From a virus, in the IMG/VR virus record IMGVR_UViG_3300036780_000043, positions 1 to 50,494 of that record: 50,494 nt of DNA; one strand, written 5' to 3'. The first letter of the stretch is position 1, and each line of letters starts with the position of its first letter. The notes beneath the pieces were generated by a model. That model saw only the letters and a program-made list of their open reading frames with translations. It had not been told where the DNA came from and did no database searches. Positions 1 to 50,494 of this stretch are shown here, one piece after another. A program made the position numbers and the translations under genes.

Positions 1-152
1 TCCAGATTGCCTCATCGAAAGGTACTGGAACCTACACAGTCGTAGCCAGCAACGGTGTTGCCAAGTCCTGCACTTGCCCCGGATATGGTTATAGGGGGCA
101 GTGCAGGCATCTTGATGAAGCTCAAGGGCAATCATGTTTCGGCCAACACTGA
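1..152 (+). CDS. C-terminus of a SWIM-type zinc-finger protein (partial)
   Basis: This is the 3' end of a gene cut by the left edge; the frame opens at base 3 and stops at 150-152. The 49 visible residues contain CTCPGYGYRGQCRHL, which fits the SWIM zinc-binding pattern CxCx(n)CxH, preceded by a short VASNG beta-strand typical of that fold. SWIM domains bind DNA or protein and occur in bacterial and phage DNA-metabolism proteins. The next gene starts inside it (19-base overlap), as in a tight operon. What the missing N-terminal part does cannot be told. Confidence 0.6.
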   Translation, partial: QIASSKGTGTYTVVASNGVAKSCTCPGYGYRGQCRHLDEAQGQSCFGQH

Positions 153-346
153 CCTTCTTCGGAGCTGTTCAGGTAAGCAGCCTGGCAGTTCCCGTCGAGC
201 TCGCGATCCGTACCACGTGGCCTCTATGGCTGATCATTGTCATAGGGTTCGCTACGTGGGTGCTCTCGATCATGCTGTACTTCGCAATGGAAGAGCTCCT
301 TGGCATTCACCGGCCTTGGTGGCGAGCACGGAAGGGGGGACTCTAA
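134..346 (+). CDS. Small membrane protein
   Basis: A 70-residue protein with one clear hydrophobic segment (about residues 29-52, TWPLWLIIVIGFATWVLSIM) followed by a basic C-terminus (HRPWWRARKGG). It overlaps the end of the SWIM gene by 19 bases and precedes the Rpf-like gene, with a weak AAGGGC ribosome site before the ATG. Family unknown. It could be an accessory envelope or lysis-related protein, but nothing in it proves that. Confidence 0.5.
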   Translation: MFRPTLTFFGAVQVSSLAVPVELAIRTTWPLWLIIVIGFATWVLSIMLYFAMEELLGIHRPWWRARKGGL

Positions 347-370
347 GCACGGTGACATAACGGAGGCTTA

Positions 371-928
371 GTGCCGAGTAGCAAAATACGTACAAGTGCA
401 GTGACAGGTTTAGTTGGACTAGTAGCTATAGGAGGTGGAATAGGATGCGACAAGATAGTCAGTCACCACAGGGCGAGGGAGAAACCGACAGAGAAGCTGG
501 TAACGGTAGCCTTTCGGACTCCGTTATTGACGAAAGCGAGCCTGACACCTCTTCTAGTGTACTTCGGACAAGTACAACAAGCGGAGGAAGCAAAAGAGGC
601 CGCCGAACGATCCGCCATCTTGACGGCCGAGAGTGCACGGAAGGCTGCGACCACTATAGCCACGCCTGGCGTAACAGGGGGAAGTGATGCGACCTCAGTC
701 GACACAGCTGATTGGGCCTGCATCAGAAATAAGGAGTCGGGAGACAGATACAATGACCCGACAGCACCTTCTGGCGCTTACGGGATCTTGCACAGTACAG
801 CCGATGCTTACGGACTCGCTTGGCCCGTCTCAAGTGACTCGGCTGCTAGCCAAGATGCAGTTGCACTCACCCTGTACAACAAGTACGGATGGCAACCCTG
901 GAGCTCTCGGTATGCCTGCGGACTCTGA
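371..928 (+). CDS. Rpf-like transglycosylase domain protein
   Basis: It starts at GTG with a well-placed GGAGG. The 185-residue product has a hydrophobic N-terminus (about 8-26, with GGGIGC resembling a lipobox), an Ala/Glu-rich linker (about 70-110), and a C-terminal domain from about residue 114: WACIRNKESG, then SGAYGI, then a final NKYGWQPWSSRYACG. This matches the resuscitation-promoting-factor/transglycosylase-like domain of actinobacteria, in which the glutamate in the ESG motif is catalytic; that glutamate is present. The domain cleaves peptidoglycan glycan strands. It lies far from the lysin cassette, in a rightward operon, so it may serve entry, virion release or cell-wall remodelling. 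It is the main pointer to an actinobacterial host. Confidence 0.7.
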   Translation: MPSSKIRTSAVTGLVGLVAIGGGIGCDKIVSHHRAREKPTEKLVTVAFRTPLLTKASLTPLLVYFGQVQQAEEAKEAAERSAILTAESARKAATTIATPGVTGGSDATSVDTADWACIRNKESGDRYNDPTAPSGAYGILHSTADAYGLAWPVSSDSAASQDAVALTLYNKYGWQPWSSRYACGL

Positions 929-954
929 CTTCTACTGGGACAACCGAGGTATGT

Positions 955-1434
955 ATGAGTCCTTTTAACCAACCAAAGCCAGGCCGAGGCGAGACCTTAG
1001 GCAAGGCTCGATCGAAGCGAAGCAGGTTCCTGAGCCAATCGAAGGCTGCATTCAACCCCCCAGGAATGCCCCAGAACAACAAACAGGGCTTCCACGGAGT
1101 AGCCCATAGAGGCTTCCTTGTCAAGGAGCGTGAACATCGTACGATCCTTTGGCATAGCCCAGGAGCTGGTAAGGGGAGAGGTCATGGGCATCACGCTCGA
1201 GGCTACCACCTGAGTGCAGCTACTCGGGCAAAGATCAGTGCGGCATTAAAAGGAAAGCATCACCCGCATAAGGGCGGAGCCCAGTCTGCGGCAACGAAAG
1301 CGAGGATCAGTGCGTCACTCAAGAAATACTATGCAGCCAACCCAGGAGCAGGCAAAGCTCGTGCCGTTAAAGCCGCGACAACTCGAAAGAGCCGAGGTGA
1401 AAAGGCGTTTGGGGGTAAGCACGGAAAGAAGTGA
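955..1434 (+). CDS. Basic protein with NUMOD3-like motifs
   Basis: The start at 955 is preferred over 889 because CGAGG lies just upstream and the extra N-terminus overlaps the previous gene. The product of about 159 residues is very rich in Lys, Arg, Gly and His. Near its middle it has LSAATRAKISAALKGKHHP and then a degenerate second copy (SAATKARISASLKKYY). These resemble NUMOD3, the short DNA-binding helix repeats found beside GIY-YIG and HNH homing endonucleases. No nuclease domain is seen, so this is a DNA-binding protein or a remnant of a homing endonuclease. It ends in basic residues (GGKHGKK). Confidence 0.55.
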   Translation: MSPFNQPKPGRGETLGKARSKRSRFLSQSKAAFNPPGMPQNNKQGFHGVAHRGFLVKEREHRTILWHSPGAGKGRGHGHHARGYHLSAATRAKISAALKGKHHPHKGGAQSAATKARISASLKKYYAANPGAGKARAVKAATTRKSRGEKAFGGKHGKK

Positions 1435-1753
1435 GGAGGACGAGTTAGCCAACACACCCCAGTTCGACATGGTTCTGGACAAGCTGACTCCCAAGCAACG
1501 ACTCCAAGTCCTTCGGAAGATGGGCCAGCAGAACCCTGGAAGGAGGCTGACAGGGTGGGAGCGAGCATGGCTCACATTCAACGTCACTTGGATTCTCCTC
1601 CTGTGGACTATTCCACTCGTGTTGGTGGGCGCTGCCTGCATGATCACGTTGGTCTTGATTCCGCTCGGCATCGCTTTGTGGGGACTAAGCATGTTGCCTC
1701 ACACCTACATGCTGGCTCGGTCGATCGAAAAGAAGGCCGGACACCGCTTGTAG
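1310..1753 (+). CDS. Two-segment membrane protein of unknown function
   Basis: The hydrophilic N-terminal half is followed by WERAWLTFNVTWILLLWTIP and a second long hydrophobic stretch (about 100-135), so two membrane segments are likely. Starts compete: GTG at 1310 has GAGG upstream but overlaps the NUMOD3-like gene by 125 bases; ATG at 1331 lacks a ribosome site; an in-frame GTG near 1397 is also possible. It closes the first rightward operon. The segment LTPKQRLQVLRKMG may be a short helical domain. A holin-like role is conceivable but unsupported. Confidence 0.5.
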   Translation: MRHSRNTMQPTQEQAKLVPLKPRQLERAEVKRRLGVSTERSEEDELANTPQFDMVLDKLTPKQRLQVLRKMGQQNPGRRLTGWERAWLTFNVTWILLLWTIPLVLVGAACMITLVLIPLGIALWGLSMLPHTYMLARSIEKKAGHRL

Positions 1754-1867
1754 GCGAAAGAAATCTTGAAAGGACACCTAGCTTTGGTCCTTCCTGATCA
1801 TTTATCATTACAGTATTAAAGCAAGCCGCGCAAGAAAGCGGAACCAAACAAAAAGGAGAAACACATC
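1754..1867 (+). other. Intergenic leader before the first HTH gene
   Basis: A weak hairpin (AAGGAC at about 1770 with GTCCTT at about 1787) is followed by an AT-rich stretch (1797-1820). A promoter is expected here because the next gene begins a new codon-usage block, but no -35/-10 pair with good spacing was found. The ribosome site AAAAAGGAG ends 10 bases before the ATG at 1868. Confidence 0.3.
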
Positions 1868-2245
1868 ATGGCACGATCCAACACCGCAGCCGCGGACACC
1901 TCGGAAGAGACCACGGCTTCAACCGAAGGCACCACCGAAGCGCCCACCGAGGCCAAGGCGGAGAAGAAGACCAAGCACGACCTGCCCGACACGCACGTCA
2001 CGCCCGTCGGCTTCGCCCACCTGCTCAAGAGCGAGCGCGGCGTCGAAGTCCGCCCTCAGGTCATCTACGGATACCTGAAGAACTCCAAGGACTTCGCCCA
2101 GCACGCGAGCATCCACACCGACGGCCGCAACATCGTGGCCAAGGAAGGTGCACTGGCTTGGTGGGACGCCAAGGAGGCCCGCAAGGCCGAGAAGGCTGCC
2201 ACTGCGGCCGCCGCGCCGGCTGAGGGTGAGACTCCGTCGGAGTAG
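1868..2245 (+). CDS. PQxxY-type helix-turn-helix protein, paralogue 1
   Basis: A 125-residue protein: an acidic Ser/Thr/Glu tail (1-38), a compact domain with TPVGFAHLLK then RPQVIYGYLKN (about 44-78), a KEGALAWWDAK segment and an Ala/Glu-rich tail. The domain aligns with three other proteins in the window (4029, 47754, 50103) sharing [TNS]Pxxx(a)xLx..x+PQxxYxxI. The pattern suggests a small winged or MerR/excisionase-like helix-turn-helix. Its N-terminus (MARSNTAAADTSEET) resembles that of the 50103 paralogue (MARTATDTPDTAEET). Codons are much more GC-rich and uniform than those of its neighbours, suggesting high expression. It is followed by two strong hairpins, so probably a single-gene transcript. 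Function is inferred only: regulator or nucleoid-associated protein. Confidence 0.7.
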   Translation: MARSNTAAADTSEETTASTEGTTEAPTEAKAEKKTKHDLPDTHVTPVGFAHLLKSERGVEVRPQVIYGYLKNSKDFAQHASIHTDGRNIVAKEGALAWWDAKEARKAEKAATAAAAPAEGETPSE

Positions 2246-2261
2246 TCACTCACGAACAACC

Positions 2262-2297
2262 CGAGCCTGGAGAGAGTGAGGACCCTCTCCAGGCTCG
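2262..2297 (+). terminator. Strong hairpin after HTH paralogue 1
   Basis: A perfect 13-base-pair stem, CGAGCCTGGAGAG (2262-2274) with CTCTCCAGGCTCG (2285-2297), and a 10-base loop, 17 bases after the stop codon. There is no run of T after it, so intrinsic termination is likely but not textbook; it may instead protect the mRNA 3' end. Confidence 0.6.
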
Positions 2298-2318
2298 CGG
2301 TCTGTTCGAGCTGTCTTG

Positions 2319-2364
2319 TGAACGGTTGGAGCTTCGCTTGGAGGTGGGGTCTTCCAACCGTTCA
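2319..2364 (+). other. Second perfect inverted repeat
   Basis: TGAACGGTTGGA (2319-2330) pairs perfectly with TCCAACCGTTCA (2353-2364) around a 22-base loop. It follows the 2262-2297 hairpin directly and precedes the next gene by about 50 bases. Possible roles are a second terminator, an RNA processing site or an operator. Confidence 0.5.
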
Positions 2365-2415
2365 TAAGGCATCTCGATTGCCTTCTAGTAATGGGCCTAG
2401 AGGAGAAGGTATAAT

Positions 2416-2673
2416 ATGGTAATACTGCAGCTCACGGATAAAGAGGCCGAGTACATGAAGGACATTCTCGACCTCTGGATTGAGGAGTACAAGGACACTA
2501 AGGATGACATCGTCACTGATAGGGCCATTGACTCCGTTGAAGAGCTGCTGTTGGCAACACAAGGTTCCAACATTGCCATCGAGGAAGCCGAACACATTCG
2601 CGACCGCCTGGTCCGAGTGATGACTTCCTCTCCACAGGGTCTGGTGAAAGGATTTCCGAATGGTTCAACCTAG
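2416..2673 (+). CDS. Hypothetical acidic helical protein
   Basis: An 85-residue, mostly helical, acidic protein (LTDKEAEYMKDILDLWIEEY) with no recognised domain. AGGAGAAGG lies about 8 bases before the ATG. The same leader contains TATAAT touching the start codon, so a leaderless or very short transcript from a weak promoter is possible. It overlaps the next gene by 14 bases. Confidence 0.6.
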   Translation: MVILQLTDKEAEYMKDILDLWIEEYKDTKDDIVTDRAIDSVEELLLATQGSNIAIEEAEHIRDRLVRVMTSSPQGLVKGFPNGST

Positions 2674-3118
2674 TCAGGCGCTATTTCGTAACTGCAACAT
2701 CATCTACGATGCCATGCAGAAGGTGTCAGAGATCGAAGAGTTGGAAGGTGAGAAGGTCAGGATCTACCACGGCCACTTGACTCGTCTATTCAGTGAATAC
2801 GGCATCGCTGTGCCTTACTACACGTCCGTTACACGGCGTCTTCGCGACATGGATTGCATTCGGCAGATCCGTCGTGGTGGTGGTAACGCTCCTTCGGTCT
2901 GGCTTCTTGTTCAGGCACCCACCGAGGAGATGTTTGAGAAGGCGCCCGAGACGCTAACGCGTCCTGGAGGTCGATCGACGATGTCTTTCCAGCTTCGCCA
3001 ACAGATCATTGACCTGAACAATCGCTTGAACAACCAGCAGAGAGACATCGACCTTTTGAAGGACTTGGTAATCGGGCGTACAACAAGAGAGGAGCTGCAC
3101 GTTGTCGACGGAGAGTAG
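2660..3118 (+). CDS. Winged-helix-like protein with C-terminal coiled coil
   Basis: The N-terminal part (about 8-80) reads like a winged helix: helices, then PYYTSVTRRLRDMDCIRQIR as recognition helix and GGGNAPSVWLLV as the wing. The C-terminal part (about 108-145; SFQLRQQIIDLNNRLNNQQR) is a coiled coil, suggesting a dimer. This fits a phage transcription regulator, but no specific family was recognised. It overlaps both neighbours, so it is co-translated with them. Confidence 0.55.
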   Translation: MVQPSQALFRNCNIIYDAMQKVSEIEELEGEKVRIYHGHLTRLFSEYGIAVPYYTSVTRRLRDMDCIRQIRRGGGNAPSVWLLVQAPTEEMFEKAPETLTRPGGRSTMSFQLRQQIIDLNNRLNNQQRDIDLLKDLVIGRTTREELHVVDGE

Positions 3119-3425
3119 TACCGCCAGCTGGGAAGAGGCGTCGCGCTGCCCCAAGTGTGATAATCAAGGTGTCAAGGTTGCCGAGATCAGACTCGACAGA
3201 CACCAAGGCAAAAGCATCACACTCGAGTGCCAGCACGAGCTCTGTCGTTGGTACAAGCAGCGTTGGATCGTTCAGGTTAAGCCTGACGGATCGATCCCCG
3301 TTCGTAACAACCAGCGAGGGGAGTCGGCATTCCCCAAGCTTCGGGAATCGTCCGAGCTTGCACAGCAGGCTCGTGACGCTCTCGCCCAACTTGGCAACGC
3401 AGCCGAAGTAAGACCTGGATCGTGA
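3102..3425 (+). CDS. Zinc-ribbon protein
   Basis: TTG start at 3102 with GAGAGGAG upstream, overlapping the previous gene by 17 bases. The 107-residue product has CPKC (about 17-20) and a second knuckle, CQHELC (about 43-48), forming a four-cysteine zinc ribbon. A helical tail rich in Ala/Gln/Arg follows. Many small CxxC proteins occur in this genome; the specific role is unknown. Confidence 0.55.
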   Translation: MSTESSTASWEEASRCPKCDNQGVKVAEIRLDRHQGKSITLECQHELCRWYKQRWIVQVKPDGSIPVRNNQRGESAFPKLRESSELAQQARDALAQLGNAAEVRPGS

Positions 3426-3874
3426 ACGTCGAAGAGGAATGGAAGAAGTTCCAAATCATTGTCAACTTGACCTTTATCGATCCTGATGGCAGTACGGTTC
3501 CTGTTGATTGGGACTCGATGCCTGTTACTGATCGGATGCACGCTGAGAACCAGATGAAGATGACCTTCATGAGCCAGACGTTCGGCATCAACTTCGAAAC
3601 GAACATCTTCGTCATGAAGCGACTCAACAGCCTGTGTGAGTTCGTTGTACGCCAGCTTGCCGAGCTGAAGGCTATCGACAACGTCGAAGCTGTTGAGGCC
3701 GAGCTCGAGGCGGAACTCACGCTTCTGTATGAAACTGAGGTCACGAAGTTCTTCAACGAGCAGATGGACAAGTTGCAAGATTCAGTGGACGAAGCAGAGC
3801 ACCAAGCACGTGTCGCAAAGTTGCTTGGTAGTAACGGCAAACCACCCAACCCAAAGAACTTGCGTTCTCTCTAA
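3422..3874 (+). CDS. Hypothetical protein
   Basis: GTG start overlapping the previous stop (ATCGTGA arrangement). The 150-residue product begins with a beta-rich part (FQIIVNLTFIDPDG) and ends with a long acidic helix (about 85-140; VEAVEAELEAELTLLYETEV) suited to a coiled coil. It is the last gene before the repeated intergenic element at 3871. No family recognised. Confidence 0.6.
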   Translation: MNVEEEWKKFQIIVNLTFIDPDGSTVPVDWDSMPVTDRMHAENQMKMTFMSQTFGINFETNIFVMKRLNSLCEFVVRQLAELKAIDNVEAVEAELEAELTLLYETEVTKFFNEQMDKLQDSVDEAEHQARVAKLLGSNGKPPNPKNLRSL

Positions 3875-3985
3875 TCGCGCTCACTTGATCCTTGCGATTA
3901 GCCATAGGTTAGACGCGATTAGACCGAGTTTGTCAACGAGCTAAGGGAGTTATAGCTGTGATACGTAGACTCAAGTTAAACTTTA
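3871..3985 (+). repeat. Intergenic element copy A
   Basis: This matches a second copy at 19794-19920 in ordered blocks: CTTGATCCTTGC, then GTTAGACGCGATTAGAC, then an AGCTAAG block, then AGACTCAAGT followed by TAAACT. It holds repeated TTAGAC hexamers. CTAATCGC (3871-3878) can pair with GCGATTAG at 3894-3901 or equally with GCGATTAG at 3915-3922, giving two mutually exclusive hairpins. It precedes HTH paralogue 2, as copy B precedes the RuvC-like gene, so a promoter/operator or structured leader is likely. Confidence 0.6.
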
Positions 3986-4016
3986 GTCTCCATAGCTTTG
4001 GTTCAACTGGCTGCAT

Positions 4017-4022
4017 TATAAT
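4017..4022 (+). promoter_or_regulatory. -10 box (TATAAT) before HTH paralogue 2
   Basis: A perfect TATAAT lies 7 bases before the ATG at 4029. Transcription from it would be leaderless or nearly so. The best -35-like sequence (TTGGTT, 3998-4003) is only 13 bases away, so its strength is uncertain. It resembles the other TATAATA boxes at 47706, 49079 and 50044. Confidence 0.45.
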
Positions 4023-4028
4023 AGTTGT

Positions 4029-4322
4029 ATGAAGACAGAAGAGGAGTTAGAACGTAAGGACCTAGAGGATCAGGCCAAAGAGGTCGGAAAGCTCAGCCCT
4101 GCGGAGTACGCGAAGCTGCGAGGTATTCGACCTCAACTTGTCTACTGGCACATCCGAAGAGGGAACATCAAGAAGGAATGGTGCGTTTGTGGAAGACGAG
4201 TCATCGACGTTCGCCTCGCGGACGAAGCCCTTTCGACGCACCCGCAGATCATCAGGGCCGTCGGCAGGCTTCCCGAAGGAGGAAGTACCAAGAGAACGCA
4301 TATACTGCGAGAAGGAACGTAA
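4029..4322 (+). CDS. PQxxY-type helix-turn-helix protein, paralogue 2
   Basis: A 97-residue protein with an acidic/basic helical N-terminus, then LSPAEYAKLRGIRPQLVYWH (about 23-42) and IRRGNIKKEW, the same core as in the proteins at 1868, 47754 and 50103. A short beta segment with CVCGRRVID follows, then a basic tail. This is the MerR/excisionase-like arrangement of helix, turn, recognition helix and hairpin. It heads the operon running into the helicase and ligase genes, so it may be an autoregulator of that operon (inference). Confidence 0.65.
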   Translation: MKTEEELERKDLEDQAKEVGKLSPAEYAKLRGIRPQLVYWHIRRGNIKKEWCVCGRRVIDVRLADEALSTHPQIIRAVGRLPEGGSTKRTHILREGT

Positions 4323-4458
4323 GTTCATTCGATACAGGAATGTGTACACCATATTCGAGTTCGTACCAGGTAGAGCGTACCGTATGAGGTTTTGTAACTT
4401 CTGCGATATGATGGTCCAAGAGAGGGGCTTTGATCTTAGTGGCAAAGCAGACAGCTGA
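4138..4458 (+). CDS. Possible small Cys-containing protein overlapping HTH paralogue 2
   Basis: The frame is open from a TTG at 4138 to 4458. The part after 4322, not covered by another gene, reads as plausible protein (IYCEKERKFIRYRNVYTIFE ... MRFCNFCDMM) with a CxxC knuckle. The true start is unclear: a good GAAGGAGG lies at about 4276 but no ATG/GTG/TTG follows it at useful distance. In-frame GTG at about 4189 is an option. Without a gene here, 4323-4438 would be empty. Confidence 0.35.
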   Translation: MSTGTSEEGTSRRNGAFVEDESSTFASRTKPFRRTRRSSGPSAGFPKEEVPRERIYCEKERKFIRYRNVYTIFEFVPGRAYRMRFCNFCDMMVQERGFDLSGKADS

Positions 4459-4675
4459 GGATAAGTTCAAGAAGGCAGTCTTTAGGTGCTTCAGAGCAGA
4501 TGAGTACCCAGGTCGTTGGGCAATGACCTCAAGAGGCATTCCTGTAGGCACTAAAGGATTCAATGGTCGCCAATGTCGCTGGCGTGAAGAGTGCTTCGAA
4601 CAGTTCATGAAGTTGAATCCAAACCACCGAATCACAATCAAGCGGAGCCGTTTGCGTCAGAAAGGTAGTGAATGA
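4439..4675 (+). CDS. Hypothetical basic protein
   Basis: A GTG at 4439 (or TTG at 4430) starts a product of about 78 residues with many aromatic and basic residues (RWAMTSRGIPVGTKGFNGRQ). Its stop overlaps the helicase start in an ATGA arrangement, so the two are translationally coupled. No domain recognised; possibly a small nucleic-acid-binding partner of the helicase. Confidence 0.5.
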   Translation: MAKQTAEDKFKKAVFRCFRADEYPGRWAMTSRGIPVGTKGFNGRQCRWREECFEQFMKLNPNHRITIKRSRLRQKGSE

Positions 4676-6033
4676 CACAACTACTTGAAGAGCTGTTCGA
4701 CTTCCAACGTGCTGATGTCGAGTTCCTAGGAGACAAGACTTCCTGCCTCATCGCCAACGAGATGGGCACAGGTAAGACCTTCGAAGCCGGCGCTCGTGAT
4801 TGGTACATCCGTAAGGTTCATGGAGATGGCAACACACTGGTAGTAGCACCCACTACGGTGCTCCCAGCTTGGGAAGATTTCTTTGCCGAGCACACTGATC
4901 TCAAAACAGTTCGTATCGACCCTAAGAACCGAGAAGCATCCTGGAAAGAGTACACCGAGGGCGATGCACACGTCTTTCTAGTTCACTGGGAAGCACTTCG
5001 TCTGATGCCTTACCTGAACTCGATACATTGGCTCCACGTCATCGTTGACGAGTGCCACCGAATGAAAAACAGGAAGGCTCAACAGACGCAAGCCTTGAAA
5101 GAGGTCAAGAATGTTTCGTTTCGGACAGCGTTGAGTGGGACTCCTGTTGTCAATGCGCCTCACGAGTTCTGGTCAGTTCTCAACTGGCTCTATCCGAAGC
5201 AGTACGGCAGCTACTGGAAGTTCTTCAACTCGTACACCTCCTATGAGATTCAGTATCCACAGGGGTTTAGGAAGGTAAACGGACCTAAGAACGTTGACCA
5301 GCTACAGTCTGGCATGAAGGACTTCTACGTTCGCCGTCTCAAGAAGGATGTACTAAAGGACCTTCCAGACAAGTACTACACCAGTATCAACGTCGATCTT
5401 ACGCCACCGCAAAGGAAGGCGTACAAGATGATGAAGAGTGACATGATCGCATGGATTGGGCAACATGAAGAGGCAGCTCTGATCGCCCCTGTGGTCATCG
5501 CGCAGCTAACCCGTCTGCAGCAGTTCGCGGTTGCCTACGCCAGCTTCGACTCTGAAGGCAAGCTCCATCTAGATGAGCCATCGTCTAAGCTGGACGCACT
5601 GATGCAGATACTGGAAGACAACCCTGACGAACAGATCGTTGTGTTCAGTCGATTCAAGTCCTTTGTCCATCTAGCAATGAAGAGGTTCGAAAAGCATGAC
5701 ATCTCGTACGTCGAACTCACTGGTGACATACCGCAAGCAGACAGGGGAGGGGCTGTTCAAAGATTCCAAGATGGTCTTGCGCGAGTTTTCATTGGGACCA
5801 TTGCTGCTGGAGGCGTCGGCATTACGCTCACAGCGGCGAGTACAGTTGTATTCGTGGATCGAGATTGGAGTCCAGCACTCAACAGTCAGGCCGAGGATCG
5901 ACTTCACCGTATCGGCCAAAAGAACGCGGTACAGGTTGTCGATATCATGGCGCGGGGGACAATCGACTTAGGACGCCATCAGATGCTTGAACTCAAATGG
6001 GACTGGATACGTCAACTACTAGGAGATGATTAA
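4672..6033 (+). CDS. SNF2-family DNA helicase/translocase
   Basis: A 453-residue superfamily 2 ATPase. Motif I is NEMGTGKT (residues 29-36, K35), motif II DECH (126-129), motif III LSGTP (about 153). The C-terminal lobe carries VVFSRF, GGVGITLTAA and QAEDRLHRIGQ (motif VI with arginine finger). This is the compact SNF2/RapA-like core without extra domains, common in actinobacteriophages. It likely remodels protein-DNA complexes or drives branch migration during replication and recombination. It abuts the ligase (stop 6033, next ATG 6034). Confidence 0.9.
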   Translation: MTQLLEELFDFQRADVEFLGDKTSCLIANEMGTGKTFEAGARDWYIRKVHGDGNTLVVAPTTVLPAWEDFFAEHTDLKTVRIDPKNREASWKEYTEGDAHVFLVHWEALRLMPYLNSIHWLHVIVDECHRMKNRKAQQTQALKEVKNVSFRTALSGTPVVNAPHEFWSVLNWLYPKQYGSYWKFFNSYTSYEIQYPQGFRKVNGPKNVDQLQSGMKDFYVRRLKKDVLKDLPDKYYTSINVDLTPPQRKAYKMMKSDMIAWIGQHEEAALIAPVVIAQLTRLQQFAVAYASFDSEGKLHLDEPSSKLDALMQILEDNPDEQIVVFSRFKSFVHLAMKRFEKHDISYVELTGDIPQADRGGAVQRFQDGLARVFIGTIAAGGVGITLTAASTVVFVDRDWSPALNSQAEDRLHRIGQKNAVQVVDIMARGTIDLGRHQMLELKWDWIRQLLGDD

Positions 6034-6972
6034 ATGAACCCTATGCCTTATTCACTCTCGCAGTGCCAGTCAGTCAAGCCTGGTATGTTGGAGAAGCTTG
6101 ACCTAACTAAGTACGCCATGGAGCCCAAGATCGATGGTTGGCGTATTCTTGTTCGGGCAAACTCGTTTGGATGTGACGCTTGGACTCGCACTGGCCATGA
6201 TGCAACCCAGAAGTTGCTTGGACCTCTTAAGCAGCTTCAAGCCTTCTGCCATCAGCACCAGATCAGTTTTATCCTCGACTGCGAGGCAGTTGCTATACGG
6301 GACGATGGCGTCCCCGACTTCAACTTCACTTCTAGGGTACTAGGCTCGGGTGACGCAGTAGCCGTGCAGAAGCAGCTAGATGCAGAACTATTTATTTCAC
6401 TCATGGCCTTCGACATCTTGAATGTCGATGGTAGTGACATCCGTCATATGCCTTGGGATGTACGTCGAGATGTTCTATCAGCAACCATATTCAAGCTGTA
6501 CGACTCCTGCGGAACTAAGGAGCAGTCATTTGTCAGGCTGATCGATACATCCGAGGCAACCGATGATTGGCATACACACTGGACTGAACTCTGGTCTGAG
6601 GGTTCCATTCTGAAGCTCCGTGATGCACCGTACGCAGGTAAGCGTCATAAGTCCTGGTTGAAGTGGAAGAAGAACCCGACCGAGGATGTAGTCCTTATAG
6701 GGTTCAAGCCTGGAGAAGGCAAGTATGAAGGGCAGGTAGGCGCTCTTGAGTTCGGTCAATACAGATTAGGTATGGACACAGCGAGCTCGCGTGGCTTCTG
6801 TTCAGGTATGACTGACGAGATGCGACAGAAGATTACCAACGACGGCGCTATCCTTTTCGGTAGTGTGTTCGAGATCAAACACAATGGCATCCTAGCTAAT
6901 GGAGGTTTTAGACATCCACAGTTCATCCGATTCCGTAATGACAAAGCTCCAGAGGAGTGCACATGGACATAA
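6034..6972 (+). CDS. ATP-dependent DNA ligase
   Basis: A 312-residue ligase with the adenylation motif EPKIDGWR (adenylated Lys32), motif III ILDCEAVAI, motif IIIa LMAFDILNVDG, motif IV EGSILKLRD and motif V SWLKWKK, followed by an OB-fold C-terminal domain (about 230-312). It joins nicks in duplex DNA using ATP. It is of minimal size, lacking the extra N-terminal DNA-binding domain of larger ligases. It starts on the base after the helicase stop, so the two are co-expressed. Confidence 0.92.
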   Translation: MNPMPYSLSQCQSVKPGMLEKLDLTKYAMEPKIDGWRILVRANSFGCDAWTRTGHDATQKLLGPLKQLQAFCHQHQISFILDCEAVAIRDDGVPDFNFTSRVLGSGDAVAVQKQLDAELFISLMAFDILNVDGSDIRHMPWDVRRDVLSATIFKLYDSCGTKEQSFVRLIDTSEATDDWHTHWTELWSEGSILKLRDAPYAGKRHKSWLKWKKNPTEDVVLIGFKPGEGKYEGQVGALEFGQYRLGMDTASSRGFCSGMTDEMRQKITNDGAILFGSVFEIKHNGILANGGFRHPQFIRFRNDKAPEECTWT

Positions 6973-7166
6973 CTGACCCCACCCCAGACCCGATAGACGT
7001 CATATCACAGGCTATCATAGACCTTCAGGTACGCCTGTATAAGCTTACGTTAGGTGAGATAGCTCAGGCCGCGCTCGAAGCCGTTGGCTACGACGCGCTG
7101 GTGGCGGAGCGGGACCGGCTGCGTCCACGGTTCTCGGCAATGAATGACGACCCCGTGATGCACTAG
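6963..7166 (+). CDS. Hypothetical small protein
   Basis: The ATG at 6963 is preferred over GTG 6957 because AGAGGAG sits at proper distance. It overlaps the ligase by 10 bases. The 67-residue product is Asp/Pro-rich at the start, then a helical segment (DVISQAIIDLQVRLYKLTLG). No family recognised. Confidence 0.5.
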   Translation: MDITDPTPDPIDVISQAIIDLQVRLYKLTLGEIAQAALEAVGYDALVAERDRLRPRFSAMNDDPVMH

Positions 7167-7191
7167 TTGAACTTGATCGGATCAGCGACAA

Positions 7192-7435
7192 ATGCGTAAG
7201 CGAAACCCTCTTCGAATATGCCCTATGGCCTATTCAGGACATGAATGTGAAAGGTGCTATCACTTGGAAGCCTGCCCTAAAGACATCCATGTAATGACTC
7301 TAAGACTCCAAGACTCCAAGACTCCCTGTGGAGTTGTATGAGGCGATTCGTACGGAAGCTTTCGACAGGCGTATGTCAATCACAGGTGTGATTCTTGAAG
7401 CAGTCAAGGAGCACTGCGATAAAGTGCAAGCTTGA
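7192..7435 (+). pseudogene. Zinc-knuckle plus ribbon-helix-helix gene, frame-broken by tandem repeats
   Basis: From ATG 7192 the present frame gives 49 residues with a Cys-rich segment (CPMAYSGHECERCYHLEACP) and stops at 7341. A different frame from about 7304 to 7435 encodes RLPVELYEAI...RRMSITGVILEAVKEHC, the core of a ribbon-helix-helix (CopG/Arc) DNA-binding domain, but has no start codon of its own. Between them the 8-mer AAGACTCC is present three times (7302-7325). With one copy (or four) the two halves join into one continuous frame, and the one-copy version would read ...HVMTLRLPVELYEAI, a canonical RHH start. The gene is therefore broken or phase-variable in this molecule. A sequencing or assembly error must also be considered. 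Confidence 0.65.
7302..7325 (+). repeat. Tandem 8-mer, three copies
   Basis: AAGACTCC is repeated three times head to tail (7302-7309, 7310-7317, 7318-7325). Since 8 is not a multiple of 3, each copy gained or lost shifts the frame. The last copy runs into CCCTGTGG (7324-7331), the octamer over-represented throughout this window. Confidence 0.9.
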
Positions 7436-7460
7436 TTGTTCCAGTAAGTTCCTATAAAAT
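7432..7460 (+). promoter_or_regulatory. Sigma70-like promoter before the Cas4-like gene
   Basis: TTGATT (7432-7437), a 17-base spacer, and TAAAAT (7455-7460; TATAAA overlaps at 7453). The expected start is near 7467, and AGGCGGAG follows as ribosome site for ATG 7488. The downstream AGTAGTTAC resembles the sequence after the -10 boxes at 47706, 49079 and 50044. Confidence 0.6.
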
Positions 7461-7487
7461 AGTAGTTACACGAGAGGCGGAGAGCCA

Positions 7488-8597
7488 ATGTATATCATCA
7501 GAACTTCTGATAGAGGACAGTTCAAAAACTGCCGTCAGAAGTGGGATTTTGGAAGTAAGATCCGACAGAACTACGAACCGATCATAGGCATCAAGCCTCT
7601 TGACTTCGGTACGGCTATTCATGCAGGCCTAGAGGCTTACTACAATCCCCTAACTTGGGACACGCCGCAGCTCCGTGAGGCTCTAGCTCTGTCAACGTTC
7701 GCAGCGACCAATAACGAACAGAAGACCAAGTACCTTTCGATCCATCAAGATGGCGAACTTGTAGCTGAGCTTGATACGGACTTCGAAGAGCGCAATCAAC
7801 TTGGTCTCGACATGTTGCACTACTACTTCAGCTGGGCACCCGAGATGGACGAAGACTTCGTACCGGTGTTCACAGAGGTCGAGTTCGAAGTTCCTATTCT
7901 TGTCCCAGGTGACATATCTGCTGTTAGTATGCCTGATAGGTTTTCGGCTACATTCCCCTCCAGGATTCTTAAGTACAAGGGCGAACAGGTTATGTATCAG
8001 GGTCGTATCGACCTCATTGTGCAGAGCAAGTCCACAGGGCGATATCGAATCCGCGATCACAAGACACGAGCCCAGTTCGGGTCCTTAGAGTTCCTCCAGC
8101 TAGATGACCAAGGTACCTCGTATGGTTGGGCTATTGAACACTCCCTTGGCATCGACGTCGAGGCGATCGAGTTCAACGAGCTCCGCAAGGCAGCACCCCA
8201 CGAACCTCAAGCCCTTAAGAACGGGGGCCTCTCTGTCAACAAGCAGCAGAACACTACCTACGACCTCTTTGTCAAGAAGTGCCATGAGATGGGTTTGTCT
8301 CTAGCAACCTATCAACCCTTCCTAGAGTACTTGACAGAGAACCCAAAAGAGTTCTGTCGCCGCGTCGTTGTGCACAAGACAGCGAAAGAGTACGAGATCC
8401 AGAGTCGACGAATCTTCCTAGAGGCAATCGACATGCTGAACGATCCTGCTATCTACCCGAACCCGAACCCTTCTTGGATGGGGTGTCCTGGGTGCCCGTT
8501 CTTCAACCCTTGTCAAGCTACTCAGGACGGCGGCGATGTTCAGTACTTCCTGGACGAGATGTTCCGTAAGCGTCCAGAGACGGAGGCAGCCGAATGA
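7488..8597 (+). CDS. Cas4/RecB-like PD-(D/E)XK exonuclease
   Basis: A 369-residue nuclease: N-terminal FKNC cysteine (about 12-15), FGTAIHAGLEAYY (about 41-53; His motif), RIRDHKTR (D-x-K catalytic core, about 190), then a C-terminal CPGCPFFNPC cluster. One N-terminal plus three C-terminal cysteines is the 4Fe-4S arrangement of Cas4/AddB-type nucleases. Such phage enzymes resect DNA ends for recombination. It stands next to a Sak4-like ATPase and has its own promoter, but no CRISPR array or other cas gene is present, so a recombination role is preferred over spacer acquisition. Confidence 0.85.
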   Translation: MYIIRTSDRGQFKNCRQKWDFGSKIRQNYEPIIGIKPLDFGTAIHAGLEAYYNPLTWDTPQLREALALSTFAATNNEQKTKYLSIHQDGELVAELDTDFEERNQLGLDMLHYYFSWAPEMDEDFVPVFTEVEFEVPILVPGDISAVSMPDRFSATFPSRILKYKGEQVMYQGRIDLIVQSKSTGRYRIRDHKTRAQFGSLEFLQLDDQGTSYGWAIEHSLGIDVEAIEFNELRKAAPHEPQALKNGGLSVNKQQNTTYDLFVKKCHEMGLSLATYQPFLEYLTENPKEFCRRVVVHKTAKEYEIQSRRIFLEAIDMLNDPAIYPNPNPSWMGCPGCPFFNPCQATQDGGDVQYFLDEMFRKRPETEAAE

Positions 8598-8869
8598 TGA
8601 AGTACTTGCGCCTCATCCATGTCAATGGCAACTACTGGAATAGTGAGCCTGCAGACTACACGGAAGAGGAAGCGAAAGAAGCCCAAGACCTACTCAATAA
8701 GGCTGCGTCAGGTACACTGGACTCACTTTCGTTCCTAACAATGGGAGGTGGCTGGTGGTGCTTCCCTACTAAGCAGATAGCTGCTCTCGGTTTAGTCGAC
8801 ATGACACCAGATGAACTGATCCAATACAACGCAACAAACCAGAAAGGTAAGAATGCTAACAGAAACTAA
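8594..8869 (+). CDS. Hypothetical protein
   Basis: Starts inside the stop of the nuclease gene (ATGATGA). The 91-residue product has a beta start (YLRLIHVNGNYW) and a motif GGGWWCFPTKQIAALGLVDM that looks like a small beta-sheet protein. No domain recognised. It overlaps the Sak4-like gene by 17 bases. Confidence 0.6.
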   Translation: MMKYLRLIHVNGNYWNSEPADYTEEEAKEAQDLLNKAASGTLDSLSFLTMGGGWWCFPTKQIAALGLVDMTPDELIQYNATNQKGKNANRN

Positions 8870-9662
8870 AACAGACTTAGCAGACCTGAAACTAACACAG
8901 AAGACAATCGGAGGACTTAACATCAAGTCGGTCACTGAATCGGTGCCGTACTTGAACATGCTTGTGTACGGCGAGCCTGGTATAGGCAAGACGCGTTTGG
9001 CTGGCTCAGCCAGTGAAGTGCCTGAGCTCTCGCCAGTTCTTGTAATCGACGTTGAGGGCGGTGTCCTTTCTCTCGCCAAGGATTATCCCAACGTCGACGT
9101 AGTCCGTATCGAGTCGTGGGAGGATATGAATAGTGTTTACTCTGACCTATTCGACGAGCCGGGGCGATACAACACAGTCGTACTCGATTCCATCTCCGAG
9201 ATGCAGAAGTTTTCTATGTCGCGTATTATGGAAGCGGCCGTTGCTAAGAACCCTATTCGAGAGATCGAAGTGCCCGGAATACGTGAGTGGGGCATCAATG
9301 GCGAACAAATCCGCATGCTGGTTCGAGCCTTCAGGGATATGGATATCAACATCATCCTCACTGCCCATGTTCTCGAGGACAAGGACGAGGCTACGAGCAC
9401 AGTCAAATACAAGCCATCGCTCACAGGCAAACTGAAGAACGAGATCGCAGGCTTCATGGACATCGTTGGCTACATGTACAAGAAGCGGATCAAGGACGAG
9501 GCAAGCGGCGAGCGCTACCTCGGTACATTTCTCCTTACCTCGGCAACAGATAAGGAGGTAGCAAAAGACAGAAGCGGTAAGTTGCCTCAGGTCATTGAGA
9601 ATCCGACAATGGCTGAGCTGTTTGACTACATCAACGGAACACGAACAGAAAGCGAACAATAA
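8853..9662 (+). CDS. Sak4-like RecA-fold ATPase (AAA_24 type)
   Basis: A 269-residue RecA-like NTPase. Walker A is GEPGIGKT (residues 40-47), followed by VLVIDVEGG, and Walker B is VVLDSISE. The order and size match the Sak4 group of phage single-strand annealing/recombination ATPases. The preceding Cas4-like nuclease and the following DUF669 gene are its usual partners. AAAGG lies 6 bases before the ATG. Confidence 0.85.
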   Translation: MLTETKTDLADLKLTQKTIGGLNIKSVTESVPYLNMLVYGEPGIGKTRLAGSASEVPELSPVLVIDVEGGVLSLAKDYPNVDVVRIESWEDMNSVYSDLFDEPGRYNTVVLDSISEMQKFSMSRIMEAAVAKNPIREIEVPGIREWGINGEQIRMLVRAFRDMDINIILTAHVLEDKDEATSTVKYKPSLTGKLKNEIAGFMDIVGYMYKKRIKDEASGERYLGTFLLTSATDKEVAKDRSGKLPQVIENPTMAELFDYINGTRTESEQ

Positions 9663-9663
9663 A

Positions 9664-10137
9664 ATGGCTGGATTGAAACTGAACCTAGGAGACATCGAAC
9701 TCAAGAACTTCGACCCGGTGCCTGCAGGTACGTACACCTGTACCGTCACTGCCGGCGAGATGAAGAAGACTTCGGGCGAAGGCAAGCTCGGCGTGGTTCC
9801 CATGATCAACTGGGAGTTCACCATTGTCGAGCCCGAAGAGTTCGCCAAGCGCAAGCTGTGGACGAACACTGTCATCCACGAGACGACGTTGTTCAACCTG
9901 AAGGCTCTGCTCTTGGCCACGGGTGAGTACACCGATGAGGACCTCGCTACCGAGATCGACTTCGAAATCGAGGACGTCATCGGCAAGGAACTCGATCTCG
10001 TCGCAGGTCAGCGCGAGTACCCGAAGGATTCAGGCGAGTGGCGCAACGAAGTCAAGCGCTTCGTCGTTCCGGAGTCGGGCGCCGCGGCCCCTGCAGGTAA
10101 GGCGAAGGGAGCAACCAAGAAGTCGCTTCTGCCTTAG
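9664..10137 (+). CDS. DUF669-like protein, probable ssDNA-binding partner
   Basis: A 157-residue acidic protein: FDPVPAGTYTCTVTAGEMKK at the start, a central INWEFTIVEPEEFAKRKLW beta domain, and a Lys/Ala tail ending KKSLLP. This matches the DUF669 pattern; such proteins are usually encoded beside Sak/Sak4 recombinases and are thought to act as single-strand binding proteins. Codons are more GC-rich and biased than those of adjacent genes, like the HTH genes at 1868 and 50103, which suggests high expression. It is followed by a strong hairpin at 10158-10201. Confidence 0.75.
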   Translation: MAGLKLNLGDIELKNFDPVPAGTYTCTVTAGEMKKTSGEGKLGVVPMINWEFTIVEPEEFAKRKLWTNTVIHETTLFNLKALLLATGEYTDEDLATEIDFEIEDVIGKELDLVAGQREYPKDSGEWRNEVKRFVVPESGAAAPAGKAKGATKKSLLP

Positions 10138-10157
10138 CCGAACCTGCCCAAGGTTGT

Positions 10158-10201
10158 AGGGGCGTCATCGTTGAGCTTCTCCGCCCTCCGATGGCGCCCC
10201 T
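10158..10201 (+). terminator. Hairpin between DUF669 and primase genes
   Basis: AGGGGCGTCATCG (10158-10170) pairs with CGATGGCGCCCCT (10189-10201), 13 base pairs with one G-T, around an 18-base loop. No T run follows. It would separate the highly expressed upstream gene from the primase and argues that the in-frame ATG at 10191, buried in the stem, is not the primase start. Confidence 0.55.
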
Positions 10202-10223
10202 GCATTATCCCGAAAGGAGCAAG

Positions 10224-12404
10224 TTGCTTGTAGTCTCAAACGAAGCCAAGGAAAAGAGGGCGACTTTCTTTCGTCTTATCTTCCAGGACTATGAAGGCTT
10301 CATTTGCATTGCACACCGCGTTGCAGGTAAAGGTGCATTTGGGGAAGAGTTCTTTATGTATCCAGGTGAAATGGATACAATGCTGGGACACGTAGAACTG
10401 AAAGTTATGGGGAACGATGTCTGGTTCAGTCCAATGTTGTTTGGAACCAGAGTACGTAGGAAGGACGAAGTCACAGTTACACCAGTTCTTTGGGCGGATC
10501 TTGATACATGCGAACCCGCCAAGCTCTTAGTCAATCCAACTATCACAGTTCAAACGTCACCTGGTAAGTGGCAGGGGGTATGGAAACTCAATGAAGCTAT
10601 TGACCCTTCGGACGCAGAAGCGATTTGTAAGCGTATCGCTTACCACCACGCAGACGATGGAGCCGACAAGTCTGGATGGGATCTTACACAACTGCTTCGG
10701 GTCCCCTATACAAACAACTACAAGTACGGGAATACCCGACTTCCGACTGTCCAGATCGTTGACACTGACGGTACGGAGTACACAGCAAGTACGTTCGATG
10801 TGTATCCGACGACCGAAGAGCTCGAGAGGGAAGAGATTCCATTTCCAGACAAGTGGCCCCACGAAGATGGTAGCGCAGCCCTAGAGGCGAACAAGACAAT
10901 CATCCCTCCCCAGGTCTGGCCCTTGATACAGCTGCCTCCACAGGGTGATTGGAGCAAAGCTCTCTGGCAACTCGAGATGCTCCTATTCGAAACAGCTTTG
11001 ACGCGTGAAGAGGTCTTTCTAATCGTCAAAGACTCCGCCTGCAATAAGTACAAGCGGGATGGACGTAGCGATAAACTCCTGTGGAAAGACGTCTGCAGAG
11101 CGCAGGGACAGAAACTCCACCAAAGCATCTTGATTAGTCCTAGTGTCGATAAGGAGCCAGGGTCACTCCTATCGCCTGAGGAGGAAGTGGAAGCTGAAGC
11201 CGACATCACATTCATTGAGGAGTACGTCAAGTGGGCGAAATCGTTAGGGGACGCGGCCTGGCAATATCACGAGGCAGGAGCATTTATCATCTTGTCCAGC
11301 CTCTTGTCGGGCGCGGTCAAGTTACCTACAAGCTTTGGGATCGTCGTTCCAAACTTGTGGTTCATGCTTTTAGCCGATACGACTTTGACGAGGAAAACGA
11401 CGGCGATGGACATCGCGATGGAAATGTTGATGGACGTAGATCCAGATTGTATGCTAGCAACAGATGGGTCTATCGAGGGCCTCTTCACGTCACTATCAAT
11501 GAGACCGAATCGGGCTTCTGTATTCTTACGCGACGAGTTCTCGGGCCTATTAGAAGCCATGACCAAGAAGGATTACATGGCGGGCATGGCGGAGACACTC
11601 ACCAAGTTGTACGATGGAAAATACCAAAAGCGAGTACTCCGGAAAGACATAATCGAGGTCAAGGACCCTATTCTGATCATCCTTGCTGGGGGGATCCGAA
11701 CCAAGATTCAGTCATTGTTACAGTTCGAGCACGTCAGTTCGGGCTTCATGCCGAGGTTCGTATTCGTCACAGCCGTATCTGACACTTCTAAGATGATGCC
11801 TCTCGGACCTCCCACTGATAGGTCAACTGGTGATCGTCTTCTGATTCTTGACAAGCTTCGTGATCTGTATCTCCGAGTGTCGATGGACCAACAGATAACA
11901 GTAAATGGTCATGTAACACTTACTAAGCCTCGCATCGAAGCCCAGTTGACACCTGAAGCTTGGGCTCGTTACAATAAGTTTGAGTCTGACCTACTCGATC
12001 TTGGACTTCGTTCAGTAATGCCCGATATGCTGATGCCTACTATGGATCGTCTAGCAAAGAGCGGGCTGAAGGCGTCAGTACTGATCGCAGCTTCCAGAGG
12101 GCTACAAAGCAATACCTTGACAGTAACAGAGAAGGACCTGATCAAGGCGATATCATTCGTCAACAAGTGGCGAGACTATGCTATCCAAGTAATCAGGAAC
12201 ATTGGAATGAGTACACAAGAGAGGCTTATTGACCAGGTCTATTCAGCAATCCTAAGATCACCAGACATCTTGCGTTCAACAATCATGCGCAATCACCACC
12301 TAACAAAACGTGATGCCGACCTAATCTTGGACACCCTTGAGCAGCGAGGCCTAATCAATCGATTCCGTCTTGGTAGCGGAGAAAGGCTTACAACACATGG
12401 CTAA
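10224..12404 (+). CDS. Primase-helicase (prim-pol-like plus DUF3987-like)
   Basis: The TTG at 10224 is chosen because AAAGGAG lies 5 bases before it; the upstream ATG at 10191 is inside a hairpin. Of 726 residues, the N-terminal third (PVLWADLDTCEP, WKLNEAIDPSDAEAI, DLTQLLRVPYTNNYKYG) resembles a primase-polymerase/RepB-like domain with its metal-binding aspartates. The middle is a helicase-type ATPase: LADTTLTRKTTAMDIAM as a Walker A variant and SVFLRDEFSGLLEAM as Walker B, as in DUF3987 proteins. The C-terminus (about 650-720) is winged-helix-like. It would prime and unwind at the fork. It overlaps queC by 8 bases. Confidence 0.75.
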   Translation: MLVVSNEAKEKRATFFRLIFQDYEGFICIAHRVAGKGAFGEEFFMYPGEMDTMLGHVELKVMGNDVWFSPMLFGTRVRRKDEVTVTPVLWADLDTCEPAKLLVNPTITVQTSPGKWQGVWKLNEAIDPSDAEAICKRIAYHHADDGADKSGWDLTQLLRVPYTNNYKYGNTRLPTVQIVDTDGTEYTASTFDVYPTTEELEREEIPFPDKWPHEDGSAALEANKTIIPPQVWPLIQLPPQGDWSKALWQLEMLLFETALTREEVFLIVKDSACNKYKRDGRSDKLLWKDVCRAQGQKLHQSILISPSVDKEPGSLLSPEEEVEAEADITFIEEYVKWAKSLGDAAWQYHEAGAFIILSSLLSGAVKLPTSFGIVVPNLWFMLLADTTLTRKTTAMDIAMEMLMDVDPDCMLATDGSIEGLFTSLSMRPNRASVFLRDEFSGLLEAMTKKDYMAGMAETLTKLYDGKYQKRVLRKDIIEVKDPILIILAGGIRTKIQSLLQFEHVSSGFMPRFVFVTAVSDTSKMMPLGPPTDRSTGDRLLILDKLRDLYLRVSMDQQITVNGHVTLTKPRIEAQLTPEAWARYNKFESDLLDLGLRSVMPDMLMPTMDRLAKSGLKASVLIAASRGLQSNTLTVTEKDLIKAISFVNKWRDYAIQVIRNIGMSTQERLIDQVYSAILRSPDILRSTIMRNHHLTKRDADLILDTLEQRGLINRFRLGSGERLTTHG

Positions 12405-13068
12405 AGGAGTTGCAATCGTATCAGGTGGCATGGACAGTGTTGTCCTTGCCCATATGCTTGCCGAGAAGGACGAGCTCCACTTGCTCTCGTTCAACTACGG
12501 TCAGCGGCACGGTAAGGAGTTGATCTTTGCCCGCGAGTGCGCCGAAGACATCGGAGCGAAGTGGGATCTGATCGACCTTCACGAGTTCGGATCCCTGCTA
12601 AAGGGGTCAGCGTTGACTGACGACATCGACGTCCCTCACGGGCGCTACGACGATGAGTCAATGAAGGTGACCGTTGTACCCAACCGCAACGCGATCATGC
12701 TGGCTCTGGCGACTGGTGTTGCAGTCGCAGAAGGGGCTAGCTACGTAGCTACGGGTGTCCACGCTGGCGACCACGCAATCTACCCAGATTGTCGTCCAGA
12801 GTTCATTTCTAAGATGTCCTACGCAATGAACGCAGCCAACGAAGGGTTTGTAGTTGCAGGGTTTAGAATCGTCGCACCGTTTGTGCATATGGGCAAGGAA
12901 GACATCTGCGCCATAGGCAACAATCTCGACAGCCCTGTCGATCACGGGAAGACGTGGTCCTGCTATGAAGGCGGCGAGCTCCACTGCGGCAAGTGCGGAA
13001 CCTGCGTCGAACGCATAGAAGCATTTCAACTTTCAGGTGTGCCTGATCCGACAGTGTATGCTTTATGA
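12397..13068 (+). CDS. queC: QueC, 7-cyano-7-deazaguanine (preQ0) synthase
   Basis: The ATG at 12397 is preferred (AGAAAGG upstream), giving 223 residues. The PP-loop SGGMDS (about residues 9-14) binds ATP. The C-terminus carries the zinc site SCYEGGELHCGKCGTC. QueC converts 7-carboxy-7-deazaguanine to preQ0 using ATP and ammonia. In phages with a DpdA protein this supplies a base for DNA modification rather than tRNA. It begins the cassette shared with queD, queE and folE, and overlaps the primase gene. Confidence 0.95.
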   Translation: MAKGVAIVSGGMDSVVLAHMLAEKDELHLLSFNYGQRHGKELIFARECAEDIGAKWDLIDLHEFGSLLKGSALTDDIDVPHGRYDDESMKVTVVPNRNAIMLALATGVAVAEGASYVATGVHAGDHAIYPDCRPEFISKMSYAMNAANEGFVVAGFRIVAPFVHMGKEDICAIGNNLDSPVDHGKTWSCYEGGELHCGKCGTCVERIEAFQLSGVPDPTVYAL

Positions 13069-13271
13069 GTACAGAGTGCAAAGTAGTCGGCACCTGTCCT
13101 AACTGTGACCAGCTTGTTGTAGTCACAGGAGTTGCCGATCCGAGCATGCATGAAGCGCGCATGATAGCTTGGGGTAAGTGGGCTGCGTACTGTTTAATGA
13201 CAGGCTTCACAGGTATCATCTTAGCAGGATGTGCCTACGGTATAACGGAAATCCTAGTACACCTGCCATGA
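13065..13271 (+). CDS. Zinc-knuckle plus one membrane segment
   Basis: Starts within the queC stop (TTTATGAG). The 68-residue product has CPNC (about 11-14) and a C-terminal hydrophobic segment (about 41-62; AAYCLMTGFTGIILAGCAYG). It is co-translated with queC and the next small gene. Function unknown. Confidence 0.5.
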   Translation: MSTECKVVGTCPNCDQLVVVTGVADPSMHEARMIAWGKWAAYCLMTGFTGIILAGCAYGITEILVHLP

Positions 13272-13492
13272 CAGAGACACGACAAGACAAGAGGTACGAC
13301 GCTTGGTGTGCCCAGCACGAGGAGCATCCAATGGTATGCTTCTGGAAGCACCACCCAGAAGTATGTAATGCCCATCACAGGCAGAGCTGTCCTGACTGTA
13401 CTATAGTAACGGAGGCAACAGATGCAAGCGATCAGGTTGAAGCACAACTCGGAGATGGGTCACAGACTGACTCTGAGTCCGGGCAAGTGTGA
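13268..13492 (+). CDS. Cys/His-rich small protein
   Basis: ATG at 13268 overlaps the previous stop. The 74 residues include CAQHEEHPMVCFWKHHPEVC and HHRQSCPDC, which could bind zinc, and an acidic Ser/Asp/Gln tail. It overlaps queD by 71 bases in another frame. No family recognised. Confidence 0.45.
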   Translation: MTETRQDKRYDAWCAQHEEHPMVCFWKHHPEVCNAHHRQSCPDCTIVTEATDASDQVEAQLGDGSQTDSESGQV

Positions 13493-13841
13493 AAGGATCC
13501 ACGGCCATAGCTGGTGGTTCGAACTAACTATCAGCGGTGATCCTCATCCAGCTACGGGCATGATCATCGACTTTGCGGACGTCAAGCGATGGATGCGGAA
13601 CTTCATCGACGACAACTGGGACCATAGGCTGATGCTGAATACAGACGACCCTGTGGTTCCCTTTCTCAAGTCGCTGCTGCCTACTGACTCAATCGTTCAC
13701 CTACTACCTCATTGTGATCCTACGGTCGAGAACGTTGCAGCCTACTTTGGTAAGCTTGCGCGCAATCAGTTCGGCACGGGCTATAACTACCAGGTATGGG
13801 TGCAGGAGACCGGAGTCAATGCAGCATACTGGGAGGGTTAA
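13422..13841 (+). CDS. queD: QueD, 6-carboxytetrahydropterin synthase
   Basis: A 139-residue member of the 6-pyruvoyl-tetrahydropterin synthase family. Zinc ligands are a His in MGHR and two in HGHSW, the catalytic Cys is in GKCERIHGH, WDHRLMLN supplies the Asp-His pair, and PTVENVA carries the substrate glutamate. It converts dihydroneopterin triphosphate, made by the FolE product encoded downstream, to 6-carboxytetrahydropterin. GGAGG lies just upstream of the ATG despite the overlap with the preceding gene. Confidence 0.92.
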   Translation: MQAIRLKHNSEMGHRLTLSPGKCERIHGHSWWFELTISGDPHPATGMIIDFADVKRWMRNFIDDNWDHRLMLNTDDPVVPFLKSLLPTDSIVHLLPHCDPTVENVAAYFGKLARNQFGTGYNYQVWVQETGVNAAYWEG

Positions 13842-14074
13842 TGAGTCAGCAGAAAAGGGTCCTAACAACCTGGATGCACGACGAAGCGACTGAAGTGACC
13901 TTCAAAGTGAAAGTCATTCCAGGACGTATTGAACGCTACTACTCGTGGTGTTCAGAGCATGGAGCAACAGGTCAACTAACACACCGAAAGAAGGAGGCAA
14001 ACAAAGATATGGGAAGTCACATGCATTCCCAACACGCTTGGATGGTTGATAGTCAGAAGGTGCAACGTGCCTAA
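13841..14074 (+). CDS. Hypothetical protein within the que cassette
   Basis: The ATG at 13841 overlaps the queD stop (TTAATGA). The 77-residue basic product (LTTWMHDEATEVTFKVKVIP, HRKKEANKDMGSHMHSQHAW) has no recognised domain but several His residues. It overlaps queE by 8 bases. Its fixed place in the cassette suggests a link with the pathway or simply operon filling. Confidence 0.5.
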   Translation: MSQQKRVLTTWMHDEATEVTFKVKVIPGRIERYYSWCSEHGATGQLTHRKKEANKDMGSHMHSQHAWMVDSQKVQRA

Positions 14075-14765
14075 AGGGAAACTTCGACTAGTTGAACACT
14101 ACGTTAGTCCGCAGTGCGAAGGACCCCGAACAGGTACGATGACTCAGTTCGTACGCTTCGCCGGCTGCAACATGAAGTGTCCACTTTGGCCTTGCGATAC
14201 TGACTACGCCATCGATCCCGCAATCTATCGGGAAGGCTCTTCATGGGTTGAACCCTTCGAGTTAGCAGAGCGTGTCGCTTGGATGTATCGTTCCACAGGG
14301 GCTTCGAATGTCTGCTTAACTGGTGGAGAGCCATTCCTGCAGGACAACGACGCGTTGCATGACTTCGTAATGGCCTGCGATGCGACGTTCGAGTGCTTCT
14401 CGAACGGGTCATTCTCTTACCCCGACTGGTCGATCAATGTGGTCGACTTCGTCATGGACTGGAAGCTTCCAGGCTCAGGTGAGTGGGAGACGCGGATCGA
14501 ACAGAGAGAGAAGAACGCCCTGAAGCTCATGAGTACGGACGCGATCAAGTTCGTTGTTGCTTCTGACGAGGACCTAGAAGTCGCCGCTGAGACATACGAT
14601 GGTCTTCTAGGTAAGGACTGTCGAGCTCACTTCTGGGTAGGACCAGCTTGGGACAAGTACGACCCTATCAAGATCATTGACTACATCAAGAACACCGCGT
14701 ATCCATGGAAGCTAAATCTGCAAGTGCATAAAATGATTTGGCCTCCCGACATGAAAGGTGTATAG
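14067..14765 (+). CDS. queE: QueE, 7-carboxy-7-deazaguanine synthase
   Basis: A GTG at 14067 with AGAAGG upstream gives 232 residues beginning MPKGKLRLVEHYVSPQCEGP, the usual QueE start. It is a radical SAM enzyme converting 6-carboxytetrahydropterin to 7-carboxy-7-deazaguanine. The cluster motif reads GCNMKCPLWPCDT, a CX3CX4C spacing rather than the more usual CX3CX2C. TGGEPFLQ is the SAM-binding GGE motif. It is co-expressed with queC, queD and folE. Confidence 0.92.
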   Translation: MPKGKLRLVEHYVSPQCEGPRTGTMTQFVRFAGCNMKCPLWPCDTDYAIDPAIYREGSSWVEPFELAERVAWMYRSTGASNVCLTGGEPFLQDNDALHDFVMACDATFECFSNGSFSYPDWSINVVDFVMDWKLPGSGEWETRIEQREKNALKLMSTDAIKFVVASDEDLEVAAETYDGLLGKDCRAHFWVGPAWDKYDPIKIIDYIKNTAYPWKLNLQVHKMIWPPDMKGV

Positions 14766-15322
14766 TGAGCGAACCAGGAGACGACAGCTTGGTAACGGAC
14801 ATCGCGAATGTCCTGAAGTACGTAACAGGCAACAAGTTCGAAGCACCGCACATGAAGGCGACCCCGAGGAGATGGGCAAGCATGATGGAGATCCTAACCT
14901 CGCCGGTTGAGTTCGAGTTCACGACCTTCGAGGACGATCACCAGGAGATGGTACTTGTCGCAGACATTCCATTCTTCTCGTTGTGTGCCCACCACTTGAT
15001 CCCGTTCTTCGGCAAAGCACATGTTGCGTATATACCGAACGGCAAGCTAGTGGGGCTATCAAAGATCCCCCGCACGGTCAAGTACTTCTCGTCATCGCTT
15101 CAGGTGCAGGAGACCTTAACCAGTCAAGTTGCCGACTTTCTTGACGCGCAGCTCGCGCCGAGGGGCGTCGCAGTAGTCATGAAGGGAGAGCACCTCTGTA
15201 TGGCGATGAGAGGGGTGCAAGTGCCTGGAACACAGACAACAACATCGGCAATGAGAGGAGTCTTCCTCGACAACGACAACACCGCACGTGCAGAGTTCTT
15301 AGCTTTGATTCCGTGCACTTGA
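14765..15322 (+). CDS. folE: FolE, GTP cyclohydrolase I
   Basis: The GTG at 14765 overlaps the queE stop, with GAAAGG upstream, giving 185 residues. The zinc site is SLCAHHLIPF plus GEHLCMAMRG, and LVGLSK and LQVQETLTSQVA match the family core. It converts GTP to dihydroneopterin triphosphate, the first step toward preQ0. A phage copy raises precursor flow independent of the host folate pathway. It completes the four-gene preQ0 route in this window. Confidence 0.95.
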   Translation: MSEPGDDSLVTDIANVLKYVTGNKFEAPHMKATPRRWASMMEILTSPVEFEFTTFEDDHQEMVLVADIPFFSLCAHHLIPFFGKAHVAYIPNGKLVGLSKIPRTVKYFSSSLQVQETLTSQVADFLDAQLAPRGVAVVMKGEHLCMAMRGVQVPGTQTTTSAMRGVFLDNDNTARAEFLALIPCT

Positions 15323-15349
15323 TTTGGTACGAAAGGATGTAGTAAAATA

Positions 15350-15697
15350 ATGATATTGAACTTCGACGAAATGCTCAAGCAGATGCAAGAGGACAGTGAT
15401 AGGTGGTTTGGGCCGAACATTCACAACAACCTGACTATCATGACTCTCGGCCTTGGAGGCGAGACTGGTGAAGTACTTGACATCGTCAAGAAGCTAGCCC
15501 GCGGATCTCTTTCAATGGGCGAGGCAACCGCACTGCTTGAGGAGGAGCTAGTTGACGTCTTCCACTACTGGTTGATGTTGATCGGCATGCTACACGTAGA
15601 CGTCCAAGCTATCTACGACCGCAAAAGAGAATACAACGAAAGGAGATGGGGTGACGGAAACAAGGGAGTCGGAACCTACAGCGGCCCAAATACTTAA
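15350..15697 (+). CDS. MazG-like nucleotide pyrophosphohydrolase
   Basis: A 115-residue single-domain MazG-type protein: LGLGGETGEVLDIVKK and LEEELVDVFHYWLM supply the ExxE and ExxD metal-binding motifs, and the tail AIYDRKREYNERRWGDG is typical. It hydrolyses nucleoside triphosphates to monophosphates. Beside a base-modification cassette it may shape the nucleotide pool. GAAAGGA precedes the ATG. TTGATT (15319) and TAAAAT (15343) with an 18-base spacer may form a promoter that would give an almost leaderless transcript. Confidence 0.8.
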   Translation: MILNFDEMLKQMQEDSDRWFGPNIHNNLTIMTLGLGGETGEVLDIVKKLARGSLSMGEATALLEEELVDVFHYWLMLIGMLHVDVQAIYDRKREYNERRWGDGNKGVGTYSGPNT

Positions 15698-16049
15698 CGG
15701 GCTTGCTGACGAGTTCAGAGAGTTCTGTCAAGCACGGCATGACGTTGGCGCCAAGGAGTACGGGCCAACAAAGTTCCTAAGCAACAACATGTTCAAGATG
15801 ATTGCCGAAGAGATGGCAGACATCTCCAACTACTGCATGTACGAGTACATCAAGTTGCGACTCATGGAAGGAGTCCTAGATGAAAGTGGCGCTTATTCAA
15901 CCCCTCACATTGACCGGAGTGAGGGAGACGGGTTATCACCTCCTTTTGCCTCATTTAGCGGAGCTGGGGAGCTATCGGAACTCCTACGTCAATCGGGGTG
16001 GATACAAGATGATGGACAATGGAGCGGCGGAGGGGAACCTAGTCAGTAA
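15651..16049 (+). CDS. Second MazG-like protein
   Basis: The GTG at 15651 overlaps the first MazG gene by 47 bases. Residues about 15-75 (FREFCQARHDVGAKEYGP, MIAEEMADISNYCMYEYIKL) look like an all-alpha NTP pyrophosphohydrolase with an EExxD motif. The last 57 residues overlap the dpdA-like gene by 170 bases in another frame and look low in complexity, so the functional protein may be the first 75 residues plus an accidental tail. An upstream frame change that would shorten it cannot be excluded. Confidence 0.55.
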   Translation: MTETRESEPTAAQILNGLADEFREFCQARHDVGAKEYGPTKFLSNNMFKMIAEEMADISNYCMYEYIKLRLMEGVLDESGAYSTPHIDRSEGDGLSPPFASFSGAGELSELLRQSGWIQDDGQWSGGGEPSQ

Positions 16050-16620
16050 CTTCGACGTCGTTCGCCTTGCGACAGAGCTCAAGTGCGACGAACTTGTCCT
16101 CCCCGATGTGATGGGTGACTTCAACGAAACCTTGAACGCTGTTGAGAGGTACCTAGATGACCTCGAACTTCGCTCCCTGTGGATGGGGAAGTACATGGCC
16201 GTCGTTCAGGGCGTGACAGAAGAGGAGGTCAAAGATTGTATCGACTACTACGAGCAGGAGGATGCGATCGATACGATTGCCTTGCCGCGCATCCTTGGAA
16301 ACACTTTCCCCAGGACGGTACGTCTCGAACTCGCTGCGTACATCAGATCGATATATGGGCCTGACAAAGAGATCCACTGCCTTGGTGCCTTCGCCTATAT
16401 AGAGGAGGTGGAGGCGCTGCATATGCAAGGGATCGTACGCGGCCTCGATACCTCACTTCCATTCGTTCTTGGCAAGGCTGGTATCGAGCTCATACCAGGA
16501 TGTGAGTTCGTTTCGAGAGGTAACAACGACAACTTCTTCTTTGAACCTCTCCAGAGAGCTCAGCAAGTCTATTGCCAAGCAAACGTCGATGCATACCTAT
16601 CTATGGCAGGTATGATGTGA
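15880..16620 (+). CDS. dpdA: DpdA-like TGT-fold enzyme (7-deazaguanine insertion into DNA)
   Basis: A 246-residue protein with TGT-like barrel signatures in order: MMDNGAAEG (about 44-52), DELVLPDVMGDF (about 69-80), KYMAVVQGVTEEEV, TIALPRILGN, IHCLGAFAYIEE and VRGLDTSLPF. This matches the short phage DpdA group, related to tRNA-guanine transglycosylase, which exchanges guanine in DNA for a 7-deazaguanine. The aspartates in LPDV and GLDTS are catalytic candidates. GGAAGGAG lies just before the ATG, inside the preceding gene. Its place right after queC/D/E and folE supports the role; preQ0 is the predicted base since no QueF or amidotransferase partner is present. Confidence 0.85.
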   Translation: MKVALIQPLTLTGVRETGYHLLLPHLAELGSYRNSYVNRGGYKMMDNGAAEGNLVSNFDVVRLATELKCDELVLPDVMGDFNETLNAVERYLDDLELRSLWMGKYMAVVQGVTEEEVKDCIDYYEQEDAIDTIALPRILGNTFPRTVRLELAAYIRSIYGPDKEIHCLGAFAYIEEVEALHMQGIVRGLDTSLPFVLGKAGIELIPGCEFVSRGNNDNFFFEPLQRAQQVYCQANVDAYLSMAGMM

Positions 16621-18926
16621 CAAAACGACACCCACTAGCAGATTGCGAGAACTGCGGGCTGAATACGCCTGATGCAGCTTTCGTACCAACTATCATACCG
16701 GAAGGATGTAATGGAATCGCAATCGTCGGAGAAGCTCCAGGTTACCGAGAGGGTCAAACAGGTAAGCCGTTCACTGGCCCAAGCGGAAAACTCCTTGACG
16801 CTGTGCTCAGAAGTCATGGAATCAATCGAGACGAATGTCTTATCACCAATGTTTGCCTCTGTCGTCCAAGAGACAACCGAACGCCTACAAAGGCTGAGGC
16901 AGCTTGTTGCTCTGCAAGGCTTACTAACGATCTCGAGCCCGACGACGTCGACACGATCATCGCCCTCGGAGGTACAGCTGCTTCAGCTATTGAGGGCGTC
17001 GAAGTCAAGATTACCTCCGCAAGAGTCGGGCCGCCAAAGGAATCGCCGAGATTCCCAGGTAAGCGCATCATCAACACCTTCCACCCAGCGTACATCCTCC
17101 GCGCGCAAGACGCCTTCCCCCAACTCGTAGATGACATCGGAAAGATCAATGCCACCGTTGGATCAAGTTGGCAACCCCCAACGTTTAGAGTCTTTGATAC
17201 GGGCGATGACGCTTGCGACGCACTGCGAGAACTGTGTATTCGACTTGAGCGCCCTGACGGACGAAGAGTGGTACTCGACATCGAAGTCGGAACTGAGAAA
17301 GACTCCGACTTCACTCATCCAGATCAATATCAGCTGTTGTGTGTTGGACTTGGTTACGATCGAGGAAAAGTGGCCGTTCTTGGTGAGGGTGCACTACAAG
17401 ACCTCCGAGTGCGAAATCTGCTCCGTCGATACCTTGAGGATCCACGAGCCCGTATATCGGCGCATAACGGAAAGTTCGACCTAGCAGGCCTTCGGCCTAT
17501 CAGAGTAAACGCCCGCCTGAGTTTTGACACCATGCTGGCCAGCTATGTGTTAGACGAGCGAGCTGGAACGCACGGCTTGAAGTACTTGGCGGTAGAAAAG
17601 CTAGGGACGCCTCAGTATGACCTCGAGATCAAAAAGTACGTCCTCAATAAAGGTGACTCATATGCAAACATCCCACGAGACATCCTCTACAAGTACAACG
17701 CGTACGACGTTGCGTGCACTTGGGATCTGCAGGACATGCAAGAAGCAGAGCTACGAGACGACCACGGTCTCCGAAAGCTGCACGATTTCCTTATCTGCGG
17801 ATCCACCTTACTTCAAGAACTCGAAATGTCAGGATTGCGGGTTGACACTGGGTACCTTGCCGCCCTCCATCTGGAATACGAACGAGCTATGGATGCAAGG
17901 AAGCGGGTGCTCAGCCGTTTCGTTGATAATCCCAACTCCCCGAAGCAGGTCAAGGAAGCACTAGCCGAAATGCATATCAACGTCGAGAGCACAGCTGTCG
18001 ACGTCCTACTAGAGATTCAGAAGAGAGCAGAAGGCGACCTAGCCTTCTTTATTGAACAGATGCTCCTGTGGAGAAGGGAAGCGAAGCTGTATGGTACGTA
18101 CATTAAGGGCATTTCGAAGCGTCTGTACAGAGGGCGGATCCACCCATCCTTTCTACTTCATGGAACTACGACTGGTCGACTTGCTTGTCGAAATCCGAAT
18201 CTGCAGAACGTTCCACGGGAGTCGAAGATTCGAAAGATGTACGTGCCCGACAGCGGGAACGTTTTCGTCCAAGCAGACTACAAGACGATCGAGCTCAGGG
18301 TGGTTTGTGTATTGGCGCGTGACCAAGCTCTCGCGGAAATGCTCGACCCATCGAGAGACATCCACTCTGAAGTCGCCCTCAGGTTCTTTGGTCCTGGGTT
18401 CACGAAAGAGCACCGAGTACGTGCGAAGGCTGTAGTGTATGGACTTACTTACGGTCGAGAAGCTTACGACCTTGCAATGGAGTTTGATATTCCAGTCAAG
18501 GAAGCTCAGGCATACATCGATATCTGGTTCAGTATGATTCCAGATACCGTAGCATGGCGACAGGAGGTAATGCGATCGATCCTTCAGGACCAAGAAGATC
18601 TGATCTCACCCTTTGGTCGACATCGTCGCTTCTGGCTTATCACCGACGACAACCGAAAAGACGTCCTTAAGGAGGGCCTTGCATTCCTACCACAATCGAC
18701 TGCTAGTGACATTAACCTTGCTGCTGCATATCGCATCCAGCAGATGGGAATGGATGTCAAGCTACTTGTACACGACTCGACTATGGTTGAGTGTAAAGAA
18801 AGTGAGGCAGACGACGTGGCGCTAGTTATGTCGGAAGTGATGGAGCGAACTGCCGTTGAACTATTCAGTGACTTCGTTCCATTTCCTGTCGACGTTAAGA
18901 TAGGCGACGATTGGGGAGCTGTATGA
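16617..18926 (+). CDS. DNA polymerase I with N-terminal uracil-DNA glycosylase domain
   Basis: The GTG at 16617 overlaps the dpdA stop (ATGTGA), giving 769 residues. Residues about 1-190 are a family-4-type UDG: CENC, GEAPGYREGQTGKPFTGP, CRPRDNRTP with a cysteine 15 residues on (4Fe-4S pattern CxxC plus CX15C), and FHPAYIL. Next comes a 3'-5' exonuclease (VLDIEVG, ISAHNGKFDL, YNAYDVACT), then the family A polymerase: motif A QADYKTIELR, motif B RAKAVVYGLTYG, motif C LLVHDST. The UDG motif has EG where ED is usual, so glycosylase activity is uncertain. Similar fusions are known in some phages. It replicates the phage genome. Confidence 0.92.
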   Translation: MTKRHPLADCENCGLNTPDAAFVPTIIPEGCNGIAIVGEAPGYREGQTGKPFTGPSGKLLDAVLRSHGINRDECLITNVCLCRPRDNRTPTKAEAACCSARLTNDLEPDDVDTIIALGGTAASAIEGVEVKITSARVGPPKESPRFPGKRIINTFHPAYILRAQDAFPQLVDDIGKINATVGSSWQPPTFRVFDTGDDACDALRELCIRLERPDGRRVVLDIEVGTEKDSDFTHPDQYQLLCVGLGYDRGKVAVLGEGALQDLRVRNLLRRYLEDPRARISAHNGKFDLAGLRPIRVNARLSFDTMLASYVLDERAGTHGLKYLAVEKLGTPQYDLEIKKYVLNKGDSYANIPRDILYKYNAYDVACTWDLQDMQEAELRDDHGLRKLHDFLICGSTLLQELEMSGLRVDTGYLAALHLEYERAMDARKRVLSRFVDNPNSPKQVKEALAEMHINVESTAVDVLLEIQKRAEGDLAFFIEQMLLWRREAKLYGTYIKGISKRLYRGRIHPSFLLHGTTTGRLACRNPNLQNVPRESKIRKMYVPDSGNVFVQADYKTIELRVVCVLARDQALAEMLDPSRDIHSEVALRFFGPGFTKEHRVRAKAVVYGLTYGREAYDLAMEFDIPVKEAQAYIDIWFSMIPDTVAWRQEVMRSILQDQEDLISPFGRHRRFWLITDDNRKDVLKEGLAFLPQSTASDINLAAAYRIQQMGMDVKLLVHDSTMVECKESEADDVALVMSEVMERTAVELFSDFVPFPVDVKIGDDWGAV

Positions 18927-19090
18927 AGACTTGTAATGAATGCGGCTCGTACGCACAACCATGTGATGACTGCGGCGACCCTGCCGTTGTTCACGACCAC
19001 AGGACGGATTCGTACTACTGCGAAACTGATAAGGACAATCACGACTCCAGTGAGCAGTTCGCAATGGAGACCGAAGATGCCGACGTATAG
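18923..19090 (+). CDS. Zinc-knuckle microprotein
   Basis: The ATG overlaps the polymerase stop (GTATGA). The 55-residue acidic product begins MKTCNECGSYAQPCDDCGDP: two CxxC pairs at residues 4-7 and 14-17, with His and Cys further on (VVHDHRTDSYYC). It is a likely zinc-binding protein co-translated with the polymerase. No family assigned. Confidence 0.5.
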   Translation: MKTCNECGSYAQPCDDCGDPAVVHDHRTDSYYCETDKDNHDSSEQFAMETEDADV

Positions 19091-19268
19091 AGGATCCAAG
19101 AGTACAGGTCAGCGTAGCTGGCCTCCACTACTTAAGCCTTGGCACGCTAGGCAGAAGCGAGAGAACCTCGAGTACAGTCTTGGGTACTTTGCAACTCGCG
19201 ACGAAGCTAAGGATGCAGAGACAAAGTTCAACGAGGAGTGGCCTAGGAGGAAGAATGGCTCGGGGTAG
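19077..19268 (+). CDS. AP2-like DNA-binding domain protein
   Basis: A 63-residue protein from ATG 19077, overlapping the previous gene. SWPPLLKPWHARQKR and LGYFATRDEAKDAETKFNEE match the AP2/integrase-type DNA-binding fold (W-x-A ... LGxFxTxxEAxxAxxxF). AP2 domains usually accompany HNH homing endonucleases; here the HNH gene starts 14 bases before this one ends, so the endonuclease appears split into two chains. Confidence 0.6.
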   Translation: MPTYRGSKSTGQRSWPPLLKPWHARQKRENLEYSLGYFATRDEAKDAETKFNEEWPRRKNGSG

Positions 19269-19554
19269 AAATGCTGAAATCGGAGACAAGTCAACTGCAG
19301 CTAACGGATATCACTATGTTAGGTGCGCTTCAGGTTGGCGCCTTGAGCATCATGTTATCGCCGAGGAGACTCTTGGCCGTGCGATCGATACCGGGACCGA
19401 TAGGGTCATCTTCAAGGACGGTGATCGTGACAATCTCAATCCCACTAACATTATTGTTAAGGACAAGGGAGTAACATCGAACAAGACAAGGAAGGCCAGA
19501 CTTAAGGCCCGCATAGCAGAGCTACAAGCCGAATACGATGCAATGGAGGATTAG
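19255..19554 (+). CDS. HNH homing endonuclease (HNH_3 type)
   Basis: A strong AGGAGGAAG precedes the ATG. The 99-residue product contains WRLEHHVIAEETLGRAID and VIFKDGDRDNLNPTNI, the HNH_3 signature with the catalytic His pair and the D-N-L-x-P-x-N end. A basic helical tail (KTRKARLKARIAELQ) may hold DNA. With the AP2 protein it forms a homing-endonuclease unit inserted between the polymerase and RuvC-like genes. Such genes are mobile. Confidence 0.8.
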   Translation: MARGRNAEIGDKSTAANGYHYVRCASGWRLEHHVIAEETLGRAIDTGTDRVIFKDGDRDNLNPTNIIVKDKGVTSNKTRKARLKARIAELQAEYDAMED

Positions 19555-19802
19555 TGCTGTACACATGGTCAACGTCAACACAACCAGGTGCTGGCGTCAT
19601 TCACTTAGTTCATACAGAAGAGTTGACAGACTTCGCCCATCTCGAGGCAACCACAGGGAGAGCGTCCGTCGAGGCAAGAGGAATAGGAACTCTATGCAAT
19701 AACGTCATCAGTCGTGGTGTTGTCTCCAAAGACCTTCCGATGGGTGATGACTGTACTAGGTGTTTGAAGTATGCCGATCAGCGCGATCTATCTAAGAGCT
19801 GA
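19554..19802 (+). CDS. Hypothetical protein with CxxC
   Basis: GTG at 19554 overlaps the HNH stop. The 82 residues include several His, an internal VISRGVVSKDLPMG and a C-terminal DDCTRCLKYADQR knuckle. It resembles short phage proteins described only as hypothetical. It is the last gene before the intergenic element copy B. Confidence 0.45.
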   Translation: MLYTWSTSTQPGAGVIHLVHTEELTDFAHLEATTGRASVEARGIGTLCNNVISRGVVSKDLPMGDDCTRCLKYADQRDLSKS

Positions 19803-19920
19803 GCTCTTGATCCTTGCTCAGAAGCCTATGTTAGACGCGATTAGACTCGTTTGACATCACTAGCTAAGCGAGTAGCTCATGCGCTTGGACATCGATGTTA
19901 GACTCAAGTATAAACTATGA
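19794..19920 (+). repeat. Intergenic element copy B
   Basis: Second copy of the element at 3871: the blocks CTTGATCCTTGC, GTTAGACGCGATTAGAC, AGCTAAG and AGACTCAAGT then ATAAACT occur in the same order, with a longer spacer before the last block. It starts with AAGAGCT-G-AGCTCTT (19794-19808), a different palindrome from the one in copy A. It holds the promoter for the RuvC-like gene. Confidence 0.6.
19885..19914 (+). promoter_or_regulatory. Promoter of the RuvC-like gene
   Basis: TTGGAC (19885-19890), 18-base spacer, TATAAA (19909-19914). The spacer holds TTAGAC, a hexamer repeated three times in this intergenic region, so it may be an operator. The predicted start is about 19921, giving a short leader with AGAGAGGCAAGAGAG before ATG 19936. 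Confidence 0.6.
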
Positions 19921-19935
19921 GAGAGGCAAGAGAGA

Positions 19936-20406
19936 ATGCGTGTATTAGCTTTTGATCCTGGAGGTACAACAGGTTGGGCTTCTATGGTCTTCTATCAGGG
20001 CGCTGGTGTAGGAGGTGGAGATCACTTCGAATGGGGCTGCGGCCAGTTTGGGCCTTTTAAGCAGCATAGAGACCTATTCCAGTTTCTTAAACTGCAGGAG
20101 CCTGACGTGGTCATCTACGAAAGATTCGACAAGAGGGCTAACCTAGGAGCTGAGTTCATGTCGATTGAGTACATAGGTGTGATCAAGTTACACTGTCAGA
20201 GAGTTTTCCAACCAGACATATACGGGCAGCGCGTCTTCGAGCAGTCATCAAGTCAGGCGAAAGGGTTCTGGACAGATGATAAGCTCAAGAAACTCGACCT
20301 GTGGAAGCCTGGAATGAAACACGCAATGGACGCTAGGCGCCATTTACTTTACTGGATGATGCAGAACAACCAGCTTCCGGGAAGCTACTTGGAGATGCTA
20401 CGCTGA
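19936..20406 (+). CDS. RuvC-like Holliday junction resolvase
   Basis: A 156-residue RNase-H-fold nuclease. MRVLAFDPGGTTGWA gives catalytic Asp7, DVVIYERFD the Glu, and KHAMDARRHLLYWM the C-terminal Asp-x-x-His helix. This is the phage RuvC-like resolvase family that clears branched DNA before packaging. It is the last gene of the rightward arm and its 3' end overlaps the convergent gene by 9 bases. It is expressed from its own promoter in repeat copy B. Confidence 0.85.
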   Translation: MRVLAFDPGGTTGWASMVFYQGAGVGGGDHFEWGCGQFGPFKQHRDLFQFLKLQEPDVVIYERFDKRANLGAEFMSIEYIGVIKLHCQRVFQPDIYGQRVFEQSSSQAKGFWTDDKLKKLDLWKPGMKHAMDARRHLLYWMMQNNQLPGSYLEMLR

Positions 20407-20736
20407 CTTGTCCTTAAGCAGTATCTTGATGCGATCCATGAACTCGAGTAGCCCGCCAGTGACTACAGGGGTACCATCAGCGTTCCGAAGAAAGGGATCA
20501 GGGGACCCCTCGATGAACTGTATCACCTTCTTGAGGGATACATTCACATCGATGTAGTCCGACTCAAGCTTCTTGACGCGGCCATCAATGCCTACCATAG
20601 TAGTGTTAGCCTTGACCTCGTGCTTCCTCCACATATGCCTTATGAGGCTAGGCCCATAACGAAGGCTTCCACCAATAAGAGCAACTCCACCACCACTAAA
20701 TAGGGCAGCTGAGGTACTCGAGGACACTGCGAGCAT
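20398..20736 (-). CDS. Small membrane protein, possible lysis accessory
   Basis: A 112-residue protein with an N-terminal hydrophobic segment (about 8-27; AALFSGGGVALIGGSL), then a basic stretch (RHMWRKHEVK) and a helical tail. It is the last gene of the leftward transcript, after the lysin, together with another one-segment membrane protein. Position and topology fit a holin, antiholin or spanin-like role, but no family match was recognised. Confidence 0.5.
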   Translation of the reverse strand: MLAVSSSTSAALFSGGGVALIGGSLRYGPSLIRHMWRKHEVKANTTMVGIDGRVKKLESDYIDVNVSLKKVIQFIEGSPDPFLRNADGTPVVTGGLLEFMDRIKILLKDKSA

Positions 20737-21128
20737 TAAATCAACGAGCAGTTGGTAGGTGCAAGGGACTTAGTGATTCGAACTTCTATGGAGGCAATCT
20801 GCTCTTGCACCTTAGGCGGTAGCTTGTTCGTCGGACCTGTAATCTGTCCAATGAGATACTCATCCACGCCAAGGTTAGTTGCCCTAATCCCATTTGACAC
20901 ACCGCAGTTGTGATAAGTGTCAAGACGCTGGTTAACAGTTAAGCCAGCAAGTCCTATGACACACACAACTAGGATTCGAATAGTCCACTTGCTACGCCTC
21001 TGGTAGTCAGTGATGGTATCAATACGAGCTGTCAGCTTTTTGAGGGCTTCAGCAACCTGCTGGCCGACCTCGATGACGCGCTCCTCAAGAGGTCTACTAT
21101 CATCTTGTACGTGTTCCTCGATAGTCAT
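20736..21128 (-). CDS. Membrane protein after the lysin, possible holin-like
   Basis: A 130-residue protein: a helical, charged N-terminal half (ERVIEVGQQVAEALKKLTAR), one membrane segment (about 50-66; IRILVVCVIGLAGLTV) and a C-terminal domain with two cysteines (HNCGVSNG, TNCSLI). Coiled coil plus one membrane segment resembles phage proteins of lysis cassettes. It overlaps or touches both neighbours and lies about 150 bases after the lysin gene. Confidence 0.5.
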   Translation of the reverse strand: MTIEEHVQDDSRPLEERVIEVGQQVAEALKKLTARIDTITDYQRRSKWTIRILVVCVIGLAGLTVNQRLDTYHNCGVSNGIRATNLGVDEYLIGQITGPTNKLPPKVQEQIASIEVRITKSLAPTNCSLI

Positions 21129-21271
21129 TTTGCTCCTTTCCCTCTCTCGTCCAGGATGGCATTGATATCGTTCATGAAGTCGTAGGCCTTATCAATCAAG
21201 TCAGTTGCCTTCTCGGCAAGTTCCTTTGATGTAAGATGCTCATCATCAGGAGGCTTCTTTTTGCCCCACAA
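21125..21271 (-). CDS. Short helical protein of the lysis cassette
   Basis: A TTG at 21271, four bases after the lysin stop, opens a 48-residue frame (GKKKPPDDEHLTSKELAEKA, DLIDKAYDFMNDINAI). No ribosome site is visible, so translation would depend on coupling to the lysin. The longer frame to 21424 is antisense-free but lies inside the lysin gene. It has no signal or membrane segment. Confidence 0.4.
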   Translation of the reverse strand: MWGKKKPPDDEHLTSKELAEKATDLIDKAYDFMNDINAILDERGKGAK

Positions 21272-21275
21272 CGTA

Positions 21276-22190
21276 CTAGCTGGGGAAGACAACGGCCCAG
21301 GTCTTAGGACCAACGATGCCGTCGACAGTGAGACGGTGCGCCCTCTGGAAGGCCTTGACGCTTGCGAGAGTAGCTTGCCCGAAGACGGCTTGGGTCTCCA
21401 CAGGGTCGACAAGATGCGGCTCATTGAAACCGTCCTGGCTGAGTTTGACTTGCAACATCCCTACAGCAAGACCTGTCGACCCAAGCCTCAGCGTTTGCTT
21501 CTTGGCAGCTGCGACGAGTTGGCCGATCACTTCGAGGTCGGGTACCCCTGAGGCAGGCTGGGCGGCTTGAGTCACTGGAGGCGATGTCGGTGCGACAGGC
21601 TCTTGAGCGGCACCACCGAAGAATGACTGGAAGTACTCTTCCGTGTCAAGCCAGATGTTCATGTCGAACGCTCCAGCTGCGCCTGGGATTGAGCAGCTCG
21701 AGGTGTACTGGTGAATGGTCGAGGGAGTGATCACGCTCCCAGGGTTGTTGTTGTACTCAGCCAACCAAAGACCTGCCCCACCTGGGAAGCCTTCGTGAAC
21801 CTGTGATTGGTTCAGGTAGCTCAGAGCTCTTGGGTGGATGTTGATTAGGTCATGAGCATGCTGCACGTATTCAGCAACACTCAGACCTTCCGGGAGCTCG
21901 ATGTCGTCGGTCTGCGGAAGCGTCGATACCTTCTGGTACAACGCCTCCTCAGCGGCAACCTGATCGTTGCCCTGATCCATCAAGTAGCCTGCGAGGTACT
22001 TAAAGCCGGCCGCTCGGGCTTGAACGACGTCGATCGCTTGGTCAGGGTTTACGTAGCCTGTGCCCTGTGTGATCTTGATGATGGCGAAAGGCTCTTCGCC
22101 TCCACCGAGCGCCTTCAGCTCCGCATAGATTGCAGGCCAAGCCATCGGGTGCTGGTTGTTCGACGATACGTCAACTCCGTAGTGCGGCAT
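21276..22190 (-). CDS. Endolysin: GH25 lysozyme plus peptidoglycan-binding domain
   Basis: The ATG at 22190 (GGAG upstream) gives 304 residues. The N-terminal GH25 domain starts HYGVDVSSNN (catalytic Asp), continues FAIIKITQGTGYVNPD, where TEG of most relatives is TQG, and has a DDIELP acid pair (DxE). QYTSSCSIPG and DMNIWLDTEEYF end the domain. A Pro/Ala linker leads to a C-terminal PG_binding_1 repeat (LRLGSTGLAVGMLQVKLSQD ... VKAFQRAHRLTVDGIVGPKT). It cuts the glycan strands of peptidoglycan. No signal peptide, so a holin is needed. It overlaps the preceding gene at TAATG. Confidence 0.88.
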   Translation of the reverse strand: MPHYGVDVSSNNQHPMAWPAIYAELKALGGGEEPFAIIKITQGTGYVNPDQAIDVVQARAAGFKYLAGYLMDQGNDQVAAEEALYQKVSTLPQTDDIELPEGLSVAEYVQHAHDLINIHPRALSYLNQSQVHEGFPGGAGLWLAEYNNNPGSVITPSTIHQYTSSCSIPGAAGAFDMNIWLDTEEYFQSFFGGAAQEPVAPTSPPVTQAAQPASGVPDLEVIGQLVAAAKKQTLRLGSTGLAVGMLQVKLSQDGFNEPHLVDPVETQAVFGQATLASVKAFQRAHRLTVDGIVGPKTWAVVFPS

Positions 22191-22456
22191 TATAATGCTC
22201 CTATCGCTATGAGGTCGTAACCCTCCTGAATGATACACACCTTGTCACCTACCACAGGGACGTAGTGGTTAAGCGTTGGTACTCCTGGAATAGCATTACC
22301 TGCAAGAGTGATGTCTACAGTAATGGGTGGGCCAGTGTTAACTGCCGTGACCTTACCCCAACGTCTTTGGTTCGAGGGCTCTTGTGTGCCAGTCCCATTA
22401 TCAATGAGACTATGGAAGGCAGCTGCGAGCTTGTCTAGTGGCCTTGACTTAATCAT
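22190..22456 (-). CDS. Small baseplate-type structural protein
   Basis: An 88-residue beta-rich protein; WGKVTAVNTGPPITVDITLA, VPTLNHYVPVVGDKV and QEGYDLIAIG look like an OB-fold as found in small baseplate or spike-base proteins. It follows the hub-like minor tail gene with an ATGA overlap and precedes the lysin. The role is inferred from fold and position. Confidence 0.5.
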   Translation of the reverse strand: MIKSRPLDKLAAAFHSLIDNGTGTQEPSNQRRWGKVTAVNTGPPITVDITLAGNAIPGVPTLNHYVPVVGDKVCIIQEGYDLIAIGAL

Positions 22457-23616
22457 AGTCCAGGTATCACTCCTCTACAAGTCATCGTCTGCGTTCCTGT
22501 TCCACTTGATCCGCTACTACCTCCTGCTTGAGTTGTGTTCTCTCCCGCAGGCGAGATTGCAAACTGTAGCTTGTCTATAGTATATAGCGCGTTGAGTGAT
22601 AGGGCACCTCTGCTCAATCGGACAACGTCCTCTTCATCCTGGGCAGGGTTTGGAGGTCCGATAGCTGTTACTTGATCTGAACGGCCTAAGTAGTAGACCA
22701 GTTTGGCGTTGGCCAAAGCTTGTGCCTGAGCGGTTGAGGTGACGATGGAGCTTTTGTAGAAAATGGGGCGGTCACGGAACGGGCCATTGACATACGTCGG
22801 CGATGCAGGGTTCGTGTCCATAGCTTCAGCCTGGTAGGTATCAGTCGTACTGGATGTCTCAGCTGTCACGATCACATGATTGTATACAGTGCCATCAGCA
22901 ACAACATTCTTCTGCAACTCGTCAAGCATGAATCCATAGCCCATATCGGAATCACTGTAGATCCACGACTGTGCTACATTGACGGGGTCAGGCGTCGGGC
23001 GCATCACACACGTTCCACCACGATCGAAGAATAGATCCATACCGATGGCGGTGGCCATCTGTAATGCTGCAGCCCATGGATCCTGGTTAATGTCAAGAGT
23101 GATTAAAGGTGTCACATACGAAGTAGGGGCGAAGTTGAACTTCAGGCTTGAATCACGTGAGGCCAAGAGAGCTTGGATCGCAGCTGCGTAGTTCGTCCCG
23201 GCAGCAATCGTTTGAACAGCTGTCAAGGCTTCTTGTGAGATGATCCCTGACCTATCATAGCCCTTAACAGTGAACTCGAACTGGGTACCTTGATCGTCTG
23301 CGTCATCTTCCTGGATGTAGAAGATGCCCATCTGCACTGGATTGTTAACCGGTCCAAAGAATACTGTCAGCGACTGACCATAAGGCGCAATCACGTCTGT
23401 CGCAATAGCAGGCACAAGCGCCCTAGTAGGATCACTAATGGTCAGAGTACACGTTCTACGAGTAGCAGCGGTGTAGTCAATAGTGATCGTACCGTCAGTG
23501 ATCTCCAACATCTGTCCAGGTGTACCATGAGCATCGTTAACCTGAGCCGTAATCTGCTGAACAGCTCCCCTCTGAACGGCTGCGAGGTAGTCAGGAGTTA
23601 GATACTGCGTCTGCAC
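22453..23616 (-). CDS. Minor tail protein, hub-like (DUF5047 type)
   Basis: A 387-residue protein. MLEITDGTITIDYTAATRRT and CTLTISDPTRALVPAIATDV fit the beta-domain start of hub-like proteins of siphovirus tail tips; DPWAAALQMATAIGMDLFFD and YNHVIVTAETSS continue the pattern. It is located where the tail-tip hub is expected. Overlapping starts and stops with both neighbours suggest coordinated translation. Confidence 0.65.
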   Translation of the reverse strand: MQTQYLTPDYLAAVQRGAVQQITAQVNDAHGTPGQMLEITDGTITIDYTAATRRTCTLTISDPTRALVPAIATDVIAPYGQSLTVFFGPVNNPVQMGIFYIQEDDADDQGTQFEFTVKGYDRSGIISQEALTAVQTIAAGTNYAAAIQALLASRDSSLKFNFAPTSYVTPLITLDINQDPWAAALQMATAIGMDLFFDRGGTCVMRPTPDPVNVAQSWIYSDSDMGYGFMLDELQKNVVADGTVYNHVIVTAETSSTTDTYQAEAMDTNPASPTYVNGPFRDRPIFYKSSIVTSTAQAQALANAKLVYYLGRSDQVTAIGPPNPAQDEEDVVRLSRGALSLNALYTIDKLQFAISPAGENTTQAGGSSGSSGTGTQTMTCRGVIPGL

Positions 23617-24041
23617 TACGGACGGGCCTGCTCTATTGCTTGGAAGCTTACTTGACGATAAAGGCTGGCAGCATTGACTAGAGTGTTAGTCAAGTCAGAG
23701 CCAATACGAATGTACCAGTGCTCATTTATCGACGACTGCAACAAAAGCGTCTTCTGCATATTACGCAGTGCAAGGAACTTCTGGTACTCAGCATCATCAA
23801 GAAAGTCAATCTCAACTGTAAAGACTGCCCCCTTGATTGTGTCAGCGATGACTGTCATGTAGGGAGCACCCAGAACCATATGCTGTGCCTGGGTCTCACT
23901 TGTGACGACTGGCAAGGTGTCCATAATGACCTCAACACTAATAGCAGTGGTAGGGTCAAGAGGATCTTCAATCCACCAAGCTGTATTCAACATCGTACAA
24001 GTTACAGTAGCACTAGGCAACGATACAAGAAGAGAGGTCAT
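23616..24041 (-). CDS. Minor tail protein
   Basis: A 141-residue, beta-rich protein (SATVTCTMLNTAWWIEDPLD, AVFTVEIDFLDDAEYQKFLA, WYIRIGSDLTNTLVN) that resembles distal-tail-type proteins. Placed between the Gly-rich protein gene with its zinc ribbon and the hub gene. Function assigned by context only. Confidence 0.5.
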   Translation of the reverse strand: MTSLLVSLPSATVTCTMLNTAWWIEDPLDPTTAISVEVIMDTLPVVTSETQAQHMVLGAPYMTVIADTIKGAVFTVEIDFLDDAEYQKFLALRNMQKTLLLQSSINEHWYIRIGSDLTNTLVNAASLYRQVSFQAIEQARP

Positions 24042-24400
24042 GAAGGGCTCAGAAGAGCTTTGAAGGCTTCAGCCTCAGGTGTATCAGGTAACGCCATAGA
24101 CGCAATCTGCTCAACGTGGCCCTCTTGTAGTAATGGTACCTGATCGGGAAGAGTATTCACACCTCTCTGAGCTGCCGCCTGTCGATCGCCTCCTACAGCA
24201 ATCTCGATTGACACGCGATCTTGATCGAAGCCAAAGTCCCTGTGGGTTGGTCTCCACAGGGCACGAGCTTGATCAGTCAGCTCACTAGGAAACCATCCCT
24301 GTAGGCACTTGTTGCAGATCCAAGGAGCTACGTCAGGAGCAAAGCTGTGAGTAGTAGGCGCTAACTCTGCGCCGCAGTTGGGACAAGAAGGGTTGGTCAT
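24038..24400 (-). CDS. Zinc-ribbon protein in the tail operon
   Basis: A 120-residue protein with CPNCGAEL near the N-terminus (6-9) and CNKCLQGW (about 29-32), a classic four-cysteine zinc ribbon, then an Ala/Gln-rich helical tail. Both ends overlap structural genes. A zinc ribbon in the middle of tail genes is unusual; it may be a tail-tip component or a chaperone. It also contains the inverted pair of CCCTGTGG/CCACAGGG at 24238-24261. Confidence 0.5.
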   Translation of the reverse strand: MTNPSCPNCGAELAPTTHSFAPDVAPWICNKCLQGWFPSELTDQARALWRPTHRDFGFDQDRVSIEIAVGGDRQAAAQRGVNTLPDQVPLLQEGHVEQIASMALPDTPEAEAFKALLSPS

Positions 24401-26658
24401 GCTGTCGCCTCAATGAATGCTCGGTACGAACGAACCTTATTAGGGACAGCTTCGTAGTCACGAATGGAACATGTCTGAGTAGAAGGGTCAACAGGAACAC
24501 CATTTCCATTTCTAACGTAGTCCCAGTTAACTCCTGCATCATCACTGAACTCGAGAACAGCTTCCTGAAGCCCTACAAGGCCTCCGCGGGACCATACAGG
24601 AGTAGCTCCTCCAGGAATCAAACCTATATGGTCAAGGTACCAAGTCTCACCTACAGCGGGTGAGTGGATTGTAAAATGTAAGGATACAAATCTTGCTGCG
24701 GCAAATAGAACGCCTCCCCCAGCAGACGTGGTCTCCCATGCCCCAGGGACCCCAGGATCACTGTTAGTATCAGCAAACAAGCTTGTACCTGCGGCATCAT
24801 ACTGCTCAAAAGTAAAGTCCCAGTTGTTTGTGCTACCAGCATAGATACTTATCAGTCTAACAAAAGCAAACACCGTTGAAGGACCAGTAGCGGGGATGCC
24901 TGCTACTCCTACAGGTAGAGTAAGGATAGCATCGCCGATTCCAGTACAAATAGCCTTTAATGAATGTGTACCTGGAGCAACTGCTTGGTCAGTAGAAGAG
25001 GAAAGTGCCGCATTCGTAGCTGACCATTGCCCTACAGTACCACCTTCAAACCCGGCACTATCGTAGTCCAAAATGTTATCTCTGGCTTGAACTGAAATCA
25101 GATTGTAGGGTGCACCAGTAGTTCCATCCGTCTGCGACACAGCTGTGATAGACGGGGCATGGGGAGCGTCGTAGTTCTCAAAGAAACTTGAAGTGGCCCA
25201 CTCACCTGTAATAGGGCCTGTCTCGGTAACCTGTACGTAAGCAACATACGACTCGTTAGTAGCTAGAGGGATACCAACCTGAATAGCTGCTCCAGAGCCT
25301 GTTACCGACCCGCTATCCCAAGTACTGGGTGATACGCCAGGAATGAAACCTGGAATAGCTGCTTGGGCGGCCGTGTACACTATTGCTTGGAATGAGATGG
25401 CAGTATCACCCGTATCAATAGTCACAGTCCAAGCAATAGTTGGCTGAGGATCAACTATAGTACCTGCAGGCTGTAGGATTACTACTCGAGGACCATCAGT
25501 TGCCGTTACAAGGAAGTCAGCGGCGAAAGGACCTTGTAGGCTATTCGAAGCTTCCTCTGTTGCGGCCGACCAGGTATATACATCGCCCGATACAAAGATA
25601 CCTGACGGAATCAGAACAGCCCCACCTGTATCTGCATTCCAAGCTATGGTACCCTGAAAGGCTGCACCGTTCCAGTAGTTGTAGCTAGAGGCACCTTGCA
25701 GCTTCATTCGGTATGCGAAACCAGAGTACGCGCCACTGTCTCCTGAAGGGTTCCCGTTCGCTAACCATTCAAACGAAGTAGCAGTCAGTCCAAGGTTAGT
25801 GAACGCATTATTAGCAGGCGATGCTAACGTAGGAGCAAGTGGTGCGTCCGCTGTATGATATGTAACGAATCCTTCCCCAGTAGTAACTCCCCAGAAAGCA
25901 TCCGTTAAGATAGGATCAGTAACAGTAGAACTTACCCAGTTGTTGCCTCCACCCCCTCCACCCCCTGATCCAGGGTTACCAGAACCTCCTCCGCCCCCAC
26001 CAGCAAGTTGACCTCCTCCGCCTCCACCCCCACCGCCTCCAGGGAAGATGCCTACGAAGCCGTTCTCTGCGCCTGAGTTACCTCCAGCACCTGCAGTACT
26101 TCCAGAACCGTTAGTTCCGGCGAATGCACCTCCGAAGCCTCCTCCAGCACCTCCAGCAGCAGTACCTCCACCATTAGCACCCCCTATACCAGCACCACCA
26201 GGTTGCATATCGTTACCAGGACCACCATTAGTAATACCAGTAGCATTGCCTGCCTGGCCTCCTGTACCGCCTACGATGAAAGATGTTTGCCACTCGCCTC
26301 CGCCGCCGCCGCCGCCGCCAGCTTCAGCCAAAGGTGCTCCTGCATAAGCAGTGGAACTGATACTAGTAGAACCACCTCCATGACCTCCAGCAAACCCTGG
26401 ACCTGTACCAGTTCCACTTGGGGCTCCAGGACTGAAGCCAGACCCAGAAGCATCGCCACAATCAATAGAGATAACGTCACTCGGCGACGCTGGGAACGAT
26501 CCCTGGATTCGACCTCCATTACCTCCGTAGATAGTTCCACTAGCATCGTATGCACCTGCCGAGCCTCGAATCTCAAAGACAACAGAACCATTAATTAGGG
26601 TAGCAGGCATTGTTACTGAACCCGAACCACCTGCCTGACTAAATATCTGCTGCGTCAT
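24397..26658 (-). CDS. Glycine-rich minor tail protein with Ig/FN3-like domains
   Basis: A 753-residue protein. Residues about 10-260 are extremely glycine-rich (runs of five to nine Gly), like glycine-rich receptor-binding tips. From about 270 on, repeats beginning PLAPTLASPANNAFTNL and GPRVVILQPAGTIVDPQPTI look like FN3/Ig-like domains, with a beta-sandwich near the C-terminus (about 540-680). It probably reaches host surface sugars. It lies directly downstream of the tape measure. On the opposite strand the Gly codons give a Pro-rich open frame that is not a gene. Confidence 0.7.
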   Translation of the reverse strand: MTQQIFSQAGGSGSVTMPATLINGSVVFEIRGSAGAYDASGTIYGGNGGRIQGSFPASPSDVISIDCGDASGSGFSPGAPSGTGTGPGFAGGHGGGSTSISSTAYAGAPLAEAGGGGGGGGEWQTSFIVGGTGGQAGNATGITNGGPGNDMQPGGAGIGGANGGGTAAGGAGGGFGGAFAGTNGSGSTAGAGGNSGAENGFVGIFPGGGGGGGGGGQLAGGGGGGSGNPGSGGGGGGGNNWVSSTVTDPILTDAFWGVTTGEGFVTYHTADAPLAPTLASPANNAFTNLGLTATSFEWLANGNPSGDSGAYSGFAYRMKLQGASSYNYWNGAAFQGTIAWNADTGGAVLIPSGIFVSGDVYTWSAATEEASNSLQGPFAADFLVTATDGPRVVILQPAGTIVDPQPTIAWTVTIDTGDTAISFQAIVYTAAQAAIPGFIPGVSPSTWDSGSVTGSGAAIQVGIPLATNESYVAYVQVTETGPITGEWATSSFFENYDAPHAPSITAVSQTDGTTGAPYNLISVQARDNILDYDSAGFEGGTVGQWSATNAALSSSTDQAVAPGTHSLKAICTGIGDAILTLPVGVAGIPATGPSTVFAFVRLISIYAGSTNNWDFTFEQYDAAGTSLFADTNSDPGVPGAWETTSAGGGVLFAAARFVSLHFTIHSPAVGETWYLDHIGLIPGGATPVWSRGGLVGLQEAVLEFSDDAGVNWDYVRNGNGVPVDPSTQTCSIRDYEAVPNKVRSYRAFIEATA

Positions 26659-29600
26659 GGTGCCTTCGTTCCGTTGATCTTGGCTGTGAGTACGTTCGCG
26701 AAGTTCGTCAGCGACTTGTCCATTACATCTCCAAGCGACCCAATAGCTGTTGAGTCCATAGAACCGTTTACAGGTGCTGTAACTTGAACTGCACCCTTAG
26801 GCACGTTGACTTGTACAACAGTTCCTCCAGCAGCTCCCGATGCAAGCAAGCGTCGCATGCTATTCGATCCAGTAGTACTCATGCCAGTAGTACTGACCAT
26901 GGCACCAATAGTTCTGTTGACCTCGTTCTGGTACTCTTTGACACCAAGGATTAGCCCCTGCGGAATAGTGTTACCAATCTTCCGGAACAACTGTGATGGC
27001 GACGCTGACTGGAGAGCGCCAGATGCTATCTTGCCGATGCCATTAAAGAGGCCACTAAAGAAGTTAGTGAACCCATGCCAGATAGCTTTGATACCATCCC
27101 ATAGCCCATTAACGACATCCTCACCGATCTGCTTGAACAGTTCGTAGGTTCCCTTAAAGAAGTCCCCCAGCAGGTGGGCTCCCTTACTGAAGAAGTCAGA
27201 GATCAGATGCCACAGGGCGATGATGCCATCATGAAGGCCGTTCACAAGATCCTTACCAACTGAGTACAAGGCATTGTACACATTGGTTGCCAACTGTTTA
27301 AAGAAGTTCAGGAGCGCGCCAAAGATGTTGGTTACGGTGCTACTGATATCGTTCAAGACATTACTTACGGTCGTCTTAATATCATCCCAAGCCTTACCCC
27401 ACTTACCTGTAATCAAGTCCATGGCGACACTAAAGATACCCTTAATAGCGTCGAAGCCTGTCTTGATGTAGCCTGTAAAGGTATCCCAAGCCACTTTAAC
27501 AACCAGTGCGATCGCGTCCCAGGCTGTCTTAAAGATGCCCTTGACAAGGTCCCAACCAACTTTGACTACGGTCTCAAGAGCGGCGATACCTACACTAATG
27601 TAGTCAGCTATGATATCCCAAGCGAACTTGACTATGTTATAGATCTGATTCCAGGCGAATGTAAATACCGAGCCTAGGATCTTCAGACCTGTAGTGAGTG
27701 TCGTTGCAATGATATTGTATTCAGTCAGGATAGTTGTCTTGATCATATTCCAGATCAATGATACTGTCGCATGAATCGAGTTCCAGAAGCTCTTCCACCA
27801 GTTACTCATGGCAGTCCAAGTGTTCCTAAACCAGGTAATCAAGCTACTTACAACGGTGTAGACGGCAGTGAAAGAGGCAATATATGTATCCATAATCGTT
27901 GCCCCAATAGTTTGGATAATCGCCCAGGCATCTTGAGCCCACTGAATCAAGTCCTTCTGATACTTGATGGCGAGTGCAACAGCTGCCACGACTGTCAACC
28001 ATGGGAACACTAAGGCACCGATAACTACTGCAAGAACCTTGAACAAAGTCTCGTGGCTCTTAATGTAGTCGAAGACGACTGCAGCGCCTTCCTTAATAGC
28101 CTTCCAAGCATCTCGACCCCACTGTATCAAGTCCTTATGGTACTTGATGACCAGAAGTACGGCGCCAGCAAGAAGAAGCAGTGGTACCATGACTTCTGGG
28201 AAGGCTGCAGTTAGCAGAGCAAGACCTGCGACAACGTCTTCGATGTGACTCTTAATCCAAGTCCAAGCATCCTTCGCCCAGATCAAGAGATCCTTGTGGT
28301 ACTTGATGATCAGGAAGAGAGCAACTGGAATCAGGATCAAGGCTGCCATGAGGCCTGCGAACACACCAATAGCAGCTCCAAGTGCAAGACCCATAGTCAT
28401 CAAAGCTCCAATGAACGACAGGATCGCGCCACCCACAACAAGAAGGATGCCAAGCAAGGCAGCAAAGGCTGACAAGATCAGAAGCACATACATAATGATC
28501 CGGCGTGTACTTGGGCTCAACATCTCGAACCAGAGGACGAGTCTGCCGACAGCCTTAGCAACTGTGTTCACCACAGGGAGAAAGGCATTCCCGAACTCTG
28601 TCTTCAGAATGGCGACGTTGTTCTTCAGTAGCTGAATCTGAGCTGTCGGCTGCTTGAACATGATATCGTAGGCTTTTTGCATCTGTCCCTTAGAGTTGAC
28701 CATGTCGCCTACCATACTGTTCAACTGCTTGTAGTTCGGGATAGCAACGTCAAAGAACCTACGAGCCTGAATCGTACCAAGACCAAAGGTGTTCTGGTAT
28801 GCCTGGGCGACCGAACCAGCAGACTTGACTTGTGCCTGCCAAGCAGGACTCTGGGCGATCTCGGTGACGATCTCATTCATCTGCTTCATCTTACCTGCAG
28901 AGTTCAGAGAGCTGACACCTATAGCCTGCAGACCAGCTTGGAAGGCAGGCTTGTTGACAGACTCCAGAGCTCTAGCCAGAGAGGTTGCGGCTGAAGCTGT
29001 AGTGAGACCATTCCTAGTTGCGAAGGCCCAGGAACCTGACATCGTATCAAGTGTCTGGCCAGCAGCGACTGCTGCAGGGACAACACTGCCTAGGTGGTTC
29101 ATGAAGTCAGAGTAGCTACCGACTCCAATCTTGACCATCTCGAACTGGTCATCAAGCAACTTGTTGACATCTTTAACGGGAACCTTGAAAGCGTTCATCT
29201 CCTGCATCGTGCCCTTTGACACAGTCTGGAGATCGGTCATACCAGCAACGCCAGCCTTGGCGAACTGAGTCAACAGAACTTTGGCTTGAGGCAAGTTGAC
29301 ACTCAGGGACGAGAAGATGTCATACAAGCCCTGCTGCATCTGATCGAATGGTTCAGGGATCTGCGAGGCTACCTGGCGACCTACATCTTCCAGCTGCTGG
29401 AGCGAGATTCCCAACCCTTGAGTCTGCGTTTGTGCGTATGCAGCTTGTTGCGAGTACTGCATAGCAGCCTTGACTGACTTCGCAAAGAAGTCTAAGCCAA
29501 GTGCACCTACTGCCCCGATCATAACACCAGCACTCACCATAGAGCGGCCGATGTTACTAAGCTTTGTCCCTGTGGCTACCCCCTCATCACCCAGAGCGCT

Positions 29601-29687
29601 AACTGACTTACCAGCAGACGCTAGTCCGCTCTCAGCCAAGTTAGTCGCCCGGATGACGATGTAGAGGTCGCTGTAGCCTAGAGGCAC
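26655..29687 (-). CDS. Tape measure protein
   Basis: A 1010-residue protein beginning at GTG 29687, directly at the stop of the frameshifted chaperone (TAGTG). The N-terminal part is helical; a long hydrophobic block lies about residues 390-480. Three near-copies of IKYHKDLLIWAKDAW (also IKYHKDLIQWGRDAW, IKYQKDLIQWAQDAW) follow, then many AWD-type repeats. By the usual 1.5 angstrom per residue, the tail would be about 150 nm. It sets tail length and may help DNA cross the envelope. Confidence 0.92.
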   Translation of the reverse strand: MPLGYSDLYIVIRATNLAESGLASAGKSVSALGDEGVATGTKLSNIGRSMVSAGVMIGAVGALGLDFFAKSVKAAMQYSQQAAYAQTQTQGLGISLQQLEDVGRQVASQIPEPFDQMQQGLYDIFSSLSVNLPQAKVLLTQFAKAGVAGMTDLQTVSKGTMQEMNAFKVPVKDVNKLLDDQFEMVKIGVGSYSDFMNHLGSVVPAAVAAGQTLDTMSGSWAFATRNGLTTASAATSLARALESVNKPAFQAGLQAIGVSSLNSAGKMKQMNEIVTEIAQSPAWQAQVKSAGSVAQAYQNTFGLGTIQARRFFDVAIPNYKQLNSMVGDMVNSKGQMQKAYDIMFKQPTAQIQLLKNNVAILKTEFGNAFLPVVNTVAKAVGRLVLWFEMLSPSTRRIIMYVLLILSAFAALLGILLVVGGAILSFIGALMTMGLALGAAIGVFAGLMAALILIPVALFLIIKYHKDLLIWAKDAWTWIKSHIEDVVAGLALLTAAFPEVMVPLLLLAGAVLLVIKYHKDLIQWGRDAWKAIKEGAAVVFDYIKSHETLFKVLAVVIGALVFPWLTVVAAVALAIKYQKDLIQWAQDAWAIIQTIGATIMDTYIASFTAVYTVVSSLITWFRNTWTAMSNWWKSFWNSIHATVSLIWNMIKTTILTEYNIIATTLTTGLKILGSVFTFAWNQIYNIVKFAWDIIADYISVGIAALETVVKVGWDLVKGIFKTAWDAIALVVKVAWDTFTGYIKTGFDAIKGIFSVAMDLITGKWGKAWDDIKTTVSNVLNDISSTVTNIFGALLNFFKQLATNVYNALYSVGKDLVNGLHDGIIALWHLISDFFSKGAHLLGDFFKGTYELFKQIGEDVVNGLWDGIKAIWHGFTNFFSGLFNGIGKIASGALQSASPSQLFRKIGNTIPQGLILGVKEYQNEVNRTIGAMVSTTGMSTTGSNSMRRLLASGAAGGTVVQVNVPKGAVQVTAPVNGSMDSTAIGSLGDVMDKSLTNFANVLTAKINGTKAP

Positions 29688-30297
29688 TAGTGCTTACCTC
29701 CCGCCTTAGCAATCATCTTGTTTGTCTCGATCTCTTCCCGAGCATTAGCCATATCAACAGCGATTAACATGGCACGCACCAGGTAGCAGTCTTGATCAAA
29801 CATTCCTCCAGACGATGGCAAGGTATTGAAGGCCTTACAAACGGAAGTGATCTGGATGACTCTGTCTGCATCAGCATAACTGGCATCCCTTGACTTCCGC
29901 TCAAAAACGATCCGGCTCTCTAACCGGATCGCTAGTTTTTTAGGTCACCCTCAAAGTCGTGCATATCGTTGATGAGCTGTCCGATCTCGTTGCCGACCTT
30001 AGGGTCGAGTACCTCCATGATGCTTGCGGTGCCAAAGTTGAGAGGCGCGCCATCCTCGCCCGTCAAGTTGTGATCAACGACACACTTGGCGAACTCGAAC
30101 AACGTCACCTTCTTGTTCTGCAACTCCATCGTACCGCCCATCTCATTGACGTCACCGGAGAAGCCCATTAGCATCGCCATGTCACGTCGGGCGAGCCAAT
30201 CTCCATACGTCATGCGCTTCAGGGTAACAAACCCATCAGGTGGTGCGGACTTCAAGTCGAACCTCTTTGGTTCGATACTGATACTTGCTTTGGGCAT
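29687..30297 (-). CDS. Tail assembly chaperone, -1 frameshift product
   Basis: The long form made by a -1 shift at AAAAAAC (29935-29941). After the shift the frame reads on as LAIRLESRIVFERKSRDASY and ends KMIAKAGGKH at 29687-29689, where the tape measure starts. Together with the short form at 29932 it gives the classic G/GT pair that coats the tape measure during tail assembly. The extension has no start codon of its own. Its length and overlap with the tape measure gene support it. Confidence 0.85.
29908..29941 (-). promoter_or_regulatory. -1 ribosomal frameshift site: slippery heptamer and hairpin
   Basis: Read on the minus strand: A AAA AAC (29941-29935), zero frame CTA AAA AAC TAG, then only 3 bases before a perfect 8-base-pair stem CGATCCGG / CCGGATCG (29931-29924 with 29915-29908) around an 8-base loop. 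This is the textbook X XXY YYZ signal; the spacer is shorter than the usual 5-9 bases. Confidence 0.85.
29932..30297 (-). CDS. Tail assembly chaperone, short form
   Basis: A 121-residue protein: MPKASISIEPKRFDLKSAPP, then TLKRMTYGDWLARRDMAMLM and KKVTLFEFAKCVVDHNLTGE, a typical siphovirus tail chaperone. It ends EGDLKN then TAG, with the slippery sequence in the last three codons. Located between the major tail protein and the tape measure, as expected. AAAGG stands some way before the ATG. Confidence 0.85.
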   Translation of the reverse strand: MPKASISIEPKRFDLKSAPPDGFVTLKRMTYGDWLARRDMAMLMGFSGDVNEMGGTMELQNKKVTLFEFAKCVVDHNLTGEDGAPLNFGTASIMEVLDPKVGNEIGQLINDMHDFEGDLKN

Positions 30298-30315
30298 CGC
30301 GGGCCCTACCTTTCC

Positions 30316-31281
30316 TTATGTGATGGACTCTTGGCAGTTAACCGTGGTGATAATAGCTGCGCTACTACCCAGGTTGTAGATGCCGTCAAAAGTCACTGAC
30401 GATCGGATCAGGGTGCCCTGACCCGACAGCGCTGCCACCATGTACTCATTCGGTAGTGGCGAAGGAAGGTTGAAGTTGACTGAGTTGTTTGCACCCTTGG
30501 TCAAGAGAACAGTCAAGCCTGACTCGATGACCGAGAGCTTGTAGAAGTTGTCGTACTCCGTCCGACTCGAGAAGTCTCGGTCGCACTTGTACTGCAGCGT
30601 GCGCTCGCCAAACACAATGAATGTTGGCTTACGTGTGCTCTGCATCCGGTGCTCGGCCACGGCGTTGTCGTTCACAGTCAGCGTGAACTTGTCCATGTCG
30701 AACACCTGCGTACCTGCAGGGATCGAGATGTCGAAGTTACCGGGACCGAAGGGGATCACTGTCGCATACGTCGGCGTAGGTGCCGACTGCGTAGCTTCAT
30801 CGATCCCGACCATCGTCGCCTTCACCATCACGATGCCATCGTCAGAGGCGTCGTACTCGATGCCGCTCACGACACAACCCGTGTACCCGAAGACGATACC
30901 GTTTCGGACGATAGTGATTGACATCGTCCGGTTCGGAAGAGCTCCATGGTAAGGCGTGGCCACATAGACGAAGTTCGTTGAACCTGTCTTGACTACGTTG
31001 TTGCGTCCAGCGTACAGGAAGTATGGCAACACGTCCTCCGAGAGCTCGAACGTGATGTCGCCCTTGATCTCAGACATACCAGGCACAATCCCGATGACGT
31101 CTGCAACGCCTCGGATCGTACGCCGTTCGATATTCGACTGGGAGTACTCCAAGGTCTCCGAAGCGATCGGGAAGAACTTCGTAGGAGCCACGTAAGTCCC
31201 TGGCGCGCTTGAGGACTCCAAGGCGATACCAAGTACCCCTGTGGCTCCAATGTCAACTGCCGGCCAACCTGTAACAGGCAT
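30316..31281 (-). CDS. Major tail protein
   Basis: A 321-residue, beta-rich protein (TLEYSQSNIERRTIRGVADV, SEIKGDITFELSEDVLPYFL, GCVVSGIEYDASDDGIV) with the order of strands expected of phage tail tube proteins. It stands directly upstream (in transcription) of the tail chaperone and downstream of the terminator-type gene. Codon use is more GC-rich than in the tail-fibre genes, in line with high expression. Confidence 0.8.
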   Translation of the reverse strand: MPVTGWPAVDIGATGVLGIALESSSAPGTYVAPTKFFPIASETLEYSQSNIERRTIRGVADVIGIVPGMSEIKGDITFELSEDVLPYFLYAGRNNVVKTGSTNFVYVATPYHGALPNRTMSITIVRNGIVFGYTGCVVSGIEYDASDDGIVMVKATMVGIDEATQSAPTPTYATVIPFGPGNFDISIPAGTQVFDMDKFTLTVNDNAVAEHRMQSTRKPTFIVFGERTLQYKCDRDFSSRTEYDNFYKLSVIESGLTVLLTKGANNSVNFNLPSPLPNEYMVAALSGQGTLIRSSVTFDGIYNLGSSAAIITTVNCQESIT

Positions 31282-31664
31282 TAGTTTGTCTCCTTGCTAG
31301 AAGCGTCAGGGTTCGCGGCCGCGGCGGCTTCCGCAGCTTGTGCTTCGGCCAGCAGAGCGTCCGCCTTTTGCTTTGGCGTCGGATCGGTACTGGTACTGCT
31401 CGTGCTGCTCGGCGTTCCAGTAGCTGCCGGCAGCGGATCACCGACGACGACATCCACAGGGACTGCTTTGTAGGCAGTGACCTTGTCGTCAGGGATCTCG
31501 GTCTCTACACCGTTCACGAACATGCCTAGGGCAATGAAGGTTCGGTACTGTGTCTCGTTGCCCTCACTGTCAAGGAGAACGAAGGGGTGAATGACCTCCA
31601 CTTCTGCAGGCTCAGATCCCTCCTCACCCTTCGACATGTTTGGCAGATTGACTGTAACTTTCAT
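31281..31664 (-). CDS. Hypothetical protein before the major tail protein
   Basis: The ATG at 31664 (overlap with the previous stop) gives 127 residues: MKVTVNLPNMSKGEEGSEPA, a beta half, and a Ser/Thr/Asp then Ala/Glu tail. The frame open to 31730 would add residues that overlap the upstream gene. It could be a tail-completion protein, but no family was recognised. Confidence 0.55.
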   Translation of the reverse strand: MKVTVNLPNMSKGEEGSEPAEVEVIHPFVLLDSEGNETQYRTFIALGMFVNGVETEIPDDKVTAYKAVPVDVVVGDPLPAATGTPSSTSSTSTDPTPKQKADALLAEAQAAEAAAAANPDASSKETN

Positions 31665-32158
31665 ATCGTCTCCAGTCCGGGGGTGATAAGGAACGACTTG
31701 TTCATTCCTGAGTAAGTGATCTTGGCACATCTCATCAGACGGTTGCCTCGAAGTGCGTAGCCAGGGTCAAGAGCGCTGCAGATCCCATACAACAGAAGAC
31801 CACCGAGAGTCCAGTCAGCATGCATGACATCTTGGATGCTGTCCATCAAGATGTCTTTCTCTTTGGTAATGGCCTCGATGTTGTTGATCTCTTGAATGTA
31901 TACCATGATCAGAACGTCGAACATGTTCTGCATTCTTGGAGGATGACTTGCGCCATCGAACTTTCGAGTCATCGGCGCCGGCTCGACACAAAGAGTAGGG
32001 GTTCTAGCAATCGCCATCTGGTCGCCATAGTATATATCTGGCGTCCCATCGGGACGATTGGAGATTCCCAAAGCCGGGGCAGCTGCAACAAGAGTGTCGA
32101 ATACACCTTGAACAATGTCCTGCGACTTATACGTGGTGACGTTGATTGGATTACTCAT
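31661..32158 (-). CDS. Tail terminator-type connector protein
   Basis: A 165-residue protein (VVAAAPALGISNRPDGTPDI-like start reading DTLVAAAPALGISNRPDG, then MQNMFDVLIMVYIQEINN and MDSIQDVMHADWTLGG) that has the alpha/beta order of siphovirus tail terminator proteins. It follows the Mu-G-like morphogenesis protein and precedes the tail tube gene, the usual place. Confidence 0.6.
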   Translation of the reverse strand: MSNPINVTTYKSQDIVQGVFDTLVAAAPALGISNRPDGTPDIYYGDQMAIARTPTLCVEPAPMTRKFDGASHPPRMQNMFDVLIMVYIQEINNIEAITKEKDILMDSIQDVMHADWTLGGLLLYGICSALDPGYALRGNRLMRCAKITYSGMNKSFLITPGLETI

Positions 32159-32730
32159 GTCAACGCTGCTATGTCAGTCGCGCTGAAGCCTGCAGCTAGT
32201 GCACGCTCGTGGAGCCAAAGATCAAAGACGGCATCGATCTCGTCAACGTCCTCAGGCTGGATAAGAAGGAAGGGGCGAGGAGGCGTCTTAATACCATACC
32301 CACCAGTGAAGCCTCTTTGCTGTAAGGCTCCATACCAGCCTGCAGGAGTCAAGTTGTCAACGTACGCGCTGTCGGGGGTAATCGTCCAGATATTGAGCTG
32401 CTGGGCGATGCGCATCAAAGCGCCTGACTTGATCAAGGGAGGACCTTCAGGACGCGCTTCACGCTTGCGCGTCAGCTCGGTGTCCTGAGCAAGAGGCTTC
32501 CATTTATCAGGACGCCCACCCGATCGGAAGTTCTTTCCGATCGAAGGCGAGATCACTGTCTGGATTGACCTCTTGAGAGGCTCACGCATGGATCGAATGT
32601 CCAGGCCGAGAAGGTCAAACTTAGCTGCGATCACAGCAGGTGTAGGGATGAACGTGACCTCTACGCCACGAACCTTTCCCGGAGCATTGCCTACGACAAG
32701 CCCGCTGCCTGTGATTGCTGGATCTGCCAT
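32155..32730 (-). CDS. Virion morphogenesis protein (Mu gpG/tail-completion type)
   Basis: A 191-residue protein. MREPLKRSIQTVISPSIGKNF then FRSGGRPDKWKPLAQDTELT and PLIKSGALMRIAQQLNIWTI match the signature of the phage virion morphogenesis family, which bridges head and tail. The family motif PxLxxSGxLxxS/xI is clear. Starts and stops overlap neighbours by 4 bases. Confidence 0.75.
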   Translation of the reverse strand: MADPAITGSGLVVGNAPGKVRGVEVTFIPTPAVIAAKFDLLGLDIRSMREPLKRSIQTVISPSIGKNFRSGGRPDKWKPLAQDTELTRKREARPEGPPLIKSGALMRIAQQLNIWTITPDSAYVDNLTPAGWYGALQQRGFTGGYGIKTPPRPFLLIQPEDVDEIDAVFDLWLHERALAAGFSATDIAALT

Positions 32731-33227
32731 TAGAACCTCGAACCCATGCGAAACTTGATGTCCTCGCTGCCCATCCGTCCGACTGTATTTCCAAGTGCAT
32801 CGTACACTTCGCCGCCACTAGTTAGTGTACTTGGGAGGTAGTCGGGGTTGTTAGGCTGCTCGAACACTGTCTGCTGATCGGAGTCGATAAGGTTGATTAT
32901 GCCGCTCTCAATCCCTGAGACCAAGTTCTCCGCCATCTCTTCAAGGCGGACCGCGTATTTGTTCTCGTCCTCAGCAGTGACCTCTGAATACTGCCTGTAA
33001 TAGATCCAAGCTGCGATCAGCATCGACTCCGCAGCTGTTACCAAAGCGGGAGTCGATGCCTGATCTACCCAAAGAGTGATATCGTACACACGCCCAACGC
33101 GGGCGAAGACGAGATTCTTTGCAGCCTCTTCAAGTGCAGGATCAAGACCACTTGCAAGACTAGGAGCAGACTTTGTCGCTTCGAGCCATCCTTGGACCTG
33201 CTGAAGAAGTGTGAGGGCAGATCCCAT
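32730..33227 (-). CDS. Head-tail connector protein
   Basis: A 165-residue mainly helical protein (SGLDPALEEAAKNLVFARVG, AESMLIAAWIYYRQYSEV, EEMAENLVSGIESGIINLID). Helical content and position between capsid and tail-completion genes fit a gp6-like/DUF1320 adaptor. No exact family confirmed. Confidence 0.6.
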   Translation of the reverse strand: MGSALTLLQQVQGWLEATKSAPSLASGLDPALEEAAKNLVFARVGRVYDITLWVDQASTPALVTAAESMLIAAWIYYRQYSEVTAEDENKYAVRLEEMAENLVSGIESGIINLIDSDQQTVFEQPNNPDYLPSTLTSGGEVYDALGNTVGRMGSEDIKFRMGSRF

Positions 33228-33237
33228 GGCTCAGCTC

Positions 33238-33459
33238 CTACTTGCCAGAGGCGTTGGAACCCTTGGCAGCCGCTCCGGCTTCGACGTCCTTGTCCTCACC
33301 AAGAGGCTCGTCTTCAGTGACCTCGACGGCACCGACGCTCAGCAAGTCATCGAGCTCCTGCTCCGACATCGTCCCATCGGGAACGAGTTCGCCTGCCTGG
33401 AAGTGAAGCGTCGCTTCACCAGCGCCGTGCACAATGTGGGTAGTTGCGTAAGTTGCCAT
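33238..33459 (-). CDS. Small acidic protein of the head module
   Basis: A 73-residue acidic protein (HFQAGELVPDGTMSEQELDD, EVTEDEPLGEDKDVEAG) preceded by GGAGAACA. Such short proteins between capsid and connector genes in actinophages are annotated as head-tail or decoration accessories. Function unknown. Confidence 0.5.
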   Translation of the reverse strand: MATYATTHIVHGAGEATLHFQAGELVPDGTMSEQELDDLLSVGAVEVTEDEPLGEDKDVEAGAAAKGSNASGK

Positions 33460-33467
33460 TGTTCTCC

Positions 33468-33857
33468 TTAGTGGTTTCCGACTGAGCGGCTGACTTCTTG
33501 CAGGTTCGTCCCGTCATACACAAACGTGACGAAGTCAGTGTAGCCCGCGACGGTGCTCGTCACGGGGGCGGTCCCGCCAGCAAACTTCGCTGAAGCGGGC
33601 CACGCCACCGTGTGAGTACCACCGGCTCCCTGAACAATGCCGACCTTCAACTTCTGCCCCAAGGACAGGTTGTTGATGACCATGGACGTTGCATTGGCTG
33701 TCAACGTTGCGACGATTGTGTCACCCTTTGAAGCATCCAGAGTCAGAGCGCCATTGGCTGTCAGCGCGACTGTCTGTAGGGTGTTGATCGGAGACCGACC
33801 AACGAAGAGGCCGCCGATACTGAAGTACCGCCGACCTGTCATCTTGTTGATAGCCAT
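33468..33857 (-). CDS. Structural beta protein after the capsid
   Basis: A 129-residue Thr/Ala/Gly-rich beta protein (VALTANGALTLDASKGDTIV, VTFVYDGTNLQEVSRSVG) resembling head fibre or head-decoration domains. It starts 9 bases after the major capsid gene. The order (capsid, then this) fits a decoration protein. Confidence 0.55.
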   Translation of the reverse strand: MAINKMTGRRYFSIGGLFVGRSPINTLQTVALTANGALTLDASKGDTIVATLTANATSMVINNLSLGQKLKVGIVQGAGGTHTVAWPASAKFAGGTAPVTSTVAGYTDFVTFVYDGTNLQEVSRSVGNH

Positions 33858-33865
33858 GAACCCTC

Positions 33866-34849
33866 CTACGCCGTTGCGTTCTGGATGATGTAGCCGGCGA
33901 TCGAGAGGCCACTGCCGTCGACCGCAACCATCTTGAGGTCGTAGCGACGCGAGACACGGATAATGTCCGACTCACGCTGCTCTTCCCGCCAACGCTTCAC
34001 GACCTGGGGAGTGTTGCCTCCGTAGCCGAAGGTGAACTCGTACCCGAAGGCAGGAATCTTGAGGCCAGCTCGAGGAGGCACGTACGCCATGATGACGTTC
34101 TTGCCCCACAGGTAGGTGAGGCTGGCCGTCTGTCCAGGGTTCGCCGTCGAGTTGTAACCGACGCCTGGAACCACGATGTTGGCGATCCCGACCACCGAAG
34201 CGATGATCTCAGGAGTGACGATGCCACGTTCCGAGTACTTGATCCGCTCGATGAAGTCCGGGTGGTCCTCCAACGTCGACATCACTAGGTACGGGATGAT
34301 CGCAAGGTTGGGCTCGAGGAAGATCTGACCATGCACAGCTCGCACGCCCGTACGGAGATCCCCGATCGGGTTCGAGTTCACATAGTCACTCCACTGAGCC
34401 GTTCCCGACAGAGTGACCTGCAGGGCCGAGTTGTACGTCCCTGGAGCTGACACGAGGTTGTAGATGTTCAACTCCCTCTGCAACAGTACCTTCGAGGTCA
34501 CCAGCTCAGCGCCGTCCGTGTCAGGTGACAACGGGCTGTCGGCGTTCTGACGCTCCTCGTCTGTCACTGGGATCTGCAACGCGTGCTCGTTGCAGAAGTA
34601 GGTGTCCAGAGAAACGTTCAGACCTGGGATCTCGTTGGCAACCGTGCCAGGAGCTCGAAGGTCACCGAAGGGCTCAGGCTGCCAGGCTTCGTGGCCGAAG
34701 ATGTAGTACTTGTCGGCCTGCTTCTTGACGGGGACACTCGGGAAGAGCGTCTCACCAACGAAGCCAGAGTTTGGCCAGGCAACGCTGATGTTCGTGAGGA
34801 CGACGTCAATGTGAACATTGTCGGCGCCTACTGGGTTGTACACTGCCAT
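33866..34849 (-). CDS. Major capsid protein
   Basis: A 327-residue protein: NISVAWPNSGFVGETLFPSV at the N-terminus, ELVTSKVLLQRELNIYNLVS (helical spine), IPYLVMSTLEDHPDFIERIK and VPGVGYNSTANPGQTASL, LWGKNVIMAYVPPRAG, as in phage lambda gpE-like HK97-fold capsids. GAGGAG precedes the ATG. Codons are strongly biased to GC-rich synonyms, as expected for the most abundant virion protein. It lies next to the protease/scaffold gene. Confidence 0.88.
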   Translation of the reverse strand: MAVYNPVGADNVHIDVVLTNISVAWPNSGFVGETLFPSVPVKKQADKYYIFGHEAWQPEPFGDLRAPGTVANEIPGLNVSLDTYFCNEHALQIPVTDEERQNADSPLSPDTDGAELVTSKVLLQRELNIYNLVSAPGTYNSALQVTLSGTAQWSDYVNSNPIGDLRTGVRAVHGQIFLEPNLAIIPYLVMSTLEDHPDFIERIKYSERGIVTPEIIASVVGIANIVVPGVGYNSTANPGQTASLTYLWGKNVIMAYVPPRAGLKIPAFGYEFTFGYGGNTPQVVKRWREEQRESDIIRVSRRYDLKMVAVDGSGLSIAGYIIQNATA

Positions 34850-34861
34850 GGTTCAACTCCT

Positions 34862-35308
34862 CTATGGGTTGTTGGCCTGGACGCCAGGCGTGAGAATGAC
34901 ATCGATCTGGTCGCCCGTCGCAGCGGACGCACCATCAGCGATGCCGATGATGTTCTGGTTCGCAGTGGCTGCCGCAGCGATCACAACGGTACCATCACCG
35001 TTCGAGATCACTCGAGAGCCAACTGCAATCACACCTGTGGCGATGCATCGTGAGATGCCCAGGATGCGGACATTGACGATGCGGGCAAGAGCGGCGTAGT
35101 CCTTCCCACCACTCAGCGCGCTCGACGGGGCGGGAACGTCTTCCTGGCACACGCCAAGACACTTCTCACCCGCAGCACTCGATACCGCGACCTGTGGGTT
35201 CGTGGTTGCAGCACCCGTTCCAGTCCGCTTCACGAGCTGGAAAATCTTCGGGTACTGACTCGCGCCGAGCTGGTAGCCCTTGTCGAGTACGAAGTTTGGA
35301 CCTGGCAT
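34862..35308 (-). CDS. Capsid decoration-type protein (DUF2190-like)
   Basis: A 148-residue beta protein (FVLDKGYQLGASQYPKIFQL, ARIVNVRILGISRCIATGVI, GDGTVVIAAAATANQNIIG) with the Gly/Ala/Val pattern of capsid-stabilising DUF2190 proteins. It is placed between protease/scaffold and capsid. Codon bias is similar to that of the capsid gene, indicating abundance. Confidence 0.65.
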   Translation of the reverse strand: MPGPNFVLDKGYQLGASQYPKIFQLVKRTGTGAATTNPQVAVSSAAGEKCLGVCQEDVPAPSSALSGGKDYAALARIVNVRILGISRCIATGVIAVGSRVISNGDGTVVIAAAATANQNIIGIADGASAATGDQIDVILTPGVQANNP

Positions 35309-35313
35309 GTCTC

Positions 35314-36534
35314 CTACTTCCTTGAACCGGCGTAGGACTCTTCGCGGTATGCGGCGAATCCATCCGGGTCAGTCAGGGCCACTCGCGTGGCAGCTTCGGC
35401 GAAACCGATCTTCTCGTCCTCGGCCAACTTGGCGACCGAGGCGGTGAACGTCTCTCCAGGCGTCTTGCCGCCGTTCTCGGTACGACTCTTACCCTTCTCC
35501 GAGAGGTCGACGAGACCAAGCTTGGTCATCTCACCGATGAGAGCCAGGACACGGCCACCGGCATCTTCGGACAAGCTTGCGACCAGGTCGCGCGCCTCGT
35601 CACGGATTGCGGGCGGAATGGCGAACTTACCCGTTTCGTTCATGGCATTCAGCTTGACGGTAGCCTCCGACAGCTTGTGCGCCAGGCTCAGCTCGTCAAG
35701 ACGGCGATTGCCAGCTTCACGCTCAGCCAGCAGAAGACGAACGGTCGGGTCAGTCTTCGCGAGCTCGGACAGTGATGCCGTCATCTCTTCGGTGGTCTTG
35801 CGGGCAGCCTCTTCAGCGTCCTTCCGAGCCTGCTCGTCGACCGCGTCCTTCTCAGCCTTCAAGCGAGCGGCCTTCGCCTCGTCGGTCTCTTCCACAGGAG
35901 GAGCGCCGCCTTCGACAGCTGCCTGCACTTCCTCGTCGGTGGCGGTCTCACTCAGCTTGTACAGCTTGATGAGTCCCGCCTTCAGCTTGGGATCCATACT
36001 TCCTCCAGTTTTGGGTGGCTTGGATACAACTATGTCAGAAAGATTGATTGGCATGATGTCTTTGATGAAGGGGCGATTCGTGAGAGCCCCACCGAACATC
36101 ACGTCCTTGTGCTTCATCTTAGTCTTAGGGTGCATCCACTCGTTGGCGAACTCCGCACTGAAGTACCTGTACTCGCCCGCCTTGAGTGCTTGGTACGCTG
36201 GGCCGGTAAAGTCAACACGCACCCAGAGACCCTTCTCGCCGCGATCCTCAGCCGCACGAATCCATCCAGCAGCTTTCGTGTCGAGCAACTTGTGCTCGTA
36301 GTCAACATCGAGGTCCTGCTCCCGTACATTCTCGTTGAAGTTCCGAACGAGGTTCGCCACTTTCGCAGGCGTGATGTCGATTGTACCATGGAGTGGGTGC
36401 TCGTATGTCCCCAACGGCAGGTACTGAAGCCAAACACCTTGTGCGCTGGAGAACTGCATGCCCGTGAGGTCAACGTGAAAAGCGAGAGTGTCTCCACCTA
36501 CCTCTGCAAGTTGGACCGTTCGCTCGAGCTGCAT
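35314..36534 (-). CDS. Capsid maturation protease fused to scaffold (Mu gpI-like)
   Basis: A 406-residue protein. The N-terminal part (GTYEHPLHGTIDITPAKVAN, DVDYEHKLLDTKAAGWI, YFSAEFANEW) matches the Mu I-protein/prohead protease family. The C-terminal half from about residue 200 is a long charged helical region (AKAARLKAEKDAVDEQARKD), the scaffold. ATAGGAG stands before the ATG. It should cleave itself and the scaffold during capsid maturation. The order portal ... protease/scaffold, decoration, capsid is standard. Confidence 0.8.
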   Translation of the reverse strand: MQLERTVQLAEVGGDTLAFHVDLTGMQFSSAQGVWLQYLPLGTYEHPLHGTIDITPAKVANLVRNFNENVREQDLDVDYEHKLLDTKAAGWIRAAEDRGEKGLWVRVDFTGPAYQALKAGEYRYFSAEFANEWMHPKTKMKHKDVMFGGALTNRPFIKDIMPINLSDIVVSKPPKTGGSMDPKLKAGLIKLYKLSETATDEEVQAAVEGGAPPVEETDEAKAARLKAEKDAVDEQARKDAEEAARKTTEEMTASLSELAKTDPTVRLLLAEREAGNRRLDELSLAHKLSEATVKLNAMNETGKFAIPPAIRDEARDLVASLSEDAGGRVLALIGEMTKLGLVDLSEKGKSRTENGGKTPGETFTASVAKLAEDEKIGFAEAATRVALTDPDGFAAYREESYAGSRK

Positions 36535-36588
36535 CTTATCTCCTATAATATAGAGGTCCGAGAAGAACCTCTAGAGGGCACTATTAGA

Positions 36589-38148
36589 TCAAACGGCTGT
36601 CAATAGGGGAGTAATGACTGAGGCAGCGTAAGTATGCCCCGCATCTGACCAGTGGATATCGCTGAGATCACCAGGCATTGTACCTCCGGCACCGTCACTT
36701 CCACCATCGCCCCAGCCACCCATTGCCTGCCATGGTGCATGTACGTTGCGCGCAATGGGCCAAAGGTTAATAAACATGGCTCCGTACATTTCACACATCT
36801 GCCTAACAGTATAGCTAAGCTCAGGCCAAATAAGTTGACCGTCAATGTGTTGGCCTAGAAGAGGCAGTTCCCACATCAGATCGCAGTAAGGGTTGGCTCG
36901 TCTTGCCATCTGGAATAAAAAGTGCATCAGGATATATACTGTTGAAGGTACTGTTCCAAGAGGTGTATCGTTCCCACCAAGCGAGCAGATAAATAGATCA
37001 GGCGTATTAGCTCTGGGAGTACCTACCCAACCATCGACGCAAACTTGATTGCCTGGAGTTCCTACAAGACCGCAAGGAGGTACGATTACCATTGCCTGTG
37101 CTGAAGCTGAAGTGGAAGCTGAAGCTGTCGCGGTTACCTGCGTAGGCGACACTACCGCCTGAATAGTCGTTCCCACAGGGAGATCTGTTGCGAGAAGTGC
37201 CTTGCCTTCTTCTCCGGCTTGCCAGTTGGCGGTAGCTGAACGTACCGTAGTGGTACCGTTAAATACTGCGTCTGCAACTTGTCTCGACCCTACACCACCA
37301 ATGTTGCCTGCAAGCCCATAGTAAACAGGAAGAGGTGAGTTGCCCGAGCTGACTGTAGTTTGGGGGATTAAACCATCCTGGAAGATTTCGCCACTACCCC
37401 CGATTCCGAGCGAGCGGCCCCAACGAGAGAAGTTCCAACCGACAATGCCTGTAGCATTACGACCACATATACCGCTAATCTGACAACCCGTTGATGAGTT
37501 CTGCATAATCACGACTGTATGGTTACCTGCTGATAGGCCTGAAATGGTTAAGGTACCAGGAGCGAAGATTGTAGGAGGTGGCACAGTAGCGCGTAGTACA
37601 CCATCTACAGTGACAGTGAATCCTCCAGTGCCAGAAACATTCTGGTAGAAGATATCAATCGTAGTGCCGCGGACAAAGGCATCAGTGAGTGTACTACCCA
37701 TCGCACCGCCAATAAGTGTTGCGTCATTCATTCCATATGATCCAAATGTCCACGTACCTGTTATGGTGAAGATTGTGGCAAGACCTGGGCTAATCGTAAA
37801 GCTGGGGGTATCGATGACAGAGTGGAAGCCACTACCACCGTCACCATACTTTGCTTGCAGGGCAGCGAAGATCTGCTGTACATAACCCTTAGTCAATAGA
37901 TTGGAGGACTCGTAGCCTTCAGATAACGAGTCACCTACCCAAACAACGTTGACCTGACGAGTAGCTGCAGCTGCTCGAGAGATATTCCACCCGCCTAAAG
38001 AGCTACGACCCCAATCAGATGGAGCCCAGATGCCTGTTGGTAGCGACCCCTCTTTGATGGGCGCATGACCTAAAGAGTCTAACGACCCTACCCCATGAGG
38101 TGCACCTTTTTGGCTTAACGGTATACCCGGCGGATCAAGTAGACCCAC
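36589..38148 (-). CDS. Virion-associated SGNH/GDSL hydrolase
   Basis: A 519-residue protein starting MGLLDPPGIPLSQKG, the same N-terminus type as the next upstream protein (MGVLDPPGVSRALFD). From about residue 68, VNVVWVGDSLSEGY is block I of SGNH hydrolases (nucleophile Ser), ICSLGGNDT block III, and DIHWSDAGH block V with the Asp-x-x-His pair near the end. The middle (about 90-370) has beta-rich insertions. The enzyme likely removes acyl groups from host surface glycans or lipids. It is located in the structural module between fibre and protease genes. Confidence 0.75.
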   Translation of the reverse strand: MGLLDPPGIPLSQKGAPHGVGSLDSLGHAPIKEGSLPTGIWAPSDWGRSSLGGWNISRAAAATRQVNVVWVGDSLSEGYESSNLLTKGYVQQIFAALQAKYGDGGSGFHSVIDTPSFTISPGLATIFTITGTWTFGSYGMNDATLIGGAMGSTLTDAFVRGTTIDIFYQNVSGTGGFTVTVDGVLRATVPPPTIFAPGTLTISGLSAGNHTVVIMQNSSTGCQISGICGRNATGIVGWNFSRWGRSLGIGGSGEIFQDGLIPQTTVSSGNSPLPVYYGLAGNIGGVGSRQVADAVFNGTTTVRSATANWQAGEEGKALLATDLPVGTTIQAVVSPTQVTATASASTSASAQAMVIVPPCGLVGTPGNQVCVDGWVGTPRANTPDLFICSLGGNDTPLGTVPSTVYILMHFLFQMARRANPYCDLMWELPLLGQHIDGQLIWPELSYTVRQMCEMYGAMFINLWPIARNVHAPWQAMGGWGDGGSDGAGGTMPGDLSDIHWSDAGHTYAASVITPLLTAV

Positions 38149-40070
38149 TACAGCAGCTCGCGGATATTGACCGATATGTTTGTGAGGGTCGCAGGCTGAG
38201 CTGCGTTAGACGTCTCGAACACGATGTCAGCCCAATACGTTGTGCCGGGAGCCAGTGCAGGCGAGAAGTTGCCTACAAGGACGAACTGGGCGCCATTACC
38301 TACATAGTCGGATTGGAATGTTTTTGTGCCATCGCCAAAGCCCTCGATGCCACTCCCAGGCTCCGCTACACCATTTGCTGGCGGAGTACCAGTTCCAATC
38401 ACACCTGTAACCCTAAACGTCGCAGTTCCTGGAGTACCGTTTCCACCCATACCTGTAATGGTAATAAGCATCTTACCCGTCTTTACAGGAGTGAACTCTT
38501 CGGCAAGACCTGCCATAACACCTGTCGTACTCGAACTTCCCCCAGGGTTTGCTGGGAAGTCGACAATCTCAGTCATCAGCCCTGTGGATGAACCATCCGA
38601 TAAAGCCTGGAACCCTGACGTCGGAATAACTACTCCACCGGCAAGGTGATGCGCGCCGTAAATATTCCGACTGTAGTTAGCGGGCACAGATGGAGGCCAG
38701 AAACTCGGGTTGTCCGTAGTGACACCCCAAGCATCCAGAGGAATGACAGAACCGGGCGACCCTGATACAGCCATCGCAAGAATAGTGTTATGGGCTACAG
38801 TTGAGTAGTACCCGCCCGTTAACTTCAGCGGGCCTGCCGCGTCATACTGGATAATCGCCCCAGCAGGAATACCAGCACCAGTAGGTGTGTATCCAGCAAA
38901 GTAGCATTCAAAGAGGTGGGCACCAAAGAACCCACCAATGTAACCAACATTCAATGCTTGGTTACCATTCTCGCCCCGAATACCTTCAAAGTAAGTAGGA
39001 CCATTACCATTATGTGTGATCTTAATATCAGCAGTCGAGATATTAGAGAAGCCACCACCAAACCAGGCACAATCTGCACCACCTAAATAAATACCGTAGG
39101 CAAACGAAGGTGCAAGAGGGCCTGTAGAAGTTCCAGCAATGCAGTCGCGCCAGGTATTTGCTAGCACATTACCTGATGTACCATTACCTGCGAGGTATGC
39201 AGCTGCTGAGATTCCGCTTCCAGAGTTGTTCAGTGCTAGACACCTACTGAATAACACATCGGCAATATCCATTGTGCCAAAACCTGGATGATCAGGACCG
39301 AGAGCAAAAGCTGCTGCAGGCCCTGTGGAAGTAAGACTTGGAGGCGCTGCAACTGTACAACCAGACTCGTATACTACCTGCACGTCATCAAACGTACAAC
39401 TCTCAGCCGACATAGATGATGCGCCACTCACACCTGTAATCCAGTAGGGTGCTACATCTTCAACACTGATACCAATACCTTGTAGCCACGCGGCCGCACC
39501 TGTCTGCTTAATACCCCAGGCGATCTGAGTTGAGAAGTTGAGTGTGATCTGACTAAGAACAGAGTTAATACCCTTGATACATGACCCTGCTTGACCCTGC
39601 GTGAGAGCGTTTCCACTGCCATCTACAGAAGTGATTGTCCAGTTCCCGAAGCCTACGTAGATGACATAAGCACCACTCAGCGCTTCAGCTGTTGTAACTG
39701 CGTGTTGGATGGTACTAAACGGTGAATCCTTGTCACCACTATTGGAGTCAGACGCTTTCGAACCTTTCGAAACCCAGAACTCATTTGGCTGTGTATTGGC
39801 TGAAGACGCACTTCCGAGAGGTACAAACGAGCCGGTAAGAACTCCGCCTACCTCAACCCAGTCACCAGGTGTAAATGCTCCTCGTGCTGGTACGCCACCA
39901 ATAGGAGCCTGCCAGATAGTGCCTGCGTTAGATACCTCAGTACCTGCTATCGGATAGGCAGTTCCTGCAACCCAAGGGCGAATAAGCATCGCCGCAATCT
40001 GTTGACTAAGTGTTGTAGTTGTCGAGTCAAACAGTGCACGACTAACGCCTGGAGGATCAAGGACTCCCAT
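38148..40070 (-). CDS. Tail spike/fibre-like protein with parallel beta-helix
   Basis: A 640-residue protein: shared N-terminus MGVLDPPGVSRALFD, a carbohydrate-binding-like domain WVAGTAYPIAGTEVSNAGTI (about 33-75), then from about 95 (FWVSKGSKASDSNSGDKDSP) a right-handed beta-helix with repeated short strands and many Gly/Asn/Ser turns (pectate-lyase-like), and a C-terminal beta-sandwich (about 520-640). Such proteins bind or cut surface polysaccharide. No catalytic motif is evident. It is adjacent to the SGNH hydrolase. Confidence 0.7.
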   Translation of the reverse strand: MGVLDPPGVSRALFDSTTTTLSQQIAAMLIRPWVAGTAYPIAGTEVSNAGTIWQAPIGGVPARGAFTPGDWVEVGGVLTGSFVPLGSASSANTQPNEFWVSKGSKASDSNSGDKDSPFSTIQHAVTTAEALSGAYVIYVGFGNWTITSVDGSGNALTQGQAGSCIKGINSVLSQITLNFSTQIAWGIKQTGAAAWLQGIGISVEDVAPYWITGVSGASSMSAESCTFDDVQVVYESGCTVAAPPSLTSTGPAAAFALGPDHPGFGTMDIADVLFSRCLALNNSGSGISAAAYLAGNGTSGNVLANTWRDCIAGTSTGPLAPSFAYGIYLGGADCAWFGGGFSNISTADIKITHNGNGPTYFEGIRGENGNQALNVGYIGGFFGAHLFECYFAGYTPTGAGIPAGAIIQYDAAGPLKLTGGYYSTVAHNTILAMAVSGSPGSVIPLDAWGVTTDNPSFWPPSVPANYSRNIYGAHHLAGGVVIPTSGFQALSDGSSTGLMTEIVDFPANPGGSSSTTGVMAGLAEEFTPVKTGKMLITITGMGGNGTPGTATFRVTGVIGTGTPPANGVAEPGSGIEGFGDGTKTFQSDYVGNGAQFVLVGNFSPALAPGTTYWADIVFETSNAAQPATLTNISVNIRELL

Positions 40071-40909
40071 TAGGACACGACCAGTAAGGGTTGCGCAATC
40101 ACAGCACCTTCAGAATCGCGCGTCACTTCAGGCTGAGTTATAGTCAAGAGCCTCCCTACCACAGGGGAATAGGTGACATGATACGAATCTGTTGCGCCGG
40201 GGAAGTCAGTTGACAAGACGTCTGCAGTATATTCACCTGAGGTACCATCAGGCCATACGACATCAGCACTAGTGATTGCCTCATTTCCGTCGCGAGTAGC
40301 TGTAGTCACTTCAAATGCCTGCGCAAGCGTCCAAGCAATGATATTGACTGCGAGAGCTGCTGCGATTGTAAGGTAGGCGGCTAGTGAGGCAGCTGCGGGG
40401 CCAACAAGCGCTGGAGGTGCTCCAGATAAGTCAATGACGCCTGCAGGAGCTTGATCCGCAGCGTCCAAGTTGACAACAGTCGTACCTGGAGGCCATTGAC
40501 CTGCTGTAAAGAACCCTTTCGGACCATATAGCAGCTTATGCGCGGTATCTAGATACCAGTCACCATCAACACCTGTGCCTGCGACTGGTGGAATCACACC
40601 AAAACGAAGCGTACCGTGAACTTCTGAAGCCGAAGCAATAATGCTGAATGCAGGATAACTTGACTGGTTGATCGCAGGTGAGATTGTGAATGAGGTACCC
40701 TGTGGACTTGTAGTGGTATCATCGTTGACTGGCACGACTATAGCAACAGTTCCATTGGCGTCGAAGGTCATTGTAGCCTTGCCCTGCGCCATAGTCAAGT
40801 GTGTCTGGTCACTAAAGGATCCAGTCAGCTGCGCGCCTACAGAACCTGAGGCAGGATTGAAGTCAATATCAATAACACGCCAGAAAAGGATTACAGGTGT
40901 AAAGGGCAC
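40070..40909 (-). CDS. Minor structural protein
   Basis: A 279-residue protein with a beta N-terminal half (FWRVIDIDFNPASGSVGAQL, TVAIVVPVNDDTTTSPQGTS) and a domain reading DGDWYLDTAHKLLYGPK, a motif often seen in phage fibre or collar proteins, followed by an Ala-rich hydrophobic stretch (about 170-195). It is encoded between the portal and the fibre genes. Function inferred from place only. Confidence 0.55.
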   Translation of the reverse strand: MPFTPVILFWRVIDIDFNPASGSVGAQLTGSFSDQTHLTMAQGKATMTFDANGTVAIVVPVNDDTTTSPQGTSFTISPAINQSSYPAFSIIASASEVHGTLRFGVIPPVAGTGVDGDWYLDTAHKLLYGPKGFFTAGQWPPGTTVVNLDAADQAPAGVIDLSGAPPALVGPAAASLAAYLTIAAALAVNIIAWTLAQAFEVTTATRDGNEAITSADVVWPDGTSGEYTADVLSTDFPGATDSYHVTYSPVVGRLLTITQPEVTRDSEGAVIAQPLLVVS

Positions 40910-42613
40910 TTAGCCTCCCGACCGATCGCCGCCAGCGTTACCTGCACCTGCTTGGCCTCTGCGCTTTGGCTTTGCCGTTGTCTGTCTTGGGGGTCCGACC
41001 TTAGGAGGTGCCGGCGGTGTAAGTGCAGGGACGCCCTGCTTAGCTTGGCCAGGATTAGAAGGGTCAGGAACCTCTGGCACTCCTAGAGGTGTATTGTTCT
41101 CACCAGTGACAGGGGTGTCGACCGTAGGTATGTTTGGCATGCCCGGAATGCCTCCAGGTAGTTGCGGCATTTCCTGGACGCGAGAGGTGTCTGGGTCGAT
41201 TCCGGGAAGATCCATCTCATCTCGAATGTAGTCCTCAAGAGCGGCATCCGGAACAAGAACACCAGCTCCGATGAAGTTCCGAATTGCGAAGCTAATGGCT
41301 CTCCAGTCAACTGCATCACCAATCCTTCTGACACGGAGTTCTGGGTAGGTATCGATGTTCTTCCAGTTGTAGTCAACGAGCTCTGGGATTGCGTGCTTAT
41401 TATGCACGTCTCGAATGGTCTCAGCTACGAAGCGTGTTGCCTTGTAGAACATCTCCTGCGGGGTCTCACCTGAAGACGACGACGAGTTAGTCAGGAACGG
41501 TGCGAGAACGTTGATCGCGATCTGGTCGTTATGGTGGTTGATCGACTCGATGGCTGAAGTAGGCTGGCCCTTCAGTTCTGCGAAGTCGATTTCCCAGTTC
41601 GGCGGAAGCACGACATGAGCCTTCTCATTCGTACGCAGATTCGACCCGAGGTCGTTGGCAATGGTCTTGTCATCATTGGAGAATCCAGGAGGGAGCTTGA
41701 TGATGGGGATTCCGATTCCATGTCGCTCTTTTTGGATCGCATCGATCTTGTATAGGTTCTCTTTGAAGTACCAGTGTTTGTATGCCGATCGAAGTACGCT
41801 AATCCCTTCAAGGTTACCTGCCTCTCGATCGAAGGACATGACCAGCAGCTTGCTGATAGGAATAGGTACACCTTCAGCCTGTCCAGGCGTATAGAACCAG
41901 GCCTCTTCAGGTCCGCCGTTGTCGTCGTACTTCCACTCCAACACATCCATCGGGTGACGTGGAGCAAGCTTCTTCCAAATAATCTTGCCGTTGCCGCTTG
42001 GATGGAAGTCAAAGACCTTCTCAAACATGTAGTAACCGAAGTCAAGACACAGTAGGGATTCGATCAACATTTGTGACCATGAGATCGTCATCCACTTGAA
42101 GTAGCAGTCCTCGATGTACTCGGCGATCTTCACGTCCTGCTTCGACTGTGATGCAGGCTGAACGAACCATCGAGCTGCCATGACAGGCGTCTTCATCATG
42201 CGAAGTGAGGACCTCACCATCGCATCGTTGCGTCGCATCTCGTCGTACTTCCGCAGACCTGATTGACCCCGCAGTTGGGGGTTGTAGTCCTGTCGAAGGA
42301 AGTTCAACCAGATCGAGGTACCTGTGTAACCAATCTCGCCTGCAGGAGCTCTTCCATCATTCTGCTCGTGCTTGGAAGCTGTCAATGAAAGCTGAACTAC
42401 AGCCCTCTCACGCGCCTCCTGCAAAGTAACAGGACGATCAGGACTTCTGTCCTCAACAAAGATCGCAGGTCCAATCTCTGTCTGAGGCGCAATCTCTACC
42501 AGCTTGTAGTTGCCTGCTACAATGATGTCCTCGAGGGCTGGCTTAACTACCTCGCGCTGGAGACGAGCCATAGGGCGCTCCGCGCGACGCAGTTCCACAG
42601 GGCCTACTCTCAT
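40910..42613 (-). CDS. Portal protein (DUF935-like)
   Basis: A 567-residue protein. Its core has SSLRMMKTPVMAARWFVQPA, DFGYYMFEKVFDFHPSGNGK, LLVMSFDREAGNLEGISVLR and AYKHWYFKENLYKIDAIQK, the order of the Mu/DUF935 portal family. The C-terminus is Pro/Gly-rich and disordered (about 480-567). GAGG precedes the ATG at 42613. It forms the DNA entry ring and lies directly after the terminase. Confidence 0.85.
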   Translation of the reverse strand: MRVGPVELRRAERPMARLQREVVKPALEDIIVAGNYKLVEIAPQTEIGPAIFVEDRSPDRPVTLQEARERAVVQLSLTASKHEQNDGRAPAGEIGYTGTSIWLNFLRQDYNPQLRGQSGLRKYDEMRRNDAMVRSSLRMMKTPVMAARWFVQPASQSKQDVKIAEYIEDCYFKWMTISWSQMLIESLLCLDFGYYMFEKVFDFHPSGNGKIIWKKLAPRHPMDVLEWKYDDNGGPEEAWFYTPGQAEGVPIPISKLLVMSFDREAGNLEGISVLRSAYKHWYFKENLYKIDAIQKERHGIGIPIIKLPPGFSNDDKTIANDLGSNLRTNEKAHVVLPPNWEIDFAELKGQPTSAIESINHHNDQIAINVLAPFLTNSSSSSGETPQEMFYKATRFVAETIRDVHNKHAIPELVDYNWKNIDTYPELRVRRIGDAVDWRAISFAIRNFIGAGVLVPDAALEDYIRDEMDLPGIDPDTSRVQEMPQLPGGIPGMPNIPTVDTPVTGENNTPLGVPEVPDPSNPGQAKQGVPALTPPAPPKVGPPRQTTAKPKRRGQAGAGNAGGDRSGG

Positions 42614-42614
42614 G

Positions 42615-44030
42615 CTAGAACCTCATTCCAGTTGTGAAGTAGCCTTGACTCGCACCTTTGTCAACGGTCTCGAGATCAGACTTGCTGTACAGTTCACTCA
42701 GGTGATGGTTCACTCCAAGCTTAAAGAGGTGCATGAGTCCATATCGAATGGCGTCGAGGGTGTGGTCGTCCTGTTTTTGAGCTGCCCCTCTTGCGCCACT
42801 CTCGTTAGGATTCTGGCCGCGTGTGATATCGACAGAGCGGTAGTTGGCGAACTCTCTAATAGTGTTGCGGCATGAATGGTCGATGAACAGTTTGGGTCTG
42901 TACAAAGGTGTACCGTATTCATCCAGTTCCCCTACTTGGTAGGACTTGAGGAAAGTCTTGACAAGGTCGATGCCCTCTCTCCAGTTGATCTTCGCTTCTG
43001 GCAGAGCGTAGCACGGGATGAACTTCTGCGTGACAGTCGCAGCCGCTTCAGGGTCAGCTGCATCTCCAAAGGCCAAGTCGAGGTGGTATCCGTCAGGCCT
43101 TGGACGCGCCTTGAGGAGCTCACAATGTTCCTCCACTCTCGTGTACGCTTGGTAGTGCTCGCGCCAGATGTACACATTGTCCCAGGCATCGACCATGAAC
43201 TCGATTGCGGCTAGTGGTTGAACAAAGCCCCAGTCGAAAGTAATGTAGTTCTTCCAAACAGGATTGTAAGGGATCCGAGTGACGTGAACAGCTTCGTCGA
43301 ACTCACCGTAGATTTTGCCTACGAAGGATCCGAACTCGGCAGCAATCTCCTGCATGAACCACTCATGTGTCTGTTCTTGCGACAGTGAGATGATCTCAGG
43401 GTCTTCTCGTCCGAGGGGGAAGATAGCTGTATTCTCCCAAGAAGGGAAACGCCAGGAAGCCCAGTCAGTGAGGTCTGGGTTCTGCCCGAGCTGCCAGATA
43501 TTATATAGCCAGTTGAAACCCTCTGGCGTAGTAGGGAAGGCAGCGCTACCTCTGCGGTCAGTAAGAGAAGGACGAATGTAGCGCTCCCAAGTCTCCTGAC
43601 GATGCTTCGCCGCCTCAGACATGATGACGTGGGAGAGCTTCTCACCAACCAAGTTCTCTGGGTACTCCGCACTGCGTACCTCGATTCGGGTCTGCCAAGG
43701 GAACTCAATGTACATGTCACCCGAGCGCTTGTTGAATGCCTTCTTGATTCGCTTGTCACGCCCAAGCTCACGCCCAACTATCAAGTCATCCCAAATGACT
43801 CGGAACTCCTTCTCGCCTAGGTCATACGTCGGGCCTACGATCCAGGTGCGCCGATCAGGTTCGAAGAGTCGTGGCTCCTCATCACGAGCAGCCATCGTCG
43901 ACTTGCCGTAGCGACGACCGCAGACAGGAATCTTGAACCTCGAAGGTGACCGATGATACAACCACTGACCCTTGTGAGGAGTGTAGTTGATCGCACCAAA
44001 GAACGAGTCCCTGTCTATTGCAGTCGGCAT
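42615..44030 (-). CDS. Terminase large subunit
   Basis: The ATG at 44030 overlaps the upstream stop (TAATG); a GTG at 44042 is possible. The 471-residue product has Walker A CGRRYGKST (about 37-45) and a Walker-B-like LSHVIMSEAAK, where the usual Asp before Glu is Ser. The nuclease lobe carries ITFDWGF, LDLAFGDAADPEAA and a C-terminal DDHTLDAIRYGLM with its metal-binding Asp pair. It packages DNA with the portal. The Asp-to-Ser change is worth noting but occurs in divergent terminases. Confidence 0.9.
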   Translation of the reverse strand: MPTAIDRDSFFGAINYTPHKGQWLYHRSPSRFKIPVCGRRYGKSTMAARDEEPRLFEPDRRTWIVGPTYDLGEKEFRVIWDDLIVGRELGRDKRIKKAFNKRSGDMYIEFPWQTRIEVRSAEYPENLVGEKLSHVIMSEAAKHRQETWERYIRPSLTDRRGSAAFPTTPEGFNWLYNIWQLGQNPDLTDWASWRFPSWENTAIFPLGREDPEIISLSQEQTHEWFMQEIAAEFGSFVGKIYGEFDEAVHVTRIPYNPVWKNYITFDWGFVQPLAAIEFMVDAWDNVYIWREHYQAYTRVEEHCELLKARPRPDGYHLDLAFGDAADPEAAATVTQKFIPCYALPEAKINWREGIDLVKTFLKSYQVGELDEYGTPLYRPKLFIDHSCRNTIREFANYRSVDITRGQNPNESGARGAAQKQDDHTLDAIRYGLMHLFKLGVNHHLSELYSKSDLETVDKGASQGYFTTGMRF

Positions 44031-44788
44031 TACCCCTGCCACGTCCCGAGGTTGGCAAGCATGAACTTGACAAGATCATCTGTAGGCGTCGCATCGATGG
44101 ATGCTTCGCCGTGGTCGCCGTGGTTGGTGATATGTACAGGCCCACCAATCGCTGCGCCGAAGGCTTGCACTGTTGCGATCGGGATTACTGTATCACCGTC
44201 GGAGCACCACATCTGCCAGGGAAGGCCTCTTAGACCCGCCGCCAACCCCTTGATCTCGGCGCCCGCAGGTAGAGCTGCAGGGTAAGTAACTCCCCATGCA
44301 GCGGCTATTGAGGCAGCCTGCGCAAGAGCATTAGTCGAGTACAAGTTGCCTACATCACAGAGACCTATGATGCCCGCTATACATGCTACGTTAGCCAGGT
44401 GCGCATTGGCATACTGGATCGCATTGTCGTGTCCCATCGAAGCGCCTACGAGCCCCATCGGACCGTTCTTCGCACCTGCAGCGATCAGGGCAGTTCGAGC
44501 GGCGGCAATAGCATTCATCGCAGTTGCATTACCCCACGTCTGAATGCCTCCAAGGTCTGACACCATGATCGGCCAGTGCTTAGAGAGGGCCGTGATCAGG
44601 TTGAACTCACCAAAAGTGTTTACAGGATCCATGATGCCAAAGGTTCCGTAGCCACCCAAGTATCCTGTACCACCATGCAGGTAGATGATGCCAGGTATAG
44701 TCCCATCACCCTTGAACTTGAGCGGAGTGATAAGGACTGAGTTGTCAGCAGCAGCAGTCACTCCGTGGGCGTAAGTCGATCGAGTCAA
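44030..44788 (-). CDS. Alpha/beta hydrolase in the structural module
   Basis: A 252-residue alpha/beta hydrolase: GIIYLHGGTGYLGG (oxyanion turn), GLVGASMGHDNAIQYA (nucleophile elbow GxSxG, Ser in GASMG), CSDGDTVIP (acid) and NHGDHGEAS (His), so the triad is complete. It is encoded between small structural genes and the terminase, not near the lysin. Possible roles: virion-borne esterase against host surface lipids or glycans, or a LysB-like esterase. No signal peptide is seen. Confidence 0.75.
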   Translation of the reverse strand: MTRSTYAHGVTAAADNSVLITPLKFKGDGTIPGIIYLHGGTGYLGGYGTFGIMDPVNTFGEFNLITALSKHWPIMVSDLGGIQTWGNATAMNAIAAARTALIAAGAKNGPMGLVGASMGHDNAIQYANAHLANVACIAGIIGLCDVGNLYSTNALAQAASIAAAWGVTYPAALPAGAEIKGLAAGLRGLPWQMWCSDGDTVIPIATVQAFGAAIGGPVHITNHGDHGEASIDATPTDDLVKFMLANLGTWQG

Positions 44789-44792
44789 CGAG

Positions 44793-45227
44793 TTAGCCCT
44801 GTTCGATTTCTAGAACGAGAGGCCCGTTAGCGACGGTGCTTCCATCACTGAAGGCATTCGCAGTAGCATTCGCCTGCGTCAACTTCACCTCATAGGTATG
44901 GCTACCTGCAGCTGGGCTGAAGGTACGTCGACGGGAGATGCTCATGAACTCAAGTCCAACCGCCTGATTCAGAATTACCTGGTCGATCAATGTGCCGTCC
45001 TGGAACAGCGCAAGCCCAACACTCTTCGCTGTGGTACTGTGGTATACAGTACCTGAGTAGAAGATTTTGATCGGTCGAGAGGTCACAGGGATAGTCACGG
45101 ATAGGCCTCCACCAAGTAAACTGATGGGAACTATGCTTGCACCAAGAGTCGTGATAGCCGTGTTGACAGCGGTTGCCAGAGTCGTACCTGGGGCAACGCC
45201 AGGAGAGGCGCCTGCGCGGACGCCCAT
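44793..45227 (-). CDS. Structural beta-sandwich protein
   Basis: A 144-residue Thr/Val/Ala-rich protein (SLLGGGLSVTIPVTSRPIKI, SVGLALFQDGTLIDQVILNQ, GSHTYEVKLTQANATANAF) that reads like a jelly-roll/TNF-like fold of head fibre or tail appendage proteins. It touches the 45227 gene. Expression with the virion genes is likely. Confidence 0.55.
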   Translation of the reverse strand: MGVRAGASPGVAPGTTLATAVNTAITTLGASIVPISLLGGGLSVTIPVTSRPIKIFYSGTVYHSTTAKSVGLALFQDGTLIDQVILNQAVGLEFMSISRRRTFSPAAGSHTYEVKLTQANATANAFSDGSTVANGPLVLEIEQG

Positions 45228-45547
45228 CAGTTCGTCAACCCAACGACGCTATAGGTCGGGGTGCCTGCAGAGATCAAACTGACCTGCAGGTTCTTGACAC
45301 CCTGCTCGAAGTCCAACTCCTGCACAGCGCCAACGCCTGCCGTGAGCACCATCGTGTTGTCTCCAGCGACAGTCGCTGCTGGCGGAGCAGACCCACTTGA
45401 TGCGTACGTGAAGTTGATCTCAGACGTGCCCGATCGGTTGATGATGGCGAACTTCCTGAACTGGCCTGAGATAGTGACCGTGTCGACGGTAGCAGCCACA
45501 AGCGTACCGTGATACGCCTGGGTCTTAGTTGTCGTGACGCCGGCCAC
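45227..45547 (-). CDS. Small structural beta protein
   Basis: A 106-residue beta protein (VAATVDTVTISGQFRKFAII, SEINFTYASSGSAPPAATVA, VQELDFEQGVKNLQVSLISA) with no close family recognised. It looks like a virion surface or decoration domain. It overlaps both neighbours by one or a few bases. Confidence 0.55.
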   Translation of the reverse strand: MAGVTTTKTQAYHGTLVAATVDTVTISGQFRKFAIINRSGTSEINFTYASSGSAPPAATVAGDNTMVLTAGVGAVQELDFEQGVKNLQVSLISAGTPTYSVVGLTN

Positions 45548-45954
45548 TACTTGCCCTTATTGGCTGAACCAACTTTGCCGGGGCCGCCGCTCTTGGGGTT
45601 GTAGCCCTTGGGGGTGCCAGCACGCTGCGTGCCCTTGACGACCCCAGCCTTGCCATTGGGCTTCATGGTCGCACCAGCAACGTTGCCAGTCGCAGCCTTG
45701 TCGGTCTTGCGGCCGACGCTGACCGCCATGTTGCCCTTCGAGGTCTTGTTCACAGCCTTGCCGGCCTGGGTACCTGCGAATCCCTTCTTGGCGTTGTTCC
45801 CACTTTGGGTGCCCGACATCTTCTTGGCACCGCCTTTGTACATTCCTGGAGCTGCCATCTTCTTGGTTCCCTTCTTGGTTGTGGTTGCCTTACGGCGACG
45901 ACTATTCGGAGTGGCGCTACTCACTTCAAGCTCTGTACTAATCCCGTACACCAT
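45547..45954 (-). CDS. Lysine-rich basic protein 1
   Basis: The ATG at 45954 has AAGGGGTC upstream; a GTG at 45972 is also open. The 135-residue product is dominated by Lys, Gly, Ala and Thr (RRRKATTTKKGTKKMAAPGM, repeated short GTQ/GNxAKKG units). It is intrinsically disordered and strongly basic. Such proteins in virion modules may bind packaged DNA or line the capsid. It stands next to a second basic protein. Confidence 0.6.
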   Translation of the reverse strand: MVYGISTELEVSSATPNSRRRKATTTKKGTKKMAAPGMYKGGAKKMSGTQSGNNAKKGFAGTQAGKAVNKTSKGNMAVSVGRKTDKAATGNVAGATMKPNGKAGVVKGTQRAGTPKGYNPKSGGPGKVGSANKGK

Positions 45955-46019
45955 TGTTGACCCCTTACCCACCCTCCCTAAAGACGACCGCGCTCGTCAG
46001 AAGGGCGTCTCTGTTGTCG

Positions 46020-46355
46020 TCAGACGTTATCGTCGACTCCGTTCGCGGCTTGTCCTACAGGGTTGGATGGTCGCTGCGTGATCTTCTTGGTGCCCACACT
46101 CTTCATACCACGCTTCATCGGCTTCTTGGCGGGCTGCACGTTCTTCAGTCGAGGATTCGCCTTCTTCGCAGCTGGACTGGCCTTGCGAGCCGCATTAGCG
46201 AGCGCCCCAGCTGGTACACCCTTCTTGACAAGAGCGGCGAAGCCTGGGTGCGCAGCTGGTGCGGATACCTTCACAGTCTGCCCAGGCGCCTTGCGCGTAC
46301 CCTGAGTCGGCGAAGGCTTCGGCAGATTCCCTTTGTAGGATCCGGGCTTGGCCAT
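46020..46355 (-). CDS. Lysine-rich basic protein 2
   Basis: A 111-residue Lys/Pro/Ala-rich protein (MAKPGSYKGNLPKPSPTQGT, AARKASPAAKKANPRLKNVQ, KKPMKRGMKSVGTKKITQRP). It resembles basic protein 1 in composition though not in obvious alignment. Both lie at the promoter-proximal end of the virion operon, consistent with roles in DNA condensation inside the head. Confidence 0.6.
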   Translation of the reverse strand: MAKPGSYKGNLPKPSPTQGTRKAPGQTVKVSAPAAHPGFAALVKKGVPAGALANAARKASPAAKKANPRLKNVQPAKKPMKRGMKSVGTKKITQRPSNPVGQAANGVDDNV

Positions 46356-46910
46356 CTAGATAGCTTGCCCAGGCTGTGCGACTGGCTCGACAGGTAGCGG
46401 CGTCGATGGCGAAGCATCAGACCCTGTGGTACCGTCAGCAGGGACGGCTGCTGAACCGGTTTCCACAGGGCCTGATGCCTCTGGACCAGGGGAACTAACG
46501 GCACCGCTGGCGTCAGTTCCCGTGGCGACTTGGTCGGGCTCGGGCTTTCCCTCCAACTTGTCGATGAGGTCCTCACCCTTCTCGATCAGGCTCTCGGCTT
46601 GGGCGGCTCGCGTCTGGATGTTAACTGCAAGCGTGTTGCCGACTCCATCAGGGTTCAAGTGCCCCGAGATCGTAACCAGCGCTTCCTTGCCCGCACCCTC
46701 GAGCGCACCAATGGCGCCACCGTGTATGAACCCTTCCGCGGCAGCACTTGCAAGCTGTGCCAGGTCGTACGAGTGCAGGAACCCGTACGCCTCGCCCCAA
46801 CCCTTCTTGGCGCCGTCGAAGGCTTCCTTGACTGCGTCGTCGAGGATGTCTCCTACCTTGTCCTCTTCGATGTGGGCCTGCTTGATCACTGCACTCAGAC
46901 TAAACGACAT
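46356..46910 (-). CDS. Hypothetical virion-module protein
   Basis: A 184-residue protein with a helical N-terminus (EDKVGDILDDAVKEAFDGAK), a Gly/Ala amphipathic middle (SAAAEGFIHGGAIGALEGAG) and a Pro/Ser/Thr-rich tail (about 125-184). The middle could contact membranes. It stands between the basic proteins and the small membrane protein. No family recognised. Confidence 0.5.
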   Translation of the reverse strand: MSFSLSAVIKQAHIEEDKVGDILDDAVKEAFDGAKKGWGEAYGFLHSYDLAQLASAAAEGFIHGGAIGALEGAGKEALVTISGHLNPDGVGNTLAVNIQTRAAQAESLIEKGEDLIDKLEGKPEPDQVATGTDASGAVSSPGPEASGPVETGSAAVPADGTTGSDASPSTPLPVEPVAQPGQAI

Positions 46911-46984
46911 TGGCGCGGTACCTTTCTTGTTCTGGTTGGTTATGTGTGGCGGTATGAACGTGAACGGTGGAGTTGAAATGGCAA

Positions 46985-47179
46985 TCAGATCGTGAACAAC
47001 AGGGCGAGAGGCAACAAGGTCATGAACAGTGCGAGCAAGGTGATGAACAAAGGTGTGAACGGTGATGTGGGTGGAGGCTTAAGCTGGCTAAGCAGGGCGA
47101 TCACGAACGCCAAGGCACCACAGGTCGAAGAGAATATGAACAGCCAAGCCGCTGCTGTCAGGTTGATCGTCGGTGGCAT
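46985..47179 (-). CDS. Small two-segment membrane protein
   Basis: A 64-residue protein with two hydrophobic segments (about 8-30, AAWLFIFSSTCGALAFVIAL, and 42-64, LFITLLALFMTLLPLALLFT) separated by a Pro-rich loop. This is holin-like topology, but it is far from the lysin. The start overlaps the stop of the next gene. Either a holin or an unrelated membrane protein. Confidence 0.5.
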   Translation of the reverse strand: MPPTINLTAAAWLFIFSSTCGALAFVIALLSQLKPPPTSPFTPLFITLLALFMTLLPLALLFTI

Positions 47180-47508
47180 CAGCTATCTGCCCCTCCACCT
47201 TGCGCTCTGCCCGATGTGATCTCGATGGCCTCGTTGATCAAAGCCTGCAGCGGGTCCAGCGATGGGTCTGAGGTGGTGTCACCTGCACGACCCAGGACTC
47301 GCTCGACTACGTACTTGGACGCGTCTAGGCGGACTCGCTCATTGTCGCTGTACAGCGCGGTGTGTATGATTGACTGGGCAGCATTGGCCGCGTTCTCTTT
47401 GAACAGCGCTGTTGCCGCCTTGAGCGTGTCACCCTCGTGCATCAGGATGGTCTCGTCCTTGAGGCTAGCTAGAGCACGTTCAGGATTCCACTCTTGGCCC
47501 AATGGCAT
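47179..47508 (-). CDS. Terminase small subunit candidate
   Basis: The ATG at 47508 has GGGAGG at good distance; the frame extends to 47559 without a better site. The 109-residue helical protein contains IIHTALYSDNERVRLDASKY then VVERVLGRAG, a pattern often seen in phage small terminase subunits that bind packaging sites. It is the first gene of the leftward late operon, as expected. The assignment rests on this motif and position. Confidence 0.5.
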   Translation of the reverse strand: MPLGQEWNPERALASLKDETILMHEGDTLKAATALFKENAANAAQSIIHTALYSDNERVRLDASKYVVERVLGRAGDTTSDPSLDPLQALINEAIEITSGRAQGGGADS

Positions 47509-47559
47509 CGCGCACCTCCCTCTTCTGACCTTGTTCTGACCTTTGTTGATCCAGGTCAT

Positions 47560-47640
47560 TGTGAACTATCGCTCGATGCCCCTATTATATATAGCCTCGA
47601 TGTACCTTCATAGCCGTCAATGTTAGTATACGTGTATATA
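47560..47640 (-). promoter_or_regulatory. Likely promoter region of the leftward virion operon
   Basis: On the minus strand TATAAT occurs in a run of TATATATAAT (complement of about 47581-47592), 70-80 bases before the terminase small subunit start. TTGACG lies further up (about 47613) but the spacing to TATAAT is about 25 bases, so the -35 is not certain. No other promoter candidate for the 27-kb leftward operon was found. Confidence 0.4.
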
Positions 47641-47705
47641 CCTAAGGGTCTGTATCAAAACCCTCGTAGGACCCTCGGCCCTAGAAAAATTGATCGCTTA
47701 GAATG

Positions 47706-47711
47706 TATAAT
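47706..47711 (+). promoter_or_regulatory. -10 box before HTH paralogue 3
   Basis: TATAAT, followed by ATAGTTAC, nearly the same as the box at 50044. No good -35 at 17 bases; TTGATC (47690) is only 10 bases away. The leader is about 35 bases with AAAGGAAAC before ATG 47754. Confidence 0.5.
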
Positions 47712-47753
47712 ATAGTTACAAGATCAAAACAAAAAGAAAGGAAACAGAACAAA

Positions 47754-47984
47754 ATGGAAACAGAAACAGAAGAGATCCAAAAGGAGATTGCACAGGAGTT
47801 CGTAACTCCTTACATGATCTCGAAGATGTTGAAGTCTTCGGGAATCGAGCGGAAACCGCAGCAGATGTATACGTACGTACGCAATAACTTGATTCCGAGT
47901 GAAGTTGTCGGAACTCAGCGTCTAGTCAAGATCGAAGACGCAGAAGCATTCGTAGTCAAGTTCGTCGCGAAACATTCGAAGTAG
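47754..47984 (+). CDS. PQxxY-type helix-turn-helix protein, paralogue 3
   Basis: A 76-residue protein: a Glu-rich N-terminus, then VTPYMISKMLKSSGIERKPQ and QMYTYVRNNLIP, followed by a short hairpin and the helix KIEDAEAFVVKFVAKH. The core matches the proteins at 1868, 4029 and 50103. It is the simplest member: just helix-turn-helix and one hairpin-helix. Codons are AT-rich, unlike paralogues 1 and 4. A 19-base-pair hairpin follows the stop. Confidence 0.65.
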   Translation: METETEEIQKEIAQEFVTPYMISKMLKSSGIERKPQQMYTYVRNNLIPSEVVGTQRLVKIEDAEAFVVKFVAKHSK

Positions 47985-48002
47985 AAAGGAACAGAACGAA
48001 AT

Positions 48003-48052
48003 TAGGAAAGGATACGTATGCGCCTTTACTAGGGCATACGTATCCTTTCCTA
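48003..48052 (+). terminator. 19-base-pair hairpin after HTH paralogue 3
   Basis: TAGGAAAGGATACGTATGC (48003-48021) pairs perfectly with its partner at 48034-48052 around a 12-base loop. A ribosome site (AGGAAAGG) and ATG CGC CTT TAC TAG, a four-codon frame, lie inside it. No T run follows. It could be a terminator, a leader-peptide attenuator or an operator. Confidence 0.55.
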
Positions 48053-48299
48053 GTAGAGAAAGGACACGGAACACGCCTATACGAAGTAATGCAAAAGGTG
48101 TGTATGTCGCATCACGAAGTAACAGCATTTGCAGTATACCACCTCCAAACAGTGATTTACTGTTACCACAAATAGAAGGAGCAGTTTCTAGAAACAGGGC
48201 CCTATAGAAGTACTTATAAAGGCCCCGTGCAAAGTCCTTATAGGTGCTATACAATACCTATAGACAACACAAATGCAATACCTAGACAAGGAGTCCTAT
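48053..48299 (+). promoter_or_regulatory. AT-rich regulatory region with promoter and operator-like repeat
   Basis: GTGCAA (48227-48232), 17-base spacer, TACAAT (48250-48255) form a candidate promoter for the gene at 48300. The -10 is flanked by the inverted repeat TATAGGT (48239-48245) and ACCTATA (48256-48262), placed where a repressor would block RNA polymerase. GGGCC and GGCCC at about 48198 and 48220 form another weak hairpin. No convincing gene in this stretch on either strand. Confidence 0.45.
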
Positions 48300-48635
48300 A
48301 TGAATAGTAACTGGTACGTAAGTACTAAAGAAGTCCGTGTAAGTGACCGCTGGAAAAGGACTACTACACGGTACGCCGTAATCAAGCATCAGGAGAGGTC
48401 CTTAAGGACAAGGACAGCCGACTCCACAGGAGTTAGAAGAGATTCTGACCCAGAGGAGAAGGGATCCAAACAGGGGTGTCCCTTATTCCATACTGACCAT
48501 GAAAGGACGCCCAGTTCTTTAGGAATCATAAGTGTTCCGCTAGATATACCCAGTTACTATAGCCCTATAAAAAATCGCTCCTCAAAGAATCGTAATCCAC
48601 GTGGAGATGGGTATAAATGTAGGAGCTTCTTATAA
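48300..48635 (+). CDS. Possible small basic protein
   Basis: ATG at 48300 with AAGGAG 8 bases upstream. The 111-residue product is basic and low in hydrophobic residues (WYVSTKEVRVSDRWKRTTTR, YAVIKHQERSLRTRTADSTG). The second half looks less protein-like (Pro/Ser/Arg/Asn-rich). The good ribosome site and the preceding promoter candidate support it; composition argues against certainty. Confidence 0.35.
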   Translation: MNSNWYVSTKEVRVSDRWKRTTTRYAVIKHQERSLRTRTADSTGVRRDSDPEEKGSKQGCPLFHTDHERTPSSLGIISVPLDIPSYYSPIKNRSSKNRNPRGDGYKCRSFL

Positions 48636-49055
48636 CGATCGATAGATTTTCCAGTATACCTGGCGTATATATACGATTACCTTGGAAATAAAATGACATC
48701 CCAGGTAAACACATATGTCGAACTGTCATTTTACTTATATATAAGTAGTTACTATATTCCTATGTTTATATAATACTCATCCTCCAGAATTTTTGACCGG
48801 TAAGTAATTTCGGACCGCTACCATGTAACCTTAGGAGTAGGGCGCGTAGGAGAATAGTAACTGAGGAACTCCAGAAATATGCTCCCGTAAGTTATACTTG
48901 AACCACTTAATGCGCCGACCCACAGCACAAGGAACAGCACAAAGGAACCAAATAAAGACACCTTAGAAAGAGAGCATAACGGACCAGCACCCAAACAAAC
49001 TGGCAGACTACCAGGCCATACAACCGGACCTGAACGCTTCCATTATATAGCATCC
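48636..49055. other. AT-rich non-coding region with palindromes
   Basis: About 420 bases without a convincing gene. It contains the 12-base palindrome CGTATATATACG (48664-48675), a 10-base-pair inverted repeat TAAAATGACA (48689-48698) with TGTCATTTTA (48724-48733), CCAG-TATAC-CTGG at about 48651-48663, and several runs of TATATA. This is the AT-richest part of the window and is flanked by regulatory genes. An origin, a control region or a transcript leader are all possible. Confidence 0.5.
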
Positions 49056-49084
49056 TTGCAATGAAGCCAAGTGCGCTATATAAT
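49056..49084 (+). promoter_or_regulatory. Sigma70-like promoter before the 49140 gene
   Basis: TTGCAA (49056-49061), 17-base spacer, TATAAT (49079-49084). It is preceded by GCATCC, as is the promoter at 50021, and followed by AGAAGTAAC, very close to the AGTAAC after the box at 50044. The predicted start is about 49091; the leader carries AGAAAGGGAC before the ATG. Confidence 0.7.
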
Positions 49085-49139
49085 AGAAGTAACAGCCAAT
49101 CCACCAACATACTCGTAACAAACAACAGAAAGGGACACA

Positions 49140-49412
49140 ATGTCACAACTACAGCCGGACCCAACTGAACTGGAGTTTACAACGGTGAAGTTCTGCCCGG
49201 CATGCTCATCGGACAATATCCAGACGCATCCTGACAACGAAATGTACCAGCTTAGCCTACAACTGCCGGAGCCCTCGTTTGACGAACCATTGAGTCAGAT
49301 GACCGAAGAGGCCAACGCCCTGTGGTTGCAGTGTGCAACGTGCCAATTCGAGTTCCAGGAGTTCGACGCGTACACCTCGACAAGGGAGCTCAGTGATGCC
49401 TTCGGAAACTGA
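49140..49412 (+). CDS. Zinc-ribbon protein
   Basis: A 90-residue acidic protein with CPAC (about 19-22) and CATC (about 66-69) at a spacing usual for a zinc ribbon with a long insert. The central EPSFDEPLSQMTEEANALWL segment is helical. It follows a strong promoter and overlaps the next gene by 17 bases. Likely an early host-takeover or regulatory protein, by position only. Confidence 0.6.
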   Translation: MSQLQPDPTELEFTTVKFCPACSSDNIQTHPDNEMYQLSLQLPEPSFDEPLSQMTEEANALWLQCATCQFEFQEFDAYTSTRELSDAFGN

Positions 49413-49998
49413 CCCACCAACGGGTCCAACTGAGCCTGGGGATCCTAGGCTAGAATACCGCTACAACCTCAACTACAACCGGGTCCAACAGATCGTTCTG
49501 ATTAAGGCGTTGCGCGGGTTCGTTCTTGACATGTTGGCGGAAGCGGATTCTGCATCGGCAAACGGCCTAATGGATGTCAAGGACGAGTGCATACGCTGTG
49601 CTGTACAAGCACAGACCCTAGCAGAACGTATGGACCCTATGCATGAGGAGCCGCAATGGCCGACCGACCGACTAGAACCGCCAACAAATGGTACCAAGAT
49701 ACTATTCATTGAGACGCACTTCGTGTTTCGCTGTGACGGGCACAACTGCCTCTTGGAAGGTAGCCCTTGCTTCACTCTTGCTGACTTCACTGAGTATGAG
49801 TACGAACTCGACCTTTCAGACATGGTCTGTATAGGCGCCGAGGAACTGGTCCAAAGATGGATACAGGAACGAGATGCTGCTTGGTACGAGAACCCCTCTT
49901 TGGTCACGAACAACTATCGGCAAGAGGAGCAGGTGTATGTCGATCAGACTACCGACAACTGTGACTGGCAGGTATATCTAGTTCAGAGGCCGCAGTGA
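49396..49998 (+). CDS. Hypothetical acidic protein
   Basis: The ATG at 49396 (GGGAG upstream) is preferred over 49333. The 200-residue product has a helical segment (VQQIVLIKALRGFVLDMLAE, ASANGLMDVKDECIRCAVQA) and a C-terminal acidic beta part with several Cys/His (FVFRCDGHNCLLEGSPCFTL). The cysteine pair plus His could bind zinc. No family recognised. It ends 105 bases before HTH paralogue 4. Confidence 0.6.
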   Translation: MPSETDPPTGPTEPGDPRLEYRYNLNYNRVQQIVLIKALRGFVLDMLAEADSASANGLMDVKDECIRCAVQAQTLAERMDPMHEEPQWPTDRLEPPTNGTKILFIETHFVFRCDGHNCLLEGSPCFTLADFTEYEYELDLSDMVCIGAEELVQRWIQERDAAWYENPSLVTNNYRQEEQVYVDQTTDNCDWQVYLVQRPQ

Positions 49999-50020
49999 TA
50001 ACACCAACTAAAGAGCATCC

Positions 50021-50049
50021 TTGATTTAAGACAAACGTTGCTATATAAT
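50021..50049 (+). promoter_or_regulatory. Sigma70-like promoter before HTH paralogue 4
   Basis: TTGATT (50021-50026), 17-base spacer, TATAAT (50044-50049), then ATAGTAAC. Spacing is optimal. GCATCC precedes the -35 as at 49050. The expected start is about 50056; the leader holds AGAAAGGC before ATG 50103. Confidence 0.75.
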
Positions 50050-50102
50050 ATAGTAACAAAGCAAAACAACAGAAACCACAAACCAAACAGAAAGGCAATA
50101 CA

Positions 50103-50462
50103 ATGGCACGCACCGCAACCGACACACCTGACACCGCCGAGGAGACCGAAGAGATGGTCAGCGAGCCCGTGCTCGTGACCGTCGAAGACGTCGCCAAGCT
50201 GATGTCGGAGTCAACCGACCCACGGCTGCAGGAGCAGCTGGCCCAGAGCATCGTGAACCCGATCGTGCTGGCGAAGATGCTGGGAGTGAAGCCGCAGCAG
50301 ATCTACAACCGCATCCGAGCGGGCAAGATCGCCACGGTGACCCAGAACTCGACGCAGAAGATCGTCATTCCGATCGCCGAGGCGCAACGATTCGCGGCCA
50401 ACTACATGGACCGCAAGGCTCGCTCGCAGGCCAAGCTCGAAGCTGAGTTGGCAGGCGAGTAG
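50103..50462 (+). CDS. PQxxY-type helix-turn-helix protein, paralogue 4
   Basis: A 119-residue protein with an acidic N-terminus (MARTATDTPDTAEETEE), a helical part (VTVEDVAKLMSESTDPRLQE), then NPIVLAKMLGVKPQQIYNRI and RAGKIATVTQN followed by the hairpin QKIVIPIAEAQRF and a basic helical tail. The core aligns with 1868, 4029 and 47754. Codons are highly GC-rich and uniform, as in paralogue 1, which suggests strong expression. It has the best promoter in the window. It is likely an abundant DNA-binding protein of the phage. Confidence 0.7.
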   Translation: MARTATDTPDTAEETEEMVSEPVLVTVEDVAKLMSESTDPRLQEQLAQSIVNPIVLAKMLGVKPQQIYNRIRAGKIATVTQNSTQKIVIPIAEAQRFAANYMDRKARSQAKLEAELAGE

Positions 50463-50494
50463 TTCGCAACACAAGTCGCTCCCTACCTACAAGA

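Follow-up and report, generated by a model that had tools for sequence, protein, structure and literature searches.

Does a virus that carries the four enzymes leading from GTP to preQ0, followed by a divergent and unlabelled transglycosylase gene, put a 7-deazaguanine into its own DNA, and if so, which base and at what density? The question is raised by a gene cassette in the window (the whole 50,494-bp stretch of viral DNA analysed here) that has a phage primase on one side and a DNA polymerase on the other. The reading favored below is that the cassette probably does so, using a compact DpdA that belongs with those of CP220 and phiST; the cassette itself is a fresh member of an already known phage type of 7-deazaguanine DNA modification.

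The preQ0 pathway genes

The genes queC, queD, queE and folE and a 246-aa TGT-fold gene make up one overlapping row on the + strand, and a family A DNA polymerase follows. This overlapping arrangement between primase and polymerase makes it probable that the cassette genes are co-made with the replication machinery. The first part of the row comprises:

12397..13068, + strand: queC, 7-cyano-7-deazaguanine synthase, 223 aa (PF06508, Pfam QueC, 1.2e-56; TIGR00364 over its cut-off)
13065..13271, + strand: small ORF, 68 aa, its first 4 bases being also the last 4 of queC
13422..13841, + strand: queD, 6-carboxytetrahydropterin synthase, 139 aa (PF01242, PTPS, 1.8e-24; TIGR03367, 4.4e-22)
13796..14074, + strand: small ORF, 92 aa, in the queD-queE interval
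14046..14765, + strand: queE, radical SAM 7-carboxy-7-deazaguanine synthase (TIGR03963, 4.6e-38; phrog_2076, 2.1e-29)
14738..15322, + strand: folE, GTP cyclohydrolase I (PF01227, 8.1e-59; TIGR00063 over its cut-off)

The original prediction placed all four pathway enzymes here with their active-site motifs, and it holds in full: the genes lie where they had been drawn, with E-values from 1e-24 to 1e-59, and all four members of the FolE-QueD-QueE-QueC pathway have their signature motifs. QueC contains both SGGMDS and C...CGKCGTC, QueD contains GKCERIHGH, and FolE, whose true start is probably within the ORF near 14765, contains SLCAHHLIPF and EHLCMAMRG. The cluster motif of QueE is CX3CX4C (CNMKCPLWPCD), replacing CX3CX2C; 15 related loci share this form, which occurs in none of the 70 QueE of the DpdA1 set that have a recognised motif. 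Pfam and PHROG searches give no family match for either small ORF. The nearest phage relative of QueC is that of Arthrobacter phage Sonali (54%); gene 81 of Sonali, considered as DpdA-like, was set aside, its hhalign match being short and local only. At the nucleotide level, no named phage is similar to the window's first 25 kb.

The transglycosylase

The row continues, and the polymerase follows, with:

15350..15697, + strand: probable MazG-like NTP pyrophosphohydrolase, 115 aa (PF03819, 19.1 bits against a cut-off of 22)
15651..16049, + strand: ORF directly upstream of dpdA, kept in ~30 related loci (phmmer; family HMM 88 bits)
15880..16620, + strand: dpdA, CP220/phiST family, 246 aa, predicted to encode a TIM-barrel DNA-guanine transglycosylase (profile and structure model)
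16617..18926, + strand: DNA polymerase family A with an N-terminal UDG-superfamily domain (PF00476, 6.1e-63; PF03167, 4.4e-27)

The ATG of dpdA is preceded by a ribosome-binding site, GGAAGGAGTCCTAG, and its end is likely overlapped by 4 bases by the polymerase, starting at the GTG at 16617. The protein encoded by dpdA has no match in Pfam, NCBIfam or PADLOC, and its sole PHROG match is to phrog_20335, 'unknown function' (8.9e-7). A single-sequence search of PDB sequences also returns nothing; it takes the family profile to find PDB entry 7ui4, 'DNA-guanine transglycosylase' (3.4e-5). The AlphaFold2 model is an eight-stranded barrel (pLDDT 94, pTM 0.91) that matches archaeosine TGT, both by Foldseek (1j2b, 5e-8) and by VIA-align (1iq8, Z 17.3 over 226 residues), and that has the TIM-barrel fold of the TGT/DpdA superfamily. 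In an alignment of 60 relatives D46, E51, H166, G169 and D190 are invariant, and D76 and Q110 nearly so; alignment to the Zymomonas TGT sets its catalytic aspartate opposite D190 and the glutamine of its QQG motif opposite Q110, and the dpdA product has, with these, the catalytic nucleophile and base-recognition residues of TGT/DpdA enzymes. It is not of the tRNA-modifying TGT family: Pfam TGT (PF01702) has no match at E<=1 anywhere in the 50,494-bp record, and the CxCxxC zinc motif is absent from the 246-aa sequence.

Which DpdA this is can be read from profiles and from the predicted structure. An HMM built solely from the CP220, phiST, immuto and MA9V-3 proteins recognises the window dpdA with 69 bits (E 2e-18), and the best viral structural match of the model is the phiST protein (TM 0.83, against ~0.5-0.6 for Mycobacterium and Arthrobacter DpdA1). 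A DpdA1 HMM (9g, Rosebush, CAjan) does not recognise the window protein, which is only distantly similar to DpdA1 by profile-profile comparison (E 7e-4, probability 27%); nor does a DpdA2 HMM (Vibrio nt-1), and hhalign finds DpdA2 similarity at E 0.027 over 26 columns only. The predicted TGT fold is accordingly borne out by the AlphaFold2 model, Foldseek and 7ui4, but the phage DpdA group to which the protein belongs is neither DpdA1 nor DpdA2. We take the CP220/phiST protein family to be DpdA3, reportedly defined by Cui et al. in NAR in 2023. A divergent transglycosylase is in this way placed in a family linked to total guanine replacement; it sits on a long branch, its highest identity being 35%, so its activity or choice of base could have changed.

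The family is widespread. A single-sequence scan of viral contigs with dpdA retrieves no relatives; a three-sequence alignment as query retrieves 91. In all, the relatives comprise about 90 IMG/VR loci and the named Bacillus and Weizmannia phages. The cassette is usually complete and beside the replicative polymerase: all four preQ0 genes lie near dpdA in 46 of the 70 loci that have enough upstream sequence, and a DNA polymerase adjoins dpdA in most related loci.

Base, density and level of exchange

In the favored reading, FolE, QueD, QueE and QueC would take GTP to preQ0, or halt at the amide form, ADG, and the compact DpdA would exchange guanine in phage DNA for one or the other in TGT-like fashion: D190 would attack C1' of deoxyguanosine, guanine would leave and the 7-deazaguanine would enter. 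DNA modified in this manner should resist many host restriction enzymes. Base exchange in DNA, a high level of replacement (100% in CP220) and protection from restriction are what we infer from the relatives and the literature. It is very improbable that the cassette merely boosts the queuosine precursor for host tRNA and leaves phage DNA unmodified. That idea has been weighed for phages with pathway genes and no recognised DpdA (PMC6884629); here a TGT-fold gene of a DNA-modification-linked family stands in the same row (adjoining the polymerase in most relatives), and a transglycosylase of its own would be superfluous to a phage that needed the precursor alone.

The original prediction also noted the lack of QueF and of an amidotransferase partner, either of which, elsewhere in the genome, could have changed the predicted base. 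A search of the whole 50,494-bp record agrees, with no family match for QueF, class-II glutamine amidotransferase or Vut_1 (YhhQ); the lone weak QueF match (1.6e-4, below cut-off) is the FolE gene, which has a related fold. The step from this absence to preQ0 does not carry over, because in CP220 and CPt10, whose DpdA is of the same family, replacement of dG by dADG, an amide base, is reported as 100% (PMC8306585), and CP220 relatives such as CP21 have QueC. The QueC reaction itself goes via an amide, as Nelp and Bandarian (2015, cited in PMC13329287) indicate in their title. We give preQ0 roughly an even chance of being the base in the phage DNA and regard ADG, more tentatively, as a possible one.

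The family assignment also bears on density. Phages with DpdA1 have dPreQ0 at 28-32% of G, and the combination of the four pathway genes with DpdA1 and no amidotransferase corresponds to dPreQ0 at ~30% of G (PMC6884629). Partial replacement by a DpdA1-type enzyme, on the pattern of Rosebush and CAjan, would suit a record that has the same four genes and in which no amidotransferase is found, and the same paper ties such content to dPreQ0. This is nevertheless unlikely, if a reading to be reckoned with: the HMM and structural preferences of the enzyme are those of the CP220/phiST family, and it is in the CP220 family that 100% dADG is found. Partial-density preQ0 as in Rosebush consequently no longer follows from gene content, and by analogy with these relatives preQ0 or ADG at high density is no less likely than partial preQ0.

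That replacement can be total invites the notion that the base is exchanged before polymerization: MazG would convert dGTP to dGMP, DpdA would swap the base on dGMP (or dGTP), and a kinase and the polymerase would incorporate the new dNTP, in the manner of MazZ-PurZ. If true, exchange at the nucleotide level by a compact DpdA with adjacent MazG and kinase would account for total guanine replacement, as in CP220. MazZ of S-2L supplies PurZ with dGMP (PMC8342488), and PMC6884629 mentions that a route through modified dGTP has been put forward for phages of Campylobacter; a dNK-type kinase also adjoins dpdA in BSP7 and its relatives. Of 70 family loci, 55 have a gene of nucleotide-pool type (MazG-like, kinase or other) in the neighborhood of dpdA, against very few of 80 DpdA1 loci, a contrast biased by neighbor HMMs built from the family's own loci and by a DpdA1 set drawn mostly from one lineage. 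Record-wide, Pfam MazG is found in 22 of 43 DpdA1 records against 11 of 36 of the CP220/phiST type, so its presence was rejected as a specific sign of nucleotide-level synthesis. Net charge, tried as a sign of DNA binding, has the same median in both enzyme groups (-2.3 per 100 aa), and no kinase is found in the window. The substrates of TGT enzymes are polymers. DpdA, moreover, is described as working at the nucleic-acid level (PMC12783734), and we consider exchange on nucleotides improbable.

Two MazG-like genes between folE and dpdA had been taken to join nucleotide-pool control to base modification. The first (15350..15697) is probably MazG-like: its PF03819 score is weak, but the relatives' family HMM gives it 128 bits and homologues in related records exceed the PF03819 cut-off. 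The second (15651..16049), which shares 170 bases with dpdA, has no Pfam or PHROG match, and its model (pTM 0.44) has no PDB fold match; neither fold nor family backs it as a MazG. The proposed coupling is an argument from adjacency only.

Comparison with named phages

CP220/CPt10, phiST and Flavobacterium phage immuto resemble the window in a compact, ~250-aa TGT-barrel DpdA, preQ0 pathway genes and nearby nucleotide-metabolism genes; they differ in that only the window has all four pathway genes next to polA. The cassette of Cellulophaga phage phiST is without queC, and pathway genes are absent beside dpdA in the stretch of Campylobacter phage CP220 that was examined. Rosebush and CAjan (dPreQ0, DpdA1) and 9g share with the window the preQ0 pathway and a guanine transglycosylase, and also the anti-restriction DNA modification predicted for it, but their DpdA1 is a separate subfamily; 9g, with an additional Gat-QueC, produces dG+. 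Z-genome phages (PurZ/MazZ/DatZ, S-2L) also have a MazG-like gene beside base-replacement genes, but make their base at the nucleotide level through PurZ, without a TGT-fold protein.

The closest likeness in gene order is to the Bacillus phages BSP7 and BSTP5, 8, 10 and 12 and to Weizmannia phage Youna2: primase, queC, small ORF, queD, (small ORF), queE, folE, small genes, dpdA, polA. Their dpdA products are about 28-30% identical to that of the window, a dNK-like kinase takes the place of the MazG pair, and in BSP7 an HNH endonuclease is inserted in the cassette. The report of full replacement covers CP220 and CPt10, not these nearest relatives, BSP7 and Youna2. Cultured B. subtilis phages carry the same cassette, and in them one can measure directly which base is used, how densely it occurs and whether exchange takes place in DNA or on nucleotides.

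The gene row and its relatives

The preQ0/dpdA cassette is real; it adds a member to an already known type of system, and a practical route exists to settle its mechanism. The window spans a complete virus record of 50,494 bases. Its minus strand encodes tailed-phage proteins (portal, terminase, tape measure, head protease), its plus strand a helicase, a ligase, an exonuclease, a Sak4-like annealing protein and a primase. The cassette sits in a row from primase to a family A DNA polymerase:

10191-12404, plus strand, primase, 5' flank of the row
16617-18926, plus strand, DNA polymerase A fused to an N-terminal UDG-superfamily domain (family matches)

Read from the sequence, the genes of the row overlap or almost touch: the queC start lies within the 3' end of the primase gene, queC shares its last 4 bases with the ORF that follows, and the polymerase probably begins at the GTG at 16617, where it has 4 bases in common with the end of dpdA. 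Relatives spanning the UDG-superfamily domain also occur in other phages, such as Pseudomonas PMBT14 and Serratia Serbin. An ORF at the record end (50103-50462) has weak HTH_17 (5.4e-5) and MazG-like (3.1e-4) matches.

Family profile matches place the identity of queC, queD, queE and folE beyond doubt, as originally predicted. The radical-SAM cluster motif of QueE (14046-14765) is CX3CX4C (CNMKCPLWPCD) in place of CX3CX2C. This form is common to 15 related loci (including L004, L006, L015, L017, L023, L024, L030, L035, L047, L050, L051 and L086), others having longer spacings, and is found in 0 of the 70 DpdA1-set QueE proteins with a recognised motif.

Bacillus phage BSP7 (L002) and Weizmannia phage Youna2 (L003) share the window's gene order: primase, queC, queD, queE, folE, small genes, dpdA, polA. 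In BSP7 the polymerase forms two ORFs with intervening sequence (10689-13592), and an HNH endonuclease lies inside the queE-folE gap.

The dpdA product belongs to the CP220/phiST group

Pfam, NCBIfam and PADLOC offer no name for the 246-residue dpdA product, and its only tblastn matches are in Bacillus phages BSP7/BSTP5/8/10/12 and in Youna2 (~30% identity). A chain started from BSP7 leads to Campylobacter CP220, Cellulophaga phiST, Brevundimonas StAshley, Chryseobacterium MA9V-3 and Flavobacterium immuto, whose proteins are annotated as DNA guanine transglycosylase. An IMG/VR scan gave 91 relatives, 80 of them kept; local HMM searches gave 96 copies in 94 loci, with two tandem copies in each of L025 (7953-9430) and L037 (7146-8975).

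The predicted TGT fold is borne out by an AlphaFold2 model, an eight-stranded barrel (pLDDT 94, pTM 0.91) for which Foldseek ranks archaeosine TGT top (5e-8; VIA-align Z 17.3, 3.4 A over 226 residues), and by a match of the family profile to 7ui4, a bacterial DNA-guanine transglycosylase of solved structure (E 3.4e-5). Across alignment A3 (60 sequences) D46, E51, H166, G169 and D190 are invariant and N47, D76, Q110, G134 and R148 nearly so; in a weak match of the family profile to Zymomonas TGT, D190 aligns with the catalytic aspartate and Q110 with the QG motif.

The original prediction had the kind of enzyme right but its DpdA subfamily wrong, so that the predicted base and its density are no longer fixed. 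An HMM made solely from CP220, phiST, immuto and MA9V-3 gives 69 bits (E 2e-18) for the window protein and 82 for BSP7 and Youna2, whereas DpdA1 and DpdA2 HMMs leave the window protein unmatched. Among viral structures, the phiST protein resembles it most closely (TM 0.83); the Mycobacterium and Arthrobacter DpdA1 proteins trail well behind, at TM about 0.5-0.6. Profile-profile comparison with DpdA1 gives a distant likeness (E 7e-4, probability 27%) in which the catalytic residues line up. Cui et al. in 2023 reportedly named the group DpdA3 and linked it to complete guanine replacement; for the family of the window protein the name is a lead.

Exchange in DNA or in nucleotides

Two MazG-like genes, taken originally to suggest nucleotide-pool control joined to modification, had been placed between folE and dpdA. 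The first (15350-15697) stands as a weak Pfam MazG (19.1 bits) whose relatives exceed the cut-off. The second (15651-16049), which about 30 loci retain directly before dpdA, has no family match and a model (pTM 0.44) with no PDB match, leaving its MazG-like label unproven. It overlaps dpdA (15880-16620) by 170 bases in two frames, and a clear dpdA ribosome-binding site can be read within it.

Among the 70 dpdA-family loci whose upstream sequence extends to 3.5 kb or more, all four preQ0 genes lie near dpdA in 46, a polymerase in 61, a kinase in 15 and a MazG-like gene in 38; at least one of MazG-like, kinase, DUF6378 and DUF3310 genes is near in 55 (both MazG-like counts include the second, unproven family). 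A P-loop kinase adjoins dpdA in BSP7 (9348-9911), Youna2 (9387-9938) and L028 (7433-7999); the first two match phrog_761 thymidylate kinase and the last deoxynucleoside kinase dNK (3.1e-10).

These neighbours are suggestive of guanine exchange by the compact DpdA at the nucleotide level, by analogy with MazZ and PurZ, which work at that level in Z-genome phages (PMC8342488), and the same neighbour HMMs find almost nothing near 80 DpdA1 loci. However, those HMMs come from the very loci being tested and the DpdA1 contrast set is mainly one lineage; record-wide, Pfam MazG is commoner in DpdA1 records (22/43) than in the CP220/phiST family (11/36); and protein charge does not separate the two enzyme groups. 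Because these points weaken the nucleotide route, exchange in DNA is kept as the best reading, with the nucleotide route as the less likely but more novel one.

Which base, and how dense

In CP220 and CPt10, 100% of dG is replaced by dADG (PMC8306585), whereas dPreQ0 makes up 28% of G in Rosebush and 32% in CAjan, both DpdA1 phages. CP220 and CPt10 were once believed to lack DpdA, and a modified-dGTP route was proposed for them (PMC6884629). The original prediction of preQ0 followed from the absence of QueF and an amidotransferase, and family searches across the 50,494-base record turn up neither QueF nor a class-II amidotransferase, nor Vut_1 (YhhQ). Yet preQ0 is not the sole candidate, since CP220 and CPt10 carry the amide base, the CP220 relative CP21 has queC, and the amide is, from the title of Nelp and Bandarian 2015 (cited in PMC13329287), an intermediate of QueC itself. 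We give preQ0 an even chance of being the base in this phage DNA, and ADG a somewhat smaller but substantial one.

A Vut_1/YhhQ-type transporter gene lies near dpdA in L037, L052, L057, L062, L063, L065 and L068, records (one of 44 kb, the rest shorter fragments) with no folE or queD anywhere; there the base is possibly imported, not synthesised.
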